DNA from: Arcicella rosea
GTDB lineage: Bacteria > Bacteroidota > Bacteroidia > Cytophagales > Spirosomataceae
Reading direction: 5' to 3'
DNA: 64,000 nucleotides
NCBI RefSeq assembly: GCF_014204325.1
Contig: NZ_JACHKT010000001.1
Location: forward strand, 1-64,000
Shown piece after piece: positions 1 through 64,000 of this stretch (position 1 is its first letter; the number at the start of each line of letters is the position of its first letter). A program made the position numbers and the translations under genes. The notes under the pieces are model-generated. The model was not told the DNA's origin and ran no database searches. It was given only the letters and a program-made list of their open reading frames with translations.

Positions 1-52
1 ATGTATATTGCATCCGTATTTATATTTTCTTAGCAGAAACAAAATACAGAAA

Positions 53-91
53 AACCCCGAAAATTGCCAATATTGACACTTTTTCGGGGTT
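53..91. terminator. Bidirectional intrinsic terminator
   Basis: Perfect 11-bp arms AACCCCGAAAA (53-63) and TTTTCGGGGTT (81-91) enclose a 17-base loop, with A-rich and T-rich flanks on either side. A plus-strand reading frame entering from outside the window could end at a TAG at 31-33, so this may terminate that unseen gene, but nothing in the first 33 bases identifies a protein. Confidence 0.7.
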
Positions 92-160
92 ATTTTATTG
101 GTAATATATTGATTATTAAAAGATTACACTCATAAAGGGAAGCCAAGAGTAGGATACATA

Positions 161-213
161 AAAAGTAAAAAGCCCAACATAATCTATTAAATTATGTTGG
201 GCTTTTTACTTTT
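161..213 (-). terminator. Strong terminator of the LruC lipoprotein gene
   Basis: Arms of 23 bp (161-183 and 191-213) pair perfectly around a 7-base loop, with GGGC/GCCC in the middle and A/T tracts at the ends. It begins 17 bases beyond the stop codon of the minus-strand lipoprotein gene, so it is best read as that gene's terminator, though it is symmetrical enough to work both ways. Confidence 0.85.
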
Positions 214-229
214 GCTTTTGTAATGTTAA

Positions 230-2266
230 TTAAAACACTTTGGCAGAATTGAAGTAATTTTTGCTAATTACATACCAATCTGGGTACAGAACGCCACCAC
301 TTTCAACCCATATTCCAAATTCGTAATACGCATCAACGATTGGTATTGTTTCCGAAGGATATTTAAAGTCGCTATGTAAGTCTATTGCCCAAGGTAATAA
401 GTTAGCAGTTTTGTAGTAAATACCTGAACCAGGAACAGAACTGTCGCTCTCCTTGCCAAATAAAGACATATCAGCTTTCGATGTCGGAATCATATTAGGT
501 AAATGTACCTCTTTGCCTCTATTCGATGTTGAAAACAAGAATGGGTTATATGGAGCCGAGCCTAAAGAACTTTTGTTAATCGGTGAGGTAAAGTTGATAG
601 TCATTCTCAAAGTATCATTCGGAGCTACCACTGGCGTTCCTTTAATTGTATTGACAAATCCTCCTCCAGAAGTTTTCATTTGCTTGAAGGCATTATCAAA
701 TGCAATAATCGTAGCATATTTTTGTCCAGCTTCAGTACCATTAGCAGAATTTGTAATCGCCCCATCAGTAAGTGAATGCCCAGATACAGATTTAATCATT
801 GATGGGTCTATTGGCAATTGAAAACCCCATCCGTTTTTAAAACTTGCACCTACCGCTTTAACATAGAATTTAGCTTTTAAATCAACAACTTCATTTTTAG
901 CATTCAATACTTCTTGGAATTGGTAATTAATCACCAAATCGTTCATATCGTAATCTCCTTTAGATGGCCATAAATCTTCATAAGCAAGTGTGCTATAAGT
1001 ATTACTTCCTGGAATGTAATTGTTGATTGCTCTATTTGGGTCTGTTGGATATTCGTCACGGCTATCACCTACACCATCTCCATCAGTATCTTTTGGGCTA
1101 TCTACAATTGGTACATTATTGGTATCAATGGCTTTAATTGGATTAGACGTTGCATAGAAGATAGCATCGTTGAAATCTTGATCACAAGTTGGGCTTTCTC
1201 TTTCAATATCTTCAAACGCTAAAATCATTCTCTTACTAGTAGGTTCATTTAAAACGATTAAATGACGACGAAGGCTCGCTTTGCTTTCTACGTTTAGAGC
1301 ATCATGAGAGAAGTGTGCGTAATTCCCCTTGCCTACTTTACTTGAAGCAAAAGCATCAGCTAAGAGAACAAACCCTATACCTGTACCCGCTGGAAATTGA
1401 CCAATTTTTACTTTATCTCCTGAAATTAATGCTCCTCCTGCCCCTTTGTAAGAAACGTTAGGGAATACAATATTCATTTTTGAAATATCAGCAGTAGTTT
1501 TTGGAGGATTTAAAGGATTAAAAGTATAGTATCCTAAAGTATTTTTCCATCCAGCACCTTCATGTACAAAAGTTACCCAAACGTCTGCAGCTTCTGTAAT
1601 GTATAAGAAGTTACGGTTATTGTTATTCAAGAAGTCAGGGTGTGCAGAAGGAACAGACTTTCCTTCAGGTAAGCTTGCATTAACATATTGTAAAAATGAG
1701 CTTGTGATAGGGTCTCTATCTTTTTCAAGATTGCTAGGTAATCCGTCACTATTCCAAGATCCAAGATAGTCAATTGCTGGGTAAGTCTGTGCATTGCTTG
1801 CTCCAATTCTTGCTGATTTTATTACGGGTTGATCAATACTTTCTGAAGCAGTTGGATTATTACCTCCAAAAATAATTTCAGCGGTTGTGCCATTCAGTGT
1901 AATGATGGTCTCGGAAGGTAATCCGATAAAATCAGGACGAACCGCTATTTTTGTAACATAAGTAGGTATCTTTTGACTAAGGCTAAAAGTACCATTACTA
2001 GTAGTAATTCCTTTAAATAAAAGTTCTTGGTTAGGATAGCTATAAACAGACATTATTACTCCTGAAATAGGACTATTCGTATTGTCAAAAGCACCAATTT
2101 TAAACGTTATTTCTTTTGAAGTTTTGAAGTTGAATGCTGATGGAACTTTCAGGTTTTCCATTGCTGTAGAAGATGGTGTGCCAACTGAACCATTTTCATC
2201 AGGAAAACAACTACTAAGTAAGGTTGTTAATCCTATCAGAATTAGAAGATTATAGTAAACTTTCAT
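230..2266 (-). CDS. LruC domain surface lipoprotein with DUF4114
   Basis: The 678-residue product has a lipoprotein signal with lipobox LSSC (Cys20), so it should be anchored in a membrane, probably exposed at the cell surface as is usual for Bacteroidota lipoproteins. A carboxypeptidase-regulatory-like beta-domain seems to occupy about 50-135. A DUF4114-like region follows at about 285-375, ending with FEDIERE and the acidic DQDFNDAIF. A calcium-binding DTDGDGVGDSRDEYPTDP segment lies at 393-410, and a DUF4842/LruC region from about 425 to the end begins with the typical YEDLWPSKGDYDMNDLV. The family was named from Leptospira LruC and is common in Bacteroidota and Vibrio; its function is unknown. 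The gene stands alone, with a strong terminator after it. Confidence 0.85.
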   Translation of the reverse strand: MKVYYNLLILIGLTTLLSSCFPDENGSVGTPSSTAMENLKVPSAFNFKTSKEITFKIGAFDNTNSPISGVIMSVYSYPNQELLFKGITTSNGTFSLSQKIPTYVTKIAVRPDFIGLPSETIITLNGTTAEIIFGGNNPTASESIDQPVIKSARIGASNAQTYPAIDYLGSWNSDGLPSNLEKDRDPITSSFLQYVNASLPEGKSVPSAHPDFLNNNNRNFLYITEAADVWVTFVHEGAGWKNTLGYYTFNPLNPPKTTADISKMNIVFPNVSYKGAGGALISGDKVKIGQFPAGTGIGFVLLADAFASSKVGKGNYAHFSHDALNVESKASLRRHLIVLNEPTSKRMILAFEDIERESPTCDQDFNDAIFYATSNPIKAIDTNNVPIVDSPKDTDGDGVGDSRDEYPTDPNRAINNYIPGSNTYSTLAYEDLWPSKGDYDMNDLVINYQFQEVLNAKNEVVDLKAKFYVKAVGASFKNGWGFQLPIDPSMIKSVSGHSLTDGAITNSANGTEAGQKYATIIAFDNAFKQMKTSGGGFVNTIKGTPVVAPNDTLRMTINFTSPINKSSLGSAPYNPFLFSTSNRGKEVHLPNMIPTSKADMSLFGKESDSSVPGSGIYYKTANLLPWAIDLHSDFKYPSETIPIVDAYYEFGIWVESGGVLYPDWYVISKNYFNSAKVF

Positions 2267-3131
2267 TTTGTTTGTGTTAAAAAATGGAAAAATATGTGCA
2301 AATAGTGGTGATACTTGTTTAAAGGTTTAACCCTTGTTTTAATATCTTTTTTTTCGTGTATCTAGCACCATTGCAATTCAAATAATGAATAACAAATAGT
2401 GTACCAAAGTTATCGTCTTTAGATTATTCGATGGTTATTATTTTATATTTTTTTGCTAAAAAAACATAAGTGAAAATTGAAAAAACTAAATTACCAAAAA
2501 ATCTATTAAAAATACAAGCTACGATAGTTGACTCAAACTTCAAGCTTGTAACTCTGTATAAAAGTATTGTTAGAGAATAACATTTTTTATGAACAAGCAC
2601 CATAATCTCCAATGGAAGTCTTCATCGGATTTTTTTACTTAATGATAAATATCAATATAATTTTTTTTTGTTTCAAGGTTTTTCAATCAATAATTTTTAT
2701 GCGTTTGTTAAGGCAAAAGATTGGTAGCTAACACCTGATTTTCGACACCGATTACCTTTCTTCTTGCAACATACTTCGTATTATATACTTATTGGAGAAA
2801 ATTGAATAGTAAACACCATTATCCCATAAGACATTCTACGAAGGACATTGTTTGACTATCTCAAATTGATTCATTTACCCTGAGGATGTAACAGTTGTAT
2901 AATAGCTCTACCCATTTTTCGTTTAAAAACCAAGAAGGGCATTATTGAGGATGTAAAGTTGGCATATACAAAAGATGCTATCTATTGCTATGTGGGAAAA
3001 AATAGAAATAGAACTTTACGCTATATACTCACTAAGTTGTTGTAATAAATGTAAGTTATCCTGCTATTGGCAGTGTCTGTTCTGTCGAAATTATTGTATT
3101 AAGTATTGTTCCAATAAAATTTATAATTATT
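2267..3131. other. Gene-poor stretch upstream of the LruC lipoprotein gene
   Basis: These 865 bases are very AT-rich and carry no convincing intact gene. They hold the promoter side of the lipoprotein gene and, at 2321-2336, AAAGG-TTTAA-CCCTTG, which resembles the stronger palindromes upstream of the susC homologue. Broken reading frames near 2890-3045 suggest decayed coding DNA. A 62-codon minus-strand frame at 2424-2612 has no recognisable features and was not called. Confidence 0.6.
2890..3045 (+). pseudogene. Possible 3' remnant of a decayed gene
   Basis: From about 2890 a plus-strand frame without a start codon reads protein-like sequence rich in Lys, Tyr and Arg, including DVKLAYTKDAIYCYVGKNRN and ending RTLRYILTKLL before TAA at 3043-3045. 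Frames just upstream are interrupted. It looks like the last 45-50 codons of a lost gene, perhaps of mobile origin. I could not assign a family, and chance cannot be excluded. Confidence 0.25.
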
Positions 3132-3506
3132 ATGCATAAGGATTTAGAGATTACAGAAAAAGGTATTTTGATTAGAATATCAAAAAAATATAAAGAGAAT
3201 ATGTCGGCAGAGTATCTCTATGAGGCAACACGAGGAGTTTGGAAGTTAGGAAATGGAAGGCATGAAAACGCTGATTATGCTTTTGCTATTGCCAATGGCT
3301 TTATTTTAGATGTTTATAGAATAGACTCGTGGCATCCAGCAGGAACAACTCATTATGCTACTCGTGATGATGTAAATATTACAGGTCGTAAAGAGTTTTT
3401 AGGAACCTTAGCAGAAGAAAGTATAAGAGCAAAATACGTAGGTAAAAGTGTTAACGAGTATTTCAAACAAGGCAACTCAAATCCAATCAATTATATCAAT
3501 ATTTAA
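3132..3506 (+). CDS. Small protein of unknown function
   Basis: The 124-residue protein has no signal peptide or membrane segment and should be cytosolic. It has a mixed alpha/beta look, with an early segment EYLYEATRGVWKLG, a strand ANGFILDVYRI, then DSWHPAGTTHYATRDD and a final KYVGKSVNEYFKQGNSNPI. The pattern of aromatic and acidic residues around the strand reminds me of PUA/EVE-like small domains, but that is an impression only. It stands alone and is followed directly by a palindromic repeat. The ATG start is the first in frame and gives full coverage of the conserved-looking part. Confidence 0.6.
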   Translation: MHKDLEITEKGILIRISKKYKENMSAEYLYEATRGVWKLGNGRHENADYAFAIANGFILDVYRIDSWHPAGTTHYATRDDVNITGRKEFLGTLAEESIRAKYVGKSVNEYFKQGNSNPINYINI

Positions 3507-3519
3507 TGCTATTTCCTAT

Positions 3520-3581
3520 CACAGATTTCCAATCCAACAAAGAACATCAATTCAATGAAGGATTGGAAATCCGTGTTACGG
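3520..3581. repeat. Intergenic inverted-repeat element
   Basis: CACAGATTTCCAATCC (3520-3535) is the inverse of GGATTGGAAATCCGTG (3560-3575) with one mismatch, followed by TTACGG. The ending CGTGTTACGG is shared with an element at 42262-42338 and, as CGTGTTACAG, with one at 17099-17161. It lies between two convergent genes and could act as a terminator for the GH5 gene as well as being a dispersed repeat. Confidence 0.65.
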
Positions 3582-3585
3582 TTTG

Positions 3586-4974
3586 TTATAATTTGATGAT
3601 TTTTTTATAGCCTAATATTCTATTTTTGGCATCAAAAAACTTTAAAATATAAATCCCTGAAGCTTGTGAGCTTAGTGTAATGCTATTGTTGATTACTTCA
3701 ATTTTGGCAATTATATTTCCTTGTAAATCTATCAGTTCTGATGATGTAATCGCACTCATCGTATTTTTAACCGTAAAAATATCTTGACTCGGATTTGGGA
3801 AAACTTCAATATTGCTTAGTTCTGACACTTCGTTCAATCCCAATGCTTTTAAGGTATAACTTTCGAGAGCAAGTTTCATGCAAGCCGAAATCTCTGTTGT
3901 ACCTTTCTGAAACATTGAAAAACCTGCGTCCCATTCCCACCAAGCAGAAGGAATCTCTAACAACCCCAAAGCTTTATAAACCGCCGTGGCATGGCGGCAT
4001 CGGCTATCTACATCTGAAAACTCGCTGTATGAACCAAATTCTCCCAGAAAAACAGGTACATTCTTTTGTATCGACCAATCTTTAGCTTTTGAAAGAGCAG
4101 TATAAATCGCTTCATCAGTACCTTCTTTGGGATAGTTTTTTATACTTCCTTCTACCCATGTACCTTTTGCAGATGCGGGTAATGTGATATTGGGATTAAT
4201 ACTGTATGGAAATGGAATATTTCTTAACTCTTTAATTTCTGGACTCGACCAAGTTGCTCCTTGATGTGTAAAAATAAAAGGTTCGTAATAGTGAAAAGTA
4301 TAAATGATATTATTATCCGCAAATGGCTCCGACTGAATCATGGCATCACGCCCATTCCAATCATGAAAACCCACAATAAAAGTATGATTGGGAGCAATAG
4401 CACGAACTGCATTGATCAATTGGTTAGCTTGTAATCGCCATTCAGCAGCAGTAACATCGTGGGGTTCATTTTGCAATTCAAAGAATACTTTTTCTGGGTC
4501 TGTATTCTTGTATCTTTCAGCAATACTTTTCCATAAAGCAAGTTTTCTTTCAAGCGTATTCGCTCCTTGCACAGAACCATCAAATTCTGGATGATGAAAA
4601 TCTACTATTACTTTCAAATTATTGTTTAAACTCCATTTTAACATGGAATCCACTGCGACAAGTCCAAGAGGAAAATCCCACTGATAAGGTGCTTGAATAC
4701 TGGCAAAAGCACTAAAACAAACAGGAAGACGAACCGTTTTAAAGCCTGCTTTTGCCATATTAACAAGCATTGCTTTACGTTTCATTAGCCCCGAAATATT
4801 CACAAAATCACCAAAATGATTCGCTCTTGAGCCACCCCAATAGTTATCTAAATAAGAAAGATTCATTCCCAAACCCATTGCAGAGGCTCTTTTAGAAGCC
4901 AGATTTTGAGAAAATAGCTTATGATTCAATCCAAAACATAAGAACAGTAAGGCAATAATAATATTTTTCATCAA
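3586..4974 (-). CDS. GH5 endoglucanase with T9SS sorting domain
   Basis: This is a 462-residue secreted glycoside hydrolase of family 5, clan GH-A, expected to cut internal beta-1,4-glucan bonds outside the cell. It has a signal peptide at about 1-22. The acid/base Glu170 lies in FELQNEPHD and the nucleophile Glu312 in VFLGEFGSYS; VIVDFHHPEFDG and IIYTFHYYEPF are further GH5 landmarks. Residues from about 385 form a type A T9SS sorting domain, with EVFPNPSQDIFTV and an end in YKKIIKL, so it should be exported through the outer membrane. It is the last gene of the polysaccharide locus, only 3 bases after the GH9 stop, so the two are surely co-transcribed. Exact substrate (cellulose, xyloglucan, mannan) is not readable here. 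Confidence 0.9.
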   Translation of the reverse strand: MMKNIIIALLFLCFGLNHKLFSQNLASKRASAMGLGMNLSYLDNYWGGSRANHFGDFVNISGLMKRKAMLVNMAKAGFKTVRLPVCFSAFASIQAPYQWDFPLGLVAVDSMLKWSLNNNLKVIVDFHHPEFDGSVQGANTLERKLALWKSIAERYKNTDPEKVFFELQNEPHDVTAAEWRLQANQLINAVRAIAPNHTFIVGFHDWNGRDAMIQSEPFADNNIIYTFHYYEPFIFTHQGATWSSPEIKELRNIPFPYSINPNITLPASAKGTWVEGSIKNYPKEGTDEAIYTALSKAKDWSIQKNVPVFLGEFGSYSEFSDVDSRCRHATAVYKALGLLEIPSAWWEWDAGFSMFQKGTTEISACMKLALESYTLKALGLNEVSELSNIEVFPNPSQDIFTVKNTMSAITSSELIDLQGNIIAKIEVINNSITLSSQASGIYILKFFDAKNRILGYKKIIKL

Positions 4975-4977
4975 GCT

Positions 4978-6732
4978 TTATTTTAAGATTTTTACTTGCA
5001 AAGCTTCTATTGCTCCAGCTAAATATGCCAACGGAGCATTCCAATTGATGGCAATTTCATTGGTTGAATACGAACATTCCGCATCTAAATAACATTCATC
5101 GGCTACTTTGGTGGTATAGCCTTCACATTTATCTTGTTGTCCAGCGTTTGTTCCGCCCGATAAAAAACCTGGTAAAGGTTCTGCAATACCATCAGCAATT
5201 GCCAAACGATGATGCAAGTGCATAGGCGTTTTTGAACCAAAAGCAGTTAAAAAAGAATATCCTGTACCGTTTCTTCCTAAAATATAATCAAGATTTGTTA
5301 AAGCTAAATCTAAGTACTTTTTATCTTTTGTGAGTTGGTAAGCCTGAATCATGGCAATGCCTTGGTTGGCGGCAACTGCCGTACTTCCCCACACAAAATC
5401 TTTAGCAGTTTTGCCCATCACGGTTTGAAATGAACGTTTTTCAATACCATTTGAAAGCGTATCTGCAAAAGCTATTAAATTACTTTTCAAAGTAGGGATA
5501 TCTTCTTTCGCCTTGCCAGTTAATTGATTGTGAAACCTTGCCAAAGAGTAATAACCCAACAAACGAACTTGATTCCAAGAAGGCACAGACATTTTGTTTG
5601 CAGGTAATAAATCAATGTTTTGATAATACTTTTCGTCTTTCGTAGTAATGTATAATTCGGAAGCAGCCCAAATAAATTCATCCGATACATTATTATCGCC
5701 ATAAGCACCTGTAGTGATTTTCGGTAAAAACTGTTCGTTTAATTTATTCTGATCATATTTCACGACTGGATTTTTACTTGCCCAGTCCCAAGCACGAATA
5801 GATGCAGCTAAACAAGAATCTGCCAAGGTTGGAAATTCTTTAGGAAATTGTCTGAAAATACGAGCAGCCTGAGCCATTACAGCGGCGAAATCCAATGTTG
5901 CGGCAGTACTTTTCTGAACAACATATCTGGTTTTCTTGGCATGGTTTGGCATCAACATGCCATCAAAATTAGCATTTGTCAGTTTATGATACACGCCACC
6001 GTCGATGTCTTGCATGGTTAGCATCCATTGCAAATTCCACAAAGCCTCATCCAACACATCAGGAATAGCATTATTACTTTCAGGAATATTCAGGTTTTGT
6101 TGCTGAAAATAGTCTGGAAAATCTTCGTACATAGCAAAGAGCGTTCCCATCGTTATGCCAGAATTTACGATATACTTATTGTAATCGCCCGCATCATACC
6201 AACCTTTTGGCGATGAAATTACTTTTCCTACGGGTCTTTTTTCAGAAACTGCCGAAGGGTGAATCAATATTTTGTTATCAGGATGAGCGAATGGTCTTGC
6301 CCATTTTCCTGCATACTTTTCAGGAATTTTAGTAGATGCTCTTTGGAAATAAAAAGCTTTTAGGGAAGCTTTCGCTACATTATGGTGTACTTCATCTTTA
6401 ATCTCAAATGGATAAGAAATACCTAATTTAGGTACTTCAATTATATATTTTCCGTCTTTTTGCAAGCTTGAAAAATCAGCAATTTGTGTTCTTTTTCCTG
6501 AGAATTCCGACTGACGTTCATTACTTAATTTTCCTGTTAAAACAGTATTTTTCAAATCAGCGGTTTTGACCATGAAAGTCTCTGCATTAGCATTAACAAT
6601 TACAGCTACTTTGGGCGAATTTGGATAAAAACCTACTTGATTGAGGCGAATATTTTCAGATAATTGTTGCGAATAAACTGAACCAAACGGAATCGCTATG
6701 AAGGATAAAATGGATAATAGTTTAATATTCAT
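4978..6732 (-). CDS. GH9 endoglucanase with N-terminal Ig-like domain
   Basis: The 584-residue protein is a family 9 inverting cellulase. A signal peptide covers about 1-21. An Ig-like CelD_N domain follows (NQVGFYPNSPKVAVI onwards, to about 115), then the (alpha/alpha)6 barrel. Catalytic-base aspartates Asp180 and Asp183 sit in GWYDAGDYNKYIVN, and the acid Glu559 in STNEIAINWNAPLAYLAG near the C terminus. It has no T9SS tail, unlike its GH5 and GH44-like neighbours, so a periplasmic location is likely. That would fit trimming of oligosaccharides already brought in by the SusC/D pair. It lies between the GH44-like and GH5 genes in one transcription direction. Confidence 0.92.
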   Translation of the reverse strand: MNIKLLSILSFIAIPFGSVYSQQLSENIRLNQVGFYPNSPKVAVIVNANAETFMVKTADLKNTVLTGKLSNERQSEFSGKRTQIADFSSLQKDGKYIIEVPKLGISYPFEIKDEVHHNVAKASLKAFYFQRASTKIPEKYAGKWARPFAHPDNKILIHPSAVSEKRPVGKVISSPKGWYDAGDYNKYIVNSGITMGTLFAMYEDFPDYFQQQNLNIPESNNAIPDVLDEALWNLQWMLTMQDIDGGVYHKLTNANFDGMLMPNHAKKTRYVVQKSTAATLDFAAVMAQAARIFRQFPKEFPTLADSCLAASIRAWDWASKNPVVKYDQNKLNEQFLPKITTGAYGDNNVSDEFIWAASELYITTKDEKYYQNIDLLPANKMSVPSWNQVRLLGYYSLARFHNQLTGKAKEDIPTLKSNLIAFADTLSNGIEKRSFQTVMGKTAKDFVWGSTAVAANQGIAMIQAYQLTKDKKYLDLALTNLDYILGRNGTGYSFLTAFGSKTPMHLHHRLAIADGIAEPLPGFLSGGTNAGQQDKCEGYTTKVADECYLDAECSYSTNEIAINWNAPLAYLAGAIEALQVKILK

Positions 6733-6842
6733 TGGATAATTTTATAAATGGTTTGTTGTGATTCAAATCGCAGCAATATCTGTAAAAATATTCCTGCATG
6801 AATTGCTAAAAAATAAAGTAATTCGTTGTATGTATTTATTTG

Positions 6843-8711
6843 TCAGAGGGCTACAATTTTCTTCACTATCATCGCTTTGTCATTGGATAGTTTTAAGAAA
6901 TAAGTACCTGATTTCACTTTTTGATTTACACTGATAACCGTCTCGCCGTTCGGTATAAATTGAGTGTAAATTTGTTTTCCAGTTTCGTCGATAAGTTCAA
7001 TTTGTTTGAATTTCTCAACACCAGTATCAATCGTAAATTCATCCCTAAATGGATTAGGGAAAACGTTAATGATCCTTTCTGGTTCTGTTGAAGTACCCAA
7101 CACAGCAGCGTATTGTCCTAATTTTCCCGACAATATTATTGAAGTAATAGACATCGCAGGGAGCGTCAGCGAAATAGTATTATTTTCTATGGCCACATTA
7201 CTTTTACTCAAGGCATTTTGTGTATGCGATACAAAGGTTTCGGTATTGGGCAATGATTTTAAAGCCAAACCCGTGGCAGTTTTACCAGACAAAACGAAAT
7301 TATCAAAACTCAAAGAAGTAGTTTTTGAACTGCTTGAAGAACGATTCACCAACACGACCGTCATAGAATCTTGGGTTGCGTTAATACTTGGATATGCCGA
7401 TACAAGTGTTTCGTCTGAAGAAGTGCTTTTGATAGAGAAAGATTTATTATAACGACTGAATAAATGTACCGTTTCCCACATTCCCACTGGCCAAGACCAT
7501 GGTGTGAATATTTCTACTTCATTTTTCATAAACTCACCCAAAGTGGAAGCATACCAAACGGCTATGGCATTAGGATTGGTGATATTAATACCCGATTCGG
7601 TTATGCCTAGTTTCACACCATGATTTGTACCTAAGTATTTCTCTAGCCAGTCGTTTACTCTTCCAAAAATATACTCTTTATTTTGCGAATTATCGTAACC
7701 GCCATTGATAGTTTTCACGCCGTTGGCTTCAGGATATACATAATTTCTGTCAAAGAAAACTCGGTGATATTGTAGTACTTCATCTACTTTGTTACTTCCC
7801 GGATAGTAATGAATATCCAACACATCCAATAATTTGATGCCTGAACTTTTCTGTTCTTCGGCTACTCTTTTGATAAAATATTCTAACCAAGGATAGCTTT
7901 TTCCATTAACAGTAATCCCATTTGGCCAGTTGTACCATTGCCATTCGTTGGCGGTAACTGGCCCAACTAATTTGATATTTGGGAATTTTGCACGAGCTTT
8001 CTTGGCTACGTCAAAGTACTTTTGCATAAATGCTTCGGCTGAAATTTGTACTGGCATTACGTCGTCGTGTGTGCCATTCCAGATTTCTACTTCATTATCC
8101 ATGTTCCAATACAATAATTTATTTTTGTCTAATGCCAAATCCTTGAACCAGTGATCTAATATCGCTACAGTAGAATCGGCAGACCAATCTTCTAAGTATT
8201 GATTAATATCTCCTTCTACTTTGGCTTTTGTACCTGTAGGATTAAGGACACCATTGCCTGCTAAATTTTGATTCACGCCCTCCCACCATTGCGATTTGTT
8301 ATAATCCCAATCAGGGAAATTGGCTTTGTTTGTTTTAGCTACTTTTCCTAATAATTGAAAAGCCCACATTCCTTGTGCTGTTGGCATGTAGGTTTTTAGG
8401 GCTTTCGCCGCCACATCCCAATCATTGCCATAAACATTATTGTACCAGTCAGGATGCGAAGACAATTTCTTTCGCCAATTGTATTTTGTACAATTATTTC
8501 CACCACTTTCTCTAAAAAAAGTAATCCCGGCATCTTTTAGCATCGTCCAATTAATGTTCAATACTTGCCCTGGGTCTGTAGAAAGGGAATTATTTCTACC
8601 ATATAAGTACGGAGAAATAGCTTTTTTGTCGGCAGTAGCATCAATTTTAATAGATACTTGTGCTTGTATCGACAAACTCATAAAAATGAATATAAATAAA
8701 ATGTATTTCAT
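6843..8711 (-). CDS. GH44-like endoglucanase with T9SS sorting domain
   Basis: I chose the ATG at 8711 because it starts directly with a signal peptide (MKYILFIFIFMSLSIQAQ); the longer frame from 8771 adds 20 residues and overlaps the preceding gene. The 622-residue product looks like a GH44 xyloglucanase/endoglucanase. It has ISPYLYGRNN near the N terminus, RESGGNNCTKYNW, the putative acid/base Glu207 in YWNMDNEVEIWNG, LDVLDIHYYPG, and the putative nucleophile Glu372 in LGITESG. The usual Pro after the first Glu is Val here. A beta-sandwich follows the barrel, and a type A T9SS domain (INVFPNPFRDEFTI to MIVKKIVAL) ends the protein. Family placement is from motifs only; another clan GH-A family is possible. 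Confidence 0.8.
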   Translation of the reverse strand: MKYILFIFIFMSLSIQAQVSIKIDATADKKAISPYLYGRNNSLSTDPGQVLNINWTMLKDAGITFFRESGGNNCTKYNWRKKLSSHPDWYNNVYGNDWDVAAKALKTYMPTAQGMWAFQLLGKVAKTNKANFPDWDYNKSQWWEGVNQNLAGNGVLNPTGTKAKVEGDINQYLEDWSADSTVAILDHWFKDLALDKNKLLYWNMDNEVEIWNGTHDDVMPVQISAEAFMQKYFDVAKKARAKFPNIKLVGPVTANEWQWYNWPNGITVNGKSYPWLEYFIKRVAEEQKSSGIKLLDVLDIHYYPGSNKVDEVLQYHRVFFDRNYVYPEANGVKTINGGYDNSQNKEYIFGRVNDWLEKYLGTNHGVKLGITESGINITNPNAIAVWYASTLGEFMKNEVEIFTPWSWPVGMWETVHLFSRYNKSFSIKSTSSDETLVSAYPSINATQDSMTVVLVNRSSSSSKTTSLSFDNFVLSGKTATGLALKSLPNTETFVSHTQNALSKSNVAIENNTISLTLPAMSITSIILSGKLGQYAAVLGTSTEPERIINVFPNPFRDEFTIDTGVEKFKQIELIDETGKQIYTQFIPNGETVISVNQKVKSGTYFLKLSNDKAMIVKKIVAL

Positions 8712-8757
8712 AAAATTTATATTTTGAAGCTTAATTATTGATAAATAAAATCTTCCA

Positions 8758-10542
8758 CTACTTTTTATCAACCATCATATAAACCGAACCATAAGCTGGT
8801 ACAATTACTTTGATACCTGTACCAGTAAGGGCAGCACGAGCTTTCAATGAAGCATAATCCGTTGGCCCACCAGCAGCACCTTTCGGGCCATTTCCATTCA
8901 CTAATACTTTTCTTGAAAATTCACCATTGTCGTTACTGCCTTCCAAACTGTACCAGTAATAGCGATTGCCCATCAAAAAGTTTTTGGTTTTTACTTCTAT
9001 CGTCAGCGGAACACTTGAAGTATTTAATAATGTAACATTTACCTGACCTGAGCTATAAGTTGAAGCATAGGTTTTGATGGCTGTTGCACCATTGCCAGTT
9101 ACGGCTGAAGAAACCAATCTATCACCAATCATTTTTTGGAAATAATACATGTGATGGAAAGAAGGACGAGGATTCCAGCGTGGGTCGTCGGCACTACCGC
9201 CATCGCTAAAAAGTCCGTGGTCGTTACCATTTTCCCAACCGTTTAGCAAGTCCCAACGAGCGGCCAAACCATATTTATTTTTAATGGCTTCACCTTGAAC
9301 AATGACAGCGAAAAGTCCACTTATATTCGATACTTGTTGTTTTAAATCCAAAGCCCACATATTCCATTCTGTAAAGGCAATAGGTTTTACTTCTCCACCA
9401 TTTTTAGTAATTTCATTGGTTACAAAACTCATCATCACCGCAGGAATATTCAGGGCTGAACTTAATATAGTAGCCGCATTAGATTTTTGTCCGAAGGGAG
9501 TAATATAATTATGGACAATGTAAAAATCTGCGTTGTTATTGATTTCAGGAATCAGGGTTGCATTCCAAGTTTTGGTCGTATTATTTTGCCAAGATTCAGT
9601 AACAGATTCTTGCATAACCGCTCCAATCTTAATTTTTGCACCAACTTCAGCTGCAGCTTTCCGCATGGAATCAGCATATACTTTAAAGTGCTGTGCATAT
9701 AATTTCCCCGTTAAAAATTCTGGTTGTCCGTCTTTATTTTTACTAACATCAATTCTATAACCAGCTTCCCAATCGGCATAATTTTCATTACCAATTTCCC
9801 AATATTGTGTTCTTCCTTTATCATAACGTACCCATTCAGCGGCTAAATGTGCGGCAGTTGCCACAGGATTAGCACTTGTGCCATAACGAGCAAAACCGTA
9901 ATTAATCGTAATGATTCCTTTGTTATTACTCTGTTTCAGCAAATCATAATAATTACTCAGAGAACCTCGCCAATTATCTTTTGTTTGTCCATAAAAAAAG
10001 AAAGCATCTACCAAAGCACCATCTTTATTCATGTGTTTGTCGGGTACTCCCCAGTCTTTCATGTATTGGGCGGCAGGTGTTTGTCTGCTATTATTATTTG
10101 GGTCTTGCACTGGCGAGGCATTCCAAAAATAGCCATCACTTCCGCTACCCGCAGGCCAGCGAATAATGTTTGGTTTGAGATTAGTAACATCCGTCACAAA
10201 ACTAGGTTGATCAACCAAAGTACCCATCCAAGTATTGGCATTATGACCAAAGATTTGTTGAGGTATTTTAGCAATAATATCCGAAGCATCAACCGTTACT
10301 GTCGTTAAGGCTTGTGTTGGTGCAGCAAAATCTGTATAAGCTGGAACAATGTAATTTTTAGCTTGCCAATCGTCCAAGAAAAAGCCAACAGTATTGGCAA
10401 TTTTTGGTTCAACAGGTGGAATAACTGTCACTGTTGTGGTGTCTTTAGGAACAGTAATGATATTTTCGTCTACCGTTTTTGAGCATGAAGAACCCAAAAT
10501 GATTGATAGTCCAAAACATAATATTGGATTAAAGCATTTCAT
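8758..10542 (-). CDS. Clan GH-A glycoside hydrolase lipoprotein (GH51/arabinofuranosidase-like)
   Basis: A lipobox GSSC (Cys20) makes this 594-residue enzyme a lipoprotein, probably at the surface or periplasmic face. Its TIM barrel shows IFGHNANTWMG, NIIRWPAGSGSDGYFW, the putative acid/base Glu253 in YWEIGNENYADWEAG and the putative nucleophile Glu392 in IAFTEWNMWALD. A small C-terminal beta-sandwich (VNVTLLNTSSVPLTIEV to VYMMVDKK) is typical of GH51/GH30-type enzymes. These features suggest an alpha-L-arabinofuranosidase or a related endo-acting enzyme, useful for a branched hemicellulose. It is the first enzyme gene after the binding-protein genes, separated from them by a terminator-like hairpin. 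Family number is uncertain. Confidence 0.75.
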   Translation of the reverse strand: MKCFNPILCFGLSIILGSSCSKTVDENIITVPKDTTTVTVIPPVEPKIANTVGFFLDDWQAKNYIVPAYTDFAAPTQALTTVTVDASDIIAKIPQQIFGHNANTWMGTLVDQPSFVTDVTNLKPNIIRWPAGSGSDGYFWNASPVQDPNNNSRQTPAAQYMKDWGVPDKHMNKDGALVDAFFFYGQTKDNWRGSLSNYYDLLKQSNNKGIITINYGFARYGTSANPVATAAHLAAEWVRYDKGRTQYWEIGNENYADWEAGYRIDVSKNKDGQPEFLTGKLYAQHFKVYADSMRKAAAEVGAKIKIGAVMQESVTESWQNNTTKTWNATLIPEINNNADFYIVHNYITPFGQKSNAATILSSALNIPAVMMSFVTNEITKNGGEVKPIAFTEWNMWALDLKQQVSNISGLFAVIVQGEAIKNKYGLAARWDLLNGWENGNDHGLFSDGGSADDPRWNPRPSFHHMYYFQKMIGDRLVSSAVTGNGATAIKTYASTYSSGQVNVTLLNTSSVPLTIEVKTKNFLMGNRYYWYSLEGSNDNGEFSRKVLVNGNGPKGAAGGPTDYASLKARAALTGTGIKVIVPAYGSVYMMVDKK

Positions 10543-10591
10543 AATTATGTCTATAAATTGGATAAAAGATAAAAAGTAAGGATGTTTGAAA

Positions 10592-10623
10592 AAAAATCCT
10601 TCTAAAAAGCTAGAAGGATTTTT
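10592..10623 (-). terminator. Internal terminator/attenuator in the polysaccharide locus
   Basis: AAAAATCCTTCTA (10592-10604) pairs perfectly with TAGAAGGATTTTT (10611-10623) around a 6-base loop, giving a U-tract in the minus-strand transcript. It starts 20 bases after the stop of the glycan-binding protein gene and about 50 bases before the next start codon. It should therefore split or reduce expression of the downstream hydrolases relative to susCD. Confidence 0.75.
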
Positions 10624-10642
10624 CTTTTGAGAGTGAAGTGAA

Positions 10643-11908
10643 TTATTTATTTGTTGTTCTTACGATACGCAGGTTATCGACTGCTATTGCTATTTTATCA
10701 ATATCACTATTTTGTGGTGTTGTATTATCGAAGAAGAAAACAAATTCAGCTCCGCCATTATTTCCATCAGCCCCAAGAATATCGCTAATTGAAGCCGCAG
10801 AAGTACCTGTACCATCGGCTGTTCTGAAATCGGTTAACGGAATAGTTACTGTTACCCAACCTTGAGTAGTATAAGCCCTTCCAGCGGTTCTCCAAGGTTC
10901 ATAACGAGCAGCGTAGTTTTTCCCATTGGCTTTAATCAAAAATGCACCAGAAGCCCAAGCTTGTTTTACATTAATTTCAAATTTCAATGAAAAATGTTCT
11001 ACTCTATTTGTTAAACTATCTTTACTCATCAAAGGATTTCTTAGATCAGTAGTTAACCACATGGCTCTTCCATCAGCATTCCACCAAGCATTATCTCCTG
11101 CTTTTGTCACTGAGTTTTTCTCAAAATAAGCATAAGAGCCATGCGCACCCGGATAGTCTGTCGTACTGTTTTTTACAAAAATATTCCACATCCAGTTTGC
11201 CCATTGTTTATCATCAAAATTAGCAAATACACTTGTTCCTGCATTCAAATTAAATGGTGATACTGTTTTAGCAATACCATATTTTGTTACAACTTGAAGT
11301 GGACCAGCAAGGGTTAAATTTGCAGGAACTTTTACTTCGATTTTGTCTCCTTCTTTCGTTGATTTAAAATCTGTTACTTCAATATTACCCGGGAAAATCA
11401 CTTTCTGAACTAATAAAAAGTTAGCTCCATAAACCGAAACGGTTGCACCAGGAAGTGCATTTTCATTATCTATCCAATAAATATTGGGTGGTGGTGGCAA
11501 TAACAAGAAATCATAAGATACTTCTCCATGACTAGTAACAATTCTAAGTTTATTAGAGACCGTCGCCATTGTTGCTTCTGTTGGGGCTTCTTTAGGAAGT
11601 CTAATAATTAAGTGTGTGTTAGTGTTGTAATTGGTATTGAAAGAAGCCTCATAATCATTAAAATACACTTTGATGATGCCTCCTAAATTTTCACCGTTAA
11701 TCACCAATAGTTTATCATCAGGGATTGTTGCGACAAATGTGCTGTCTTTATGTCTGGAAATAGTGTCTAAAAGATAGACTTTTTTGATGACGGGCGTTCC
11801 TGTAGATATAGGCTCTAGTTCGGAATCCTGACAAGAAGATAAAATAGCAAGCAAGACAACGAGTAATAATCCCAGCTTACCAAATATATGATTCATTGAT
11901 TTTTTCAT
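10643..11908 (-). CDS. Surface glycan-binding lipoprotein (SGBP-B-like, IPT/TIG domains)
   Basis: The 421-residue protein has a lipobox LSSC (Cys26) and no catalytic motifs. Two IPT/TIG-type Ig domains are visible: one from about 38 (TPVIKKVYLLD, LLVINGENLGGIIKVYFNDY) and one from about 140 (NIYWIDNENALPGATVSVYG, VTKYGIAKTVSPFNL). Residues from about 225 form a beta-sandwich that begins VFANFDDKQWANWMWN and is rich in Trp and Tyr, as expected of a glycan-binding face. This matches the surface glycan-binding protein B family, whose xyloglucan-binding members lie directly after susD. It is 68 bases after the susD homologue and would help capture the polysaccharide at the cell surface. Confidence 0.85.
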   Translation of the reverse strand: MKKSMNHIFGKLGLLLVVLLAILSSCQDSELEPISTGTPVIKKVYLLDTISRHKDSTFVATIPDDKLLVINGENLGGIIKVYFNDYEASFNTNYNTNTHLIIRLPKEAPTEATMATVSNKLRIVTSHGEVSYDFLLLPPPPNIYWIDNENALPGATVSVYGANFLLVQKVIFPGNIEVTDFKSTKEGDKIEVKVPANLTLAGPLQVVTKYGIAKTVSPFNLNAGTSVFANFDDKQWANWMWNIFVKNSTTDYPGAHGSYAYFEKNSVTKAGDNAWWNADGRAMWLTTDLRNPLMSKDSLTNRVEHFSLKFEINVKQAWASGAFLIKANGKNYAARYEPWRTAGRAYTTQGWVTVTIPLTDFRTADGTGTSAASISDILGADGNNGGAEFVFFFDNTTPQNSDIDKIAIAVDNLRIVRTTNK

Positions 11909-11976
11909 TTTCTATGAGAATTTATCAAAGGAGAGGAAGCCTCTCCTTTCAATGTTGTTACAATTGATACTTGAAA

Positions 11977-13611
11977 CTAAAACTTGTAAGGCACTGGCGG
12001 TTTCAATAAGTTTGGTGCCATTGCTATTTCAGTATCAGGATATGGCAAAAACATCGTTGCATCGTTTACTGTAAATGAGCGTGGCACTAAAATGGTTGTC
12101 GTAAATTCACGAATTCTACCATTCGCATAAGTACCTGGCTTGATGTCGATTTTATATTCTCCTTTTTGTTGAGCGTTGATAATTGCTTTCGCTTTCGTCG
12201 GATTGTAATAATATAAGCGAATAATATCGTACCAAGCATCACCTTCAACAGCAAATTCGTAGCGACGTTCATGTAAAATTTTATCAATATTGATAGAAGT
12301 CACTGAAGGTAAACCTGCTCTGTTTCTTACTGCATTAAAGTACTTCAATGCCTCTGGGTCTGTTGTAGTAGTATTATTTCCTAAAATAGCTTCTGCATAA
12401 ATAAAATACACATCTGCCAAACGTTGCATATAAGTATTGTTTCCAGTAGCTTGTACTTGCCCACCGCCATTATCCTCTGGTGTACCAACAATGTACTTTT
12501 TGAAGTGAGCAATATTACTGTAAGTACTTGCATTTGGAATTGGCTGTGCCCATCCTCCACCTTTTCTGTTTAATTCAGGATAATAGTCACCTGGGAACAT
12601 ATAAGTAGCTTTTCTACGAATAGAGTCGATTGGATCTAGGTTTAATACATAATCTGCCGAAGCACCATGCCCGCCACCCCAACCATCGGAACCACCTGTA
12701 ATAGTACTATTTGCTGCAAATTGTGATTGAAAAGTATTGCCTACACCCCAAGGCTCACGCAAACCAATCCACTGTAAACCAAATAATTGTTCTGAGTTAT
12801 TATTGCTTTTTGTAAAAAATAAGTCAGCATAATTATCCATCAATTTATAGGGACTGTTCATGATTACATCTTTGGCATAATACTTAGCACTATCCAAATA
12901 CATTTGGTTACGCTGTCCGTTTGTTGAATTTAAACCTGAGCGAGTCAAGTAAAATCTTGCTAACATTCCTTTTGCAGAGTACTTCGTCAAACGCCCCGAT
13001 GTAGAAGTAACAGGAAGATGAGCAATAGCATATTGCATATCACGAATAGCAAATTCCCAAACACTTTCTACCGTATTTCTTGATAAAGTAGTATCAGCAC
13101 CTTGTTTGAGGTTATCTGTAATAATGGGTACTGGTCCCCAGTTTTGTACTAAAAAAGAATAGGCTAAACCACGCATATAACGAGCCTCACCCAAAGCTGT
13201 ATTCTTTGCAAGTGTGGAAACTGCGGGTTTTGAATAATTGTCGATATTGTAAATCAACACATTAGATTGTGCTATGATATTATAAAATGACGACCAAGAA
13301 TCCTTCAAAGCACCGTTGGTATTTGAAACAGCAAACGAACAAAATTGAAGCCAGTCAGCTACGTAAGGAGTAAAGAAGTTTCCTCCACGCCCATCACCAA
13401 AAGCTAATAAAGATTGTCCGTTTGCGCCTGCCCAAACTTGGTTATACAAAGCACTTGATGAAGTAGATAATTCAGCATCATTATTAAAAAAAGTACCTGC
13501 GGTAAGGTTACTTAATGGCGGTCTTTCTAAGAAATCCTCCTTACAACTACTTGCCAGCCCACAAATAGTTAAGAATAAGAATATGTATTTTAAAAAATTA
13601 TATTTTTTCAT
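11977..13611 (-). CDS. SusD/RagB family nutrient-binding lipoprotein
   Basis: A lipobox SSC (Cys23) followed by the typical KEDFLERPPLSNLTAGTFF opening, TPR-like helical middle part (EARYMRGLAYSFLVQNWGPVPII) and the C-terminal RRYEFAVEGDAWYDIIRLYYYN identify a 544-residue SusD homologue. It caps the SusC pore at the outer surface and binds oligosaccharides before TonB-driven import. The gene follows the susC homologue by 36 bases and certainly forms an operon with it. The acidic and Gly-rich stretches around 290-320 (GGSDGWGGGHGASADYVL) probably form surface loops. Confidence 0.95.
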   Translation of the reverse strand: MKKYNFLKYIFLFLTICGLASSCKEDFLERPPLSNLTAGTFFNNDAELSTSSSALYNQVWAGANGQSLLAFGDGRGGNFFTPYVADWLQFCSFAVSNTNGALKDSWSSFYNIIAQSNVLIYNIDNYSKPAVSTLAKNTALGEARYMRGLAYSFLVQNWGPVPIITDNLKQGADTTLSRNTVESVWEFAIRDMQYAIAHLPVTSTSGRLTKYSAKGMLARFYLTRSGLNSTNGQRNQMYLDSAKYYAKDVIMNSPYKLMDNYADLFFTKSNNNSEQLFGLQWIGLREPWGVGNTFQSQFAANSTITGGSDGWGGGHGASADYVLNLDPIDSIRRKATYMFPGDYYPELNRKGGGWAQPIPNASTYSNIAHFKKYIVGTPEDNGGGQVQATGNNTYMQRLADVYFIYAEAILGNNTTTTDPEALKYFNAVRNRAGLPSVTSINIDKILHERRYEFAVEGDAWYDIIRLYYYNPTKAKAIINAQQKGEYKIDIKPGTYANGRIREFTTTILVPRSFTVNDATMFLPYPDTEIAMAPNLLKPPVPYKF

Positions 13612-13647
13612 TTTCTTGATGTTTAAACTTGATAAAATGTACGTTGA

Positions 13648-16600
13648 TTAAAAGTCTGCCGACAAGCTAAAAGTGTACATTCTTGAAGAAGGATAACGAC
13701 CGTTATCAAAACCAGGAACGTTTGCAGCATTTCCTACTTCTGGGTCATAACCTGTATATTTGGTAATTGTAAAAGCATTTTGAACACCCGCCGTCAAACG
13801 TAAACCATTGATTGGCAAGTATTTTTTTAGAATTGCTTTCGGTAAATTATAAGTCAACGTGATGTTTTTAGCACGTAAATACGAACCATCTTCGATAAAC
13901 TTATCTGTAGCACGGTTATTACCGTTTGGTGTATTACCTACTCTTGGAACGCTCGTTCCTGGATTCAACAATTGTGCTGTTTCGTCAAAGCTACTTGGTC
14001 TGGCAAAATTGATTACTTCTTTGTAAGCACCACGGATAAGATTGGTAAAGCCTGAATTATTTAATTTCAATTGGTTGAATATTTGATTTCCATAAGTTCC
14101 TTGCATAAAAATTGTCAAATCGAAATTTCTGTAAGAGAAACTATTATTAATACCAAAAGTGAATTTTGGCCAAGGATTTCCAATAATCGTTCTATCTGGA
14201 GAATCAATTACACCGTCACCATCTACATCTACAAATTTAACATCACCGACCCAAACGCCAGTTTCACTACGTGGTATGTCTTTTGGAATTGGACTGTTAA
14301 CCAACTCTTGATAATTTTGAAAAATTCCTGCATACTTATACGCATAAAACTGCCATAATGGTTGACCAATATCTGAGCGAGAAATTACATCAGTAAACCA
14401 AGGTTTACGACTTGCAAAGGCTCTTTCTGTGTTCAGTTTTAATAATTTATTTCTATCAAATGAGATATTGAAACCACTTTTCCAAGTTAATGAACCTGTT
14501 GATTTTCCTTCAATTGGTACAGTATTTACTGAAATACCAAGTCCTTTGTTTTCCAAATCACCAAGGTTTACAACAGGTGCAGCAATTGCACCTGTACCAG
14601 TTGTTCCAGCATAAGCAGGTAATGGTAATTCAGTGATTAGGTTACTGGTTTTTCTTAAATAAGCATCAAAAACGATTTGAACTCTATTTTTAAAGGCATG
14701 CAAATCAAACCCGATGTTATAAGATTGGGTACTTTCCCATTTCAAATCTGGGTTAGCGAAATTGGCAGCTAAAAAGCCCTGACCTGTTTGTGTTGGAATG
14801 GCATTCAATGCTGCATAAATTGGTTTACCATAGTACTGATTACCAGTTGACCCCATTTCTACTCTTAGTTTCATTTCATCTATCGAACTTACACTTTTCA
14901 TAAAACTCTCTCTTGATACAATCCAAGCAGCAGAAACTGATGGGAAGAATCCCCAACGATTGTTCGGTCCAAAATTTGAAGAAGCATCAGCTCTATAAGT
15001 TGCTTGGACAATGTACTTATCATCAAAAATATAGCCTAAACGAGTAAAGTATGATTCTTGTGAACTGGCATCTCTATAACTATCTGTGATTGCTGTACTT
15101 TTAGTTCCTGCTGATAATTCTGGGATATTATTACTTGTAAATCCTGTTACACTTCCCGATAAATTCTCAGAGAAACCATACTGCGATTCATGACCAACAG
15201 TTACATTAATATCATGTTTCTGAAATCTTTTCGAATAATTTAAACGCTGGTTTGTACTCCAATAATAACTATTTCCAGCAATTCTTCTTGATGAGGTAAC
15301 AGGGTTAGTTGCACCTATTGTGATATTGTTTACTCCAAATTGATATGAAGGATTAAATATTGCTCTGGTATCATTCCCATAAGTACCATTAAATTCTGCA
15401 TGGAAAACAAAATCTTTCAAGAAAGTTAAATCAGCATAAATAGCACCGAAGGTACTTATACGTTTATAAACGTTACTATTGGTATAAGCTAAAGCAACAG
15501 GATTGGTCACAAAAACATACGATGGCGTATTGGGTGTAACGTTTTGTGGGCCACCCCAAGAACCGTCGCCATTTTTAAGCGGAGTAGCAGGTGATTGTTG
15601 AATAGCTGTACTAATAATTTGATCGTCACCAATAGATAGATTCTCGTTTGTACCTGAAAGCGATAAATTTGTACCAACCTTTAAATAACTACGTAATTTA
15701 TTTTCAACGTTCAATCTCAACGATTTTCTATCAAAGCCAGAATTGGGTGCTAACCCTTCTTGATTTAATAATTCAACTGAGAGATAATACGTAGTTTTAT
15801 CATTTCCTCCACTCAATGAAAGTTGTTGTTTTTTCATCGCAGCAGTTTTGAACAAAGCTGTTTGCCAGTTTGTTCCTTCTCCTAAAATAGAAGGATCTGC
15901 AAACTCCGCTTGACGACCATAACCAGAAACATCTGCCCAAGCATTGCTGTAGATTGCGTACTCTCTCAAGTTCATTACTGGCAATTGATTCGGTAGTGTC
16001 TGGAAATTGTACATACTCGTAAAGTTGATTCTTGTATCACCAGCCTTACCTTTTTTAGTAGTAACTACAATTACACCATTGGATGCTTTAGAACCATAGA
16101 TTGACTGTGCAGAAGGCCCTGTCAGCACGTTCATCGACTCAATATCATCTGGATTTAAACTTGCTAGAATGTTTGATTGTCCGTCAGATTCTGTATTGTT
16201 TGGAGGAACAATTTGTACTCCATCAATCACATACATCGGCTGAGTATTTCCATTGATTGAAGAAACTCCACGGATGTAAACAGAAGATGCTCCTCCGGGT
16301 TTACCAGAGTTACTTGCTACATATACGTTTGCTGCACGTCCTTGTAAAGCTTGGTCTAGTGAAGTATTGACAGTTCTTTTAATTTCAGATTCTCCAATAT
16401 TAGTTTGAGAGCCTGACAGATAACGAGTTTTCTGTGAACCATAACCAACTACAACTACTTCATCTAAAGATGAAATATTCTCAACCAAGGTTATATTGAT
16501 TTTTAGTCTCCCAGCAACTTTTACTTCTTGAGAAGAATAACCTACCGAAGTTATCAGTAAAGTTGCGTTACTCCCAGCTTCAATACTAAATTCACCTAAA

Positions 16601-16833
16601 GCATTAGCAGTACTACCAGCAGTAGTTCCTTTTACTAAAATACTTGCTCCTGGAACGGGTTGATTATCCTGACTAGAGACAATCTTACCTGTGATTTTCT
16701 GTAATTGAACAGTCGCTTTCTGTGCTGAGATTTCGTTTATTTGAAAAACAAACATCAACAACATAAATAACAATTTGATTGATAAATTTTTGCCCACTTT
16801 GGGTGGACTACTGCTTTGGAAAGTTGTTTTCAT
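13648..16833 (-). CDS. SusC/RagA family TonB-linked outer-membrane transporter
   Basis: The 1061-residue protein has an N-terminal signal region (about 1-38), a CarboxypepD_reg-like domain (ITGKIVSSQDNQPVPGASIL to ITLVENISS), the linker SLDEVVVVGYGSQK that serves as TonB-box region, a plug domain (LQGRAANVYVASNSGKPGG, VYIRGVSSINGN, YVIDGVQIVPP) and a long beta-barrel ending in an aromatic residue (SLSADF). It imports oligosaccharides across the outer membrane with the SusD homologue encoded next. It is the first gene of the seven-gene minus-strand locus. The upstream region holds two palindromes that are good operator candidates. Confidence 0.95.
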   Translation of the reverse strand: MKTTFQSSSPPKVGKNLSIKLLFMLLMFVFQINEISAQKATVQLQKITGKIVSSQDNQPVPGASILVKGTTAGSTANALGEFSIEAGSNATLLITSVGYSSQEVKVAGRLKINITLVENISSLDEVVVVGYGSQKTRYLSGSQTNIGESEIKRTVNTSLDQALQGRAANVYVASNSGKPGGASSVYIRGVSSINGNTQPMYVIDGVQIVPPNNTESDGQSNILASLNPDDIESMNVLTGPSAQSIYGSKASNGVIVVTTKKGKAGDTRINFTSMYNFQTLPNQLPVMNLREYAIYSNAWADVSGYGRQAEFADPSILGEGTNWQTALFKTAAMKKQQLSLSGGNDKTTYYLSVELLNQEGLAPNSGFDRKSLRLNVENKLRSYLKVGTNLSLSGTNENLSIGDDQIISTAIQQSPATPLKNGDGSWGGPQNVTPNTPSYVFVTNPVALAYTNSNVYKRISTFGAIYADLTFLKDFVFHAEFNGTYGNDTRAIFNPSYQFGVNNITIGATNPVTSSRRIAGNSYYWSTNQRLNYSKRFQKHDINVTVGHESQYGFSENLSGSVTGFTSNNIPELSAGTKSTAITDSYRDASSQESYFTRLGYIFDDKYIVQATYRADASSNFGPNNRWGFFPSVSAAWIVSRESFMKSVSSIDEMKLRVEMGSTGNQYYGKPIYAALNAIPTQTGQGFLAANFANPDLKWESTQSYNIGFDLHAFKNRVQIVFDAYLRKTSNLITELPLPAYAGTTGTGAIAAPVVNLGDLENKGLGISVNTVPIEGKSTGSLTWKSGFNISFDRNKLLKLNTERAFASRKPWFTDVISRSDIGQPLWQFYAYKYAGIFQNYQELVNSPIPKDIPRSETGVWVGDVKFVDVDGDGVIDSPDRTIIGNPWPKFTFGINNSFSYRNFDLTIFMQGTYGNQIFNQLKLNNSGFTNLIRGAYKEVINFARPSSFDETAQLLNPGTSVPRVGNTPNGNNRATDKFIEDGSYLRAKNITLTYNLPKAILKKYLPINGLRLTAGVQNAFTITKYTGYDPEVGNAANVPGFDNGRYPSSRMYTFSLSADF

Positions 16834-16962
16834 TGTAAAGAATTTATTGGGTATAATGTATTTGAATTATTAGAGTAAATTGGAACACTTAAAAAAGTTG
16901 AATTTTATATCGGGATAGTATAAAAAATAATAGCACAAAATTGGGTTTAATTTGTACTATAT

Positions 16963-16985
16963 AAATCAGGGCTTTCCCCTGATTT
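16963..16985. promoter_or_regulatory. Candidate operator, palindrome 1 upstream of susC
   Basis: AAATCAGGG-CTTTC-CCCTGATTT has perfect 9-bp arms and lies about 130 bases upstream of the susC start codon. Its GGG-(4 to 5 bases)-CCC core is repeated in the neighbouring palindrome at 16992. No adjacent T-run supports a terminator, so a regulator site is more likely. Confidence 0.5.
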
Positions 16986-16991
16986 AAAAAT

Positions 16992-17007
16992 CAAGGGTTT
17001 ACCCTTG
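16992..17007. promoter_or_regulatory. Candidate operator, palindrome 2 upstream of susC
   Basis: CAAGGG-TTTA-CCCTTG has perfect 6-bp arms and sits 6 bases beyond the first palindrome. A degenerate relative, AAAGG-TTTAA-CCCTTG, is found 55-70 bases upstream of the LruC lipoprotein start. The shared form suggests a common transcription factor, though none is known to me for this motif. Confidence 0.45.
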
Positions 17008-17098
17008 GTTTTTGACAAAAAAGACAAGATTTACTTTGGCAAAGAAGTATTAGGTGCCATAAAAGACGAATTGCAGAAAAATACAAAAATTACCTTTT

Positions 17099-17161
17099 CT
17101 GTAGCACGAGTTTCCAACTCGTAAAAGATTTGAACGGACGAGTTAGAAACTCGTGTTACAG
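17099..17161. repeat. Dispersed paired-hairpin repeat
   Basis: The 63-bp element starts CTGTAGCACGAGTTTC and ends GAAACTCGTGTTACAG, which are inverse to each other but for one position. Each half is itself a hairpin (ACGAGTT-tcc-AACTCGT and ACGAGTT-aga-AACTCGT). The left half is repeated in the element at 42262-42338. Confidence 0.75.
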
Positions 17162-17182
17162 GCTGTAATTATAGCTTAAAAC

Positions 17183-17227
17183 AAAAAAATCCCACAAGCG
17201 ATATGATATTGCTTGTGGGATTTTTTT
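17183..17227 (-). terminator. Terminator of the sugar isomerase-like gene
   Basis: A 17-bp stem (AAAAAAATCCCACAAGC and GCTTGTGGGATTTTTTT) around an 11-base loop lies 20 bases after the stop codon of the minus-strand gene, with a T/A tract on each side. Confidence 0.85.
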
Positions 17228-17246
17228 TAAATTATTTGATTAACTA

Positions 17247-18176
17247 TTAAGCTGTAATCTTCTTTAAATTACCAAAACTTGTCGTTAAGTTATCAATTGG
17301 TGATGGTGCTCCATCTTGTTCAATGAAAAGATGTTTTACACCAGCAGTATCAGCAGCAGCAAAAATTGATTTAAAGTCAACAATTCCTGTTCCTACTTCT
17401 ACAGGCAACAAGGTTTCTTTGTTCAAATCTTTTACGTGAAACAAAGGAAAACGACTTGGATGTTTGGTAAACAATGCTGGAATATTTACGCCTGCTTTCG
17501 TTGCCCAAGCTAAATCCAATTCAAATTTCAATAAATCAGCACTGATTTGAGAAGTAAAAATATCGAAAGGTAATTGACCATCTACTTTTTCAAATTCAGC
17601 CGTGTGATTATGATAAACAAAAGTAAGTCCTGCTTTTTTACAAGCTTCTCCTGCTTTTTGAAGAATCTCTAAAGACGATTTAATGTCTTCCGATGTCTTC
17701 ACTGGAATACTTGCACATACCAAATACTTTGCTCCACCTTCTGCTACTTCGTCAACTACCTGTTGAGTATCGTTCATTAACGATTTCATCGGTGGCATTT
17801 TTTTCAACATTTCAGCATTCGGATTTACGGGTGCTCCTGGTTTGGGAGCTGGCATCCTGAAAGGTGCACCCATAATATGATGTGCTTGCCAAGTCATGCC
17901 CAAATCACTCACTACTGTTGCAAATTCCTTTGGTTTCATACCATAATATCCACCTTTCATACTGAAAGCTGATTCTATCTCTTTATAACCAATTCCAGCA
18001 ATTTGCTTCAATGTCCCTGTTACATCTTTGTCGATAATCGACATCGTTGTGAATAACTGCACACCAAAATTTTTCGGAGTAAGTTTAGTAGCAAATGCTT
18101 CTGCCAAATTCGGTATAAGCATTCCGCCAATTGCTAAAGATCCTGTGTTTTTAAGAAAGTCTCTTCTATTTTGCAT
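17247..18176 (-). CDS. Sugar phosphate isomerase/epimerase-like protein with Tat signal
   Basis: The 309-residue protein starts with a twin-arginine leader (QNRRDFLKNTGSLAIGG), so it should be folded in the cytoplasm and exported. The rest is a xylose isomerase-like TIM barrel: KNFGVQLFTTMSII, GYKEIESAF, the TFVYHNHTAEFE strand, KFELDLAWATKAG and PLFHVKDLN carry the acidic and His residues that usually bind the metal. The reaction is not readable from sequence; such exported proteins in Bacteroidota are often near sugar genes. It lies just upstream of the polysaccharide locus and is transcribed the same way but has its own terminator. A Met/Pro-rich insert (about 103-128) is unusual. Confidence 0.85.
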   Translation of the reverse strand: MQNRRDFLKNTGSLAIGGMLIPNLAEAFATKLTPKNFGVQLFTTMSIIDKDVTGTLKQIAGIGYKEIESAFSMKGGYYGMKPKEFATVVSDLGMTWQAHHIMGAPFRMPAPKPGAPVNPNAEMLKKMPPMKSLMNDTQQVVDEVAEGGAKYLVCASIPVKTSEDIKSSLEILQKAGEACKKAGLTFVYHNHTAEFEKVDGQLPFDIFTSQISADLLKFELDLAWATKAGVNIPALFTKHPSRFPLFHVKDLNKETLLPVEVGTGIVDFKSIFAAADTAGVKHLFIEQDGAPSPIDNLTTSFGNLKKITA

Positions 18177-18302
18177 AGTTTCAGGTTATGTATTGTTATC
18201 AAATTTTAAAAGATAAGCCGTTACTGGTAGTGATTTCACTTTATCGAATCAAATATTTTGTCAAATTGGATACAAGAATATTTACAGATATTTATTGACA
18301 TC

Positions 18303-18320
18303 GCCTGCCCTAGGGCAGGC
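18303..18320. repeat. GC-rich 18-bp perfect palindrome
   Basis: GCCTGCCCTAGGGCAGGC is its own reverse complement and stands out in AT-rich surroundings. It is followed by ATGAGTCGGGGG. The short string GCATGAGTC spans its end and recurs in inverted form near 23003-23012. It has no loop, so it is more likely a protein-binding or repeat-derived site than a terminator. Confidence 0.6.
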
Positions 18321-18770
18321 ATGAGTCGGGGGATTTATAGTTGCACTTTATTTCTTTTAAGTATTTAGTTAAACCTATAAGGATTTAATGATTAACTAAA
18401 AATAAGAGATTTTACCTCAAATCCTCATAGGTTTATATTCTCAATTTATTTATTCTTAATACTTAAGGATAAGTTGTCTATTTAATGAATCTAGTTCTTT
18501 ATACTATTTCAACGCCAATGATTGACTTCAAGGTGTTCTATAAAATTTAGTTTTTACAGTTGAAATCGCTAAATAATGAACGTATTTAAAGTATTTTTTA
18601 CGTCTTACGTACTCTATGATATATAATACTTGATAAGGCAATCGGCAAGTATCTGAACTTTCACTTTCATTTTATTAATTTGGTTAAAAACCTAATTAAC
18701 AAAGTACTAAGCAAAATACTCAAAAAAAATCATATTTATTTTTTAAGATTAAATAGTATTAAAATTATTG

Positions 18771-18791
18771 TATCATTGAGGTACAATGATA
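18771..18791 (+). promoter_or_regulatory. Candidate operator of the NUDIX regulator
   Basis: TATCATTG-AGGTA-CAATGATA has perfect 8-bp arms and ends 73 bases upstream of the chosen start codon. Regulators of this NUDIX/winged-helix type commonly bind inverted repeats at their own and target promoters, so autoregulation is a reasonable inference. Confidence 0.5.
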
Positions 18792-18864
18792 ATTGAACCT
18801 TTTTATCTTACCAAATTTTTCTTTACATTTATCAAAATTTCGCTTAAACATCTCAAAAAAGCTT

Positions 18865-19572
18865 ATGAGTAATCTAATTAGTGCTGTTGACTATCTTCCA
18901 GGCATTTCGATTGATTGCGTGATTTTTGGATTTCATGACAATCAATTAAAAATATTATTATTGAATTTTAAAAGTACAGACTGGTTAGCTGTTCCGGGTG
19001 GATTTATCAAAGAAAGTGAAAATTTAGAAGAAGCAGCACAAAGAATTTTAGAAGAACGTACTGGTTTGACGAACATTTATTTAGAACAATTTCATGTATT
19101 TGGTGATAGAAATAGACGTGACGATGAAGTAATGAAATCTGCAATGGCGGCTGGTGGAAATATTATTGAGCCTGATCATTTTTTGATGCGTCGCTTTATT
19201 TCGATTGGTTATTATGCTTTGATAGATTTTACGAAAGCAACGCCAACACCAGATGTGCATTCAGATACTTGCGAATGGTATGATATTGAAGAAATTCCTA
19301 CTTTAATTTATGACCATTCATTAATGGTATCAAAAGCTTTAGAAACTTTGCGTTTCTTTCTGGATGAAAAACTGATTGGGTTTAACCTTTTACCAGAAGT
19401 ATTTACGATGAATGATTTGCAGAATTTATACGAAACTATTTTAGATAAAAAGTTACTCCGCACTAACTTTCAACGCAAAATGTTAAGCTTGGGAATTTTG
19501 GAAAGATTAGATAAAAAAATGACGGGAGCAGCCAATAAAGCACCTTATTTGTATAGATTCACTGGAAAGTAA
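18865..19572 (+). CDS. NUDIX domain transcriptional regulator (NrtR/AraR-like)
   Basis: The ATG at 18865 gives a 235-residue protein starting MSNLISAVDYLPGISIDCV, the usual opening of this family; the longer frame begins at a TTG and adds unlikely sequence. Residues about 10-145 are a NUDIX domain (PGGFIKESENLEEAAQRILEERTGL), in which the canonical REXXEE is changed to RILEER, so hydrolysis may be lost and sugar or nucleotide sensing kept. The C-terminal part (MNDLQNLYETILDKKLLRTNFQRKML) is a winged helix. In Bacteroidota such proteins control sugar catabolism genes. It faces away from the polysaccharide locus, with an inverted repeat upstream. Confidence 0.85.
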   Translation: MSNLISAVDYLPGISIDCVIFGFHDNQLKILLLNFKSTDWLAVPGGFIKESENLEEAAQRILEERTGLTNIYLEQFHVFGDRNRRDDEVMKSAMAAGGNIIEPDHFLMRRFISIGYYALIDFTKATPTPDVHSDTCEWYDIEEIPTLIYDHSLMVSKALETLRFFLDEKLIGFNLLPEVFTMNDLQNLYETILDKKLLRTNFQRKMLSLGILERLDKKMTGAANKAPYLYRFTGK

Positions 19573-19597
19573 TTTACTCACTATCATAAAAGAGAAC

Positions 19598-19631
19598 AGG
19601 CTTGCCGTAGAACAGCAAGCCTTTCTTTTTT
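19598..19631. terminator. Terminator between convergent genes
   Basis: AGGCTTGC (19598-19605) and GCAAGCCT (19615-19622) form an 8-bp GC-rich stem followed by a T-rich tract. It terminates the NUDIX regulator gene and lies before the convergent yceI-family gene. Confidence 0.75.
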
Positions 19632-19709
19632 CAATCAAAAACACAACTTTACGTGTGTTCCAGATTGCCTATATTTTTAGAGAAATAATACTTAATTACT
19701 CCTTTAATT

Positions 19710-20279
19710 TTATTCTTTACCGAATTCACCTACTGCTCTGATTTCAATGTCTTCACTTACTACTGCTGATGGCATTCCGCCTACGCCGAAATCAGTACGT
19801 TTGATAGTTCCTGTTAATTTAAACCCAGCAATTGGCTTTTGAGTTCTGTTGTTTTTACCAACACCGTTCAAAGTTAAATCTAGCGTTACAGGTTTAGTTA
19901 CTCCTTTGATTGTTAAATTACCCGCTAATTTAAATTTTTTAGCATCAACTTTCGTGATAGAAGTACTTTTGAAAGTCAATTTTGGAAATTTCTCAGCATC
20001 AAACATATCTGCTTTTTTCAAATGACCATCTCTCATGTCATTATCAGTAGCAACACTTGCAATATCTGCTGACAATTCAAAAACAGCATCTGTAAAATCT
20101 TCTTTTGATGAAGTAATTGTTGCATCAAAAGTTTTGAAATTACCATCTACTTCTGAAAGCATTAAATGGGTTACCGTAAAACCAACTTTAGAGTGAGCTT
20201 TATCAACATTCCATTTTTGAGCAAACGATGATGTCACTGATACAACAATTGTTGTTACTAAGATTGCTATTTTTTTCAT
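19710..20279 (-). CDS. YceI family periplasmic lipid-binding-like protein
   Basis: The 189-residue protein has a signal peptide (about 1-21) and then a complete YceI beta-barrel: KWNVDKAHSKVGFTVTHLM, DVIVTSSKEDF-like strands, DNDMRDGHLKKADMFDAEKFPKLTFKST and the ending FGVGGMPSAVVSEDIEIRAVGEF. The fold binds isoprenoid-like or other amphiphilic ligands in the periplasm; its physiological role varies and is not shown here. It is 56 bases after a TonB-type receptor gene read in the same direction, so the two may be co-transcribed. Confidence 0.9.
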   Translation of the reverse strand: MKKIAILVTTIVVSVTSSFAQKWNVDKAHSKVGFTVTHLMLSEVDGNFKTFDATITSSKEDFTDAVFELSADIASVATDNDMRDGHLKKADMFDAEKFPKLTFKSTSITKVDAKKFKLAGNLTIKGVTKPVTLDLTLNGVGKNNRTQKPIAGFKLTGTIKRTDFGVGGMPSAVVSEDIEIRAVGEFGKE

Positions 20280-20335
20280 TGTTTTAGATTGATTAGATTG
20301 GTTTACTTTAACGTTTAAAATTACAAATTTTATTC

Positions 20336-22867
20336 TTAATTATTCGATTCTCCACCTTTTACATCATCATTTTTAACAGATTTCGACTTTTTCTGTTCAA
20401 CAAACTTCATATTACCAATCTTATAACTAAATGTTAATTTGATATTTTGGTTATAAATATTATTCACACTTATTTGGCTAAACTGAGCGGTATTCAACGT
20501 TGAAGTCATCGACATTCCTCCAAAGAAATTCTCTGCTGCTAAGCCAATACTTCCCTTTTTGTTGTTAATATCTTTCTTTACACCAACAGAATACATTCCC
20601 ATTCCACTTTGTGAACCTTGCAATTGTACTTGGTTTCCACGGTAACCACCAAATGCTTGAACGCCCCAACCGTTATTTAATTGTATTTGTGACGTAATTC
20701 TTCCTGAAATTACTATTCCTGAATTATTAATCAATGAATAACCACCTGTTGCATTAGCTGCTTGTCCTTCTAAATAATTGTAATAAATATCTATTCCTCC
20801 GTTCAACGACCACTTCGGAGTGATAAAAGTATTTCCGAAAATATTCGCTCCGTAAGTTTGTTGCTTACCGATATTTTGGAACGTTGTAACAATCGCTCCA
20901 GCAAGAGTATCAGAAGGAGTACTAATTCTTACAATTGAATTGTTCGTCTGGCGACCGAATACCGATACATTCAAATACGTTCTATTGATATTTTTACTCA
21001 AACTTAACTCAACATTATTAGTAACTTCTGGTTTTAAGCTTGGATTACCAATCGTAATGTTTTGTGCATTTGAAGCATTGAAGTTCGGATTCAATTGTTG
21101 TAAACCCGGACGTTGGATACGATTGTTGTAAGCCAATTTCAAAGTTGCACCACCTAAACTTTTAGAAATATTAATACTTGGCACCAAATTTCCATAAGAT
21201 GGAATATTGATTGAATTCTTATCAGTTGTAGCATCAATCGTTGTGTATTCGTAACGTGTTCCAACTTTGAAAGTATATTTATTCTTGGTTGAATAAGTAT
21301 AAGAAACATATCCCGAAGAAATCATTTGCTTATAATTCAACAAACCCGCAGGATTGTTTGCATCTGTACTAAAACCACCTGTGCTTCCAGCATATAAATA
21401 TTGATAGTCGCTATCTACTTGACGAGTAATGCTTTTTAAGCCTACTTCAAACATTTGGTTTTGTTTGATTGGCGTTTGATAATCTGTTTGAACTGTAATC
21501 TCACGGTTAGTATTACCATTAATGTTTCTCTGACGGCTCAATAACTCACTAGCACCATTCAAAATATTAGCGTCAAAATTATTGGTCAAATTGTTTTGAC
21601 TGAATTGTGTAGAAATCGACCACTCTTGTTGTGGTTTAAAAGTCTTTATATAATCCAAATTCACATCTACTGAATTGGATAAATCTTTACTGTCAACGTC
21701 TCTATAAGAAGTAGAACTAAGGTAATTATCTAAAAACAGCTTTGTTAAATAATTCTGGTTACGCTCCATATTTCTTGTACCAAAAGCCACTGAAGCATTA
21801 AGTGACTGACTTTTCGAAATTTCATAGTCGAAACCTAAATTATATCTTCCAAAAAGTCCATTATCTTTTGCATCAGAACTTTGTTGTGTTAACTGGCTGA
21901 CGCCATTTCTTACAGAAGATTGTTCTAAAGTAGTACCTGCTTTATTGTAGGATAATCTTCCAAAACCGCCCAAAGTAACTCCTAATTTACCACTACGATA
22001 ACTTCCGTTTAAGCCTAAGTTTGAAGCACGAAGCCCAACGCCTGAATCAACATTCAACGTCAAACCTTCAATAGATGATTTTTTAGTAATGATATTGATA
22101 ATCCCCGCCGAACCTTCAGCATCATATTTAGCTGATGGCGAAGTAATTACTTCTACCGTTTTGATTAAATCAGCAGGAATCATTTTTAAAGCATCAGCAA
22201 TACTACTTGCTACGATGGTAGAAGGTTTGTTATTAATTAATACTTTAATATTTGTTGTTCCTCTTAACGAAACGTTTCCATCTAAATCTACCGAAAGCAT
22301 GGGTACTTTTTTCAAAATATCCGAAGCGTCTCCGCCTTTTGCCAACATATCTTTTTCAGCATTATAAACCAAGCGATCTACTTTTTCTTCAATCAATGAC
22401 TTTTCAGCCGTAACCGTTACTCCATCAAGTAATTGTGAGATGGGTGTTAATTTCAACACGCCTAAGTCAATATCTTTCCCTTTTTCTACTTTGATATTAT
22501 CGATGGTTTTACTTTCAAAACCGATGAATGAAATCATTAATTTATAATCCCCAACAGCTACTTTCGTTAATGAAAATTTTCCTTTTTCATCAGCCATTGT
22601 TCCATCAACTGGCTTTTTCGTAGTAATATTGATTAATGAAATATTGGCAAATTCTACCGCATTAGTAACCGTTGAGTCAATGATAAAACCTGAGATTTTA
22701 GAGTTTCCTTTAGGAGTATTGATTTCAAAACTTGGTGTAGCTTGTTGAGTAGTTTGTCTTCTACCATTTCCATCTCCACCACCTCCATTTGGTGGCCCTC
22801 CGAATTGGGCTAATGCGATTTCACTGCTTGTGAAAATGATTAGGAATAATATTAATAATTTTTTCAT
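20336..22867 (-). CDS. TonB-dependent receptor-like outer-membrane protein
   Basis: The start at 22867 (MKKLLILFLIIFTSSEIALAQ) gives a clean signal peptide; a further 49 upstream codons in frame look non-coding. The 843-residue product has a Gly-rich and Gln-rich linker, a CarboxypepD_reg-like domain (SGFIIDSTVTNAVEFANISL), a plug (DILKKVPMLSVDLDGNVSLRG, VLINNKPS, IDIIT-like ASAGIINIITKKS) and an outer-membrane barrel of the OMP_b-brl_3 type ending in TFSYKIGNMKF plus a charged tail. It has no SusD partner, so its ligand is probably not a glycan; a peptide, metal chelate or signalling role is possible. A YceI gene follows. Confidence 0.88.
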   Translation of the reverse strand: MKKLLILFLIIFTSSEIALAQFGGPPNGGGGDGNGRRQTTQQATPSFEINTPKGNSKISGFIIDSTVTNAVEFANISLINITTKKPVDGTMADEKGKFSLTKVAVGDYKLMISFIGFESKTIDNIKVEKGKDIDLGVLKLTPISQLLDGVTVTAEKSLIEEKVDRLVYNAEKDMLAKGGDASDILKKVPMLSVDLDGNVSLRGTTNIKVLINNKPSTIVASSIADALKMIPADLIKTVEVITSPSAKYDAEGSAGIINIITKKSSIEGLTLNVDSGVGLRASNLGLNGSYRSGKLGVTLGGFGRLSYNKAGTTLEQSSVRNGVSQLTQQSSDAKDNGLFGRYNLGFDYEISKSQSLNASVAFGTRNMERNQNYLTKLFLDNYLSSTSYRDVDSKDLSNSVDVNLDYIKTFKPQQEWSISTQFSQNNLTNNFDANILNGASELLSRQRNINGNTNREITVQTDYQTPIKQNQMFEVGLKSITRQVDSDYQYLYAGSTGGFSTDANNPAGLLNYKQMISSGYVSYTYSTKNKYTFKVGTRYEYTTIDATTDKNSINIPSYGNLVPSINISKSLGGATLKLAYNNRIQRPGLQQLNPNFNASNAQNITIGNPSLKPEVTNNVELSLSKNINRTYLNVSVFGRQTNNSIVRISTPSDTLAGAIVTTFQNIGKQQTYGANIFGNTFITPKWSLNGGIDIYYNYLEGQAANATGGYSLINNSGIVISGRITSQIQLNNGWGVQAFGGYRGNQVQLQGSQSGMGMYSVGVKKDINNKKGSIGLAAENFFGGMSMTSTLNTAQFSQISVNNIYNQNIKLTFSYKIGNMKFVEQKKSKSVKNDDVKGGESNN

Positions 22868-23186
22868 CGTCGTAAAATATTTGATTTGTATCGAAAACGC
22901 TTTTGATTTTTTGGTCTTTGTGAATTTCCTGCTACAAAACAAGTACAATAAAATGAAAGGAAAATCAGCGATAGACAATCTGGGAAGGAAAATCGACGAG
23001 TCGGACTCATGCACGATAAAGAGGAATTGTCGGGATTTTGAGGAGAAGTATCGGATAAAATAGTTGACTTATCCAATAGTTTAGACAATTAAACTAGTTC
23101 TGTATCCTCAAAAGAGTATATATAAGTTTTTTTACAGAAATTTGATTTGTACTTATACCAAACTGATTATTATTCATTATAAAAAT
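22868..23186. other. Divergent promoter region
   Basis: These 319 bases separate the receptor gene (minus) and the LytS kinase gene (plus). They contain a GAGTC-G-GACTC palindrome at 22998-23008 and two near-copies of GGAAAATC (about 22960 and 22987). The string GCATGAGTC appears here on the minus strand, as it does at 18319. No gene is supported. Confidence 0.5.
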
Positions 23187-24215
23187 ATGCAAGCTTATAT
23201 CCAACGAAATAGAATTTTACTGATACACTTGTCTTTCTGGTGTGTGTATTTTTCTTTCTTTTATTATCAAGTTAGTTTCACCAAGCCTGGTGAGGAATCC
23301 GATTTAGTAGATGCTTTGGTAATTTCCTTACTTCATGTAGGTTTTGTAGCGTTGGTCGCTTATATCAATTACTTTATTTTTCTCCCACGCTTTTTAAAGA
23401 ATAAAAACCTAATAGCTTATTTGTTTGAATTCCTTCCACTATTTGCTATTCTGATAACAGCTTATGTTTATGTAAAGAGGTTTCAGATGGCTCATAATAT
23501 CCATATCGGCTACTTCTATACCACAAAGTTTGTCATTCAACATTCGGTAGGAACATTTTTCATTGTCATTTTCGTAGGGATGTTAAAGTTTGCAGAAGAT
23601 TGGTTGGAGTTAGAAGCCAAAAGAAAAGAAGTAGAAAACGAAAAGCTTACAGCGGAACTTACTTTCTTGAAAGCTCAAATCAATCCGCACTTTTTGTTTA
23701 ATACGTTGAACAATCTGTACTATTTAGCTTTTACCAATTCGCCAAATACTACCGAAGTAATTGCTAAATTATCACAAATGATGCGTTATATGATTTATGA
23801 TTCCAATCATGCAAAAGTATTGTTGAGCAAAGAAATTGAGTACATCGAAAATTATATAAGTCTTGAAAGACTACGTTTGAACAACCAAATTCCAATTAGT
23901 TTGGAAATTGAAGGAAACATCACACAAGCACAAATTGTCCCTTTAATTCTGATTACTTTTCTGGAGAATGCCTTCAAGCATGGTGTCAGTAATAATTCTA
24001 CCGATGCTTTTATTGCTATAAAATTATTGGTGAGCAATGAGTCTTTGATTTATACGGTAGAAAACAGTAAATTGAAGTCTTCCAATCATGAAAAATCGGG
24101 TATTGGTTTAAGAAATGTTAGTCGTAGATTAGATTTAAGCTACGCTAACAAATACCAATTAGACGTCGAAGACGGAGAAACGGATTATAAAGTAAAGCTG
24201 ACACTTTTGATTTAG
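23187..24215 (+). CDS. LytS-family sensor histidine kinase
   Basis: From the ATG at 23187 the protein has 342 residues: four membrane helices in about 1-150, a coiled segment (EDWLELEAKRKEVENEKL) and a His_kinase domain with the phospho-acceptor motif KAQINPHFLFNTLNNLYY and N-box FLENAFKHGV, then GIGLRNVSRRLDLSY. It has no large periplasmic sensor domain, so the signal is probably sensed in the membrane. The LytTR regulator encoded 132 bases downstream is its likely partner. A TTG start 15 codons upstream is possible but adds residues unlike a signal anchor. Confidence 0.9.
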   Translation: MQAYIQRNRILLIHLSFWCVYFSFFYYQVSFTKPGEESDLVDALVISLLHVGFVALVAYINYFIFLPRFLKNKNLIAYLFEFLPLFAILITAYVYVKRFQMAHNIHIGYFYTTKFVIQHSVGTFFIVIFVGMLKFAEDWLELEAKRKEVENEKLTAELTFLKAQINPHFLFNTLNNLYYLAFTNSPNTTEVIAKLSQMMRYMIYDSNHAKVLLSKEIEYIENYISLERLRLNNQIPISLEIEGNITQAQIVPLILITFLENAFKHGVSNNSTDAFIAIKLLVSNESLIYTVENSKLKSSNHEKSGIGLRNVSRRLDLSYANKYQLDVEDGETDYKVKLTLLI

Positions 24216-24221
24216 TGGGCT

Positions 24222-24341
24222 TTAATTGTGAATTGTGATTGAGTGAATTAGTGATTTTAATTAAAACATTATTCCCTTATTCGCAATTCGCTCAATCACA
24301 ATTGAAATAATCACTCATTCACAACTCATAACTCACAATTA
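24222..24341. repeat. Low-complexity TCACTAATTCAC-type repeat region
   Basis: The gap between the kinase and regulator genes is made of variants of TTGTGATTGAGTGAATTAGTGATT and their inverse, which form an imperfect long hairpin. Related short strings occur at 31151-31184, 37843-37880 and 38088-38121, always just after stop codons. They may be a family of decayed palindromic elements used as transcription stops. Confidence 0.5.
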
Positions 24342-24347
24342 AAAAAG

Positions 24348-25103
24348 ATGCCCCATACTTGTATCATTGTTGAAGATGAACCTTTGGCTCGTAGTTTAAT
24401 GGAAACTTACGTGAAGAAAGTGCCGTACTTACAATTAGTACAATCTTTTTCAGACCCATTAAAAGCCTTAGATTTTCTTAGAGATAATACGGTTGATATT
24501 CTTTTCTCGGATATACAAATGCCCGAGATTACAGGCATTACTTTGTTGAAGATTTTACAGAAAAAGCCTTTGATAATTCTTACAACGGCATATTCTGAAT
24601 ACGCCATAGAAGGCTATGAATTAGATGTATTGGATTATTTATTGAAACCCATCACCTTTGAAAGATTCTTAAAATCTGTAGAAAAAGCTTCTTTACGATT
24701 GAATACTACCGTTCCTAATCAACAACAGCCACAAGTGCCTGTTATACAAGAAAAGGTAATCAAAGAAGTAATCATCAACCAAGCAGATGCAACACAGGCT
24801 TTTATTTTTGTAAAAGATGGCACAAAACTGGTAAAGATTCGCCTATCTGAGATTATGTATATTGAAGGCTTGAAAGATTACGTAACTATTTATACTACTC
24901 AGCAAAAAGTAGTGGCTTTACAAACTTTGAAAGCTTTGGAAGCTCAATTGCCAGAAACACAATTCGTCAGAATACACAATTCATATATCGTTGCTTTAGA
25001 ATGGATAGAATCTATTCACCGAGAAAAAGTACAAATCGGCAAAGTATTTTTACCGATTTCTGATACTTATAGAAAGGCTTTTAAGGAGTTTATTGAAAGA
25101 TGA
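24348..25103 (+). CDS. LytTR-family response regulator
   Basis: The 251-residue protein has a receiver domain (about 1-120) with acidic pocket VEDEPLARS, phospho-acceptor Asp in DILFSDIQMPEITG and conserved Lys in DYLLKPITFERF. A LytTR DNA-binding domain (about 145-250) follows, with FIFVKDGTKLVKIRLSEIMY and RIHNSYIVALEWIESI. The linker is rich in Gln and Pro. It should bind direct repeats in promoters when phosphorylated by the kinase encoded upstream. Target genes are unknown; the flanking receptor gene and the GH1 gene are candidates by position only. Confidence 0.92.
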   Translation: MPHTCIIVEDEPLARSLMETYVKKVPYLQLVQSFSDPLKALDFLRDNTVDILFSDIQMPEITGITLLKILQKKPLIILTTAYSEYAIEGYELDVLDYLLKPITFERFLKSVEKASLRLNTTVPNQQQPQVPVIQEKVIKEVIINQADATQAFIFVKDGTKLVKIRLSEIMYIEGLKDYVTIYTTQQKVVALQTLKALEAQLPETQFVRIHNSYIVALEWIESIHREKVQIGKVFLPISDTYRKAFKEFIER

Positions 25104-25108
25104 TGCGG

Positions 25109-25168
25109 ATTTGAAGATTTGAAAATGATAGATTTGAAACATCCTATTTCATTTTCAAATCTTCAAAT
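25109..25168. terminator. Long stem-loop between convergent genes
   Basis: ATTTGAAGATTTGAAAATGA (25109-25128) is perfectly inverse to 25149-25168, giving a 20-bp AT-rich stem with a 20-base loop that itself repeats GATTTGAAA. It lies 5 bases after the response regulator stop and 18 bases before the GH1 stop on the other strand, so it probably separates the two transcripts. The unit GATTTGAA(G/A)AT looks like a dispersed simple repeat. Confidence 0.6.
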
Positions 25169-25186
25169 TTCCAAATCATCAAATTG

Positions 25187-26575
25187 TTATTTAAGAAATT
25201 CCTCAAACCATCTACCCGATTCCTTCACAGTTCTTTGTTGCGTTTTAAAATCTATGTGAACTAAACCAAATCTTGGTATATAACCTTCTGTCCACTCGAA
25301 ATTATCGGTGAGTGTCCAAGCCAAGTATCCATTTATATTTACTCCTTCCTGTTTGGCTTTCAAAATATGTTGTAAATAACTTTGATAAAAAGCTACTCTT
25401 TCGCTATCGTTTATCTTTCCGTCAATTAATTCATCTTTAAAAGCCGCACCGTTTTCCGTCACCATGATTTGTTTAATGCCTTTGTATTCACCAAATTGTT
25501 TCAAAATATTATACATTCCATCAGGCGATACTTCCCAACCTAAATCCGTTACAGTATCAATTTTTCTGGTTTTTGGTTTTACTTCAAGGGCTTTCAAATA
25601 TGGAATCCAAAAGGCACTTTTCACTACCAATTTAAAATAATTCTGTACGCCAATAAAGTCGAAATCAAAAGCTAATTTCTCCATATCGCCAGCATGAACG
25701 TACTTTTTCATCATATTTTGTAGAAAAGGCAACTCATGCACAGGATAACCCAAACCCAAAGTAGGTTCAAGAAACAAACGATTCAACAAAGCATCAATGC
25801 GTTTGGCAGCACGTTTATCATTGTCGCTATCGGTAAAAGGCTCGATAAATGAACACGAAAAAGTAGTACCAATCACTGCTTCGGGTACATTTTTGCGGAT
25901 AATTCTTCCACCTTCGGCTTGGCACATGGCTACATGATGCACGGCTGGCAAGAAGTTTCGCATTCCCAAACGACCGGGTGCGTGATAACCCGTCATATAA
26001 CCCAAACCTGTAAAACCTGCGGGTTCGTTTAGCACTAACCAATACTTTACTTTTGAGGCAAATTCACGAGTAACAACTTCGCAATAATCCGAAAACCATT
26101 CGATAATATCACGGTTTGTCCAGCCACCTTTGTCTTCTAAAGTCTGTGGTAAATCCCAATGATACAAGGTAACGTAGGGTTCTAAACCGTTCTCTAAGCA
26201 ACAATCTATTATTCGGTGATAAAACTCCAATCCTGCATGATTTACTTTGCCTGTACCGTGGGGTAAAATGCGAGTCCAAGCGATAGAAAAACGAAAAGTA
26301 TTGAAATTGAGCGACTTTGCCAGTAAAATATCCTCCTCGAAACGATGATAGAAATCGCAAGCTACTTTAGCGTTTTGCTTATCTTTGATTTTATTTTTAT
26401 GAGAAAACTTATCCCAGATAGATTCGCCTTTACCATCTTTATCCCAAGCACCTTCGTTTTGGAAAGCAGCCATGGCTATTCCCCAAGCAAAATCTTTCCC
26501 GAAAGCCTCTTTTGAAAATTTCTTTTCTTGAACGATTGAAGTGGGCGACAAACTAATATATTGATTCTCTTGCAT
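25187..26575 (-). CDS. GH1 beta-glucosidase
   Basis: The 462-residue enzyme has the typical family 1 length and no signal peptide, so it acts in the cytoplasm, splitting beta-linked disaccharides or oligosaccharides. The acid/base Glu184 is in YWLVLNEPAGF and the nucleophile Glu374 in IMVTENGAAF. FAWGIAMAAFQNEGAWDKDGKG at the N terminus is the substrate-binding start (Gln39), and NFEWTEGYIPRFGLVHIDF closes the barrel. It could complete degradation of oligosaccharides produced by the polysaccharide locus 9 kb away. It is transcribed alone, with a promoter-like TACTTTTG just upstream of its start. Confidence 0.95.
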   Translation of the reverse strand: MQENQYISLSPTSIVQEKKFSKEAFGKDFAWGIAMAAFQNEGAWDKDGKGESIWDKFSHKNKIKDKQNAKVACDFYHRFEEDILLAKSLNFNTFRFSIAWTRILPHGTGKVNHAGLEFYHRIIDCCLENGLEPYVTLYHWDLPQTLEDKGGWTNRDIIEWFSDYCEVVTREFASKVKYWLVLNEPAGFTGLGYMTGYHAPGRLGMRNFLPAVHHVAMCQAEGGRIIRKNVPEAVIGTTFSCSFIEPFTDSDNDKRAAKRIDALLNRLFLEPTLGLGYPVHELPFLQNMMKKYVHAGDMEKLAFDFDFIGVQNYFKLVVKSAFWIPYLKALEVKPKTRKIDTVTDLGWEVSPDGMYNILKQFGEYKGIKQIMVTENGAAFKDELIDGKINDSERVAFYQSYLQHILKAKQEGVNINGYLAWTLTDNFEWTEGYIPRFGLVHIDFKTQQRTVKESGRWFEEFLK

Positions 26576-26597
26576 TTAGACCTAAAATTTTGGGTTG

Positions 26598-26605
26598 CAA
26601 AAGTA
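26598..26605 (-). promoter_or_regulatory. Candidate Bacteroidota -7 promoter element of the GH1 gene
   Basis: On the minus strand TACTTTTG matches the Bacteroidota -7 consensus TAnnTTTG and would place the transcript start about 15 bases before the ATG. I see no clear -33 TTG at the expected distance, so this is a moderate match. Confidence 0.4.
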
Positions 26606-26730
26606 AGTATAAAAATCGTTATTGTTATGTTAAATTTTTTGGAGGGGAAATTAGGGTGTATTAAACTGATTGAGAATGCACACTCTTTTTGATTTTAAGC
26701 TTTGGGAAATCCTAAAACAGAGTAAAAAAG

Positions 26731-27426
26731 CTATGAGAAGAGTTCCTCTTCATTATTTTTCAATATCTCACTATTAATCTTATCCTTAATTTTTCCAATG
26801 GTTAAAATATCTTTAGCAAGTTTAAAAACTTCTGTAGTTGCAAGGACAGGAAAACCATCATTATTGACTTGAAAATGTGGCTCGGAATTCCTAATCGCAT
26901 ACTGAATAAGAATCGGATGTTTCCGAGGATTAAAGCCTCCTTTAACTATTTTACCTACAAATGACTTCCATTTATTAGATACTTCTAAGCCTTCAAAATC
27001 TGGTTTACTTTTTTCTTGGTGATAATATAACCACACCTCAAAACACGGATTACTTTGAGCAATATTCCAATTCATTAGCTTATCACAATAGGCTCTTAAA
27101 TCTATTAATTGTGGTTTTCGGCTATTAGTATTGTCTTCGTCTGTGTCTAAGACAATCCACACCTTATCACCTTCTCGATAATCATATTTAGGTTCTAAAT
27201 TTTCATCACTTTTTATCAGAGAATTTTGTGCTAACAGCCATAAACCTTTAGGAGAATTATCATCACTTGAATCTAATTCATGTACAATAAGGTTTAGTCT
27301 TGAATCAATACCTTCGAAGTACTGAAAATACTTAAATTCTCTATCTTTACCTTCACAAAATATGTAGATTTTTGTGGCACTTCTTTCTGGTTCTTCTCGT
27401 TCAAACGGTCTGTTTCGTAGTAACAT
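26731..27426 (-). CDS. RloB-like TOPRIM-type protein (AbiLii-like)
   Basis: The 231-residue protein has the RloB family hallmarks: IYIFCEGKDREFKYF with Glu25, VWIVLDTDEDNT with Asp94/Asp96/Asp98, and SNPCFEVWLYYH. The acidic residues resemble a TOPRIM nuclease centre. RloB proteins pair with AAA ATPases in Abi-type and restriction-linked defence loci; the lactococcal AbiL system has this make-up. The start overlaps the end of the ATPase gene by 26 bases, which implies translational coupling and a joint complex. Action on phage or host nucleic acid is inferred from the family, not shown. Confidence 0.82.
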   Translation of the reverse strand: MLLRNRPFEREEPERSATKIYIFCEGKDREFKYFQYFEGIDSRLNLIVHELDSSDDNSPKGLWLLAQNSLIKSDENLEPKYDYREGDKVWIVLDTDEDNTNSRKPQLIDLRAYCDKLMNWNIAQSNPCFEVWLYYHQEKSKPDFEGLEVSNKWKSFVGKIVKGGFNPRKHPILIQYAIRNSEPHFQVNNDGFPVLATTEVFKLAKDILTIGKIKDKINSEILKNNEEELFS

Positions 27427-28777
27427 TATGATGCCAGTTTAAGTCTTGTAAATTTCCTAAGAAAGGGATAGAGCCGTATCTACCATTTAAATACCCTTTT
27501 TGAATATCAATTGTTTTATGTTCTTTAAAAGCACTTAACGAATATAAATCTGTACTTCCAGTATCATCTTTTTCTGCAAACCAAATTTCATCTATTCTAA
27601 AAATCTCTTGATCTAACAAATTCGACTCATGAGTTGTGAATATGAGCTGTCCTTTAGTTTCAGTATCTAACGAGAATTTCTTCACTAACTCTTTAATCAA
27701 CAGTGGGTGAATGCTTCTTTCAATTTCATCAATCACATATACTTTATTGTCACTGATTAGCCCTTCAAAAGCAGGGGTGAAATCTAATAGTCTGGTAGTT
27801 CCATCGGATTCTTCATTCATATCAAAAGTAGCAATCATTGATGATTCACCTTTATGGCTAAGCTGTATTCTCTTTACAAAAATCTGGTTATTTTCTTTGA
27901 CAAAATTTAATTCATCACCATTATTTAGGCGAGCAGAAACTACTTTATTTTCAGATTCATCTATTTTCTCTCTAATTCTCTCAAGCTCATCTTGGTCATT
28001 TTTACCAAAGTAATCTTCTATGGGTATCTTCTGAATTGATAAGCCTGTGATGCCAATATTGAAAGAACTCATAATTACATCGACAAAGTTTTTAAATTTA
28101 TTATCTAAATCTATTCTTTGTGGCAAAGCTGTTGCTTTAGTGTCAGGTTTGATGATCTTCAAAGAGTTTTCAAACCATCCGAATGCTTTTTTTATAATTT
28201 TCAGATTTTCATTATCTCTATTCGCAAGTAATTTTAAAATAGGTTTGTTTGGCTTAACAAACTCTTGTAGTAAAACTTCTTTTATGATTTGACTCCTTTC
28301 ATCTTTCTCAAACTTTTCTGAAAACTGAATACTTGTTTTTTCAAAAGAATCTGTTTTTCGTTCATAAATTAAAACGTCTTCCTTTACTCCCAATCCGGAT
28401 TGATATAGCTCTTCTGTTGAAATAATGCCATTTATTATCTCAACACCATAGTAAAAAGTAATATCATCCTGCATAAATTCAATGGCAATTAACTGAGGAG
28501 TATCTGATTTATTCTCTTGAAACTTGAATTGTCCATTTTTTAATTTTGATGGAATATGTTCTTCTAAAACCAAATATTTCAGCATAGCCAACCCATGAAT
28601 AAGATTAGATTTTCCAGCTCCATTAGCCCCATATATAGCAGATAGTTTCAATACCTCAAAATCTTGAAATTTATAGATATGTTCTTTCAGAGTCCCTAAT
28701 CGTTTGTTAGGAAATAGATTAAACTCTTTCTGTTTACCGAAAGACAAAACATTATTTAATACAAATCTGATTAGCAT
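27401..28777 (-). CDS. AAA family ATPase, RloA/AbiLi-like
   Basis: I chose the ATG at 28777 (MLIRFVLNNVLSFG), which begins with the typical strand of OLD/ABC-type ATPases; seven more codons upstream would extend through a palindrome. The 458-residue protein has Walker A GANGAGKSN (about 50-58), an ABC-like signature region in the middle and Walker B VYVIDEIERSIHP (acidic pair near 350-351), then LIFTTHESNLLD (H-loop). This is an SMC/OLD-like ATPase of the AAA_15/21 group, likely sensing infection or DNA state and controlling the RloB-like partner encoded next. Confidence 0.85.
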   Translation of the reverse strand: MLIRFVLNNVLSFGKQKEFNLFPNKRLGTLKEHIYKFQDFEVLKLSAIYGANGAGKSNLIHGLAMLKYLVLEEHIPSKLKNGQFKFQENKSDTPQLIAIEFMQDDITFYYGVEIINGIISTEELYQSGLGVKEDVLIYERKTDSFEKTSIQFSEKFEKDERSQIIKEVLLQEFVKPNKPILKLLANRDNENLKIIKKAFGWFENSLKIIKPDTKATALPQRIDLDNKFKNFVDVIMSSFNIGITGLSIQKIPIEDYFGKNDQDELERIREKIDESENKVVSARLNNGDELNFVKENNQIFVKRIQLSHKGESSMIATFDMNEESDGTTRLLDFTPAFEGLISDNKVYVIDEIERSIHPLLIKELVKKFSLDTETKGQLIFTTHESNLLDQEIFRIDEIWFAEKDDTGSTDLYSLSAFKEHKTIDIQKGYLNGRYGSIPFLGNLQDLNWHHNVTTKQTV

Positions 28778-28780
28778 ATT

Positions 28781-28795
28781 CGTGAAATTTTCACG
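28781..28795 (-). promoter_or_regulatory. Palindrome touching the start codon of the ATPase gene
   Basis: CGTGAAA-T-TTTCACG is a perfect 15-bp inverted repeat ending 3 bases before the start codon of the defence-type ATPase. It could be an operator that blocks transcription or an mRNA structure that covers the initiation site. No regulator gene lies beside it. Confidence 0.5.
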
Positions 28796-28941
28796 CAAAT
28801 TATATTGTTTTGATTTCTTATCCTATCATTATCAAGAATTTGATAATACATTTTGAATTTTATGAGATGCAATTGGCTTTTATTTATGGTTGAATGAATC
28901 ATAAAAACAACTGTACCCTCAATTGAAGCTGAAATTTGTAT

Positions 28942-29466
28942 TTAATAAATCGTTTTATTCGCTTCATTCTCAAGTGCTATCTCTTTGTCTTCAATGTCAT
29001 TTTGTACTTTATCAATAATGTAAACTAAAATCAACGCTACAATATTTATGGAGATAATGACTGAATTATCGCTTGCATTAAAGTTGAGTGTATTTTCAGC
29101 AAGGGAAAAACCTGAGATAACTTTTAATGTTTCGGTATAACTAATGCCTAACGATAACATGATACCTGCTACAAACTTAAAAGTGATGCCAGAAAGCGTA
29201 AAATTAAAGACTTGTAATACTTGACTAAGCAATGAAAATTGTAAGCCTTTGTTGTGTTTTCCTTTTACAAGTAACTGCCCACTATACACCGACAAAGCAC
29301 TAACAGCTAAACAAAATATCGAAAGAATTGCTATTGTTTGATTAATAACATTGGTTTGTGATAGTTGATAAATGGCAAAGCCAATGGATGTAATACCTCC
29401 TATAATTTGATAATAACCAATGCTGTTGAGAATTATTTTTTGGTCTTTGTTAAGTTTTGTTTCCAT
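28942..29466 (-). CDS. Membrane protein of unknown function
   Basis: The 174-residue protein has four predicted membrane helices: about 15-35 (IIGGITSIGFAIYQL), 42-62 (TIAILSIFCLAVSALSVY), 88-112 (FNFTLSGITFKFVAGIMLSLGI) and 135-152 (VIISINIVALILVYII), with a short acidic tail NDIEDKEIALENEA. No family motif was recognised. It is transcribed in the same direction as the RloA/B-like pair, 164 bases upstream of it, so membership of that island is possible but not shown. Confidence 0.65.
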   Translation of the reverse strand: METKLNKDQKIILNSIGYYQIIGGITSIGFAIYQLSQTNVINQTIAILSIFCLAVSALSVYSGQLLVKGKHNKGLQFSLLSQVLQVFNFTLSGITFKFVAGIMLSLGISYTETLKVISGFSLAENTLNFNASDNSVIISINIVALILVYIIDKVQNDIEDKEIALENEANKTIY

Positions 29467-29954
29467 AATATTTCGATTGCTTGTATGAAAGTTGTTGACT
29501 ATTTACTGTACGTAAAATCTATTCAAAAAGATTGGCAAATTTAATAATAATTTTCTTCATCGTATAGTCTCTAATACTACTTATAAGTAATAATACTGTA
29601 GGTTATATCCTGACTTCTGAAAATTCATGATAGTTTTTACTTATTAAAAAACCTAATACCTTATAAATAACCAATAATCAATTAGCTAAAACTATAGTTT
29701 GATAAACTTATCTTTTTACAAATTACTTGTTTCAATTTTCATAAATCACTCAAAGAGTTAGATGCTTTAATAGAATTTTAGTCATTGATATTTTATTTAT
29801 TTTTAATCAGCATTAAATAAATCAACTGGCACAGTTGAGTCTGTTCATTAAACTATGCCAATAAATTTTTTAAGTAGAAAGTGTAATCTTGTCCTAGTTC
29901 AATGTTTTGGAAGTATCGTCGCAGTAATTTTGAGACAAGAAAACAAACAAGACG
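29467..29954. other. AT-rich intergenic region
   Basis: These 488 bases separate divergent genes and contain only AT-rich sequence with short imperfect dyads, such as ATACTACTTATAAGTAATAA near 29574-29593. I see no RNA gene, repeat element or coding frame; it should contain promoters for both neighbours. Confidence 0.5.
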
Positions 29955-30830
29955 ATGGACAGAAAGACTTTCATACAAAAAGGAATTACAGGTACAGGTA
30001 TTTTTGCAGCTTCTGCTGCTTTGGGAAATGTTATTAAAAACGATATTGATGAGTTGAAAGAACTTGATATTATTGGTTTCAACCATATTCCAAATACACC
30101 TTCTAAGATTTTAGAAAATTCTGTTTTTCATAAAGCTGATTCTCGTGGACATGCTAATCATGGTTGGTTAGACAGTAATCATACTTTTAGTTTTGCCAAT
30201 TATTACAATCCTGAACGTATGCACTTTGGTGTATTAAGGGTTTTGAACGACGACCGTGTTGATGCAGGAAAAGGTTTTGGAACGCATCCGCATGATAATA
30301 TGGAAATTATTTCTATTCCTTTAGAAGGGAATTTAGAACATAAAGACAGCATGGGAAATGTGGCAGTCATCAAAAAAGGAGACATCCAAGCAATGAGTGC
30401 AGGTACGGGCATTTACCATTCTGAATATAATGAAAGTAAAAATGATTTGGTGAAATTTCTACAAATTTGGGTTTTCCCGAACAAAAAGAATATTACTCCT
30501 CGCTACGACCAAATTACTTTAGATGTTAATGACAGACATAATAATCTTCAACAGATTTTATCACCCAATCCAGAAGATGCAGGTGTTTGGATTCATCAAG
30601 ATGCTTGGTTTCACTTAGGAAAATTTGATGAAGGTTTTGCCAAAACATATCAAATCAAGAAAAAAGGAAATGGCGTTTATGCTTTTGTATTGAGTGGAAG
30701 TTTTGACATTGAAGGTTTTACGGTTGCTCAAAGAGATGGTTTTGGTGTTTGGGATATTGATCATTTGCAAATAAAAGCAAATAGTCAAGATGCGGAAATT
30801 TTATTAATGGAAGTACCGATGTCGTTATGA
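29955..30830 (+). CDS. Pirin family protein with Tat-like leader
   Basis: The 291-residue protein has a bicupin pirin body. Metal ligands can be placed at His111 and His113 in GTHPHDNMEIISIPLEGNLEH and at His155 and Glu157 in GTGIYHSEYNES. The C-terminal cupin has VYAFVLSGSFDIEG. It is longer than the roughly 235 residues of a typical pirin because of an N-terminal stretch, DRKTFIQKGITGTGIFAASAAL, that looks like a degenerate twin-arginine or export leader (DRK rather than RR). Some pirins have quercetinase activity; function here is open. It overlaps the next gene by 4 bases (ATGA). Confidence 0.85.
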   Translation: MDRKTFIQKGITGTGIFAASAALGNVIKNDIDELKELDIIGFNHIPNTPSKILENSVFHKADSRGHANHGWLDSNHTFSFANYYNPERMHFGVLRVLNDDRVDAGKGFGTHPHDNMEIISIPLEGNLEHKDSMGNVAVIKKGDIQAMSAGTGIYHSEYNESKNDLVKFLQIWVFPNKKNITPRYDQITLDVNDRHNNLQQILSPNPEDAGVWIHQDAWFHLGKFDEGFAKTYQIKKKGNGVYAFVLSGSFDIEGFTVAQRDGFGVWDIDHLQIKANSQDAEILLMEVPMSL

Positions 30831-31150
30831 GAAAATTCGAAATATTAGTAATCGGAAGGAATGTTGATATTCATGAAACGGTATTGAGATTAATCAACAA
30901 AAATGAAGCTTGGCAAGCTACAGGTGCTTTGACCGACGAAGAATCGTGCAGACTATGCAAGGAAAAAAGGTATGATATGGTTCTGTTAGGAAGCGGAATA
31001 GAAGAGGCATCTGAAAATAAATTGAGAGAATACTTTCAAAGTATCAATCCTAATTTACCCATAGTTCAGCATTACGGAGGAGGAAGTGGTTTATTATACT
31101 GCGAAATTATGCAGGTTATTGAAAAGCTGAAAGAAATTAATGAAAGGTGA
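30827..31150 (+). CDS. Small receiver-like protein
   Basis: The 107-residue protein looks like a CheY-type alpha/beta fold: strand FEILVIGRN, helix ETVLRLINKN, helix and strand around KEKRYDMVLLGSGIEEA, then PIVQHYGGGSGLL. The position where receivers carry the phosphorylated Asp reads Gly (MVLLGSG), so it would not be phosphorylated. Its start overlaps the pirin stop by 4 bases (ATGA), so both are translated together and may interact. No family could be named. Confidence 0.65.
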   Translation: MRKFEILVIGRNVDIHETVLRLINKNEAWQATGALTDEESCRLCKEKRYDMVLLGSGIEEASENKLREYFQSINPNLPIVQHYGGGSGLLYCEIMQVIEKLKEINER

Positions 31151-31185
31151 TATAAAAATCACTAATTCACTTAATCACAATTATA

Positions 31186-31722
31186 CTAATCTTTTTCAAT
31201 CTTAATATTCTTAGCATCAGCAGGATTCATTACACGTTTAATACCCATGAATCTTTTCTGGTAATAAGCGGCATCTAAATAATCGTAACGAACACCACCG
31301 TTCCAAGCTGAGTGAATAAACTTAATATATTTGTCGGTTACTTCGGTAACTATTCCGACGTGACCGACTCTCTTCCCTTTGGCATTGTGTCCTTTAAAGA
31401 AAATTAAATCACTAGGCTGGGCTTCAATTCTGGAAACAGAGTAACCCAATAGACTTTGAGCAGCACTTCCATGCGGTAAAATCATCCCAAAGTTTTTAAA
31501 GCAATAGCGAACAAAACCAGAGCAATCAAAACCTTTTTTGGAAGTTCCACCTGAGCGATACCTCAGATGAAGGTGGTCATTAGCGAAGTCAAGGAGATTA
31601 TTTACTGTACCGAAAGTGAATTGATTAGACTTCTTGTGGGTCGAATCGGAAGGAGTAAATTGTCCAAAAGAAACAAATTTAATTCCAATACAAAAGATGG
31701 TAAATAAAGCTTTTTTCAGCAT
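31186..31722 (-). CDS. NlpC/P60 family cell-wall endopeptidase
   Basis: The 178-residue protein has a signal peptide (about 1-21) and a single NlpC/P60 domain. Catalytic Cys67 lies in KKGFDCSGFVRYCF, His121 in VGHVGIVTEV and the third residue is probably His137 in IKFIHSAWNGG. The enzyme cleaves peptide stems of peptidoglycan, typically gamma-D-Glu-diaminopimelate bonds. No SH3 domain is present, so it is a minimal version. It stands alone, in convergent orientation to the pirin gene pair. Confidence 0.9.
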   Translation of the reverse strand: MLKKALFTIFCIGIKFVSFGQFTPSDSTHKKSNQFTFGTVNNLLDFANDHLHLRYRSGGTSKKGFDCSGFVRYCFKNFGMILPHGSAAQSLLGYSVSRIEAQPSDLIFFKGHNAKGKRVGHVGIVTEVTDKYIKFIHSAWNGGVRYDYLDAAYYQKRFMGIKRVMNPADAKNIKIEKD

Positions 31723-31967
31723 AATATTGGGTATGATGTCTGAGTTCAGTGTCTAAATTAGTTAAAAAAGTTCAAAAACGAAAACGTTTATCTTTATTTT
31801 ATCCAATTGTCGATAAGCTTTTAACTGATTTTTAAAGATTATAGTATATCAAAATTGATAATTCATCTTGAAAATGCTGAAAGATTTTACCTTCAAAAGA
31901 GTAAAAATAGGAATAGAAGCCATTGAAATTTTTGTTATATTTACAAGTATATCATCCTTTAGAACTC

Positions 31968-32171
31968 ATGAAAGTTGACTCAACAAATAAGCCATATATT
32001 TTCAAGAAAGTAAAAACCTATTCCGCAGAAGAAATCATTGCAGCTGGAGGCACGACTGCTTTTGGGAAGTTGACGGGGCATACGCCAGAACGTTTAAAAG
32101 ATATGCCAGTAGGAGAACCTTTAACAGAAGAAGAATATAAAAAAGCACTGAAGACGTTAAAAAACAGATAG
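31968..32171 (+). CDS. Putative antitoxin of a PIN-type toxin-antitoxin pair
   Basis: The ATG at 31968 gives a 67-residue protein (MKVDSTNKPYIFKKVKTYSA onward); an upstream TTG start would add 15 unlikely residues. It has a short helix AEEIIAAGGTTAFGKLTG and an acidic C-terminal part (GEPLTEEEYKKALKTL) that could wrap around a toxin. Its TAG stop is immediately followed by the ATG of the PIN-domain gene, so the two form one transcript. The antitoxin role rests on this arrangement only. Confidence 0.65.
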   Translation: MKVDSTNKPYIFKKVKTYSAEEIIAAGGTTAFGKLTGHTPERLKDMPVGEPLTEEEYKKALKTLKNR

Positions 32172-32636
32172 ATGAATTTACTGTTCGACACCAATATCAT
32201 TATCTCAATTGCCCGTTCGACAAATCCAGTGAGAGCAGTTGAACTATTAAATCCAAATGCTGAAGTTATTTATATCTCAATTGCGAGTATTGCTGAAGTA
32301 CAATCTATCGCTTTTCAAAATAATTGGGGAAGTGTTAAGTTGACTTCTTTAGAATATCTTTTCAGTAATGTTACTGTAATAGAATTGACAGATATATTGA
32401 TTGATTCTTATATCAATATCGACGCATTCAGTCAAAGAAATCATCCAAGTTTTCAAGAATTCCCTCATAAAACATCCAGAAATATGGGTAAAAATGACCT
32501 TTGGATTGCCGCTACAGCCTCTTTGTTAAATTTAACGCTAGTCACTACAGATGCAGACTTTGATCATCTCAATAATTACTTCCTCCAACGCTACAAACTA
32601 GAACCCAAAGACCTACGGAAATATCTTGCCAATTGA
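32172..32636 (+). CDS. PIN domain ribonuclease toxin (VapC-like)
   Basis: The 154-residue protein is a single PIN domain with the expected acidic residues: Asp6 in LLFDTNIIISIAR, Glu in SIASIAEVQSIAF, Asp in KNDLWIAATASLLN and Asp in LVTTDADFDHL. Such proteins cut tRNA or other RNA when freed from their antitoxin. The small gene directly upstream is the likely antitoxin. Its last 46 bases overlap the 3' end of the convergent glycosyltransferase gene, so the two transcripts are antisense there. Confidence 0.85.
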   Translation: MNLLFDTNIIISIARSTNPVRAVELLNPNAEVIYISIASIAEVQSIAFQNNWGSVKLTSLEYLFSNVTVIELTDILIDSYINIDAFSQRNHPSFQEFPHKTSRNMGKNDLWIAATASLLNLTLVTTDADFDHLNNYFLQRYKLEPKDLRKYLAN

Positions 32637-33754
32637 GTTGTTCTTCTGAAAGTATAAATCTCAATTTCTTTCTTGGTTACTTCTTCTAAAGTATGTAAAA
32701 AAATACTGGCTGTTTGTGCTTGCCAAGCTTGAAAAGTGTTAGCAATACTTTGGTGCTGAGGAAGGTATTCAATAAAACGAGAGAAGTTAAAAGTAGTATC
32801 AGCAATGCCAGCACCAGCACGTTCGCCATCTAAAGCATTAATTTGTTGTTCAATATGGTTTGGGACAGGAACCATCATGATAGGTTTTCCTAAATACATT
32901 GCTTCACAAACAGACTCAAAACCTGCAGTACAAACTAATCCTGCACAATTTTGCATCATATTCAAAAACTTATCGGCATTTACTTGGTGAAAAGTAAGGT
33001 TTTCATGACAATTCCATTCATTGCCAAACTCACGATTGTTCCAAAAGCAATGTACTTCCACATTTCTGTGTTCTGCATGCCAATTGATAATATCTTCGGC
33101 TAATTTATGGTGTGTAATGTAGGCTAGAAAATAAGGTTTTGTAGTAGGTTGTAAGGCTTTTACTTCTTCACGCAAAAGCGGAGGAGTTACCACAATATTG
33201 TTAGCATTATCTTCGGGCATTTCTACAAAAGATAATGCTAGTTTTTTTGTTGAATTTAGAGAGGTAAGATGGGTGTTGAGGTTTAATAATAAACGGTCTA
33301 TTTTTTTATCAGATAAAGTAATAAATTGATTGTGAAGTAATAAATACTGATGTCCAACACAAACAACTGGGATATTCGGGCGATGAAATTGTGCATACAA
33401 TCCACAAATAATATCATAAAAATTCACGATAACATCTGGGCGATGAGTATTAACTTCTTCTGCTAAATATTGAATACTCTTACGATACTTGCTAAATTTT
33501 AACAAATGTGTTTTAATAGTATCCCAAACTTTCACCGCTTTGGTTTGTCCGTAAACTAAACTTGGAGCAGCAAAAGTATTAATCGGAGCGTTTATTTTAT
33601 CTGTAAAGAAAGTTGGTAAGTTACGATTGTCTTCCATGCCAACCATTACAGAAACCACTTCATGCCCTGCGGCAGTCAGGATTTCAAAAAGAGAAATAGC
33701 CTGTGTTAAATGTCCACGACCTTCTCCTTGCACGACGAATAAATACTTGCTCAT
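32591..33754 (-). CDS. MurG-like glycosyltransferase
   Basis: The 387-residue protein is a GT-B fold enzyme related to MurG and the UDP-glycosyltransferases. Its N-terminal loop QGEGRGHLTQA is the acceptor-binding segment, and the C-terminal half has LVCTAGFESVCEAMYLGKPIMMVPVP for nucleotide-sugar binding. There is no signal peptide; it should act at the cytoplasmic membrane. It is encoded 12 bases after an LpxH-like phosphoesterase gene and in the same direction, so the pair may build a glycolipid or modify lipid-linked sugars. The acceptor is unknown. The 3' end overlaps the toxin gene on the other strand. Confidence 0.8.
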   Translation of the reverse strand: MSKYLFVVQGEGRGHLTQAISLFEILTAAGHEVVSVMVGMEDNRNLPTFFTDKINAPINTFAAPSLVYGQTKAVKVWDTIKTHLLKFSKYRKSIQYLAEEVNTHRPDVIVNFYDIICGLYAQFHRPNIPVVCVGHQYLLLHNQFITLSDKKIDRLLLNLNTHLTSLNSTKKLALSFVEMPEDNANNIVVTPPLLREEVKALQPTTKPYFLAYITHHKLAEDIINWHAEHRNVEVHCFWNNREFGNEWNCHENLTFHQVNADKFLNMMQNCAGLVCTAGFESVCEAMYLGKPIMMVPVPNHIEQQINALDGERAGAGIADTTFNFSRFIEYLPQHQSIANTFQAWQAQTASIFLHTLEEVTKKEIEIYTFRRTTQLARYFRRSLGSSL

Positions 33755-33766
33755 ATTGGTTGTATG

Positions 33767-34600
33767 TTAAGAGATACTCATAAAAATTCCTTTGGCAGTT
33801 TTCATTGCCTCGGCATCTATTACTTCATCTGTTACTTCTTCTTCTAAATCCAGTGTATTTTGGAGTAAATAAAGTAAATCCCAATTACCTTGGTAGTCTT
33901 CAACCAAAGCCGTTAATGATTCTACCCAGTCGCCCGAATTCATATAGGTAATATCTTGAATCAAACGAATGTCTGGTTTGTGGATATGTCCACAGATAAT
34001 ACCCTCGCAATGATTTGCTTTGGCTAATTCGATGAGTTTTTCTTCAAAATCCGAAACATAGTTTACCGCTTCTTTTACTCTTTGTTTAATTTTCTGAGAA
34101 AAAGAATAATAAGCAAAACCTCGCCACTTACGGTACTGGTTATATAGTTTATTGGTAGATAAAAGGAAATTATAACCAATATCGCCGAGGTAGGCGAGCC
34201 ACTTCATTTGTGAAGTAACCGAATCAAAAATATCTCCATGAGTAATGAAGAAGCTTTTTGAACCAGATTGTAAAATATAATCACGTTGAACGATAAAGTA
34301 TTTTCCTAATTGGAAAGGAATGATTTGGTCTAAAAAATCATCATGATTACCTCTCAAATAAATTACTTTGGTATTATGATTTTCAATCATTTTCAAGACA
34401 GTTCTGAAAAAAGCAGTATGTTTTTTCTTCCAAGAACCACCTTTTTTCAGTTGCCAACCATCAATAATATCGCCATTCATGATTAAGGTTTCGCAGGAAA
34501 TACTCTTCAAGAAAGCTGTTACTTCTTTAGCTTTTGAACCTTCTGAGCCTAGGTGAACATCAGAAATGATGACGGTTTTATATTGCTTTGGCGTTTTCAT
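33767..34600 (-). CDS. LpxH-like UDP-2,3-diacylglucosamine diphosphatase family phosphoesterase
   Basis: The 277-residue calcineurin-type phosphoesterase has all five metal-binding motifs: SDVHLGSEG (Asp14, His16), MNGDIIDGW, LRGNHDDF, FITHGDIFD and CGHIHKPDIR. LpxH cleaves UDP-2,3-diacylglucosamine in lipid A synthesis; Bacteroidota often carry paralogues of this type, and its close link with a glycosyltransferase gene (12-base gap) suggests a side pathway making a glycolipid rather than lipid A itself. The acidic C-terminal tail (LDLEEEVTDEVIDAEAM) is unusual. Confidence 0.8.
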   Translation of the reverse strand: MKTPKQYKTVIISDVHLGSEGSKAKEVTAFLKSISCETLIMNGDIIDGWQLKKGGSWKKKHTAFFRTVLKMIENHNTKVIYLRGNHDDFLDQIIPFQLGKYFIVQRDYILQSGSKSFFITHGDIFDSVTSQMKWLAYLGDIGYNFLLSTNKLYNQYRKWRGFAYYSFSQKIKQRVKEAVNYVSDFEEKLIELAKANHCEGIICGHIHKPDIRLIQDITYMNSGDWVESLTALVEDYQGNWDLLYLLQNTLDLEEEVTDEVIDAEAMKTAKGIFMSIS

Positions 34601-34663
34601 AATCCAAAGTTGTTATTTTACTTTAATAAGATGGTTGCCAGAATATTAAAGGATTGTTAAGGA

Positions 34664-35350
34664 TTAGTTTCTTGAAAACAAATAACCTACTCCTTTGATA
34701 GTACGGATATAATCTTCTCCGATTTTTTCACGAATCTTGCGGATGTGTACATCAACAGTGCGTTCTGTAACGTGAATGCCTTTTCCCCAAACACTAGAAA
34801 GGATTTCGTCTCGGGTATAGACTTTATTAGGGTTACTTACAAAGAACATCAACAAGTCGAATTCTTTTTTGGGTAAAGTCCAAGAAGATTCTTTTACAGC
34901 AATAGAGTAATTCTGGCGATTGATGATTAAATCCTCCAAAACCACTTTTTCTTCTTCTAAGGTTTCAGCAATATTTCGCTGGAAAACAGCTTTGATTCTG
35001 CTAATTAAAGCCCTAGGCTTAACAGGCTTGATGATATAATCATTTGCACCAATATCAAAAGCAGCGACTTCCGAATATTCCTCTGTTCTGGCGGTCAAGA
35101 ATATCAGATAAGTATTCTTCAATTCTTTAGATTGTTTGATGATTCTACCAGCTTCAATACCATCCATCACGGGCATCATAATGTCCATCAGAATCATATC
35201 AGGCAAGAAATCTTGAGCTACTTGAATCCCTTGAAGACCATTTTCGGCTGTACGGATTTGAAAACCTTCTTTTTGTAGGTTGTATTCAAGTAATTCTAGA
35301 ATATCTGGGTCGTCGTCAACCAATAAGATTTTCAGAGATAGGTCAATCAT
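34664..35350 (-). CDS. OmpR/PhoB-family response regulator
   Basis: The 228-residue protein has an N-terminal receiver with acidic pocket VDDDPDILEL, phospho-acceptor Asp in DMILMDIMMPVMDG and Lys in NDYIIKPVKPRAL, then a winged-helix domain with EFDLLMFFVSNPNKVYTRDEIL and VDVHIRKIREKIG. It resembles the PhoB/PhoP-like regulators of Bacteroidota. No histidine kinase gene is adjacent, so it is an orphan in this window. The glycosyltransferase/phosphoesterase pair lies directly downstream and might share its transcript, though the gap is 63 bases. Confidence 0.9.
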   Translation of the reverse strand: MIDLSLKILLVDDDPDILELLEYNLQKEGFQIRTAENGLQGIQVAQDFLPDMILMDIMMPVMDGIEAGRIIKQSKELKNTYLIFLTARTEEYSEVAAFDIGANDYIIKPVKPRALISRIKAVFQRNIAETLEEEKVVLEDLIINRQNYSIAVKESSWTLPKKEFDLLMFFVSNPNKVYTRDEILSSVWGKGIHVTERTVDVHIRKIREKIGEDYIRTIKGVGYLFSRN

Positions 35351-35708
35351 TTTTTATAATCTTAAAAAGTTTGATAAATTTTAATCAAACTTACTGCCCT
35401 AAGATTATCTCAGTGTTAAGCTTGAATTATGTTTTCTTTATGTTTATTATGAAACAAACATAGATGTCATAAACCAAGTAAAATTGCGTTGAAAAACGCC
35501 TAGATAACGTCCTACTTTTTGCATGAGATGATTTGTTTTAATTTACGCCACAAAAATAGTTTTCTAATATAATCATATCATTAACAGCACTTTACGTTTT
35601 TGTAAAAGAAATTATTCGTACTAAAACTTAATACATCCATAATTATTTGATAATCATTAAAGCTTGTAACGTCTATTATTTTCGATTTCTAATATTAACC
35701 ATGAAATC
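35351..35708. other. Divergent intergenic region
   Basis: This 358-base AT-rich gap lies between the response regulator and the ATP-grasp gene. It includes an imperfect dyad TATGTTT...AAACATA (35439-35462). No gene or repeat family is visible; promoters for both neighbours are expected here. Confidence 0.5.
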
Positions 35709-36650
35709 ATGTCAGCCCAAAAACTTATTTTCCTTTATTCTGATTCCACTTTCACACCGTGGAAAGAAAATATTTTCGGAAGTACCATTGCTACTTTCTT
35801 GAAAGCTACACCCGACAGTTATTATCCTTATGTAACACATTTTGTGGGTTTTACGACAGAGTTTGCTGATTTCTTAAAGCAATTCGATGTGGTTTTTAAT
35901 GTATGTTATGGTTTCGGAGAAGCAGGTCAGGCGGATATTGCCCGTTGGTTAGATAGCCATGCTATCAAGCACACTGCTAGTACTTATGAAGTACAAATTT
36001 TAGCGAAAGACAAAATGAATCTTCCACAAATCTGTGAAGAAATACAAGTAAAAACACCTCCAATTATCGAACTCAGCGATGTCGCTTCTTTAGAATACGA
36101 ACGCTATATTGTAAAACATCGCATGGGAAGTTTGCATTTGAATATGTTGGTTTTTGATGCTTCTGAAATACCTTATCAGACTTTGATGGAGAAAGAGGAC
36201 TACATTATTCAACCTTATATTACAGGGCGTGAATTTACAGTTGGGGTAATTCCGAATGAAGATGGAACTGATTATATGGCTTTATCGCCTTTAGAGATTC
36301 GTCCTGATGATAACAGAGAAGTATATATAGCAGGACAAGCCTATGGAGTAACTGAAAAAATCTTAAATCCAGCGTTGGAAGAAAGTATCCGTCAGGAAAT
36401 TATGCAAAAAGTTCTGACTTTACACAAAACCATGAAAATTAGAGGAATGTCTAGAACAGATATTCGTATTCATAATGGTGAAATTTATGTGTTGGATATT
36501 AATACAATGCCCAATTTAGATGCTCGTAGTTTTTTGCCGAGTATTGCTTTGAATGAAGGTATTGATTTGAAAGAACTTTTCCGTAGAATTTTATTGATGA
36601 CTCAATCAGCGTTTAGCTATGAACTACGAGCTGTAAGTTATGAGCTTTGA
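35709..36650 (+). CDS. D-alanine--D-alanine ligase-like ATP-grasp protein
   Basis: The 313-residue protein has an ATP-grasp fold: FNVCYGFGEAGQADIARWLD near the N terminus, the KHTASTYEVQILAKDKMNLP loop, RYIVKHRMGSLHLNM, YIIQPYITGREFTVGVIP and the metal-binding end IYVLDINTMPNLDARSFLP. It resembles D-Ala--D-Ala ligase but lacks the true ligase gene neighbours, so it probably joins another amino acid or peptide. The final residues FSYELRAVSYEL are encoded by an intergenic repeat that has extended the frame, so the original end was about 12-15 residues earlier. Confidence 0.82.
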   Translation: MSAQKLIFLYSDSTFTPWKENIFGSTIATFLKATPDSYYPYVTHFVGFTTEFADFLKQFDVVFNVCYGFGEAGQADIARWLDSHAIKHTASTYEVQILAKDKMNLPQICEEIQVKTPPIIELSDVASLEYERYIVKHRMGSLHLNMLVFDASEIPYQTLMEKEDYIIQPYITGREFTVGVIPNEDGTDYMALSPLEIRPDDNREVYIAGQAYGVTEKILNPALEESIRQEIMQKVLTLHKTMKIRGMSRTDIRIHNGEIYVLDINTMPNLDARSFLPSIALNEGIDLKELFRRILLMTQSAFSYELRAVSYEL

Positions 36651-36805
36651 GCTGTGAGCTGTGAGCCTTGAGATTTTATTTTAGCCTTGAAAAGTTAGTT
36701 ATGAGACTTTCGCTGTAAACCTTTTAAAAGTGAGTATTTAAGTTGATAATTCAAAACTCATTGCTAAAAACTCATAGCTCATTGCTCAAGGCTTATAGCT
36801 TATTT
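36607..36805. repeat. GAGCTGTGAGC-type simple repeat region
   Basis: The sequence is made of variants of TGAGCT(G/T)TGAG followed, after a spacer, by the inverse form (CTCATAGCTCATTGCTC), making an imperfect large hairpin. It begins inside the 3' end of the ATP-grasp gene and fills most of the gap to the next gene. The style is the same as other dyad repeats at 24222-24341 and 38088-38121. Confidence 0.55.
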
Positions 36806-36909
36806 ACAATTCCTTTACATTTCATCAGTAAAGTTTACAAAGGCTTAATTGTCAGACAACCAATAGCTTATCTTAAAAGGTAATCTTTGCGAAACCAAAC
36901 TGAAATTAG

Positions 36910-37842
36910 ATGCAAAGACGTGATTTACTTCGCCAGATGGGGCTTGTTGCTGGCGGTTTATCCATTCCGAATTTTGTAAAAGCAAAAGAGCAAACAAATA
37001 CTCCGAAAAGAGTTTTAAGAGTAGCTCATATTACAGATGTACACATTGAGGAAGCGATTCCTTTGGTAAATTCTTCAAAAGGTTTTGCTAAGTGTTTGCA
37101 TCATATTCAAGATGTTATAAAACCTGATTTGATTATCAATTCTGGAGATTGTGTGATGGATGCCCATAAACACAGAAAAGGGAATGTAAAAAAACAGTGG
37201 AATTTATTCAATGATGTCCTGAAAGCTGAAAATTCTTTACCTATTTTTCATAGCGTTGGTAATCACGACATTTGTTGTGAAGGTGATAGCCAAACTAGCT
37301 TTGAAGATGGTAAAAAATGGGCTATGGACGAAATGGGAATTGACAAACGTTATTATAGCTTTGATAATAAAGATTGGCATTTTGTGATGTTGGATAGTGT
37401 TCAGAAAAAGAAAGATGGTTCTTGGTACACAGCCAATGTTGATGAAGAGCAATTTGACTGGCTGAAAAAAGACCTTAAAGTTTTACCAGCCAATAAACCA
37501 ACGATGGTTATCTCGCACATTCCTATTTTGGCAGCTTGTGTATTTTTTGATGGAAACAACATGAAAGAAAAAGATGGGCGTTGGGAAGTACCAGGTAGTT
37601 GGATGCACACTGATTCCAAACAATTAGCTGAACTTTTTCATGACCATAAAAATGTAAAACTGGCTGTTTCAGGACATATACATTTAAGTGACCGTGTGGA
37701 TTATAATGGTGTTTCGTATTGTTGTAATGGTGCTGTTTCGGGTAGATGGTGGTTTGGAAAATACCAACATACCGAAGCGGGTTATGCAGTAATTGATTTA
37801 TACGACGACGGTTCGTTTACTAATAATTATGTGAGCTATTAG
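36910..37842 (+). CDS. Exported calcineurin-like metallophosphoesterase (Tat)
   Basis: The 310-residue protein has a twin-arginine leader (MQRRDLLRQMGLVAGGLSIP) and a complete metallophosphoesterase core: HITDVHIEEAIPL, NSGDCVMDAHKH, HSVGNHDICC, VISHIPIL and AVSGHIHLSDRVDY. It should be folded with its two metals in the cytoplasm and then exported. The substrate, perhaps a phosphate ester or cyclic nucleotide in the periplasm, cannot be told. It is a single gene between two repeat regions. Confidence 0.88.
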   Translation: MQRRDLLRQMGLVAGGLSIPNFVKAKEQTNTPKRVLRVAHITDVHIEEAIPLVNSSKGFAKCLHHIQDVIKPDLIINSGDCVMDAHKHRKGNVKKQWNLFNDVLKAENSLPIFHSVGNHDICCEGDSQTSFEDGKKWAMDEMGIDKRYYSFDNKDWHFVMLDSVQKKKDGSWYTANVDEEQFDWLKKDLKVLPANKPTMVISHIPILAACVFFDGNNMKEKDGRWEVPGSWMHTDSKQLAELFHDHKNVKLAVSGHIHLSDRVDYNGVSYCCNGAVSGRWWFGKYQHTEAGYAVIDLYDDGSFTNNYVSY

Positions 37843-37918
37843 TTGTAGTTGTGAGTTAGTGAATTGTGAATTAGTAAATTATCAGGTATAATCTAATAGA
37901 TTTTTCTTGAGAATAATT

Positions 37919-37994
37919 TGTAGCGGTAACCCTTGCGGTTACCGTTTGGCAATTGCTGAAATAAGAAACGGTAACCGTAAAGGTTACCGCTACA
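37919..37994. repeat. 76-bp paired-hairpin repeat, copy A
   Basis: The element has perfect 13-bp ends (TGTAGCGGTAACC and GGTTACCGCTACA), and each end folds into its own hairpin with arms GGTAACC/GGTTACC. The other copy at 61714-61789 has the same length and differs at 7 of 76 positions. It lies in an intergenic gap and resembles BIME/REP-type elements mobilised in trans. Confidence 0.8.
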
Positions 37995-38087
37995 AGTATT
38001 CTTCTTATTAATATTAAAGCTTATTTTTTATTGCCAGAAAATAATATAGTCTATGACTTAATAACCAAATTATTCTTTAGACCAAAA

Positions 38088-38121
38088 GCATTCACTAATT
38101 CACAACTCACTCAATCACAAT
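38088..38121. repeat. Short TCACTAATTCAC-type repeat next to a stop codon
   Basis: ATTCACTAATTCACAACTCACTC and what follows match the inverse of GTGAGTTAGTGAATTGTGAATTAG at 37848-37871, so the two flank the 76-bp element at 37919-37994 as an outer inverted pair. It ends at the stop codon of the response regulator gene. Confidence 0.5.
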
Positions 38122-38762
38122 TACTTCAAATACCCATATTCAATAGCAAGCTTGATAAGTCCTGCTACGTTTTTTACTTCAAATTTTGCTAATAAATTAC
38201 TTCTGTGCGTTTCTACGGTTTTGTCGCTGATGAAAAGTGTTGTGGCAATTTCTTTTGTGGTTAAACCTTTTCCGATAAGGTCAAGTATTTCTCTTTCTCT
38301 TCTGGTAAAACGAATCTGATAAAGGCTTTTTTCTTGTTGTTTTTGTCGAGTTAATCCCCTCATGATGATATTCATCACTTCTTCACTTTGGTAGGTATTA
38401 CCTTCGTAAACTGTTCTAATGGCTTTTTGTAATTCTTCCGTACCAGTGTTCTTCAAAATATAGCCCGAAGAACCATTTTTAATCATTTTCGTGATAAAGC
38501 TTTCATCATTATACATCGACATCGCCAATACTTTTACTGTAGGATAATTATCTGAAATATACTTACAAACATCCAAGCCACTGTCTTCGCCAAGGTTGAT
38601 GTCTAACAAGACTACATCAATGCTATTTGCAGCTAAAAAAGTCTTAACTTGTTCAGCTGTTTTGTAAGCACCAACTACTTCAAAATCTGAAATAGGTGAT
38701 AACAATGAAGCTACTCCCTCTGTGAAAATTTTATGGTCATCAACTAATAAAATGCGTATCAT
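38121..38762 (-). CDS. NarL/LuxR-family response regulator
   Basis: The ATG at 38762 (MIRILLVDDHKIF) gives a 213-residue protein with no extra leader; the longer frame adds seven residues. The receiver has Asp in DVVLLDINLGEDSG and Lys in GYILKNTGTEEL. A LuxR-type helix-turn-helix follows (LTTKEIATTLFISDKTVETHRSNLLAKF). The gene diverges from a histidine kinase gene whose start is only 39 bases away, so the two share a promoter region and are surely partners. Confidence 0.92.
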   Translation of the reverse strand: MIRILLVDDHKIFTEGVASLLSPISDFEVVGAYKTAEQVKTFLAANSIDVVLLDINLGEDSGLDVCKYISDNYPTVKVLAMSMYNDESFITKMIKNGSSGYILKNTGTEELQKAIRTVYEGNTYQSEEVMNIIMRGLTRQKQQEKSLYQIRFTRREREILDLIGKGLTTKEIATTLFISDKTVETHRSNLLAKFEVKNVAGLIKLAIEYGYLK

Positions 38763-38801
38763 TACGTGATTAATATTTGGCAAATGTATATTTATACTAA
38801 T

Positions 38802-40541
38802 ATGAAGAACCTCCTTTTATCTCCTAAAATAACAATATTATTTTTGCTTCTCAAGGTTTCTTTTGCAATTTCCCAAGATGAGTACCCTAGTTTAAGTAAA
38901 AACTATACTAAAACTCAATTAGACCAACTGCTACAAAAATATCAAAACAAAAAAGATACGCTTGGGCTTGCCTATACTTATTGGAGTTATGCCAAAAGTG
39001 AAGAGAAACAGTACGGACTCAATTATTCTCCGCTTACGAACCTCCGTAAAAGTATGGAGTGTTTTTTAATAATGAAAGATTCCGCTAATTTTTACAATAT
39101 TCGAGGTGCTTTGGGTTCTTACTTTATGGATAGACCTTTTATCAAAGAATACGCAAAAGAATACATTACAAGTGCTGTTGATTATTTCAGAGTAAAAAAT
39201 CAACCAATTAGTGAAATTGGACATTTAGTGAATTTAGCCAATATTGATATTCACGAGAATAATTTTAAAAACGTAAAAGAAATTCTTGATAGGGTTGAAA
39301 TGCTTAACAAAAAAGTAAAAGATGAGGCATACGAAGGAAGACTTCATTCTTCTTATTCAGATTATTATTATCGTATAGCAAACTACGACGAGTCGCTGAA
39401 ACATGCTGAAATAAGTTATAGAATAGGTAAAAAATTACAAATTGATTGGTTGGAGGCTCTTTCTCTATATGTAAAATCTAAATGCTTAGATGCACTTGAT
39501 AATCAAGAAGAAAGGTTGCAAGCCTTACTAGAAAGTCAAAAAATTGTTGAAAGCAATAGCATTTTGTTACCATTACAAAAGGAAGTGTATTATGAAACAC
39601 AAAACTATTACTTCAAACAAAAGAATTTCCAGAAGGCTTACGACTTTATGAATAAGGCTAGAAAAACTACTGAAGAAATCTATTTCTCTAAAATGGAAAG
39701 CGATGTTCGTGCTTTTAGCGAATATAATTTGCTGGAAAAACAGCGTATGGTAGTTTCTAAAATTGCTTTAGAAAAGAAACTTGCTGATATTGAATTAGAT
39801 AAACTTTTGATTCGCCAACAAATGTATATAGTCTTGATTATTTTGGCGATTCTTTTGATTAGTGTGCTGGCTTATGCCTATTTTAGCCGACAACGCTTCA
39901 ATCGTTTGGATGCCGAGAAAGTAAAGAAAAATATTCAAATCGAAACACTTCGTGCTTTGATTAACGGACAAGAAATTGAAAGACTTCGCATCTCGCAAGA
40001 ACTTCATGATGGCTTAGGTACTTTGTTGTCCAGAATTAAATTCCAGACTGAAAACATCAATACTTCTAAAGACCAAATTGCCGAAATGATAGACGATGCC
40101 TGTGCTGAAGTTCGTATTATTTCAAGTAATTTACAACCCAATGCACTAACACAATTTGGGTTAATTCGTTCGATTGATGATTTGATTTTAAAACAAAACA
40201 GTACTTCACCGAATATTATCTTTCAACATTTTGGGAAAGAATTTGAGATTTCGCCTGAAAGTAGCTTGATGATTTTTAGAATTATTCAAGAATTGATGAC
40301 AAATGCCCTCAAACATGCTGATGCTTCTGAAATCCTGATTCAGCTTGTTTATCAAGAAGAAAGAACCTTGACAATTACGGTAGAAGATGATGGAAAAGGC
40401 TTTGATGATAGCAAAGCCCAACCCGAAAATAATGGCTGGAACAATATTCGCTCAAGAGTAAATTATTTGCATGGCATTATTACTTTACATTCAGAACCTA
40501 CGGCTGGTACTTCTGTAACGATTTCAATTCCTTTTGTTTGA
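38802..40541 (+). CDS. TPR-containing sensor histidine kinase (NarX-type core)
   Basis: From the ATG at 38802 the protein has 579 residues: a signal peptide (about 1-25), a helical TPR-like sensor region in the periplasm (about 40-310), one membrane helix (VLIILAILLISVLAYAYF), a HisKA_3 dimerisation domain with the phospho-acceptor His in RISQELHDGLGTLLSRIKF, and an ATPase domain with N-box IIQELMTNALKHADASE and DDGKGFDD. The domain order is common in Bacteroidota two-component systems. Its partner is the divergent NarL-type regulator. Confidence 0.9.
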   Translation: MKNLLLSPKITILFLLLKVSFAISQDEYPSLSKNYTKTQLDQLLQKYQNKKDTLGLAYTYWSYAKSEEKQYGLNYSPLTNLRKSMECFLIMKDSANFYNIRGALGSYFMDRPFIKEYAKEYITSAVDYFRVKNQPISEIGHLVNLANIDIHENNFKNVKEILDRVEMLNKKVKDEAYEGRLHSSYSDYYYRIANYDESLKHAEISYRIGKKLQIDWLEALSLYVKSKCLDALDNQEERLQALLESQKIVESNSILLPLQKEVYYETQNYYFKQKNFQKAYDFMNKARKTTEEIYFSKMESDVRAFSEYNLLEKQRMVVSKIALEKKLADIELDKLLIRQQMYIVLIILAILLISVLAYAYFSRQRFNRLDAEKVKKNIQIETLRALINGQEIERLRISQELHDGLGTLLSRIKFQTENINTSKDQIAEMIDDACAEVRIISSNLQPNALTQFGLIRSIDDLILKQNSTSPNIIFQHFGKEFEISPESSLMIFRIIQELMTNALKHADASEILIQLVYQEERTLTITVEDDGKGFDDSKAQPENNGWNNIRSRVNYLHGIITLHSEPTAGTSVTISIPFV

Positions 40542-40546
40542 TAAAA

Positions 40547-40587
40547 AACGCTCAATACTAAATGTTTTCGATTCAGTATTGAGCGTT
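40547..40587. terminator. Bidirectional terminator
   Basis: AACGCTCAATACT (40547-40559) and AGTATTGAGCGTT (40575-40587) form a perfect 13-bp stem with a 15-base loop, flanked by A and T tracts, between two convergent genes. Confidence 0.8.
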
Positions 40588-40601
40588 AAAATTACTCTTT
40601 T

Positions 40602-41975
40602 CTACAAAACTCCTCTTTTCATTTTGTCTAAAGTCTTCTCTAAACTACTACTTTCTTGACCATATTTTTTTAAAGTTTCTACCGCATTTGTTTCCCATTG
40701 AATCGCTTCTTCTTTTTTTCCAGTCTTATAAAGTAAACAAGCATAAGTATCCATCATCATTGGGTTTTGTTTATGATTTACATCAGGCGAAAGTGCTTCG
40801 TAGATCTCCATAGACCTCTTCGACCATCTTAAAGCGTTTGATAAGTTTTCTGAATTGTTGGTATATTTATAATAAGAAAAAGCAACATTATTCAATTGTC
40901 GGGCATAACCCATGAAAAAAGGAGTATATGTGATGGACACGACTGCGATACCATTTTGCTCTTTTTTCTTCGTATCAAGTATAGCATTTCGTTCTTTATC
41001 TTCTCTTTTTTTCAAATTATCTACCGATATATTCATCAACAAATAATCACAAAAAGCCTGAGAATCTCTTAAATATGCAGTAGTGTCTTTAATAGCTTCA
41101 AAGAAGCTAAGTAGATAACTATACTTTTTGAAACTTCCTTTTTCAAAACCATCAGTATTGACATTTTCTATAAAACCACCAATCTGATATGCCAAAGCTT
41201 TGTCCTTATTTTTCATTGCAATGGCATTAGTACTTTGTATGATTTTGTTGTTAATATTTACTCTTTCTTTTAAAGAATAAGTAAAAAATAAGCTATCAAC
41301 AGTTTTTTTAGAAAAAAGATTTAACAAGAGTTTTCTACCAATATTGTTCAGTGGTAAAGCTTGTACTGTGATGAATTTAGCCATTTCAATCGTTGAAAGT
41401 TCTGCTAAAGTTTGCATCTGAAGGTATTCATCCACCAATTCATAAGCTTCGATATCAAAATTGTTTCTTTCTTCAATAATTTTTCTAATTAGTTCTTTGC
41501 TTCTATCTCCTTTTTTGTATTTCAATTCTAACTCTTTTAAAGGATTGTTCTTTGAAAGTTTAATGGCTTTATCAGCTAATTCTAAATAAAAGGTAGGATC
41601 TGAATTGGTAGAGTTTGCTTTTCGTAAAATAAATCCATCAGCATCTAAAAAAATAGAACCCATATTAAAGTTCTCTAGTTGATTTTTTTCGTTGATTTGT
41701 TTAAAGATTTCATCTTCTTTTTTTACTGAAACAGCAATAAAATTGAGTGCATATTTTTCTTTCAAAATAATGCTAGAAAGCCCTTGTTGAGCTACTTCAT
41801 TACATTGATTACAAGTGGCTGCATTTAATTGAACAAAAATGAGTTTTTTGTCTTTTTGGGCTTCAGAGATTAACTTTTCATAAGAAGGGAAATTGTCAAA
41901 TTGTACTTGTGCACGAAGGTTTGAAAGGGTAAAAAAAGTACATAACAGTACGATGTAAAAAACGGAGTGTTTCAT
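40602..41975 (-). CDS. Secreted thioredoxin-fold protein with helical TPR-like region
   Basis: The start at 41975 gives a signal peptide (MKHSVFYIVLLCTFFTLSNLRAQ after a 14-residue upstream stretch is dropped) and a 457-residue product. An N-terminal thioredoxin-like domain has the redox pair Cys55/Cys58 in NAATCNQCNEVAQQG, followed by LNFIAVSVKKEDE and FLDADGFILR. The rest is helical, with TPR-like ends (YACLLYKTGKKEEAIQWETNAV). It probably works on disulfides in the periplasm, for example with exported proteins. The CNQC motif is not the usual CGPC/CxxC of thioredoxin, but fits the DUF255-like or thioredoxin_7 group. Confidence 0.75.
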   Translation of the reverse strand: MKHSVFYIVLLCTFFTLSNLRAQVQFDNFPSYEKLISEAQKDKKLIFVQLNAATCNQCNEVAQQGLSSIILKEKYALNFIAVSVKKEDEIFKQINEKNQLENFNMGSIFLDADGFILRKANSTNSDPTFYLELADKAIKLSKNNPLKELELKYKKGDRSKELIRKIIEERNNFDIEAYELVDEYLQMQTLAELSTIEMAKFITVQALPLNNIGRKLLLNLFSKKTVDSLFFTYSLKERVNINNKIIQSTNAIAMKNKDKALAYQIGGFIENVNTDGFEKGSFKKYSYLLSFFEAIKDTTAYLRDSQAFCDYLLMNISVDNLKKREDKERNAILDTKKKEQNGIAVVSITYTPFFMGYARQLNNVAFSYYKYTNNSENLSNALRWSKRSMEIYEALSPDVNHKQNPMMMDTYACLLYKTGKKEEAIQWETNAVETLKKYGQESSSLEKTLDKMKRGVL

Positions 41976-41999
41976 AGTGATAGAAATGTTACAAGTTGA

Positions 42000-42260
42000 A
42001 TTAATAAGGTATTTCACAAAGCTACTAAAAAACGCTTATTGTACACTAAGTATTTCACCCATAGTGAAATAAAAGAACTGATAGCATATCATGAAAGTCC
42101 GATAGGGAAAAAAGTAATTGAAAAACAACCACTCATCCTAGCTGATTCCATGCAAATGGGTAAAGAATTTGGAGAGAAGCTAGGTAAGAAAGTATATCAA
42201 CAAATGCTAGAAGAAAAAGGCGAAGAAGAAGAAACCGAAGAAGAAGAAGAAAATAAATAA
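42000..42260 (+). pseudogene. Remnant of a DUF2059-family gene
   Basis: Only the C-terminal half of a DUF2059-type protein is present: KYFTHSEIKELIAYHESPIG, KKVIEKQPLILADSMQMGKE and FGEKLGKKVYQQML, then a very acidic Glu-rich tail. The frame has no ATG; its only start-like codon is a TTG at 42039, and a stop lies just upstream (41997-41999). Full-length relatives are about twice as long with a signal peptide. I take it as a 5'-truncated pseudogene next to the thioredoxin-like gene. Confidence 0.6.
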
Positions 42261-42261
42261 A

Positions 42262-42338
42262 CCGTAGCACGAGTTTCCAACTCGTGTTTTTTTATGCACT
42301 TTATTGATTTTATGACGGAATGAAAATCCGTGTTACGG
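42262..42338. repeat. Chimeric paired-hairpin repeat
   Basis: The 77-bp element begins CCGTAGCACGAGTTTCCAAC, like the 17099 element, and ends CCGTGTTACGG, like the 3520 element. The left hairpin is ACGAGTT-tcc-AACTCGT and the right ACGGA-atgaaaa-TCCGT, so the two halves come from different subtypes. Confidence 0.65.
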
Positions 42339-42467
42339 AATTATTTATAAAGAATAAATGGAATTTATCTTCCTCGATTTCCTAATTCTTATTAATAAAA
42401 ATTAAAACCCATTAAGGAATCTAGCTTTGTGACTTGGCAAACAAGCCGTGTAATTGGGAACATTGTT

Positions 42468-43220
42468 TTATGTATTCCAAATTTCCCAAGCTTTTTCTGC
42501 TTGTCCGTGAAGCATTTCTAAACCGAAATGAACACCTTTTGCCCCATTTTCCATTCCTTTTTTTAAGAAAGTAGTCTCTAATGGATTATAGACGATGTCA
42601 TACAACAAGTGCTTATCTGTCAATAAATGATATGGTATTGCTGGAAAGTTTTCTGTTTTAGGATACATTCCTAAAGGAGTAGTATTCACGATAAAAAGAT
42701 GTTCTTTCATTACTTCTTCAGTTAATTCTTCATAAGTAATGGTGTCTTCTTCTTTCGTTCTTGATACATATTGTGTTGTTAATCCCAAATCTTGCAAAGC
42801 TTGAATAATTGCTTTTGCTGCACCACCTTTTCCTAACACTAAAGCTTTCTGAGGTAAGATTTCTTGAAAATCCGCCCACTTTTCTAAAGTCCATCTGAAA
42901 CCCCAATAATCAGTATTGAAACCTTTAGTAGAACCATCAGGCATGATTTTGATGGTATTAACCGCACCGATTTTTAAAGCGGCTTCATCTACTGCATCCA
43001 AAAATGGAATAACGTTTTGTTTATGCGGAATGGTAACGTTCAAACCTTTCAGTGCTGGACTATTACTTTTCAATAAAGCAGGAAAATCTTGAATGTTTTC
43101 TAATTCAAATTTTTCATAAGTATGGGTGTCGGCAATGCCTAATTGTTGGAATTTTTCAGTGAAGTATCCTTTAGAAAATGAATGTCCAAGCGGATAGCCA
43201 ATAAGTCCGTAAAGATTCAT
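42468..43220 (-). CDS. aroE: Shikimate dehydrogenase
   Basis: The 250-residue enzyme reduces 3-dehydroshikimate to shikimate with NADPH in aromatic amino acid synthesis. Substrate-binding motifs are YPLGHSFSKGYF at the N terminus and NVTIPHKQNVIPFLD with the catalytic Lys. The nucleotide-binding loop is VLGKGGAAKAI, and VNTTPLGMYP and VHFGLEMLHGQAEKAW complete the signature. It is slightly short for the family but complete. It is followed by no gene of the pathway; ruvX lies upstream in the same direction with a 102-base gap. Confidence 0.95.
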   Translation of the reverse strand: MNLYGLIGYPLGHSFSKGYFTEKFQQLGIADTHTYEKFELENIQDFPALLKSNSPALKGLNVTIPHKQNVIPFLDAVDEAALKIGAVNTIKIMPDGSTKGFNTDYWGFRWTLEKWADFQEILPQKALVLGKGGAAKAIIQALQDLGLTTQYVSRTKEEDTITYEELTEEVMKEHLFIVNTTPLGMYPKTENFPAIPYHLLTDKHLLYDIVYNPLETTFLKKGMENGAKGVHFGLEMLHGQAEKAWEIWNT

Positions 43221-43322
43221 GTTGATTGTTTTTTGGCTTGAAGCGTACGCTATAAGCTTTGTTGAAAATTGTTGTTTTTGAATGTATTAATCACTAAATC
43301 ATTCATTCAAACGCTCAATTAA

Positions 43323-43739
43323 TTACATTCCTTTACTTTCCATGAAAGATTGTAAAATGATTGTCGCAGAGATTTTATCAATATTTCCTTTTTCACGGCG
43401 GTCTTTTTTAGAGTATCCGCTCGCAATCATCGCACTCATTGCCATCGACGAAGTAAAACGTTCATCATGCAAATGAATGGGCATTTCAGGAAATGCTTTT
43501 TTTAGACCTTTCACAAAGCCTTTTACTTGTGGCGTATTGTTGGTGTCTTCGCCATCTAGGTTTACGGGCATTCCCACAACCATTGCTTCTACTTCTTCAC
43601 GGGCAACATAGGTCTTCAAGAATTCCAAGACATCTTTACTATGAATGGTATCTAAAGCAGAAGCAATGATTTTTAAAGGGTCAGTTACTGCCAAACCTAC
43701 TCTTTTACTGCCATAATCGATGGCTAAAATTCTTCCCAT
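43323..43739 (-). CDS. ruvX: Holliday junction resolvase-like protein RuvX (YqgF)
   Basis: The 138-residue RNase H-fold protein shows all expected acidic residues: Asp7 in [18 protein letters not shown], the [10 protein letters not shown] strand, [12 protein letters not shown] and the last Asp in [15 protein letters not shown]. It is a conserved bacterial protein with roles in 16S rRNA 5' maturation and possibly junction resolution. No other recombination gene is nearby. The start codon is clear. Confidence 0.95.
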
Positions 43740-44005
43740 TGTATTTGAATTACTTCAACCATTACTCTTTTAAATATTCAAGAGAAAGAAATTGAATTGA
43801 AAAATCTTTCTTCTGAATAGGAAAGCTAAGGATGAAGTATTGTTGATTGATAATCTTACAAAGTTACATCATTTTATCGGGCAAATATTTTCCGAAAGGA
43901 TTCATCGTTATTAAAAAACCTATTCCTGCTGAAAAAGGTAGAATATTATATGCTTTTTAAGAATTTATTGGTATTTTGTTGTTAAAATAATTTTTTGTTT
44001 AAAAG

Positions 44006-45700
44006 ATGAAGGAAAATAAGCCCGTAAATAATTCTCCAATGAGTGTCAGAATCCCAATTATCATTGCTTTTACTTTGGTGATAGGTATGCTTGTTGGTGC
44101 CAATTTCTTTGGTGGTCAGTCGAGGATGAATAATGTAGCCAAAGGTATTGCCAAGTATCGTGAAGTACTTTCTTTGGTTGAAACCAATTATGTAGATTCT
44201 GTCAGTACAGATTCTTTAGTAGAGTTTTCTATCAAAAAAATGTTAGAGAAATTAGACCCACATACTTCCTACTTTTCAACAGAAGATGTAGCAGCGGCAC
44301 GTTCACAATTGGAATCGGGTTTTGATGGCATTGGTATTGAATTCAATGTTTTTAATGATACCGTCTATGTGGTTAATGCGATGGTAGGTGGGCCATCAGA
44401 TGCTGTAGGTATCAAAAGTGGCGACCGATTGATTAAAGCAGATGGTGTTTCATTGATTGGGCAAAAAGTAAATTCAAGTTTGATATTTAGTAAACTCAGA
44501 GGGCCAAGAGGCAGTGAAGTAAACCTAGAAATTGTAAGAAATGGTGAAAGTAAAGTCAGAACTTTTACCGTTACTCGTGATAGAATTCCTTCTTATTCAA
44601 TCAATGCAGGGTTTATGCTGGATAGCCAAACGGGATATATCAAAGTTGACCGTTTTACAGAATCTACTTATGATGAATTCAAGAAGGCGTTAACTTCTTT
44701 GAAATCGCAAGGCTTGAAAAGATTAGTACTTGATTTGCGTGGAAATCCAGGAGGATATAAAGACCGTGCCGAGAAAATGGTTGATGAATTATTATCTGAC
44801 GATAGACTGATTGTTTACACAGATGGAAAAGGCACAAAGTTTGATTCGCAAACATTTACTCGTCAAGAAGGTATTTTTGAAAAAGGAGCAGTGATTGTAT
44901 TAGTTGATGAAAACAGTGCTTCGGCTTCTGAAATTGTAGCAGGAGCTTTACAAGATAATGACCGTGCTTTGATTGTCGGCAGACGTTCGTTTGGAAAAGG
45001 TTTGGTACAAATGCCAATTACTTTGCATGATGGTTCAGAATTGAGATTGACCATTTCGAGATATTACACGCCAAGCGGTAGAAGTATTCAAAAACCATAC
45101 GCTTTAGGAAAAGAAGAAGATTACGAAAAAGACTATGAACAACGAATAAAAAGCGGAGAGTTTTTTAGTTCTGACAGTATCAAATTTAATGAGAAACTAA
45201 AGTATAAAACAGTTGCAGGAAGAACAGTGTATGGTGGCGGAGGTATTACACCAGATGTATTTGTGGCAAGAGACACTACTTATTATTCTAAGTATTTAAC
45301 CGAATTGTTTAGCAAGAATGTCATCAGAGAATATGCCTTGAATTATGCAAACAACAATTTGAAAACTTTAGATAAACTTAGTTTCAAAGATTTTTCAAAA
45401 CAATTTGTAGTAACAGATGTCATGATGGCAGATTTACAAAAACTGGCAACACAAGCAAAAATTAAATATTCAGCCAAAGATTATGAGCGTTCTGCCAATT
45501 ATATCCGAGGACAAGTAAAAGCTTTAGTAGCTAGAAATATTTGGCAAAGAAAAACCAACAGAACATTAAATAATGAATATTATCAAGTGTTGATGTCTTT
45601 CGATGAAACAGTTCAAAAAGCATTACAAAACTTTGAAAAAGCAGAAAAACTAGCTCGTGGAGAAATGGTTGAAACCCTGACGCATTCGGGTAAACAGTAG
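44006..45700 (+). CDS. S41 family C-terminal processing peptidase (CtpA/Prc-like)
   Basis: The 564-residue protein has one N-terminal membrane anchor (about 15-34), so the protease faces the periplasm. A PDZ domain (about 110-185, with GGPSDAVGIKSGDRL) precedes the catalytic part, which contains VLDLRGNPGGY, the serine region DENSASASEIVAGALQD (304-308) and Lys331 in GRRSFGKGLVQ. It should cut C-terminal tails of exported proteins. The C-terminal region after about 400 is a helical extension typical for Bacteroidota members. A small membrane protein gene follows after 24 bases. Confidence 0.95.
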   Translation: MKENKPVNNSPMSVRIPIIIAFTLVIGMLVGANFFGGQSRMNNVAKGIAKYREVLSLVETNYVDSVSTDSLVEFSIKKMLEKLDPHTSYFSTEDVAAARSQLESGFDGIGIEFNVFNDTVYVVNAMVGGPSDAVGIKSGDRLIKADGVSLIGQKVNSSLIFSKLRGPRGSEVNLEIVRNGESKVRTFTVTRDRIPSYSINAGFMLDSQTGYIKVDRFTESTYDEFKKALTSLKSQGLKRLVLDLRGNPGGYKDRAEKMVDELLSDDRLIVYTDGKGTKFDSQTFTRQEGIFEKGAVIVLVDENSASASEIVAGALQDNDRALIVGRRSFGKGLVQMPITLHDGSELRLTISRYYTPSGRSIQKPYALGKEEDYEKDYEQRIKSGEFFSSDSIKFNEKLKYKTVAGRTVYGGGGITPDVFVARDTTYYSKYLTELFSKNVIREYALNYANNNLKTLDKLSFKDFSKQFVVTDVMMADLQKLATQAKIKYSAKDYERSANYIRGQVKALVARNIWQRKTNRTLNNEYYQVLMSFDETVQKALQNFEKAEKLARGEMVETLTHSGKQ

Positions 45701-45724
45701 AAATATCTTATTAAACTTGCAACA

Positions 45725-46264
45725 TTGAATAGGAGATTAAAAAGAGCATTAATTAGAGAGAATGCAAAGTCACAACGGCAAAGTAGAAAACTAAATTGGG
45801 ATAAAGTAAAATCATTTATTCGTTTTATGTTTTTACTTTGGATTGGTATCTCTCTGTTTATTTTTGTTATACTTTTATTTCAAGTAGTTGACAGAAATTC
45901 GGTCAGAGATGCTGTTTTAAAAAATCCTGTTGAAACTAGAGCGGTTATTGTTAGAAAGAAGAGTTCATTAAGAAGAAGTACTGGTTATCTTGGAGAGTTT
46001 AAATTCTCTGTTTCTGGTGAAAGTTATGTAGGTACAACATTTAAAAGTTACGAGGGACAAATTGGTCAAACAATTTGTGTGCAATACCTAGCAAGTAATC
46101 CTGAACAAAATATATCATGTAAAGATTTAGCCTATGAATCAATAAAAGAAGACGTTATTTTTTCGTCTCTCAAGGCTTGTTTATTGATAATAGGAGTAAC
46201 AACTGTTATGTATATTTTCTGGATATTCTTTAACTATAAAGAGTTTTTAAAAGAGTTTACTTAA
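45725..46264 (+). CDS. Membrane protein, DUF3592-like
   Basis: The 179-residue protein starts at a TTG, as no ATG precedes the first membrane helix. It has two membrane segments (about 34-55 and 147-167) flanking an extracytoplasmic beta-rich domain (VETRAVIVRKKSSLRR, YLGEFKFSVSGESYVGTTF, ICVQYLASNPEQNIS), the pattern of DUF3592 proteins. The role is unknown. It starts 24 bases after the protease stop and may share its transcript; a terminator follows it. Confidence 0.7.
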   Translation: MNRRLKRALIRENAKSQRQSRKLNWDKVKSFIRFMFLLWIGISLFIFVILLFQVVDRNSVRDAVLKNPVETRAVIVRKKSSLRRSTGYLGEFKFSVSGESYVGTTFKSYEGQIGQTICVQYLASNPEQNISCKDLAYESIKEDVIFSSLKACLLIIGVTTVMYIFWIFFNYKEFLKEFT

Positions 46265-46268
46265 CAAT

Positions 46269-46305
46269 AAAAATCCCCTGAAAACCAAGTTTATAGGGGA
46301 TTTTT
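46269..46305. terminator. Bidirectional terminator
   Basis: AAAAATCCCCT (46269-46279) and AGGGGATTTTT (46295-46305) form a perfect 11-bp stem with a 15-base loop between convergent genes, with T and A tracts at both ends. Confidence 0.8.
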
Positions 46306-46325
46306 ATTAAAAATTGAATGTCAGA

Positions 46326-46883
46326 TTAGTCAATCGTATATCCTTTGTCTTTCAAAATTCTATCTAATAATTTTTTATCGCTATCATTATTAAATACTGT
46401 GAATGGCAAGTAAATAAACTGATATTGACCCATATCTAAGATAAATGCTTCTTTGGTTTTTCTAGCATTTTTAATCATATCCCATTTAATAACGCCTCCT
46501 TCAGTGTCATTCAATTTCATCAAAATCTGGCGACTATCAATTTCGTAACGGTATTTACTAAAAAGCTGTTTGTATTGTTCTAATTGCGTAACACCTGTAA
46601 ATTGAATTGCCCAGAAAATCAAATAAGCTAATGCTCCAATAATCGTCAACACATAAATCCAGTAATTATGATAAACACCAGTAAGGTTTACGATTACATT
46701 GATAAAAATTAATGCTAAAGGCACAAATCCCCAATACCATTGATTTTTAATGAGTTGCATCATGTTTATTCCGATGAATTTATTTTTTTCAAGGGCAAAC
46801 TTTTTGGTTTTGATTGCTAATGGATTTGATTGAATTGGTTGTTGTACTCGTCTTTGTTGTGACTGAGCGTATCCTTTTGCCAT
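46326..46883 (-). CDS. Membrane protein of unknown function (YcxB-like tail)
   Basis: The ATG at 46883 gives a 185-residue protein that begins MAKGYAQSQQRRVQQPIQSN, followed by a charged segment, two membrane helices (about 55-100) and a soluble C-terminal part with RQILMKLNDTEGGVIKWDMI and FIYLPFTVFNN. The last part resembles the YcxB-like domain, but this is weak. It stands alone between a terminator and a phosphoribosyltransferase gene. Confidence 0.65.
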   Translation of the reverse strand: MAKGYAQSQQRRVQQPIQSNPLAIKTKKFALEKNKFIGINMMQLIKNQWYWGFVPLALIFINVIVNLTGVYHNYWIYVLTIIGALAYLIFWAIQFTGVTQLEQYKQLFSKYRYEIDSRQILMKLNDTEGGVIKWDMIKNARKTKEAFILDMGQYQFIYLPFTVFNNDSDKKLLDRILKDKGYTID

Positions 46884-47125
46884 GTCTATAATAAAATTTG
46901 GTGATTCAGAACACAAAGGTACAAAAAATAAGGAAGTTTTGTAGTGAAGAGCTTTATCAGCATCAAATTAATGATTTCATCATAGAATTATTGGGCTGTA
47001 ATTAATTTAAGTACAAGATGAAATTATGGGTAAATTACCTTTAATGATTTGTTTTAGGTATTTTTGAATGCTAATTTTAACATCTTAATGAATAAATATC
47101 CAAGACTTTTCAAGCATTGTAAATT

Positions 47126-47635
47126 ATGGAACTTATCGAAAGCCAAATCCTGAGTCAGACACAAGTACTTCAAAAAATTAGAAGAATTGCTTTTGAAATT
47201 TATGAAAATAATTTTGAGGAGTCGGATATTGTCATTGCTGGAATCAGAGGGCAAGGTCATGCTTTTGCTAAATTATTGGCAAGTACCTTGAAAGAAATTT
47301 CACCAATTGAAGCCAGTGCGGTGTTGATTGATGTAGATAAAGATGTTACTTACGAAAGTCCAGTTGAGTTTGATTGTGACGAAAGATTCTTAGAACGTAA
47401 AACCATTATCGTTGTTGACGACGTACTAAATAGTGGTAGAACATTGGCTTACTCTTTGTCGCCTTTTTTAAGTATTCCAGTAAAACGCATTCAAGTAGCA
47501 GTAATTGTTGATAGAAATTACCGTCGTTTTCCCATCATGGCAGACTATGTAGGTTATGAACTTTCAACAACTTTAAGCGAATATGTCTCTGTCGTGCTAG
47601 ACGACGAAAGCAGAATGGGCGTTTATCTTAAATAA
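47126..47635 (+). CDS. Phosphoribosyltransferase family protein (PyrR-like)
   Basis: The 169-residue protein has a PRTase fold: IAGIRGQGHAFAKLLASTL and the signature IIVVDDVLNSGRTLAYSL, which binds phosphoribosyl pyrophosphate. This is the group that includes PyrR, an attenuator protein and weak uracil PRTase; without a pyrimidine gene nearby its substrate is open. It ends two bases before the stop of the convergent nuoN gene. Confidence 0.85.
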   Translation: MELIESQILSQTQVLQKIRRIAFEIYENNFEESDIVIAGIRGQGHAFAKLLASTLKEISPIEASAVLIDVDKDVTYESPVEFDCDERFLERKTIIVVDDVLNSGRTLAYSLSPFLSIPVKRIQVAVIVDRNYRRFPIMADYVGYELSTTLSEYVSVVLDDESRMGVYLK

Positions 47636-47637
47636 AT

Positions 47638-49164
47638 TTACAGTTGACTGATGATATTCATCAACCAATCTGCTTTAAAAAATAACAATAAAATTGGTAA
47701 AACTAATAGTATTGCCAAAGCCAGTTGCTCAGTGCTAAGTTGAAAAGTTTGTCCTTCTTCACTTTCTTTAAAAAACATTAAGAAAGGAATTTTTAAATAG
47801 AAGAATAAAGAAATTACTGTATTCAACAAGCCAAAAGCGAAGAGTAATAATAAGATTTGTCTTCCCGATAATTGGTAGGCTTCCCAAAGTGCTGAAAATA
47901 CGTTGAGTTTCGCAAAGAAACCAGCAGTAGGAGGTAAGCCCGCCAATGAAATCATCACGATTACTACGAGTATTCCGAATAGAGGATTAATTCTTCCTAA
48001 ACCTTTAAAATTGTCGATAGCAAATTTTGAAGTACTTTCTGGAACATCATTTCCTGTTCTATTAGCCGCTAAATCAATCAATAAAAAGGCTGAAAAATTA
48101 GTAAACAAGCTTACAATTAAGTAAAAAACTACACTTTTTACTCCCAATTCAGAAAGCGTTACTAAACCAATCAACATAAAACCTGTATGAGCAATGGTTG
48201 AATAAGCCAGTAGTCTTTTGGTATCTTTTTGCCATAAAGCCGAGAAGTTTCCGAAAGTAATACTTGCCAAAGCGATTACAGCAGTAAGTACTTGCAAGTC
48301 GTTAGGAACAGCAGAGTAAAAACGAATAATGACAAGAAAAGCCGCAATTTTGGGTGCAACAGCAAAGAAAGCAACAATTGGCGTTGGGGCAGATTGATAC
48401 ACATCTGGCGTCCAGATATGAAATGGACTGGCTGATATTTTAAATAAAAACCCACAAAGTGTCAGTACAATCGCAATGGTTGAGGCAATATTATCTGTTT
48501 GAGCAATTCCTCTTGAAAAATCTGGCGAAGCAATGTTTAAAGTGCCCGTCATGCCATATAATAATGACATTCCATAAAGCATAACTGCCGAAGCAGCTGC
48601 ACCGAAAAGTATATATTTCAAACCACCTTCAGCAGCTTTTCTGGTTTTATTAAATGCTGTAAGAATATAGGATGAAATAGAAACGATTTCGATAGAAAGG
48701 TAAATCATTAATAAATTGACTGACATTGTCATTAAATTCAGTCCAATCAAAACACTAATCACTAAAGGGTAGAATTCTCCAGCGTACTTTCTTTTTGAAA
48801 CATAAATATGAGCCAATAGAAAAAAAACAGAAAGTGTATTTAATGCTTTAAAGAAAATAGCTTTGCTATCTAATATTAGCATTTCGCCAAATAGAAAAGT
48901 ATCGTTTGTATTCGAAAATTGTAAGATTACTTGATTGAGAGCGATTAAAACAGAAATTAAAGTTATACCCCACAAAGTATTTTGATAAGTATTTTCGTTG
49001 GTACTTTCAGATAAATCAGTCTTTTGAGAAGCGTATTTATAAAGGAATAATTCAGCAATAATAAGGAGTAAAAAGACTGCTCCTAAAAATACTTCTGGAG
49101 AAATAATATTCAGACTTTCGAGAATATGTTCAAGTAAATCGGCTAAGTATATTTTTTTGGTCAT
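47638..49164 (-). CDS. nuoN: NADH-quinone oxidoreductase subunit N
   Basis: The 508-residue antiporter-like subunit has about 14 membrane helices. Proton-channel residues occur in IYLSIEIVSISSYILTAFNK, KYILFGAAASAVMLYG, SASPFHIWTPDVYQ and KRLLAYSTIAHTGFMLIG. It forms part of the membrane arm of complex I. In the same direction, nuoM and nuoL lie upstream, but a kinase gene on the opposite strand sits between nuoM and nuoN, so nuoN probably needs read-through or its own promoter. Confidence 0.95.
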   Translation of the reverse strand: MTKKIYLADLLEHILESLNIISPEVFLGAVFLLLIIAELFLYKYASQKTDLSESTNENTYQNTLWGITLISVLIALNQVILQFSNTNDTFLFGEMLILDSKAIFFKALNTLSVFFLLAHIYVSKRKYAGEFYPLVISVLIGLNLMTMSVNLLMIYLSIEIVSISSYILTAFNKTRKAAEGGLKYILFGAAASAVMLYGMSLLYGMTGTLNIASPDFSRGIAQTDNIASTIAIVLTLCGFLFKISASPFHIWTPDVYQSAPTPIVAFFAVAPKIAAFLVIIRFYSAVPNDLQVLTAVIALASITFGNFSALWQKDTKRLLAYSTIAHTGFMLIGLVTLSELGVKSVVFYLIVSLFTNFSAFLLIDLAANRTGNDVPESTSKFAIDNFKGLGRINPLFGILVVIVMISLAGLPPTAGFFAKLNVFSALWEAYQLSGRQILLLLFAFGLLNTVISLFFYLKIPFLMFFKESEEGQTFQLSTEQLALAILLVLPILLLFFKADWLMNIISQL

Positions 49165-49237
49165 TATTTTTTCTTCGCAAACGTGTTTTATTCTACTATT
49201 GTTAGTATTTTTGAGTATAACTTCAATTTTATAAATT

Positions 49238-50248
49238 ATGAATAAAACTAAATTCTACTGGTTGATTCAATTGATATGTTGGACAATTGTTACACTTCTT
49301 TCCATTCAACATATTGAATTTGCTGATTTCAGCCAATCTACTAAAACTATTTATCTTTTACTTTATTTTTTTTCTGGACTAATTTCGAGCCACTTTTATA
49401 AAGTCATACTCGGTCGATTTCATCCTGATGATATTACTCATCTTCAATATGCACTCTTCCCAATTGTTGGAGGTTTGTCTATAGGCTCAATTTATACCGT
49501 TATCGACTATCAACTGTTTAATTATCCAGATCATACTTTTGGAGCTTTCATCGTAGTTTTTCTAAAAAACGTATGGAAAGTATGGCCTTGGTTTATGTTT
49601 TTTCATTTGTATCGTTTCCTAAGCATTTATCAAGATAGAAAACAAAGAGAGTCTCAAACAGAAAACGAATTAAGAATATCAAAGCTTGAAAGCCTTAAAA
49701 AACAGTTAAATCCTCATTTTTTATTCAATGCTTTGAATAGTATTAAAGCATTAACACTTATTGATAATGTTCAAGCTCGTGAATCTATCATTCAATTGTC
49801 TGATTTACTCAGGCTTTCTTTGAACCTTGGTGAACAACAAAAAGCTACATTGAGTGAAGAACTTCGTTTGGCTGAAAATTACCTTTCTCTTGAAAAACTC
49901 CGTTTTGATACTCGACTAGAGTATGATTTCCAGATTCAAGAAGACATTGGAAATATTTTAATTATGCCAATGACCTTGAATACACTTTTAGAAAATGCTG
50001 TAAAACACGGAATAGGACAATTAAAATCTGGCGGACATATCAGGGTCATTGCCAAAACAGAAAAAGGTTATATCATTTTGAGTGTTGAAAATTCTGGTAT
50101 TTTTGATCCAAGACCTAAAAGTAATGAGGGCGGTATTGGATTAGAGAACCTAAAAAAACGCCTAGAATTGCAATATGGCGATAATGCTTCATTGAAAATT
50201 GTAAATACTCAAGGAAAAGTATCAGCCATTATTAAAATGCCTTATTAG
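49238..50248 (+). CDS. LytS-family sensor histidine kinase inside the nuo cluster
   Basis: The 336-residue protein has four membrane helices (about 1-130), then a coiled segment and a His_kinase domain with KKQLNPHFLFNALNSIKA, N-box TLLENAVKHGIGQLK and GGIGLENLKKRLELQYG. No response regulator gene is adjacent, so its partner lies elsewhere. It runs antisense to the complex I genes. Its stop codon directly abuts the nuoM stop codon, and it diverges from nuoN with a 73-base gap. Confidence 0.9.
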   Translation: MNKTKFYWLIQLICWTIVTLLSIQHIEFADFSQSTKTIYLLLYFFSGLISSHFYKVILGRFHPDDITHLQYALFPIVGGLSIGSIYTVIDYQLFNYPDHTFGAFIVVFLKNVWKVWPWFMFFHLYRFLSIYQDRKQRESQTENELRISKLESLKKQLNPHFLFNALNSIKALTLIDNVQARESIIQLSDLLRLSLNLGEQQKATLSEELRLAENYLSLEKLRFDTRLEYDFQIQEDIGNILIMPMTLNTLLENAVKHGIGQLKSGGHIRVIAKTEKGYIILSVENSGIFDPRPKSNEGGIGLENLKKRLELQYGDNASLKIVNTQGKVSAIIKMPY

Positions 50249-51904
50249 TTAAAATAATTTTAATAGTTCAGAAATGGTAGCATTCGTCAAATCAAAAATG
50301 AGATGAGGAAAAATACCAAATACAAAAGCTAAGATTGCTAAAGGATAAAGCATTGATTTTTCTCTAAAAGTTAAGTCTTCTAAAGTTCCTTCAAATTGTC
50401 TTACCCAGTATTTTCCAAAGAAAATTCGTTGCAAAGTCCAAAGAAAATAGCCAGCACCTAATACCAAACCAAAGGCAGCAATTGCTGTTAACCATCTTGG
50501 AATTAATGGACTATTAAAACCGCCCATCAGCGTGAAAACTTCGCCAATAAAACCAGAAAATGCAGGTAAACCCAATGAGGCAAAAAAGGCAATAGCCGTC
50601 ATGGCTGTATATAGTGGCATTTTATTGGCTAAACCTTGATAGCTATCAATGCGGCGGTCGTGTGTGCGGTCGTATAAAACCCCCACCAATAAAAATAACA
50701 TTGCCGAAAGCACTCCATGCGAAAACATTTGATATACCGCTCCGTTAATACCTTCGCTAGTTAATGAACCAATACCTAAGAGTACGAAACCCATGTGCGA
50801 AACCGAAGAGTAAGCAATCATTTTCTTCAAATCATTCATGGCTAAAGCGTTGAATGCTCCGTAAATAATGGATAATACGCCAAAGGCTACAATTACAAAA
50901 GCGTATTCTGTCGCTACTTCTGGAAAAATTGGATAAGCAATTCTTAAAAATCCGTAGCCACCAATTTTTAATAAAATACCTGCAAGTACAACCGAAACTG
51001 GTGTTGGTGCTTCTACGTGAGCATCTGGCAACCAAGTATGCACTGGCACGGCTGGTAATTTAATACCAAAGCCAATCATCAATAAAATAAAAGCTAAAGC
51101 ACGAGCCGAGAAACTGAAAATCTGTGTTCCTGATAAAATATTTAACCAAGAATCAGGAAGGAAATTACCTGCATCTGGCATAAATCTTAAATCAAAAGTA
51201 TGTACAATTTGCTCTGAAGGAATTTTTAGGTCTTTCAATAAGTTTTGTACTTCTGTAATAATTTGTGGCGTGATTTCCGAAACATCATTAATTAAACCAA
51301 TTCTGACAGCCGTTTCTACTGGGTCAACTACAGAAAGGTAAAGGGCAATCATCACAATTAAGATAAAAATAGAGCCAAATAAAGTATAAAGGAAAAATTT
51401 GATAGAAGCATATTCTTTTCTTGGTCCGCCCCAAATACCAATCAAAAAGTACATTGGTAAAAGCATGAATTCAAAGAAAAGGTAGAACAAAAACATATCC
51501 AAAGCCATAAAACAGCCAATCACCGAACCTGTCAATAACAAGTAAAGTGAAAAATAACCTCTTTCTTTTTGTTCAATTTGGAAAGAAGAAAGAGCACCTA
51601 CAAACATCACAATGCCCGTCAATAAAACCATAGGCATACTGATACCATCTACACCCAAAAGGTAGTCGATAGAACCAATCCCCAAATTTCCCAATGGTAG
51701 CGTTATCCAATCCAATTGTTCAAGGAATTGATAATCGGCAACATCGTGGTTAAAATTTTGGTATAAGTAAATACAAATCGCTAATTCTATCGCTGTAACG
51801 CCTAGCGTAAACCATTTGAAATACGCCTTGAATTGGTCTGGAGAAAAAGCCACAACCAACGAAGCAATCAATGGTAAAAATATTAGTACTGATAAAATGG
51901 GCAT
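50249..51904 (-). CDS. nuoM: NADH-quinone oxidoreductase subunit M
   Basis: The 551-residue antiporter-like subunit of complex I has about 14 membrane helices. Signature segments are DMFLFYLFFEFMLLPMYFLIGIWG, the Lys-bearing FGIKLPAVPVHTWLPDAHVEAPTP and MNDLKKMIAYSSVSHMGFVLLG. It is longer than many homologues because of a loop near 200-260. It is encoded 45 bases after nuoL in the same transcript. Its 3' end meets the end of a kinase gene on the other strand. Confidence 0.96.
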   Translation of the reverse strand: MPILSVLIFLPLIASLVVAFSPDQFKAYFKWFTLGVTAIELAICIYLYQNFNHDVADYQFLEQLDWITLPLGNLGIGSIDYLLGVDGISMPMVLLTGIVMFVGALSSFQIEQKERGYFSLYLLLTGSVIGCFMALDMFLFYLFFEFMLLPMYFLIGIWGGPRKEYASIKFFLYTLFGSIFILIVMIALYLSVVDPVETAVRIGLINDVSEITPQIITEVQNLLKDLKIPSEQIVHTFDLRFMPDAGNFLPDSWLNILSGTQIFSFSARALAFILLMIGFGIKLPAVPVHTWLPDAHVEAPTPVSVVLAGILLKIGGYGFLRIAYPIFPEVATEYAFVIVAFGVLSIIYGAFNALAMNDLKKMIAYSSVSHMGFVLLGIGSLTSEGINGAVYQMFSHGVLSAMLFLLVGVLYDRTHDRRIDSYQGLANKMPLYTAMTAIAFFASLGLPAFSGFIGEVFTLMGGFNSPLIPRWLTAIAAFGLVLGAGYFLWTLQRIFFGKYWVRQFEGTLEDLTFREKSMLYPLAILAFVFGIFPHLIFDLTNATISELLKLF

Positions 51905-51949
51905 AATGATATAAGAAAAATTGTGTTTGATAGAGTATCAAACGCAATA

Positions 51950-53869
51950 TCAAGATGAAAAAACGATAAAAATTACCAATGCAATCAAGCCTAAAAACGA
52001 CATGGCTACATAAAGTTGTACTTTACCCGCTTGCACTGAGCGAGTAATTTTTCCGATGAGTCCAGCAAAAAATGCCATTGTATTCGGAATGCCATCAATA
52101 AATTTGGCATCAAACCAAGCAATCATATTAGCAATCAATACTTGTAATTTTGCAAATATATTCACGAATCTATCAAGAAAATCTTTGTCAAATATTTGTA
52201 ACCATGCTGATAATTTCAACACAGGATTAACAAATACTTTTTGATAGAGAACATCCAACGTTGGTACAGTAAATTCAAATACTTTATTTCTTGATACATA
52301 TCCTAAAGCGATTCCTGCAAAAGCCAAAGCTGTAGAGAGGTAAGCAACCCAGTGGTTTTCGCTTGATTTTTCTATCATTTCAGGTTTCATAAATTCCCAA
52401 AACCAAGCACTTTCTGCATTGAGTGGGTTGAAAGTGAATACAAAACCAAGCGATAAAATGGCTAATAAACCGATAGGAAAAGTGATTTTCCAAGAACCTT
52501 CATGAATGGCAAATTCATCTGCTTTCTCGTTTCTGAATTCACCAAAGAAAATCATCCAAACCTGACGAGTCATGTAAAATGCAGATAACAAAATACCGAT
52601 AAAAAATACCACAGAAATTACTTGTAGTGCTAAACTCTGATGTTGTTCCGCCTGTGCGATTACTTGTGCAAGAATAGAATCTTTCGATAAAAATCCAGAA
52701 AAGAATGGAATCCCTGCCAAAGCCAAGGAACAGACGATGTAACAAACAAAAGTAAAAGGCAATCTTTTTCGTAAACCTCCCATCAGACGCATATCTTGGG
52801 CATCAAAGTCATGTCCGACATGATGGAGTGCATGGATAATTGAACCAGCACTCAAAAATAATCCAGCTTTAAAGAAAGCATGGGTTAATAAATGGAAAAT
52901 AGACGCATCAGAACCCAAGCCAACCACCATCAAACCTACTTGCGAAATGGTAGAATAAGCTAAAGTCTTTTTAATATCTGTTTGAAAAATGGCATAAACC
53001 GAACCCATCAACATCGTTATACAGCCCACAGAAGCTACCATCACAGATTCATCAAAACCCAATAATGGATGAATGCGAGCCAATAAATAAACTCCAGCGA
53101 CAACCATCGTGGCGGCATGAATCAATGCCGAAACGGGCGTTGGACCTTCCATGGCATCTGGCAACCAAGTATGTAATGGAAATTGTGCAGATTTACCGAT
53201 ACATCCACAGAAAAGCAATAAGCCTGCTACTGGTACTAGCGAAGTATCTGAAACATTCGCCATTTCGGTACTAAATGACAGAAAATTGCTAAGACCAAAC
53301 AAGTAATAGGCAAGAAAAATCCCTAGTAAAAAACCAACATCACCTACACGATTCACCAAAAAAGCCTTTTTGGAAGCATTCACGGCTTCTGGTTTTTGAT
53401 ACCAGAAACCAATCAATAAGTATGAACTCAAACCTACCAATTCCCAAAAAGCATACATTACCAATAAATTATCGGTCAAAACGATACCCAACATCGAGAA
53501 TACGAAAAGACTTAAAAATCCGACGTAACGATATTGGTCAGGTTCTTTTTCCATATACTCTAACGAGAAAATCTGTACCAGTAAAGCAATAAAGTTTACC
53601 AATATCAGCATCATTAAAGTCAGCGAATCTGTTAAGAAACCAAAAGAGTAAGATTCTTTGCCGAGTATAAACCAATTGAAAACTAAATGAGGATTGGCAA
53701 TGTGCAGATTTTGACGAAGCAGTAAGATTGAAAAAATAAGGTTGAGCCCTGTTAAAGCGATGCTCAGCCAAGCAGCTGTAGCATTATATTTTTTACCCAA
53801 CAGAATTGGCACAATAAACCCTGCGAGTGGGGTTAATAAAATGAGCCAAATCAAAGTGGAAGGATTCAT
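51950..53869 (-). CDS. nuoL: NADH-quinone oxidoreductase subunit L
   Basis: The 639-residue subunit is the distal proton pump of complex I, with 16 or so membrane helices and a long amphipathic helix at the C terminus. Key segments are YAFWELVGLSSYLLIGFWYQKP, KSAQFPLHTWLPDAMEGPTPVSA, TDIKKTLAYSTISQVGLMVVG and FSGFLSKDSILAQ. It is the first gene of the local nuoLM(N) group; nuoA-K are not in the window. A promoter-like TATATTTG lies 67 bases upstream. Confidence 0.96.
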   Translation of the reverse strand: MNPSTLIWLILLTPLAGFIVPILLGKKYNATAAWLSIALTGLNLIFSILLLRQNLHIANPHLVFNWFILGKESYSFGFLTDSLTLMMLILVNFIALLVQIFSLEYMEKEPDQYRYVGFLSLFVFSMLGIVLTDNLLVMYAFWELVGLSSYLLIGFWYQKPEAVNASKKAFLVNRVGDVGFLLGIFLAYYLFGLSNFLSFSTEMANVSDTSLVPVAGLLLFCGCIGKSAQFPLHTWLPDAMEGPTPVSALIHAATMVVAGVYLLARIHPLLGFDESVMVASVGCITMLMGSVYAIFQTDIKKTLAYSTISQVGLMVVGLGSDASIFHLLTHAFFKAGLFLSAGSIIHALHHVGHDFDAQDMRLMGGLRKRLPFTFVCYIVCSLALAGIPFFSGFLSKDSILAQVIAQAEQHQSLALQVISVVFFIGILLSAFYMTRQVWMIFFGEFRNEKADEFAIHEGSWKITFPIGLLAILSLGFVFTFNPLNAESAWFWEFMKPEMIEKSSENHWVAYLSTALAFAGIALGYVSRNKVFEFTVPTLDVLYQKVFVNPVLKLSAWLQIFDKDFLDRFVNIFAKLQVLIANMIAWFDAKFIDGIPNTMAFFAGLIGKITRSVQAGKVQLYVAMSFLGLIALVIFIVFSS

Positions 53870-53935
53870 ATAGCTTAATTACGAAGGATTTGTACTTCTT
53901 CGTAGAGATTTTCTTGGAAAATTTCAATTTTTGTG

Positions 53936-53943
53936 CAAATATA
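53936..53943 (-). promoter_or_regulatory. Candidate -7 promoter element of nuoL
   Basis: On the minus strand TATATTTG matches the Bacteroidota -7 consensus TAnnTTTG. It would start a transcript with a leader of about 60 bases. The usual -33 TTG is not clear. Confidence 0.4.
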
Positions 53944-54093
53944 CGGGTCAAAATGTATTTACTCCTAATTGAATTTAGATAAAACCCACTAAGTTTGTGG
54001 AGTAATGTCAGAATATTTGATATTTATGAGTCATTAATCGTATCTCCTTACTTTGTTTTTAACAGTCTTTACTAACCAAATACCTTTAATACA

Positions 54094-54669
54094 ATGGATA
54101 ACGCAAAAACAGTAAACTACTCAAGAACGACCATTACAGAGTTAATGATTCCTTCTTATGCTAATTTTGGAGGGAAAATTCACGGAGGAATTTTATTATC
54201 ATTGATGGATAAGGTGGCTTATGTATGTGCAGCCAAGCATTCGGGAACTTATGTGGTTACGGTATCGGTAGATAATGTTGAATTTAAACAACCCGTAGAA
54301 GTAGGAGAGCTTGTTTCATTGCACGCTTCTGTGAATTATGTGGGTAATAGTTCTTTGATTGTTGGTATAAAAGTAGTGGCCGAAAACATCAAAACGGCAA
54401 GTGTAAAACATACGAATACTTCTTATTTTACGATGGTTGCCAAAGATGACCACGGAAAATTGACGGCTGTTCCACCATTGATTTTAGAAAGTGATGAAGA
54501 TATTCGTAGATTTTTGGAGGCACTGAAACGTAAAGAAATCAAGAGTTCGTACAAAGAGTTGTTACACGATGCCAAAACTTGTATGGAAATTGACGAAAAC
54601 TTACATTTATTAGATGCCGAACGTTGTATTGTAAAACGTGAAAAAGATATGCAGAGCGAGTGGATATAA
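54094..54669 (+). CDS. Acyl-CoA thioesterase (hotdog fold)
   Basis: The 191-residue protein is a hotdog thioesterase of the YciA/BFIT type. It has NFGGKIHGGILLSLMDKVAYVCAAKHSGTYVVTVS-like sequence with the catalytic region around residues 26-45, VEFKQPVEVGELVSLHASV and TSYFTMVAKDD. Such enzymes hydrolyse acyl-CoA in the cytoplasm. A C-terminal helical extension (about 135-191) with IRRFLEALKRKEIKSSYKEL goes beyond the single domain. The gene is divergent from nuoL. Confidence 0.9.
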   Translation: MDNAKTVNYSRTTITELMIPSYANFGGKIHGGILLSLMDKVAYVCAAKHSGTYVVTVSVDNVEFKQPVEVGELVSLHASVNYVGNSSLIVGIKVVAENIKTASVKHTNTSYFTMVAKDDHGKLTAVPPLILESDEDIRRFLEALKRKEIKSSYKELLHDAKTCMEIDENLHLLDAERCIVKREKDMQSEWI

Positions 54670-54786
54670 ATTAATTATTAGGTGTTTGGAATCATTTTGA
54701 AGCCAAGATAAAATGGCGTATTTTTACAAAATTGATTCCAAATTTATCACAACCTACTGTTTCCAAATCTCTCTAATTGAGAATTC

Positions 54787-55326
54787 ATGATGAAAATATT
54801 AAGAGTTATCCTGATTATCCTAGCAATTTTAGCTTCTGTAGCAGTTTTATTTAGATTTTACTATACCAAATCATTTAGTCCATCTTCAACGGCATCATAC
54901 GAAAAAAATGGTTTAAGTATTACCGTAGATTATTGTCAGCCTTCCAAAAAAGGCAGATTGATTTTCGGAACAGATTCAGAAAAAGCCCTCGTACCTTATG
55001 GAAAGTGGTGGAGAACTGGAGCGAACGAAGCAACAGTCATTAAGTTTTCAAAAGATGTAACAATTTCAGGAAAATTACTCAAAGCAGGTACATATACGCT
55101 CTTTACCATTCCAGAAAAAGGAGATTGGACAATCATTTTCAATGCTGAAGTTGGGCAATGGGGTTTATCTTATGATGAAAATAAAGACGTTTTGAGAGTA
55201 CCAGCTCCATCTACACAAACAACAGATAACGCAGAAAAATTTACGATTGATTTCAATGAAAAAGAAGTAGGCGTTGATATGATTTTACATTGGGATACTA
55301 CAATTGTAAGCGTTCCGATTCAGTAG
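54787..55326 (+). CDS. DUF2911 family membrane-anchored protein
   Basis: The 179-residue protein has an N-terminal membrane anchor or uncleaved signal (about 3-27) and a DUF2911 domain: YEKNGLSITVDYCQPSKKGR, VPYGKWWRTGANEATVIKFS, LKAGTYTLFTIPEKGDWTII and VGVDMILHWDTTIVSVPI. The family is common in Bacteroidota and of unknown function, with an all-beta domain outside the cytoplasmic membrane. Two ATG codons are adjacent at the start. A structured tandem array follows the gene. Confidence 0.88.
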   Translation: MMKILRVILIILAILASVAVLFRFYYTKSFSPSSTASYEKNGLSITVDYCQPSKKGRLIFGTDSEKALVPYGKWWRTGANEATVIKFSKDVTISGKLLKAGTYTLFTIPEKGDWTIIFNAEVGQWGLSYDENKDVLRVPAPSTQTTDNAEKFTIDFNEKEVGVDMILHWDTTIVSVPIQ

Positions 55327-55383
55327 TTTCATTTTGCATCGAAATCAAAAAATAAACATTTTGCGGTTTTCTTCGGTTTTGAC

Positions 55384-55572
55384 ATACTTGAAGTATCTCG
55401 TGATATACTTTGAGTATGTCGATAGATACTAAATACCGCAAAATACCGCAAAAAAGTATCTCGTGATATACTTCAAGTATCTCGTGAGATATAAATTACC
55501 GCAAAATACCTCAAAAAGGAGTCTCTCAATATACTTGAAGTATGTCGGGAGACTCTTTTTATATCAATAGCT
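55384..55572. repeat. Three tandem 63-bp units with conserved hairpins
   Basis: Units 55384-55446, 55447-55509 and 55510-55572 align without gaps; the first two share the 20-mer AAGTATCTCGTGATATACTT and end ACCGCAAAATAC. The 13-bp near-palindrome ATACTTnnAGTAT starts at 55384, 55405, 55468 and 55531, all spaced by multiples of 21 bases, with a degenerate copy at 55426. Each unit contains a longer stem: AGTATCT/AGATACT in the first, TATCTC/GAGATA in the second and GAGTCTC/GAGACTC in the third. The sequence of the stem varies while pairing is kept. Confidence 0.75.
55513..55560 (+). terminator. Terminator hairpin formed by the third repeat unit
   Basis: AAAAAGGAGTCTC pairs with GAGACTCTTTTT (one bulged G) and a T-run follows, with the ATACTTGAAGTAT palindrome inside the loop. 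It is likely to end transcription from the DUF2911 gene and would also work in reverse. Confidence 0.65.
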
Positions 55573-55704
55573 ATATTAAAAACACTCCCTCATCAATAGT
55601 AAATGAAATATTTTATCTTTCATCTTAAACACTTCACCCCCAATTTTTTCAGCTTCAACCAATTGCTAAACTTATTCAGTTGATTTTTTTTAGTAATTTA
55701 AAGC

Positions 55705-56727
55705 ATGGATAAAAATGAAAAATGGATATGTTGGTATAGCTCGCTATTGATTGCCTTGCTTGTTAACGCTACTCGTTTGTTGGCTTTGAGGGAGAAAGGT
55801 ATTATTGCTCGCTACTGGCAATTTGATTTTGCCGAATACAGTTTTCAATTGTTGTATAATTTGGCATTTTGTGGATTACTTTTTTACCTTAATCTAAATC
55901 CTTACCGAAGTTTTGCACAAATTCGTGAGCAAAAGAAATATGGTTTGTATTACTTGTTCAATGCTTTTGCGGTGCTTTTGGCTATCATGGTTGGTACATG
56001 GGTGCAGTCGCATTTATTTGCCGAAAATCATCTGAATGGTGTTGTGCGTGCTGGTTATTTAGCTCGTTTTGGATTGAGTACATTACTTGTTGCCATTATT
56101 GTTAAGATAATTTTATTGCTCCGAGAAAGTAAACGCAAAGACAATGAACATGAGCAATTGAAAAGCCTTTACTTGGAAGCTCAGTTGGAGTTATTGAAAG
56201 AACAACTCAATCCACATTTATTATTCAATTCCCTCAGTAGTTTATCAGGCATCGTTAGGGAAAATCCCAAATTGGCACAATTTTATATTGTCCATCTTTC
56301 CAAAGTATTTCGTCATGCCTTGGTGCGTGCTGGAACAAGTTTGGTTACGGTGGAAGAAGAACTTAGTTCGCTCAAATCTTACGAACAACTTATCAAAATG
56401 CGTTTTGAAAATGCCTTTAGTGTGTTGATAGATATAGATGAACCATTTTATTCAGCAATGATTCCCCATTTATCTTTACAGCCTTTATTGGAAAATGCTG
56501 CCAAACATAATATTACCACGCTTGAAAAACCTTTGTCTGTTCGTATTTATACGGAAGGGAAATGGCTAATTGTGAGTAATAATTTGCAAGAAATAACAAC
56601 GCCCGAAGGTAGTACTGGTATAGGTTTGGTTAATCTGAATGAGCGTTTTAGATTACTTTTCAATGCTGACATTGAGATTGAAAAAACAAAAGAATCCTTT
56701 AGCGTTAAATTGCCTATCAAAATATGA
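55705..56727 (+). CDS. LytS-family sensor histidine kinase
   Basis: The 340-residue protein has four membrane helices (about 10-140), a helical linker (LRESKRKDNEHEQLKSLYLE) and a His_kinase domain with KEQLNPHLLFNSLSSLSG, N-box PLLENAAKHNITTLEK and TGIGLVNLNERFRLLF. It overlaps the next gene by 4 bases (ATGA), so kinase and regulator are translationally coupled. It is the third LytS-type kinase in this window. Confidence 0.92.
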   Translation: MDKNEKWICWYSSLLIALLVNATRLLALREKGIIARYWQFDFAEYSFQLLYNLAFCGLLFYLNLNPYRSFAQIREQKKYGLYYLFNAFAVLLAIMVGTWVQSHLFAENHLNGVVRAGYLARFGLSTLLVAIIVKIILLLRESKRKDNEHEQLKSLYLEAQLELLKEQLNPHLLFNSLSSLSGIVRENPKLAQFYIVHLSKVFRHALVRAGTSLVTVEEELSSLKSYEQLIKMRFENAFSVLIDIDEPFYSAMIPHLSLQPLLENAAKHNITTLEKPLSVRIYTEGKWLIVSNNLQEITTPEGSTGIGLVNLNERFRLLFNADIEIEKTKESFSVKLPIKI

Positions 56728-57503
56728 AAGAATTACGCTTAGTATTGGTAGAAGATGAGGTCGTCACTGCCCGAAATTTGGAATATGTATTGAAAAATCT
56801 GAACGAAAAAATCAGCATTTTAGCGATACTCCAAAGTGTAAGCGAAGCGATAAACTGGTTCGAGAACAATCAATCACCATACGATTTAGTTTTTATGGAC
56901 ATCAGATTGGCGGATGGTTTATCGTTCGACATCTTTAAAAAAGTAAACATCAATCGTCCAGTTATTTTTGTGACTGCCTATAATGATTACGCCATTCAAG
57001 CATTTAAAAATAATGGCATTGATTATATCCTGAAACCATTTGACGAACAGGAAATTGAGCAAGCTTTAGCTAAGTTTGAAAACCTAACAAAACCTTCTGA
57101 ACAGGAATTGGACGGGAAAAAGTTAGCCCAATTGTTGGACAATGTAAATGCTGGACTAAAATCCTATAAAAAATCTTTCCTTGTTCATCATCGAGATAAG
57201 TTATTGCCTTTAGAAACAGCTAAAATTGCTTGGTTTTATACCAGCAACGAAATTGTATATGCTCATACTTTAGATGATAAGCAGTACATCATGGAGTTTT
57301 CGATGGAACAATTAGAACAGCAAATCGACCCAGCACTATTTTTCAGGGCGAATCGTCAATTTATTGTCAATCGCAAGGCTATTCTTGAAATTGAATTTTA
57401 CTTCAATGGTCGCCTTTCTGTAAAAGTAAAACCCGAACCTACTGAACACATCTTAATTAGTAAAGTAAGAGTATCAGTTTTTAAAAATTGGATGAATAAT
57501 TAA
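56724..57503 (+). CDS. LytTR-family response regulator
   Basis: The 259-residue protein has a receiver domain with VEDEVVTARNLEY, phospho-acceptor Asp in DLVFMDIRLADGLSF and Lys in DYILKPFDEQEIEQAL, and a LytTR DNA-binding domain from about 155 (KSFLVHHRDKLLPLETAKIA, FFRANRQFIVNRKAI). It partners with the kinase encoded with a 4-base overlap. Target promoters are unknown; the hydroxylase-like gene downstream is a candidate by position. Confidence 0.93.
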   Translation: MKELRLVLVEDEVVTARNLEYVLKNLNEKISILAILQSVSEAINWFENNQSPYDLVFMDIRLADGLSFDIFKKVNINRPVIFVTAYNDYAIQAFKNNGIDYILKPFDEQEIEQALAKFENLTKPSEQELDGKKLAQLLDNVNAGLKSYKKSFLVHHRDKLLPLETAKIAWFYTSNEIVYAHTLDDKQYIMEFSMEQLEQQIDPALFFRANRQFIVNRKAILEIEFYFNGRLSVKVKPEPTEHILISKVRVSVFKNWMNN

Positions 57504-57615
57504 GCTAATTCTGGTATTAAAACACTTCATCCCTCAGTTTGTCAGTTTCACCTGTTTTTCGCTGATATGTATTCTTTTTCTTAGCCAAATTTACATCGTA
57601 TTTAATCCTAAGAAG

Positions 57616-58383
57616 ATGAAACATTCAATAGAACCTTTTCGCATTTACATACTTCTATTTATTTTTCTGCTGATAAGTGCAGAGATTATTTGGAGTTGGA
57701 AAAAACAAAAAGCGGCTTATGAACTAAAGGAAACCCTTGCCAATATGACGATATTCATGGGTTTTCAGTTTTCAAAATACTTGTTTGCGGGTTATCAGCT
57801 AAGTACTTTAGGCTTTTTTGCAAAATATTCTTTTGCGACGTTGCCACACACATTGATTATTTTTCTGCTGACTTTTTTCGTCACAGATTTTATTTATTAC
57901 TGGTTTCATCGGGCATCACATCTTTGGAAACCACTTTGGGCATTTCACCAAGTACATCATTCAGCCATGCGAATGAACCTCACAGCAGCTTATCGGCTGA
58001 ATTGGTTTTCGGCAATTGTTAGTCCACTGTTTTTTGTACCAGCCGTATTATTGGGATTGCCAGCCGACTTTATCGTACTCTCTTATGCCTTAAATCTTGT
58101 GTATCAATTCTTTCTACACACCGAAGTTGTAGGGAAATTGGGACTTGTTGAAAAGGTGTTAGATACGCCTTCTTCCCATCGGGTGCATCACGGCAGTAAC
58201 CCCATGTATATTGATAAAAATTTTGGGGGAGTACTCATTATTTGGGATAGACTTTTTGGTACTTATCAGCCAGAAACAGAAAAAGTACAGTACGGTTTAA
58301 CCACAGGATTTTTAAGTTATAATCCCTTCAAATTAGTATTACAAGGTTTTATAGACTATTTCAAAATGTTAAAATTCAAATAA
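57616..58383 (+). CDS. Sterol desaturase/fatty acid hydroxylase family protein
   Basis: The 255-residue membrane protein has helices at about 7-25, 50-70, 75-95 and 130-160, and the di-iron histidine boxes YYWFHRASH, FHQVHHSAMRMN and SSHRVHHGSNPMY. The family hydroxylates or desaturates lipids; bacterial members often act on fatty acids, carotenoids or sphingolipid-like substrates. Bacteroidota make unusual sphingolipids, but no link is visible here. It follows the LytTR system by 112 bases. Confidence 0.92.
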   Translation: MKHSIEPFRIYILLFIFLLISAEIIWSWKKQKAAYELKETLANMTIFMGFQFSKYLFAGYQLSTLGFFAKYSFATLPHTLIIFLLTFFVTDFIYYWFHRASHLWKPLWAFHQVHHSAMRMNLTAAYRLNWFSAIVSPLFFVPAVLLGLPADFIVLSYALNLVYQFFLHTEVVGKLGLVEKVLDTPSSHRVHHGSNPMYIDKNFGGVLIIWDRLFGTYQPETEKVQYGLTTGFLSYNPFKLVLQGFIDYFKMLKFK

Positions 58384-58433
58384 AGTAAATAATAAATCTA
58401 AATCAAATATTCACAATTCATTCAACTAAAATC

Positions 58434-58832
58434 ATGAAAAATTACCCAAATTTCAAAATCGTATTAACCGTATTTGCTTTGATGTTTTTACTGATTTCTC
58501 AATCATCTTTTGCACAAGGTACTGGAAAACTTAAAGGAAGTTCGGCAGAAGAAAGAGCCAGTTTTCAGACAGAATGGATGAAAGAAAAACTTCATCTTGA
58601 TTCTGTTCAAGTACAAAAAGTAAAGGATATTAACCTCAAATATGCCTTGAAAAACGAACCAATTATGAAAAGTAGCGATGGTAAATTGGCTAAGTTTCGA
58701 CAGTTAAAATCGAATCAAAATGAAAAAGAAGCTGAACTCAAAAAAGTATTTAGTAAAGAACAGTTCAAGCAATACGAAGTAATTAAAGACGAATTGCAAG
58801 ATAAAATGAAGGAAAAAATGCGTAATCAATAA
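58434..58832 (+). CDS. Small secreted helical protein (Spy/LTXXQ-like)
   Basis: The 132-residue protein has a signal peptide (about 1-28, ending SQSSFAQ) and a mature part that is almost all charged helix, with EWMKEKLHLDSVQVQKVKDI, KLAKFRQLKSNQNEKEAELK and KVFSKEQFKQYEVIKDEL. The pattern of spaced helices and FSKEQFKQY resembles Spy/CpxP periplasmic chaperones. A role in envelope stress is only an inference. It lies between an iron-dependent hydroxylase-like gene and a lipoprotein hydrolase gene, all read the same way. Confidence 0.75.
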   Translation: MKNYPNFKIVLTVFALMFLLISQSSFAQGTGKLKGSSAEERASFQTEWMKEKLHLDSVQVQKVKDINLKYALKNEPIMKSSDGKLAKFRQLKSNQNEKEAELKKVFSKEQFKQYEVIKDELQDKMKEKMRNQ

Positions 58833-58883
58833 GCTTACAGCAATTAAATTATTCCATAAAACCTCTTCTATTAATCCAAAAAA

Positions 58884-59924
58884 ATGAAAGCAATCCTATT
58901 TTTAATCAACCTGATGATAATATTATCTTGTTCAAAAGTTGAAGAAACCGACGTTACTGAGCCAATTGATGATGATTTGCAAGGGCCAATTTCACGCCCA
59001 ACATCAGGTTATGGTGCTGATGGAACTTACAAAGTAGCAGAAATTAGTTTTCCTAATCCCTTGTATGCTGGTACTTCGGTTAGCATTTTTTATCCAGATG
59101 GAGTAAATTCTGCCAGACCAACCATTTTTTATTCACATCCTTATGGTGGAGAAGTGAAAGAATATAACAGAGGACTTTTTGAATTTATAGCCAAGAAAGG
59201 ATACGTTGTAGTATTTGTTCCTTACCCAACCATAGGTGTAAGTATTGATGCTCGTTATAATACATTATGGGAAGGATTTTCAAAGGCAGTTGCAGATTAT
59301 CCACAAATTATTGATACCAAGAAAGTAGGTTTTATGGGACATTCTTTTGGCGGAGGGGCTTCAATTGGTTTAAGTTATAAAGCTTTTACCGAAAATGGTT
59401 GGGGACAAGATGGTCGTTTCCTATTCACAATGGCACCTTGGTATAATTTTCAGATTACGCCACAACAATTACAAAGTTTTCCAGCCAATACCAAAATGAT
59501 TACGCAAGTGTATGATGAAGATATTTTTAATGACCATCGTATGGCGATTGATATTTTCAAACATATTAATATTGCAGATACAGAAAAGGATTTTATCTAT
59601 ATAAAACCCTCAATAATTGCTGGTTATACCTATCATACTTATCATAATTTGCCAAACACCAGAAGTGCTTACGATGCACTTGATTACTATGGCGTTTATC
59701 GTTTGTTGGATGCCTTGATAGACTATAGTTTTAATAATAACCAAGCGGCTAAAAAAACAGCTTTGGGAAATGGAGCATCAGAACAAATAACAATGCCCAG
59801 TTATAAAGGAGAAATAATGACAGCTTTAGAAGTAACTGATAATCCCAGTCCGAAATACAACCAAAGTAAATACGAGTTTCGTTGTGGAAGTGTTGAAAAC
59901 CCAAGAATATTAAATTGTAATTGA
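58884..59924 (+). CDS. Alpha/beta hydrolase lipoprotein
   Basis: The 346-residue protein has a lipobox ILSC (Cys16) and an alpha/beta hydrolase core. The nucleophile Ser lies in GFMGHSFGGGASIGLSY and the oxyanion region is in TIFYSHPYGGEVKEY. Candidate acid and His residues lie around VYDEDIFNDHR and YTYHTYHNLPN. It resembles chlorophyllase/PAF-acetylhydrolase-like esterases but the substrate is unclear. The C-terminal region is variable. It lies 15 bases before a beta-lactamase-like hydrolase gene and is probably co-transcribed with it. Confidence 0.82.
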   Translation: MKAILFLINLMIILSCSKVEETDVTEPIDDDLQGPISRPTSGYGADGTYKVAEISFPNPLYAGTSVSIFYPDGVNSARPTIFYSHPYGGEVKEYNRGLFEFIAKKGYVVVFVPYPTIGVSIDARYNTLWEGFSKAVADYPQIIDTKKVGFMGHSFGGGASIGLSYKAFTENGWGQDGRFLFTMAPWYNFQITPQQLQSFPANTKMITQVYDEDIFNDHRMAIDIFKHINIADTEKDFIYIKPSIIAGYTYHTYHNLPNTRSAYDALDYYGVYRLLDALIDYSFNNNQAAKKTALGNGASEQITMPSYKGEIMTALEVTDNPSPKYNQSKYEFRCGSVENPRILNCN

Positions 59925-59939
59925 TTGACTCCCAAAATC

Positions 59940-61007
59940 ATGAAAAAGAATATTTTATTGCTGTGGTTGTTCTTTGGTTTAGCAGGAAATGCTTTTGCAC
60001 AAGAACAATACGCTAAACTCAATCAATGGCTTGAAAACAATGTTGATGACATGGGCGGACGAGCTATTTTAATGGTTTATCAAGATGGCAAAATAGTATA
60101 TAGTCATGCTGTGAATCAGATGAATAATAGGCAGAAAATACTTGGCAAATTGATTGCTTCCCGTCAGGGTAAAACAGCAGATTTTAGTGATTATACTGCT
60201 AATTCAAAACAACCCATTGCTAGTTGTAGCAAATGGCTGAGTGCAGCATTAGTGATGACTTTTGTGGATGAAGGCAAACTAAAACTTACGGATACTGTCG
60301 GGAAATTTTTGCCTGTACTTTCTAAAAATGGCAAAGGTGCAATTACGATAAAACAATGTTTATCGCATACAACGGGAATTTTATCGCCAGATTTAAGAGA
60401 AAACTTGAAAGAAATCAGAGCCATCGGTAGTATGGATGAAGCCATCGAACAGATTGCTCAATATCCAATCGAAGGACAAGCAGGGAAAGTATTTCGTTAC
60501 AGTAATACAGGTTTGCAGATAGCTGGTGCCGTAATTGAAAAGATAAGTGGAAAATCTTTTGAAACATTATTTGCCGAACGTATTGCATCACCACTTGAGA
60601 TGAAAAATACCGATTTTGGTAAGGCAAAAGTAGCTTTACCCGCAGGTGGTGCAAGCAGTACGCCCAATGATTATATGAATTTCTTGAAGATGATTCTGAA
60701 CAAAGGGAATTTTCAGGGGAAACAAATTCTTTCAGAAAAAAGTATTGCTGAAATGCAAGTTAATAGAATCACTGCCGAAGTAAAAGTGGCACATTCACCT
60801 ACGGAGGCTGGTGGCTTGGGATACGGCTTTGGCGAATGGATGATGGCAAATGGTGCAATTAGTAGTCCGGGACTCTTTGGTAGTTTTCCTTGGATTAATA
60901 ATGACAAAAAGTACTGTGCATTTTTAATGACCTTTTACCTAAAATCTGATGGCCGACAAGAGAAATACGTTGAACTTAGAAAGTTGGTTGAAGCTTCGTT
61001 ATTATAA
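59940..61007 (+). CDS. Secreted serine hydrolase of the beta-lactamase/penicillin-binding protein class C type
   Basis: The ATG at 59940 gives a clean signal peptide (MKKNILLLWLFFGLAGNAFAQ); a TTG five codons upstream is less likely. The 355-residue protein has the SxxK nucleophile motif in ASCSKWLSAALVM, YSN in FRYSNTGLQIAG and LSHTTGILSPD, as in esterases and DD-peptidases of the class C fold. The KTG-like motif near the C terminus is not clear, so a carboxylesterase or D-aminopeptidase-type activity is as likely as beta-lactam hydrolysis. It follows an alpha/beta hydrolase gene. Confidence 0.88.
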   Translation: MKKNILLLWLFFGLAGNAFAQEQYAKLNQWLENNVDDMGGRAILMVYQDGKIVYSHAVNQMNNRQKILGKLIASRQGKTADFSDYTANSKQPIASCSKWLSAALVMTFVDEGKLKLTDTVGKFLPVLSKNGKGAITIKQCLSHTTGILSPDLRENLKEIRAIGSMDEAIEQIAQYPIEGQAGKVFRYSNTGLQIAGAVIEKISGKSFETLFAERIASPLEMKNTDFGKAKVALPAGGASSTPNDYMNFLKMILNKGNFQGKQILSEKSIAEMQVNRITAEVKVAHSPTEAGGLGYGFGEWMMANGAISSPGLFGSFPWINNDKKYCAFLMTFYLKSDGRQEKYVELRKLVEASLL

Positions 61008-61011
61008 AAAT

Positions 61012-61055
61012 ATAAAAACCCCTTTCATGCTGGCGGTGCAATCAGAGGTTTTTAT
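61012..61055 (+). terminator. Terminator after the serine hydrolase gene
   Basis: ATAAAAACC (61012-61020) is inverse to GGTTTTTAT (61047-61055), with CCT/AGA partly extending the stem and a 20-plus-base loop. It begins 5 bases after the stop codon. Confidence 0.55.
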
Positions 61056-61089
61056 GTGGTGCAATTTCTTGCACTTGATAAGCATCATA

Positions 61090-61317
61090 TCATTTTCCGT
61101 CTAATCTTACTTCTGTAATCGTTACAAAAGCACCATTAACTTCGGCGTTGTCAATCGGAGCATCAGTAATAATTACTTTCAATTGCCCTTTAGGAGCATT
61201 CGGATCTTGCTCGGTTGCTTCTGGCATTACATTTTCATCATCTTTACTGCATGACCATTGTAAAGTAGCAATTCCGAAAGCCATTAGAGCTTAAATAAGG
61301 ATTCTTTTAGTTTTCAT
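61090..61317 (-). pseudogene. Broken DUF4382 lipoprotein gene
   Basis: The original start codon appears to be at 61317: MKTKRILI, then a TAA stop at 61293-61291, then ALMAFGIATLQWSCSKDDEN in the same frame, which restores a proper lipoprotein signal with WSC lipobox. The frame continues into PKGQLKVIITDAPIDNAEVN and FVTITEVRLDGK, the start of a DUF4382 domain, then ends at TGA. Full-length relatives continue for more than 100 further residues. So both a nonsense change and a large 3' loss are visible. Confidence 0.75.
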
Positions 61318-61713
61318 AAGACATAAGTTTAAGATTTGAATAATTGAATTGGAATTTTGCGTTTTTGGATATTTACCTGTAAATCTAAATTTCTTAATTT
61401 GAATCTGTCTGTTTTCGCTCTTTGAGTCTAAAAGAATAATGCTTGGATGATGAAACGCTTGTTGGTTTAAAAGCTTATTTAAGTTGTAAATTATTGATTT
61501 TTAGCGTTTTGATTTTATAAGAGCTATGATTCCTTCACATCATTGTGTGATGAAAAACCGAAATTTTAAGCACAAAAAGTTTTTTGGATTTGAAAGAAGA
61601 AAAGATAGAAATTGGGGAAAAACGTGTAGGAATGTGTAGTTTTTGGGACAACCCAAGAGAATGCAGATTACTCAGTAATTAATTAGGTGTGCAAAATATA
61701 TCAGGATAAAACC

Positions 61714-61789
61714 TGTAGCGGTAACTCTTGCAGTTACCGATTGACAATTGCCGAGATAAGAAACTGTAACCGTAAAGGTTACCGCTACA
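61714..61789. repeat. 76-bp paired-hairpin repeat, copy B
   Basis: It is identical in length to copy A at 37919-37994 and differs at 7 positions. The terminal 13 bases of the right side are unchanged. In the left hairpin C-to-T and G-to-A changes occur at the two bases that pair with each other (GGTAACT/AGTTACC instead of GGTAACC/GGTTACC). Confidence 0.8.
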
Positions 61790-61910
61790 CGTAATTTATT
61801 CTTTTAGCATTGGGAGTAATCTCAGTTGTTTTTTAAACCCAGAAAGCTATTTTTGAAATGATACTGAAGTAATGAGTACAATTTAAGAGATGTTTTATTG
61901 TTTGCAAGTA

Positions 61911-61944
61911 ATTGATAATTAGATTTTTATTTCTAATTATCAAT
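61911..61944 (-). terminator. Terminator of the T9SS protein gene
   Basis: ATTGATAATTAGA (61911-61923) and TCTAATTATCAAT (61932-61944) form a perfect 13-bp AT-rich stem with an 8-base T-rich loop, about 20 bases after the stop codon of the minus-strand gene. Confidence 0.65.
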
Positions 61945-61965
61945 CACAATTTGCTAATAAATTAG

Positions 61966-64000
61966 TTAGTTTTTGATAAACTTCAATATTGCTCGATGTT
62001 TGTCTGAAAGGTATTCAATGAAATATTGACCACAAGATAAATGTTCAAGGTTGATGATGGTAAAAGTTGAATAGTGTTGTGTATCAATTTGTTGAATTTT
62101 TTGACCGTTTGCTCCTAAGATAGTTAAACTTGCTTTATCTATTGGATGAAATACTTTTAAAGTTTGCTGTGCTGGATTTGGCCCAAGTGAAATTTTATAG
62201 ACAGATTCTTCTTCCATCGTTAAAGGAGTATTCACTGTTCCTTTTAAGGCTACTAGTTTATCACTCATACCCGACGAAGCATGTGTAATATTTCCTGTAA
62301 AAGTACCTATTAATTTAGCTGTCATTCTTACAGCAATACTTGTCTGAGGTAATTTTCCTGCCGTAGGTGAAAGCTTTAAACTTGAAGCTGCATTCACCCA
62401 AGTAGTATTATCTAAAGAAATTTCAAAATGAGGAGGAGGCAACAGCGTGACTTCACCCAGTAGATTTTCGCCTGAAAGATTATAAGTTTGGATGTTTGCA
62501 GGAACTCCGCCAATCAAGTAAACAAAATCTTGTAAGTTTTGACTAATGGTAAGTTCTACAGGTTTCATAATATTCAAATCTTTGACAGAACCCAACACGC
62601 TCAAATCTTTAATTTTGGCATATCGTCCCGCACTTGAACTACCCGTACTAAAATACATTCTGATAGTAATTGAATCTCCCGCTGTTAGATTGATTCCGTT
62701 TGCACCATTGAGGGCTAATTGGTAGAAAGTTGCCGTTTCACTAGGTTCTGAAACAGGCAAAGTGGGCGTGGTAAATGCACCATTGGCAGTATTTGGCATA
62801 GGTACACCATTTATCAAGCCGCCTGAAACATCAGCAGAATCAGCCTTAAAACCAGTTTTAGAATAAACAATAGCAAACTTTCCAGTTGCTGCGGCATATA
62901 ACGACATTTTTAAATTCAAGGAATCTACTTTTACCGAAAAGCCAGAAGAAGCTTTCAGCACAAATTGTTCGTATAATCCACGATTCAAATTATTACCAAA
63001 TCCACCGCCAGCGGTCGTCCATAAACCTCCGCCATCAACTGAAGGAGCAAAGGCTTGTCCGTGCAATGTCGAGTATGCAGGAATCACCGAATTATTGGAA
63101 AGGCTAAGTTTTTTCAGAACTGGTTTTGCAACAGATACACCTTTAGCTCTTAATGCCAGACTATCATTATCAGATGAACTCATTGCCCAAAAAGCCAAAC
63201 GCTGTGAAATTGGTAATGGGTCGGTTTGTGTAGAACCATTTACTGAGATAGATTTACTGGTTGCATCCTTACTTACATGCAGAATATTTCCACTAAAAGT
63301 ACCTGCTTGGGTACTATTTAAACGCACCTGAATACTTGTTGAAGTAATACTGCCATTGGTAGGTGTCAAGGAAAAATTACTTGAAGAACCAAGCCAAGTT
63401 TTGCCAGCATCAGCAGAAATTTCAAAATTATTAGGGACTGTAATGCTTAGTTTTTCGGCTAAGTTTTCGGCAGATAAACTATACACTTGTGCAGCAGAAG
63501 CTTTTCCCAAACCTTGCATAAAATCTTTGGGTGTACCAACTATCGTAATTGTTGGAACACTTGAAACGGTTAAAGTATCTGATACAAAATCTTTAAAACC
63601 AGTTTTGCTTCCTCTTAATAAATAGTAATAAGTTTTGCCAGCAGCAGGAGCGGCATCTGTCAAACTAAAATTGATGATTGTATCCGTACTAGCAACGGTT
63701 TCATTGAGCTTCGTAAAAGTTGCTTTATTGTCTGTACTTCTGTACAATTCATAGCGAATGTCTTTCATTGCCCAAGCTGTGTTCCATGCAAAAGAAGTAG
63801 GTGTAGAAAGATTTACTCCTTTGTTTACTTTAATATTTACCAAAGCAATTTCTGCTTTTGGGGTTGTACAAAAATCTGGAGTAGTAGTACATGGATTCCA
63901 ATTGCCAAATACTTTGGTATTATCGTAATAAGCCGATGCATCAGTATCACTTAATTGCTTTGACCATGTTACTCTTTTACTAATATCTGCCAAACTACCA
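61966..64000 (-). CDS. Partial large T9SS-exported protein, probably a pectinase-type enzyme
   Basis: The frame is open to the end of the window, so the 5' part is missing. The visible ~678 residues begin with the end of what may be a right-handed beta-helix (SKRVTWSKQLSDTDASAYYD, VFGNWNPC), as in pectin esterases or pectate lyases. An Fn3-like domain follows (STPTSFAWNTAWAMKDIRYE), then a beta-sandwich repeat (TITIVGTPKDFMQGLGKASA to VNGS), a Ser/Gly-rich beta-module (LAFWAMSSSDNDS to VLGSV), a second copy of the repeat (LTISQNLQDFVYLIGG to GTV) and a type A T9SS domain (ISLGPNPAQQTLKV to LKFIKN). The enzyme assignment rests on the first 35 residues only. Confidence 0.65.
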   Translation of the reverse strand, partial: GSLADISKRVTWSKQLSDTDASAYYDNTKVFGNWNPCTTTPDFCTTPKAEIALVNIKVNKGVNLSTPTSFAWNTAWAMKDIRYELYRSTDNKATFTKLNETVASTDTIINFSLTDAAPAAGKTYYYLLRGSKTGFKDFVSDTLTVSSVPTITIVGTPKDFMQGLGKASAAQVYSLSAENLAEKLSITVPNNFEISADAGKTWLGSSSNFSLTPTNGSITSTSIQVRLNSTQAGTFSGNILHVSKDATSKSISVNGSTQTDPLPISQRLAFWAMSSSDNDSLALRAKGVSVAKPVLKKLSLSNNSVIPAYSTLHGQAFAPSVDGGGLWTTAGGGFGNNLNRGLYEQFVLKASSGFSVKVDSLNLKMSLYAAATGKFAIVYSKTGFKADSADVSGGLINGVPMPNTANGAFTTPTLPVSEPSETATFYQLALNGANGINLTAGDSITIRMYFSTGSSSAGRYAKIKDLSVLGSVKDLNIMKPVELTISQNLQDFVYLIGGVPANIQTYNLSGENLLGEVTLLPPPHFEISLDNTTWVNAASSLKLSPTAGKLPQTSIAVRMTAKLIGTFTGNITHASSGMSDKLVALKGTVNTPLTMEEESVYKISLGPNPAQQTLKVFHPIDKASLTILGANGQKIQQIDTQHYSTFTIINLEHLSCGQYFIEYLSDKHRAILKFIKN

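What the first reader, a model, noticed from the sequence alone, without database searches (positions are those of the whole stretch)
55384..55572. Tandem 63-bp array with helically phased palindromes and compensated stems
Seen directly: three 63-base units in register, and a 13-base palindrome (ATACTTnnAGTAT) starting at 55384, 55405, 55468 and 55531, with a degenerate copy at 55426. The intervals are 21, 63 and 63, all multiples of two helical turns. Each unit also has an outer stem whose sequence differs between units but stays paired (AGTATCT/AGATACT, TATCTC/GAGATA, GAGTCTC/GAGACTC). Kept pairing with changed bases points to selection on a folded RNA or cruciform rather than on sequence. 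The same-face spacing would also suit cooperative binding of a dimeric protein. Upstream TTTTGCGG (55359-55366) is inverse to the CCGCAAAA inside the units. I know no described element of this form.
Basis: partly seen in the sequence, partly recalled or inferred. Interest (0 to 1): 0.72.

Follow-up and report, generated by a model that had tools for sequence, protein, structure and literature searches.

The report
Phase-locked intergenic palindrome repeat arrays

Summary
The array is real, but the 63-base unit is three 21-bp modules: two carrying inverted AGTAT half-sites and one CCGCAAAATACCGCAAAA spacer. It is not unique. I collected 26 related arrays in three subfamilies from this genome (G000, 5.31 Mb), all in 21-bp phase (0 of 429 scored windows fit better off phase). 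The RNA/cruciform reading is not supported: 14 distinct units show no covariation beyond shuffles, and the half-sites are conserved as sequence. A wider survey was unexpected. In 1.264 Mb of this genome, 20 of 38 non-coding, non-CRISPR tandem arrays have periods that are multiples of 21 bp (mostly 42), in about 14 sequence groups; stretches of six relatives give 1 of 16. Best reading: dispersed minisatellite-like DNA elements whose spacing is held to whole helical turns, for this family probably because a protein binds the half-sites cooperatively. The protein, the dispersal machinery and any function are not shown. Rivals are a duplication mechanism that only makes 21n units, and a REP/RAYT-type parasite.

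The parts
55359..55381 (+). Left leader TTTTGCGGTTTTCTTCGGTTTTG, the left end shared by many copies; near-inverse of the internal spacer
   Evidence: 8 places in G000 match TTTGCGGTTTTCTTCGGTTTTT with at most 2 mismatches, 13 with at most 3; reversed-pattern control 0
55383..55390 (+). Partial module (right half of a 21-bp module, ATACTT half-site)
   Evidence: phase register
55391..55432 (+). Two 21-bp palindromic modules of unit 1 (AGTAT...ATACT half-sites)
55433..55453 (+). 21-bp spacer ATACCGCAAAATACCGCAAAA
   Evidence: its core ACCGCAAAATACCGCAA occurs at 20 places in G000 within 2 mismatches, reversed control 2
55454..55495 (+). Two 21-bp palindromic modules of unit 2
55496..55516 (+). 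21-bp spacer of unit 2 (TTACCGCAAAATACCTCAAAA)
55514..55560 (+). Third unit: array tail merged with a terminator-like hairpin (AAAAGGAGTCTC...GAGACTCTTTTT), probably the terminator of the DUF2911 gene (inference)
   Evidence: MFE -25.1 kcal/mol, z -6.1; terminator-like hairpins follow the DUF2911 gene in G008, G003 and G007 with no array. The simple terminator scan reported none here; its loop limit of 3-8 does not fit this long hairpin.
54787..55326 (+). Upstream gene, DUF2911 protein
   Evidence: PF11138, E 3e-51
55705..57503 (+). Downstream histidine kinase and LytTR response regulator genes
   Evidence: PF06580, PF04397, PF00072

Best explanation
The window array is one copy of a dispersed, non-coding intergenic DNA element: in many copies a shared left leader, followed by a variable run of 21-bp modules. 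Each module carries inverted half-sites (AGTAT/ATACT here, GATAG/CTATC in the sister subfamilies), so dyad axes fall every 10.5 bp. Arrays grow by tandem duplication (inferred from near-identical neighbouring units) and have spread to many intergenic sites (the spread is shown by copies on many contigs; the machinery is not known). The spacing is held to exactly two helical turns. The most likely reason (inferred) is that a dimeric or oligomeric protein binds the conserved half-sites on one face of the DNA, so that off-phase variants are lost. In the window the array lies between the DUF2911 gene and its probable terminator, so it may be transcribed as a 3' UTR without acting as an RNA (inferred).
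For: Dispersed copies: a 241-base query hits 17 places at 8 loci; 26 arrays in three subfamilies were collected. Exact phase: lag 63 identity 0.73 against 0.27/0.25 at 62/64 (A); lag 21 0.43 against 0.19/0.23 at 20/22 (B); lag 42 0.77 against 0.30/0.27 at 41/43 (C); off-phase lags (1 to 4 bases away) are better in 0 of 429 scored windows. The eight best-paired dyads of nine B arrays lie on a 10.5-bp lattice (30, 61.5, 93, 103.5, 114, 124.5, 135, 145.5). Half-sites are nearly invariant while module centres vary without compensation. Of the 18 copies between co-oriented genes I count 11 with and 7 against transcription, which fits a DNA-level role. GATAG-type 21-bp arrays also occur in G092 of another genus, with different module sequences and a 63-bp super-period.
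Against: No binding protein was identified. The 42-bp arrays of other sequence in the same genome cannot all be bound by one sequence-specific protein, so phase may have another cause. Gene context of the survey arrays does not differ significantly from background (convergent 5 of 18 vs 31 of 211, p 0.17). A phased A-tract signal over the 20 survey arrays was not significant (Fisher p 0.12). Of the lattice dyads in B, at least two (30 and 145.5) pair less well than shuffled rows (z -2.4 and -2.7). Single-base slips exist in G092 (one) and in 5 of 637 windows of the other 21n arrays.
Confidence: 0.42

Rival explanations
1. Functionless minisatellites: a mutational process (for example staggered nicking or duplication on protein-bound DNA, or template switching between dyads) produces only units of 21n bp, and nothing selects for them.
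For: 20 of 38 non-coding, non-CRISPR arrays in 1.264 Mb have 21n periods (binomial p 5e-17 at 1/21, 3e-8 at 1/7). Merged by blastn links into 14 groups the excess stays (14 of 32: 6e-11 and 5e-5). Several arrays have homogenised centres and diverged edges (by eye). Long perfect inverted repeats in three family B arrays (arms 22, 25, 26) would suit templated copying, but the control there was poor.
Against: The related families stay in phase despite heavy substitution, where neutral indels would be expected; half-site sequence is conserved.
Confidence: 0.33
2. REP/BIME-like elements moved by a Y1 (RAYT) transposase of this genome.
For: G000 has 6 Y1_Tnp matches; a GATAG-type array lies about 340 bp from one of them and a GAGCT-type 42-bp array within a few hundred bp of another. 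Subclass 2.6 tnpA genes of Bacteroidetes are flanked by atypical structures with copies elsewhere (PMC6006769, section read).
Against: By eye, 0 of 6 Y1_Tnp loci are flanked by the window-type modules within the about 1.5 kb or less on either side that was held, and several carry their own unrelated palindromes.
Confidence: 0.12
3. A structured RNA, or a transcription terminator or attenuator array.
For: Single units fold well (z -3.4, -4.9 and -6.1); the last unit looks like a terminator.
Against: No covariation beyond shuffles; no Rfam match; arrays lie in both orientations relative to neighbouring genes, 11 with and 7 against.
Confidence: 0.07
4. Decayed or short coding repeats of seven codons.
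For: 21 is a multiple of 3. Some copies leave open frames, and the GAT frame is free of stops in 6 of 13 B arrays.
Against: In the GAT frame the six C arrays hold 2-4 stops each, many through CTCCGA/CTCTGA exchange, and 7 of 13 B arrays hold stops. Enrichment is for 21n, not for 3n in general (20 of 38 against an expected 1/7).
Confidence: 0.04

Closest known systems
BrickBuilt minisatellite/MITE of Porphyromonas gingivalis (PMC4596501; abstract and passages seen)
   Same: An intergenic repeat in multiple copies (19 in one strain), with a leader and a run of short tandem units of variable number
   Different: 23-nt units without spacers, a tail, and terminal inverted repeats like those of ISPg1/ISPg9; here 21-bp modules, inverted half-sites, no terminal inverted repeat recognised, several subfamilies
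REP/BIME elements with RAYT (PMC3733652 and PMC6006769; passages and one section seen)
   Same: Multi-copy palindromes arranged as inverted pairs and tandem groups
   Different: Strict 21-bp phase; no cognate RAYT flanked by the window-type modules was found
Iterons and similar cooperative binding arrays (recalled, from no call)
   Same: About 20-bp repeats spaced by whole helical turns
   Different: Dispersed over many chromosomal sites; no replicon or partition gene context noticed

Membership tests
REP/BIME with RAYT | A Y1 transposase gene flanked by the same repeat | tested here: not met
   By eye, 0 of 6 Y1_Tnp loci carry window-type modules in the flanks held; one has a GATAG array about 340 bp away
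REP/BIME with RAYT | 20-40 bp palindromes tagged GTAG or CGTC | not tested
   no systematic tag search was made
MITE | Terminal inverted repeats and target-site duplication | tested here: inconclusive
   Leader shared by many copies but missing in some, right ends heterogeneous (by eye); no close relative with an alignable empty site
Minisatellite/VNTR | Tandem units of about 10-100 bp with copy number differing between loci | tested here: met
   variation between strains was not testable
Known structured RNA family | Match to an Rfam model at gathering score | tested here: not met
   0 matches in 64 kb
CRISPR | Identical repeats with unique spacers | tested here: not met
   Spacer-like segments are themselves repeated
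LytTR binding site | Short direct repeats bound by the LytTR domain (recalled) | not testable with these tools
   Copies sit by other genes; binding was not tested

The most novel reading that the evidence does not exclude
This bacterium has a genome-wide process that creates or keeps intergenic minisatellites preferentially when their unit is a whole number of double helical turns (21, 42, 63, 84, 105, 126 bp), across many sequence families. That would be a nucleosome-phasing-like rule in a bacterium, acting through a DNA-wrapping or filament-forming protein or through a duplication machinery that measures helical phase.
Probability: 0.4. Interest if true: 0.8.

Novelty: new variant of a known kind. 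Interest (0 to 1): 0.6.

Why it matters
Tandem repeats are not expected to share one unit length across unrelated sequences. A bacterial genome in which about half of the sampled non-coding arrays are locked to 21n bp would point to a hidden constraint of chromosome-binding proteins or of the duplication process. It gives a natural experiment on which of the two it is.

Tried and rejected
Compensated stems: counted on 14 distinct family A units, no excess. A scan of nearly 300 possible dyads in 9 family B arrays gave the highest z at 103.5 (3.15), where the C20 array has a 26-bp perfect inverted repeat, and a second at 101.5 (z 3.01, only 45% paired); with so many axes neither is taken as proof. 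A test of long perfect inverted repeats used a flawed control (row types not matched) and is not relied on. Curved DNA from phased A-tracts: not significant over 20 arrays. Dyad symmetry is not shared by all survey arrays: Fisher p 1.3e-6 over 20, but only 6 of 20 have p below 0.05 alone. Preference for convergent genes: 5 of 18 arrays against 31 of 211 array-free gaps, p 0.17. Homologues elsewhere: exact patterns in viral contigs 0 and in genome contigs 4; in the 550-600 bases around each of these 4 no module was seen. No blastn match in plasmids or phages. Window query: 0 of 58 relatives other than G000. GATAG-type query: 5 of 199 other family genomes, strong only in G008 and G092, the other three with E above 1e-4; only 3 candidates per genome were scored, so this is a lower bound. 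Literature: searches listed BrickBuilt and REP papers but no title or abstract on 21n-locked arrays; the library lacks most subscription papers.

Rows dropped: in the survey of 60 arrays, 15 inside long ORFs and 7 CRISPR pieces were set aside before the 20 of 38 count; one of the 15 had period 42. Near misses at 39, 40, 41, 43 and 44 bp (one each) are in the 38; the 43-bp row adjoins a counted 126-bp array. The six relatives' 1 of 16 also excludes arrays inside long ORFs. One of 15 family A units, identical to another, was left out of the alignment. In one search, 18 of the 20 arrays could be placed between two called genes.

Full report
Check of the observation. The array is at 55391-55552 with period 63 and 2.6 copies. 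The 13-base palindrome is at 55384, 55405, 55468 and 55531 only, against 0.14 expected. Cut into 21-mers the array reads as half-site module, half-site module, spacer, so 63 is 3 x 21.

It is a dispersed element. In its own genome (G000) the array matches 17 places at 8 loci. The left motif TTTGCGGTTTTCTTCGGTTTTT occurs 8 times within 2 mismatches, with no reversed-control match. A GATAG-type sister family shares the leader and spacer style, and a third group has another leader, CAGAATATTATTTGGTTTT. I collected 26 arrays: 7 A, 13 B, 6 C; this is a hand-picked set, not a census. Half-sites differ by one symmetric base pair (GTATC/GATAC against CTATC/GATAG), and the C11 and C31 arrays mix both types.

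Phase. Autocorrelation peaks are sharp at 63 (A), 21/42/63 (B) and 42 (C) and collapse one base away. In 0 of 429 scored windows is a lag 1 to 4 bases off phase better. In nine aligned B arrays the eight best-paired dyads lie on a 10.5-bp lattice. Stops in the GAT frame of all six C arrays and of 7 of 13 B arrays argue against coding; 6 of 13 B arrays are open there.

No RNA covariation. On 14 distinct A units (one identical unit left out) neither the nested hairpin nor the local hairpins exceed shuffles. AGTAT arms are nearly invariant and centres vary freely, the pattern of sequence-specific half-sites. Of 18 copies between co-oriented genes, 11 lie with and 7 against transcription (counted).

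The third unit. Relatives G008, G003 and G007 have a terminator-like hairpin soon after the DUF2911 gene and no array; G001 and G005 were not folded. G008 also keeps the thioesterase-DUF2911 order. G003 has AAAAAGGAG...CTCCTTTTT, and the window's third unit is AAAAAGGAGTCTC...GAGACTCTTTTT. I read the third stem as the gene's terminator merged with the array tail; this is inference. The simple scan found no terminator here; its loop limit does not fit this hairpin.

Relatives. 0 of 58 other relatives match the window array. Of 199 other family genomes, 5 match a GATAG array, strongly only G008 and G092. The G008 copy lies in a SusCD-type segment shared with G000 C16; the piece with the array is 91% identical and the flanking stretches 90% and 91.5%, so it seems to have travelled with that segment and diverged at the genes' rate. 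G092 has two GATAG arrays with a 63-bp super-period (best lags 126 and 63) in 21-bp phase, with one single-base slip, and a third copy with flanks like those of C16.

Survey. To see whether 21 bp is peculiar to this family I scanned 1.264 Mb of G000 (the window plus parts of C1, C3, C4, C6, C9, C10 and C11, leaving out stretches of C9, C10 and C11 already looked at). 60 arrays were found; 45 are not in long ORFs, 7 of these are CRISPR pieces, and 20 of the remaining 38 have 21n periods: 13 of 42, four of 126, one each of 63, 84 and 105 (binomial p 5e-17 at 1/21). The 20 are not all independent: blastn links merge them into about 14 groups, and 14 of 32 still gives 6e-11 at 1/21 and 5e-5 at 1/7. 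Some groups sit on different contigs and share only the array: L082/L169 89%, L158/L167 88% inverted, L137/L159 78%; the L169 query finds 4 loci in G000, and only short weak matches (E above 1e-4) in 6 of 58 other genomes. Some arrays show significant dyad symmetry, most do not (6 of 20 below 0.05; Fisher p 1.3e-6). Slips are rare there (5 of 637 windows). The same scan over stretches of six relatives (G008 400 kb, G007 300 kb, G005 200 kb, G011, G028 and G033 100 kb each) gave 1 of 16 non-coding arrays with a 21n period; Fisher p 0.001 against 20 of 38, 0.007 against 14 of 32.

Interpretation. Shown: dispersal, 21-bp phase, half-site conservation, absence of covariation beyond shuffles, 21n enrichment in the sampled part of this genome. 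Inferred: protein binding, growth by duplication, and selection as the cause of phase. The window array is best seen as one copy of a phase-locked, minisatellite-like DNA element. It may work like a cooperative binding array, but membership in REP/BIME or MITE families was not established: a defining feature of REP/RAYT was not met, and that of MITEs is inconclusive. The genome-wide rule is the more surprising result and the least explained.

Limits. The survey covers about a quarter of it. Genes were called by simple ORF length. The host group (Bacteroidota, Cytophagales-like) is inferred from gene content, not from a call.

Noticed in passing
G000 C6:172028-181242 (L155, L156): Large CRISPR-like array, about 9 kb with about 73-bp period and repeat ending ATAAGGATTGAAAC; no cas genes examined.
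   Followed up: no
window 36600-36670 and 36757-36804: Heptanucleotide-like tandem repeats (GCTATGA/GCTGTGA), an STRR-like pattern (name recalled), read by TRF as period 21.
   Followed up: partly
L049, L051-L054: Several Y1 transposase genes of this genome carry their own distinct palindromes, e.g. GTCGTAGGTTCTTCTACGAC and CACGGGTTTCCAACCCG.
   Followed up: partly
L032, L064, L199: A SusCD-type segment with its intergenic array is about 90% identical between G000 and G008, and G092 shares the array's flank: possible horizontal transfer.
   Followed up: partly
L022:1361-2608: Transposase-like gene (mutator/IS256-like by eye, not searched) next to a family A array, with a long hairpin between them.
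   Followed up: no
L168:12546-12851: A strong 41-bp array (identity 0.96), a clean exception to the 21n rule.
   Followed up: no
L117, L128, L131: In the stretches sampled, relatives G007 and G005 carry 14-15 bp arrays and no 42-bp ones.
   Followed up: no
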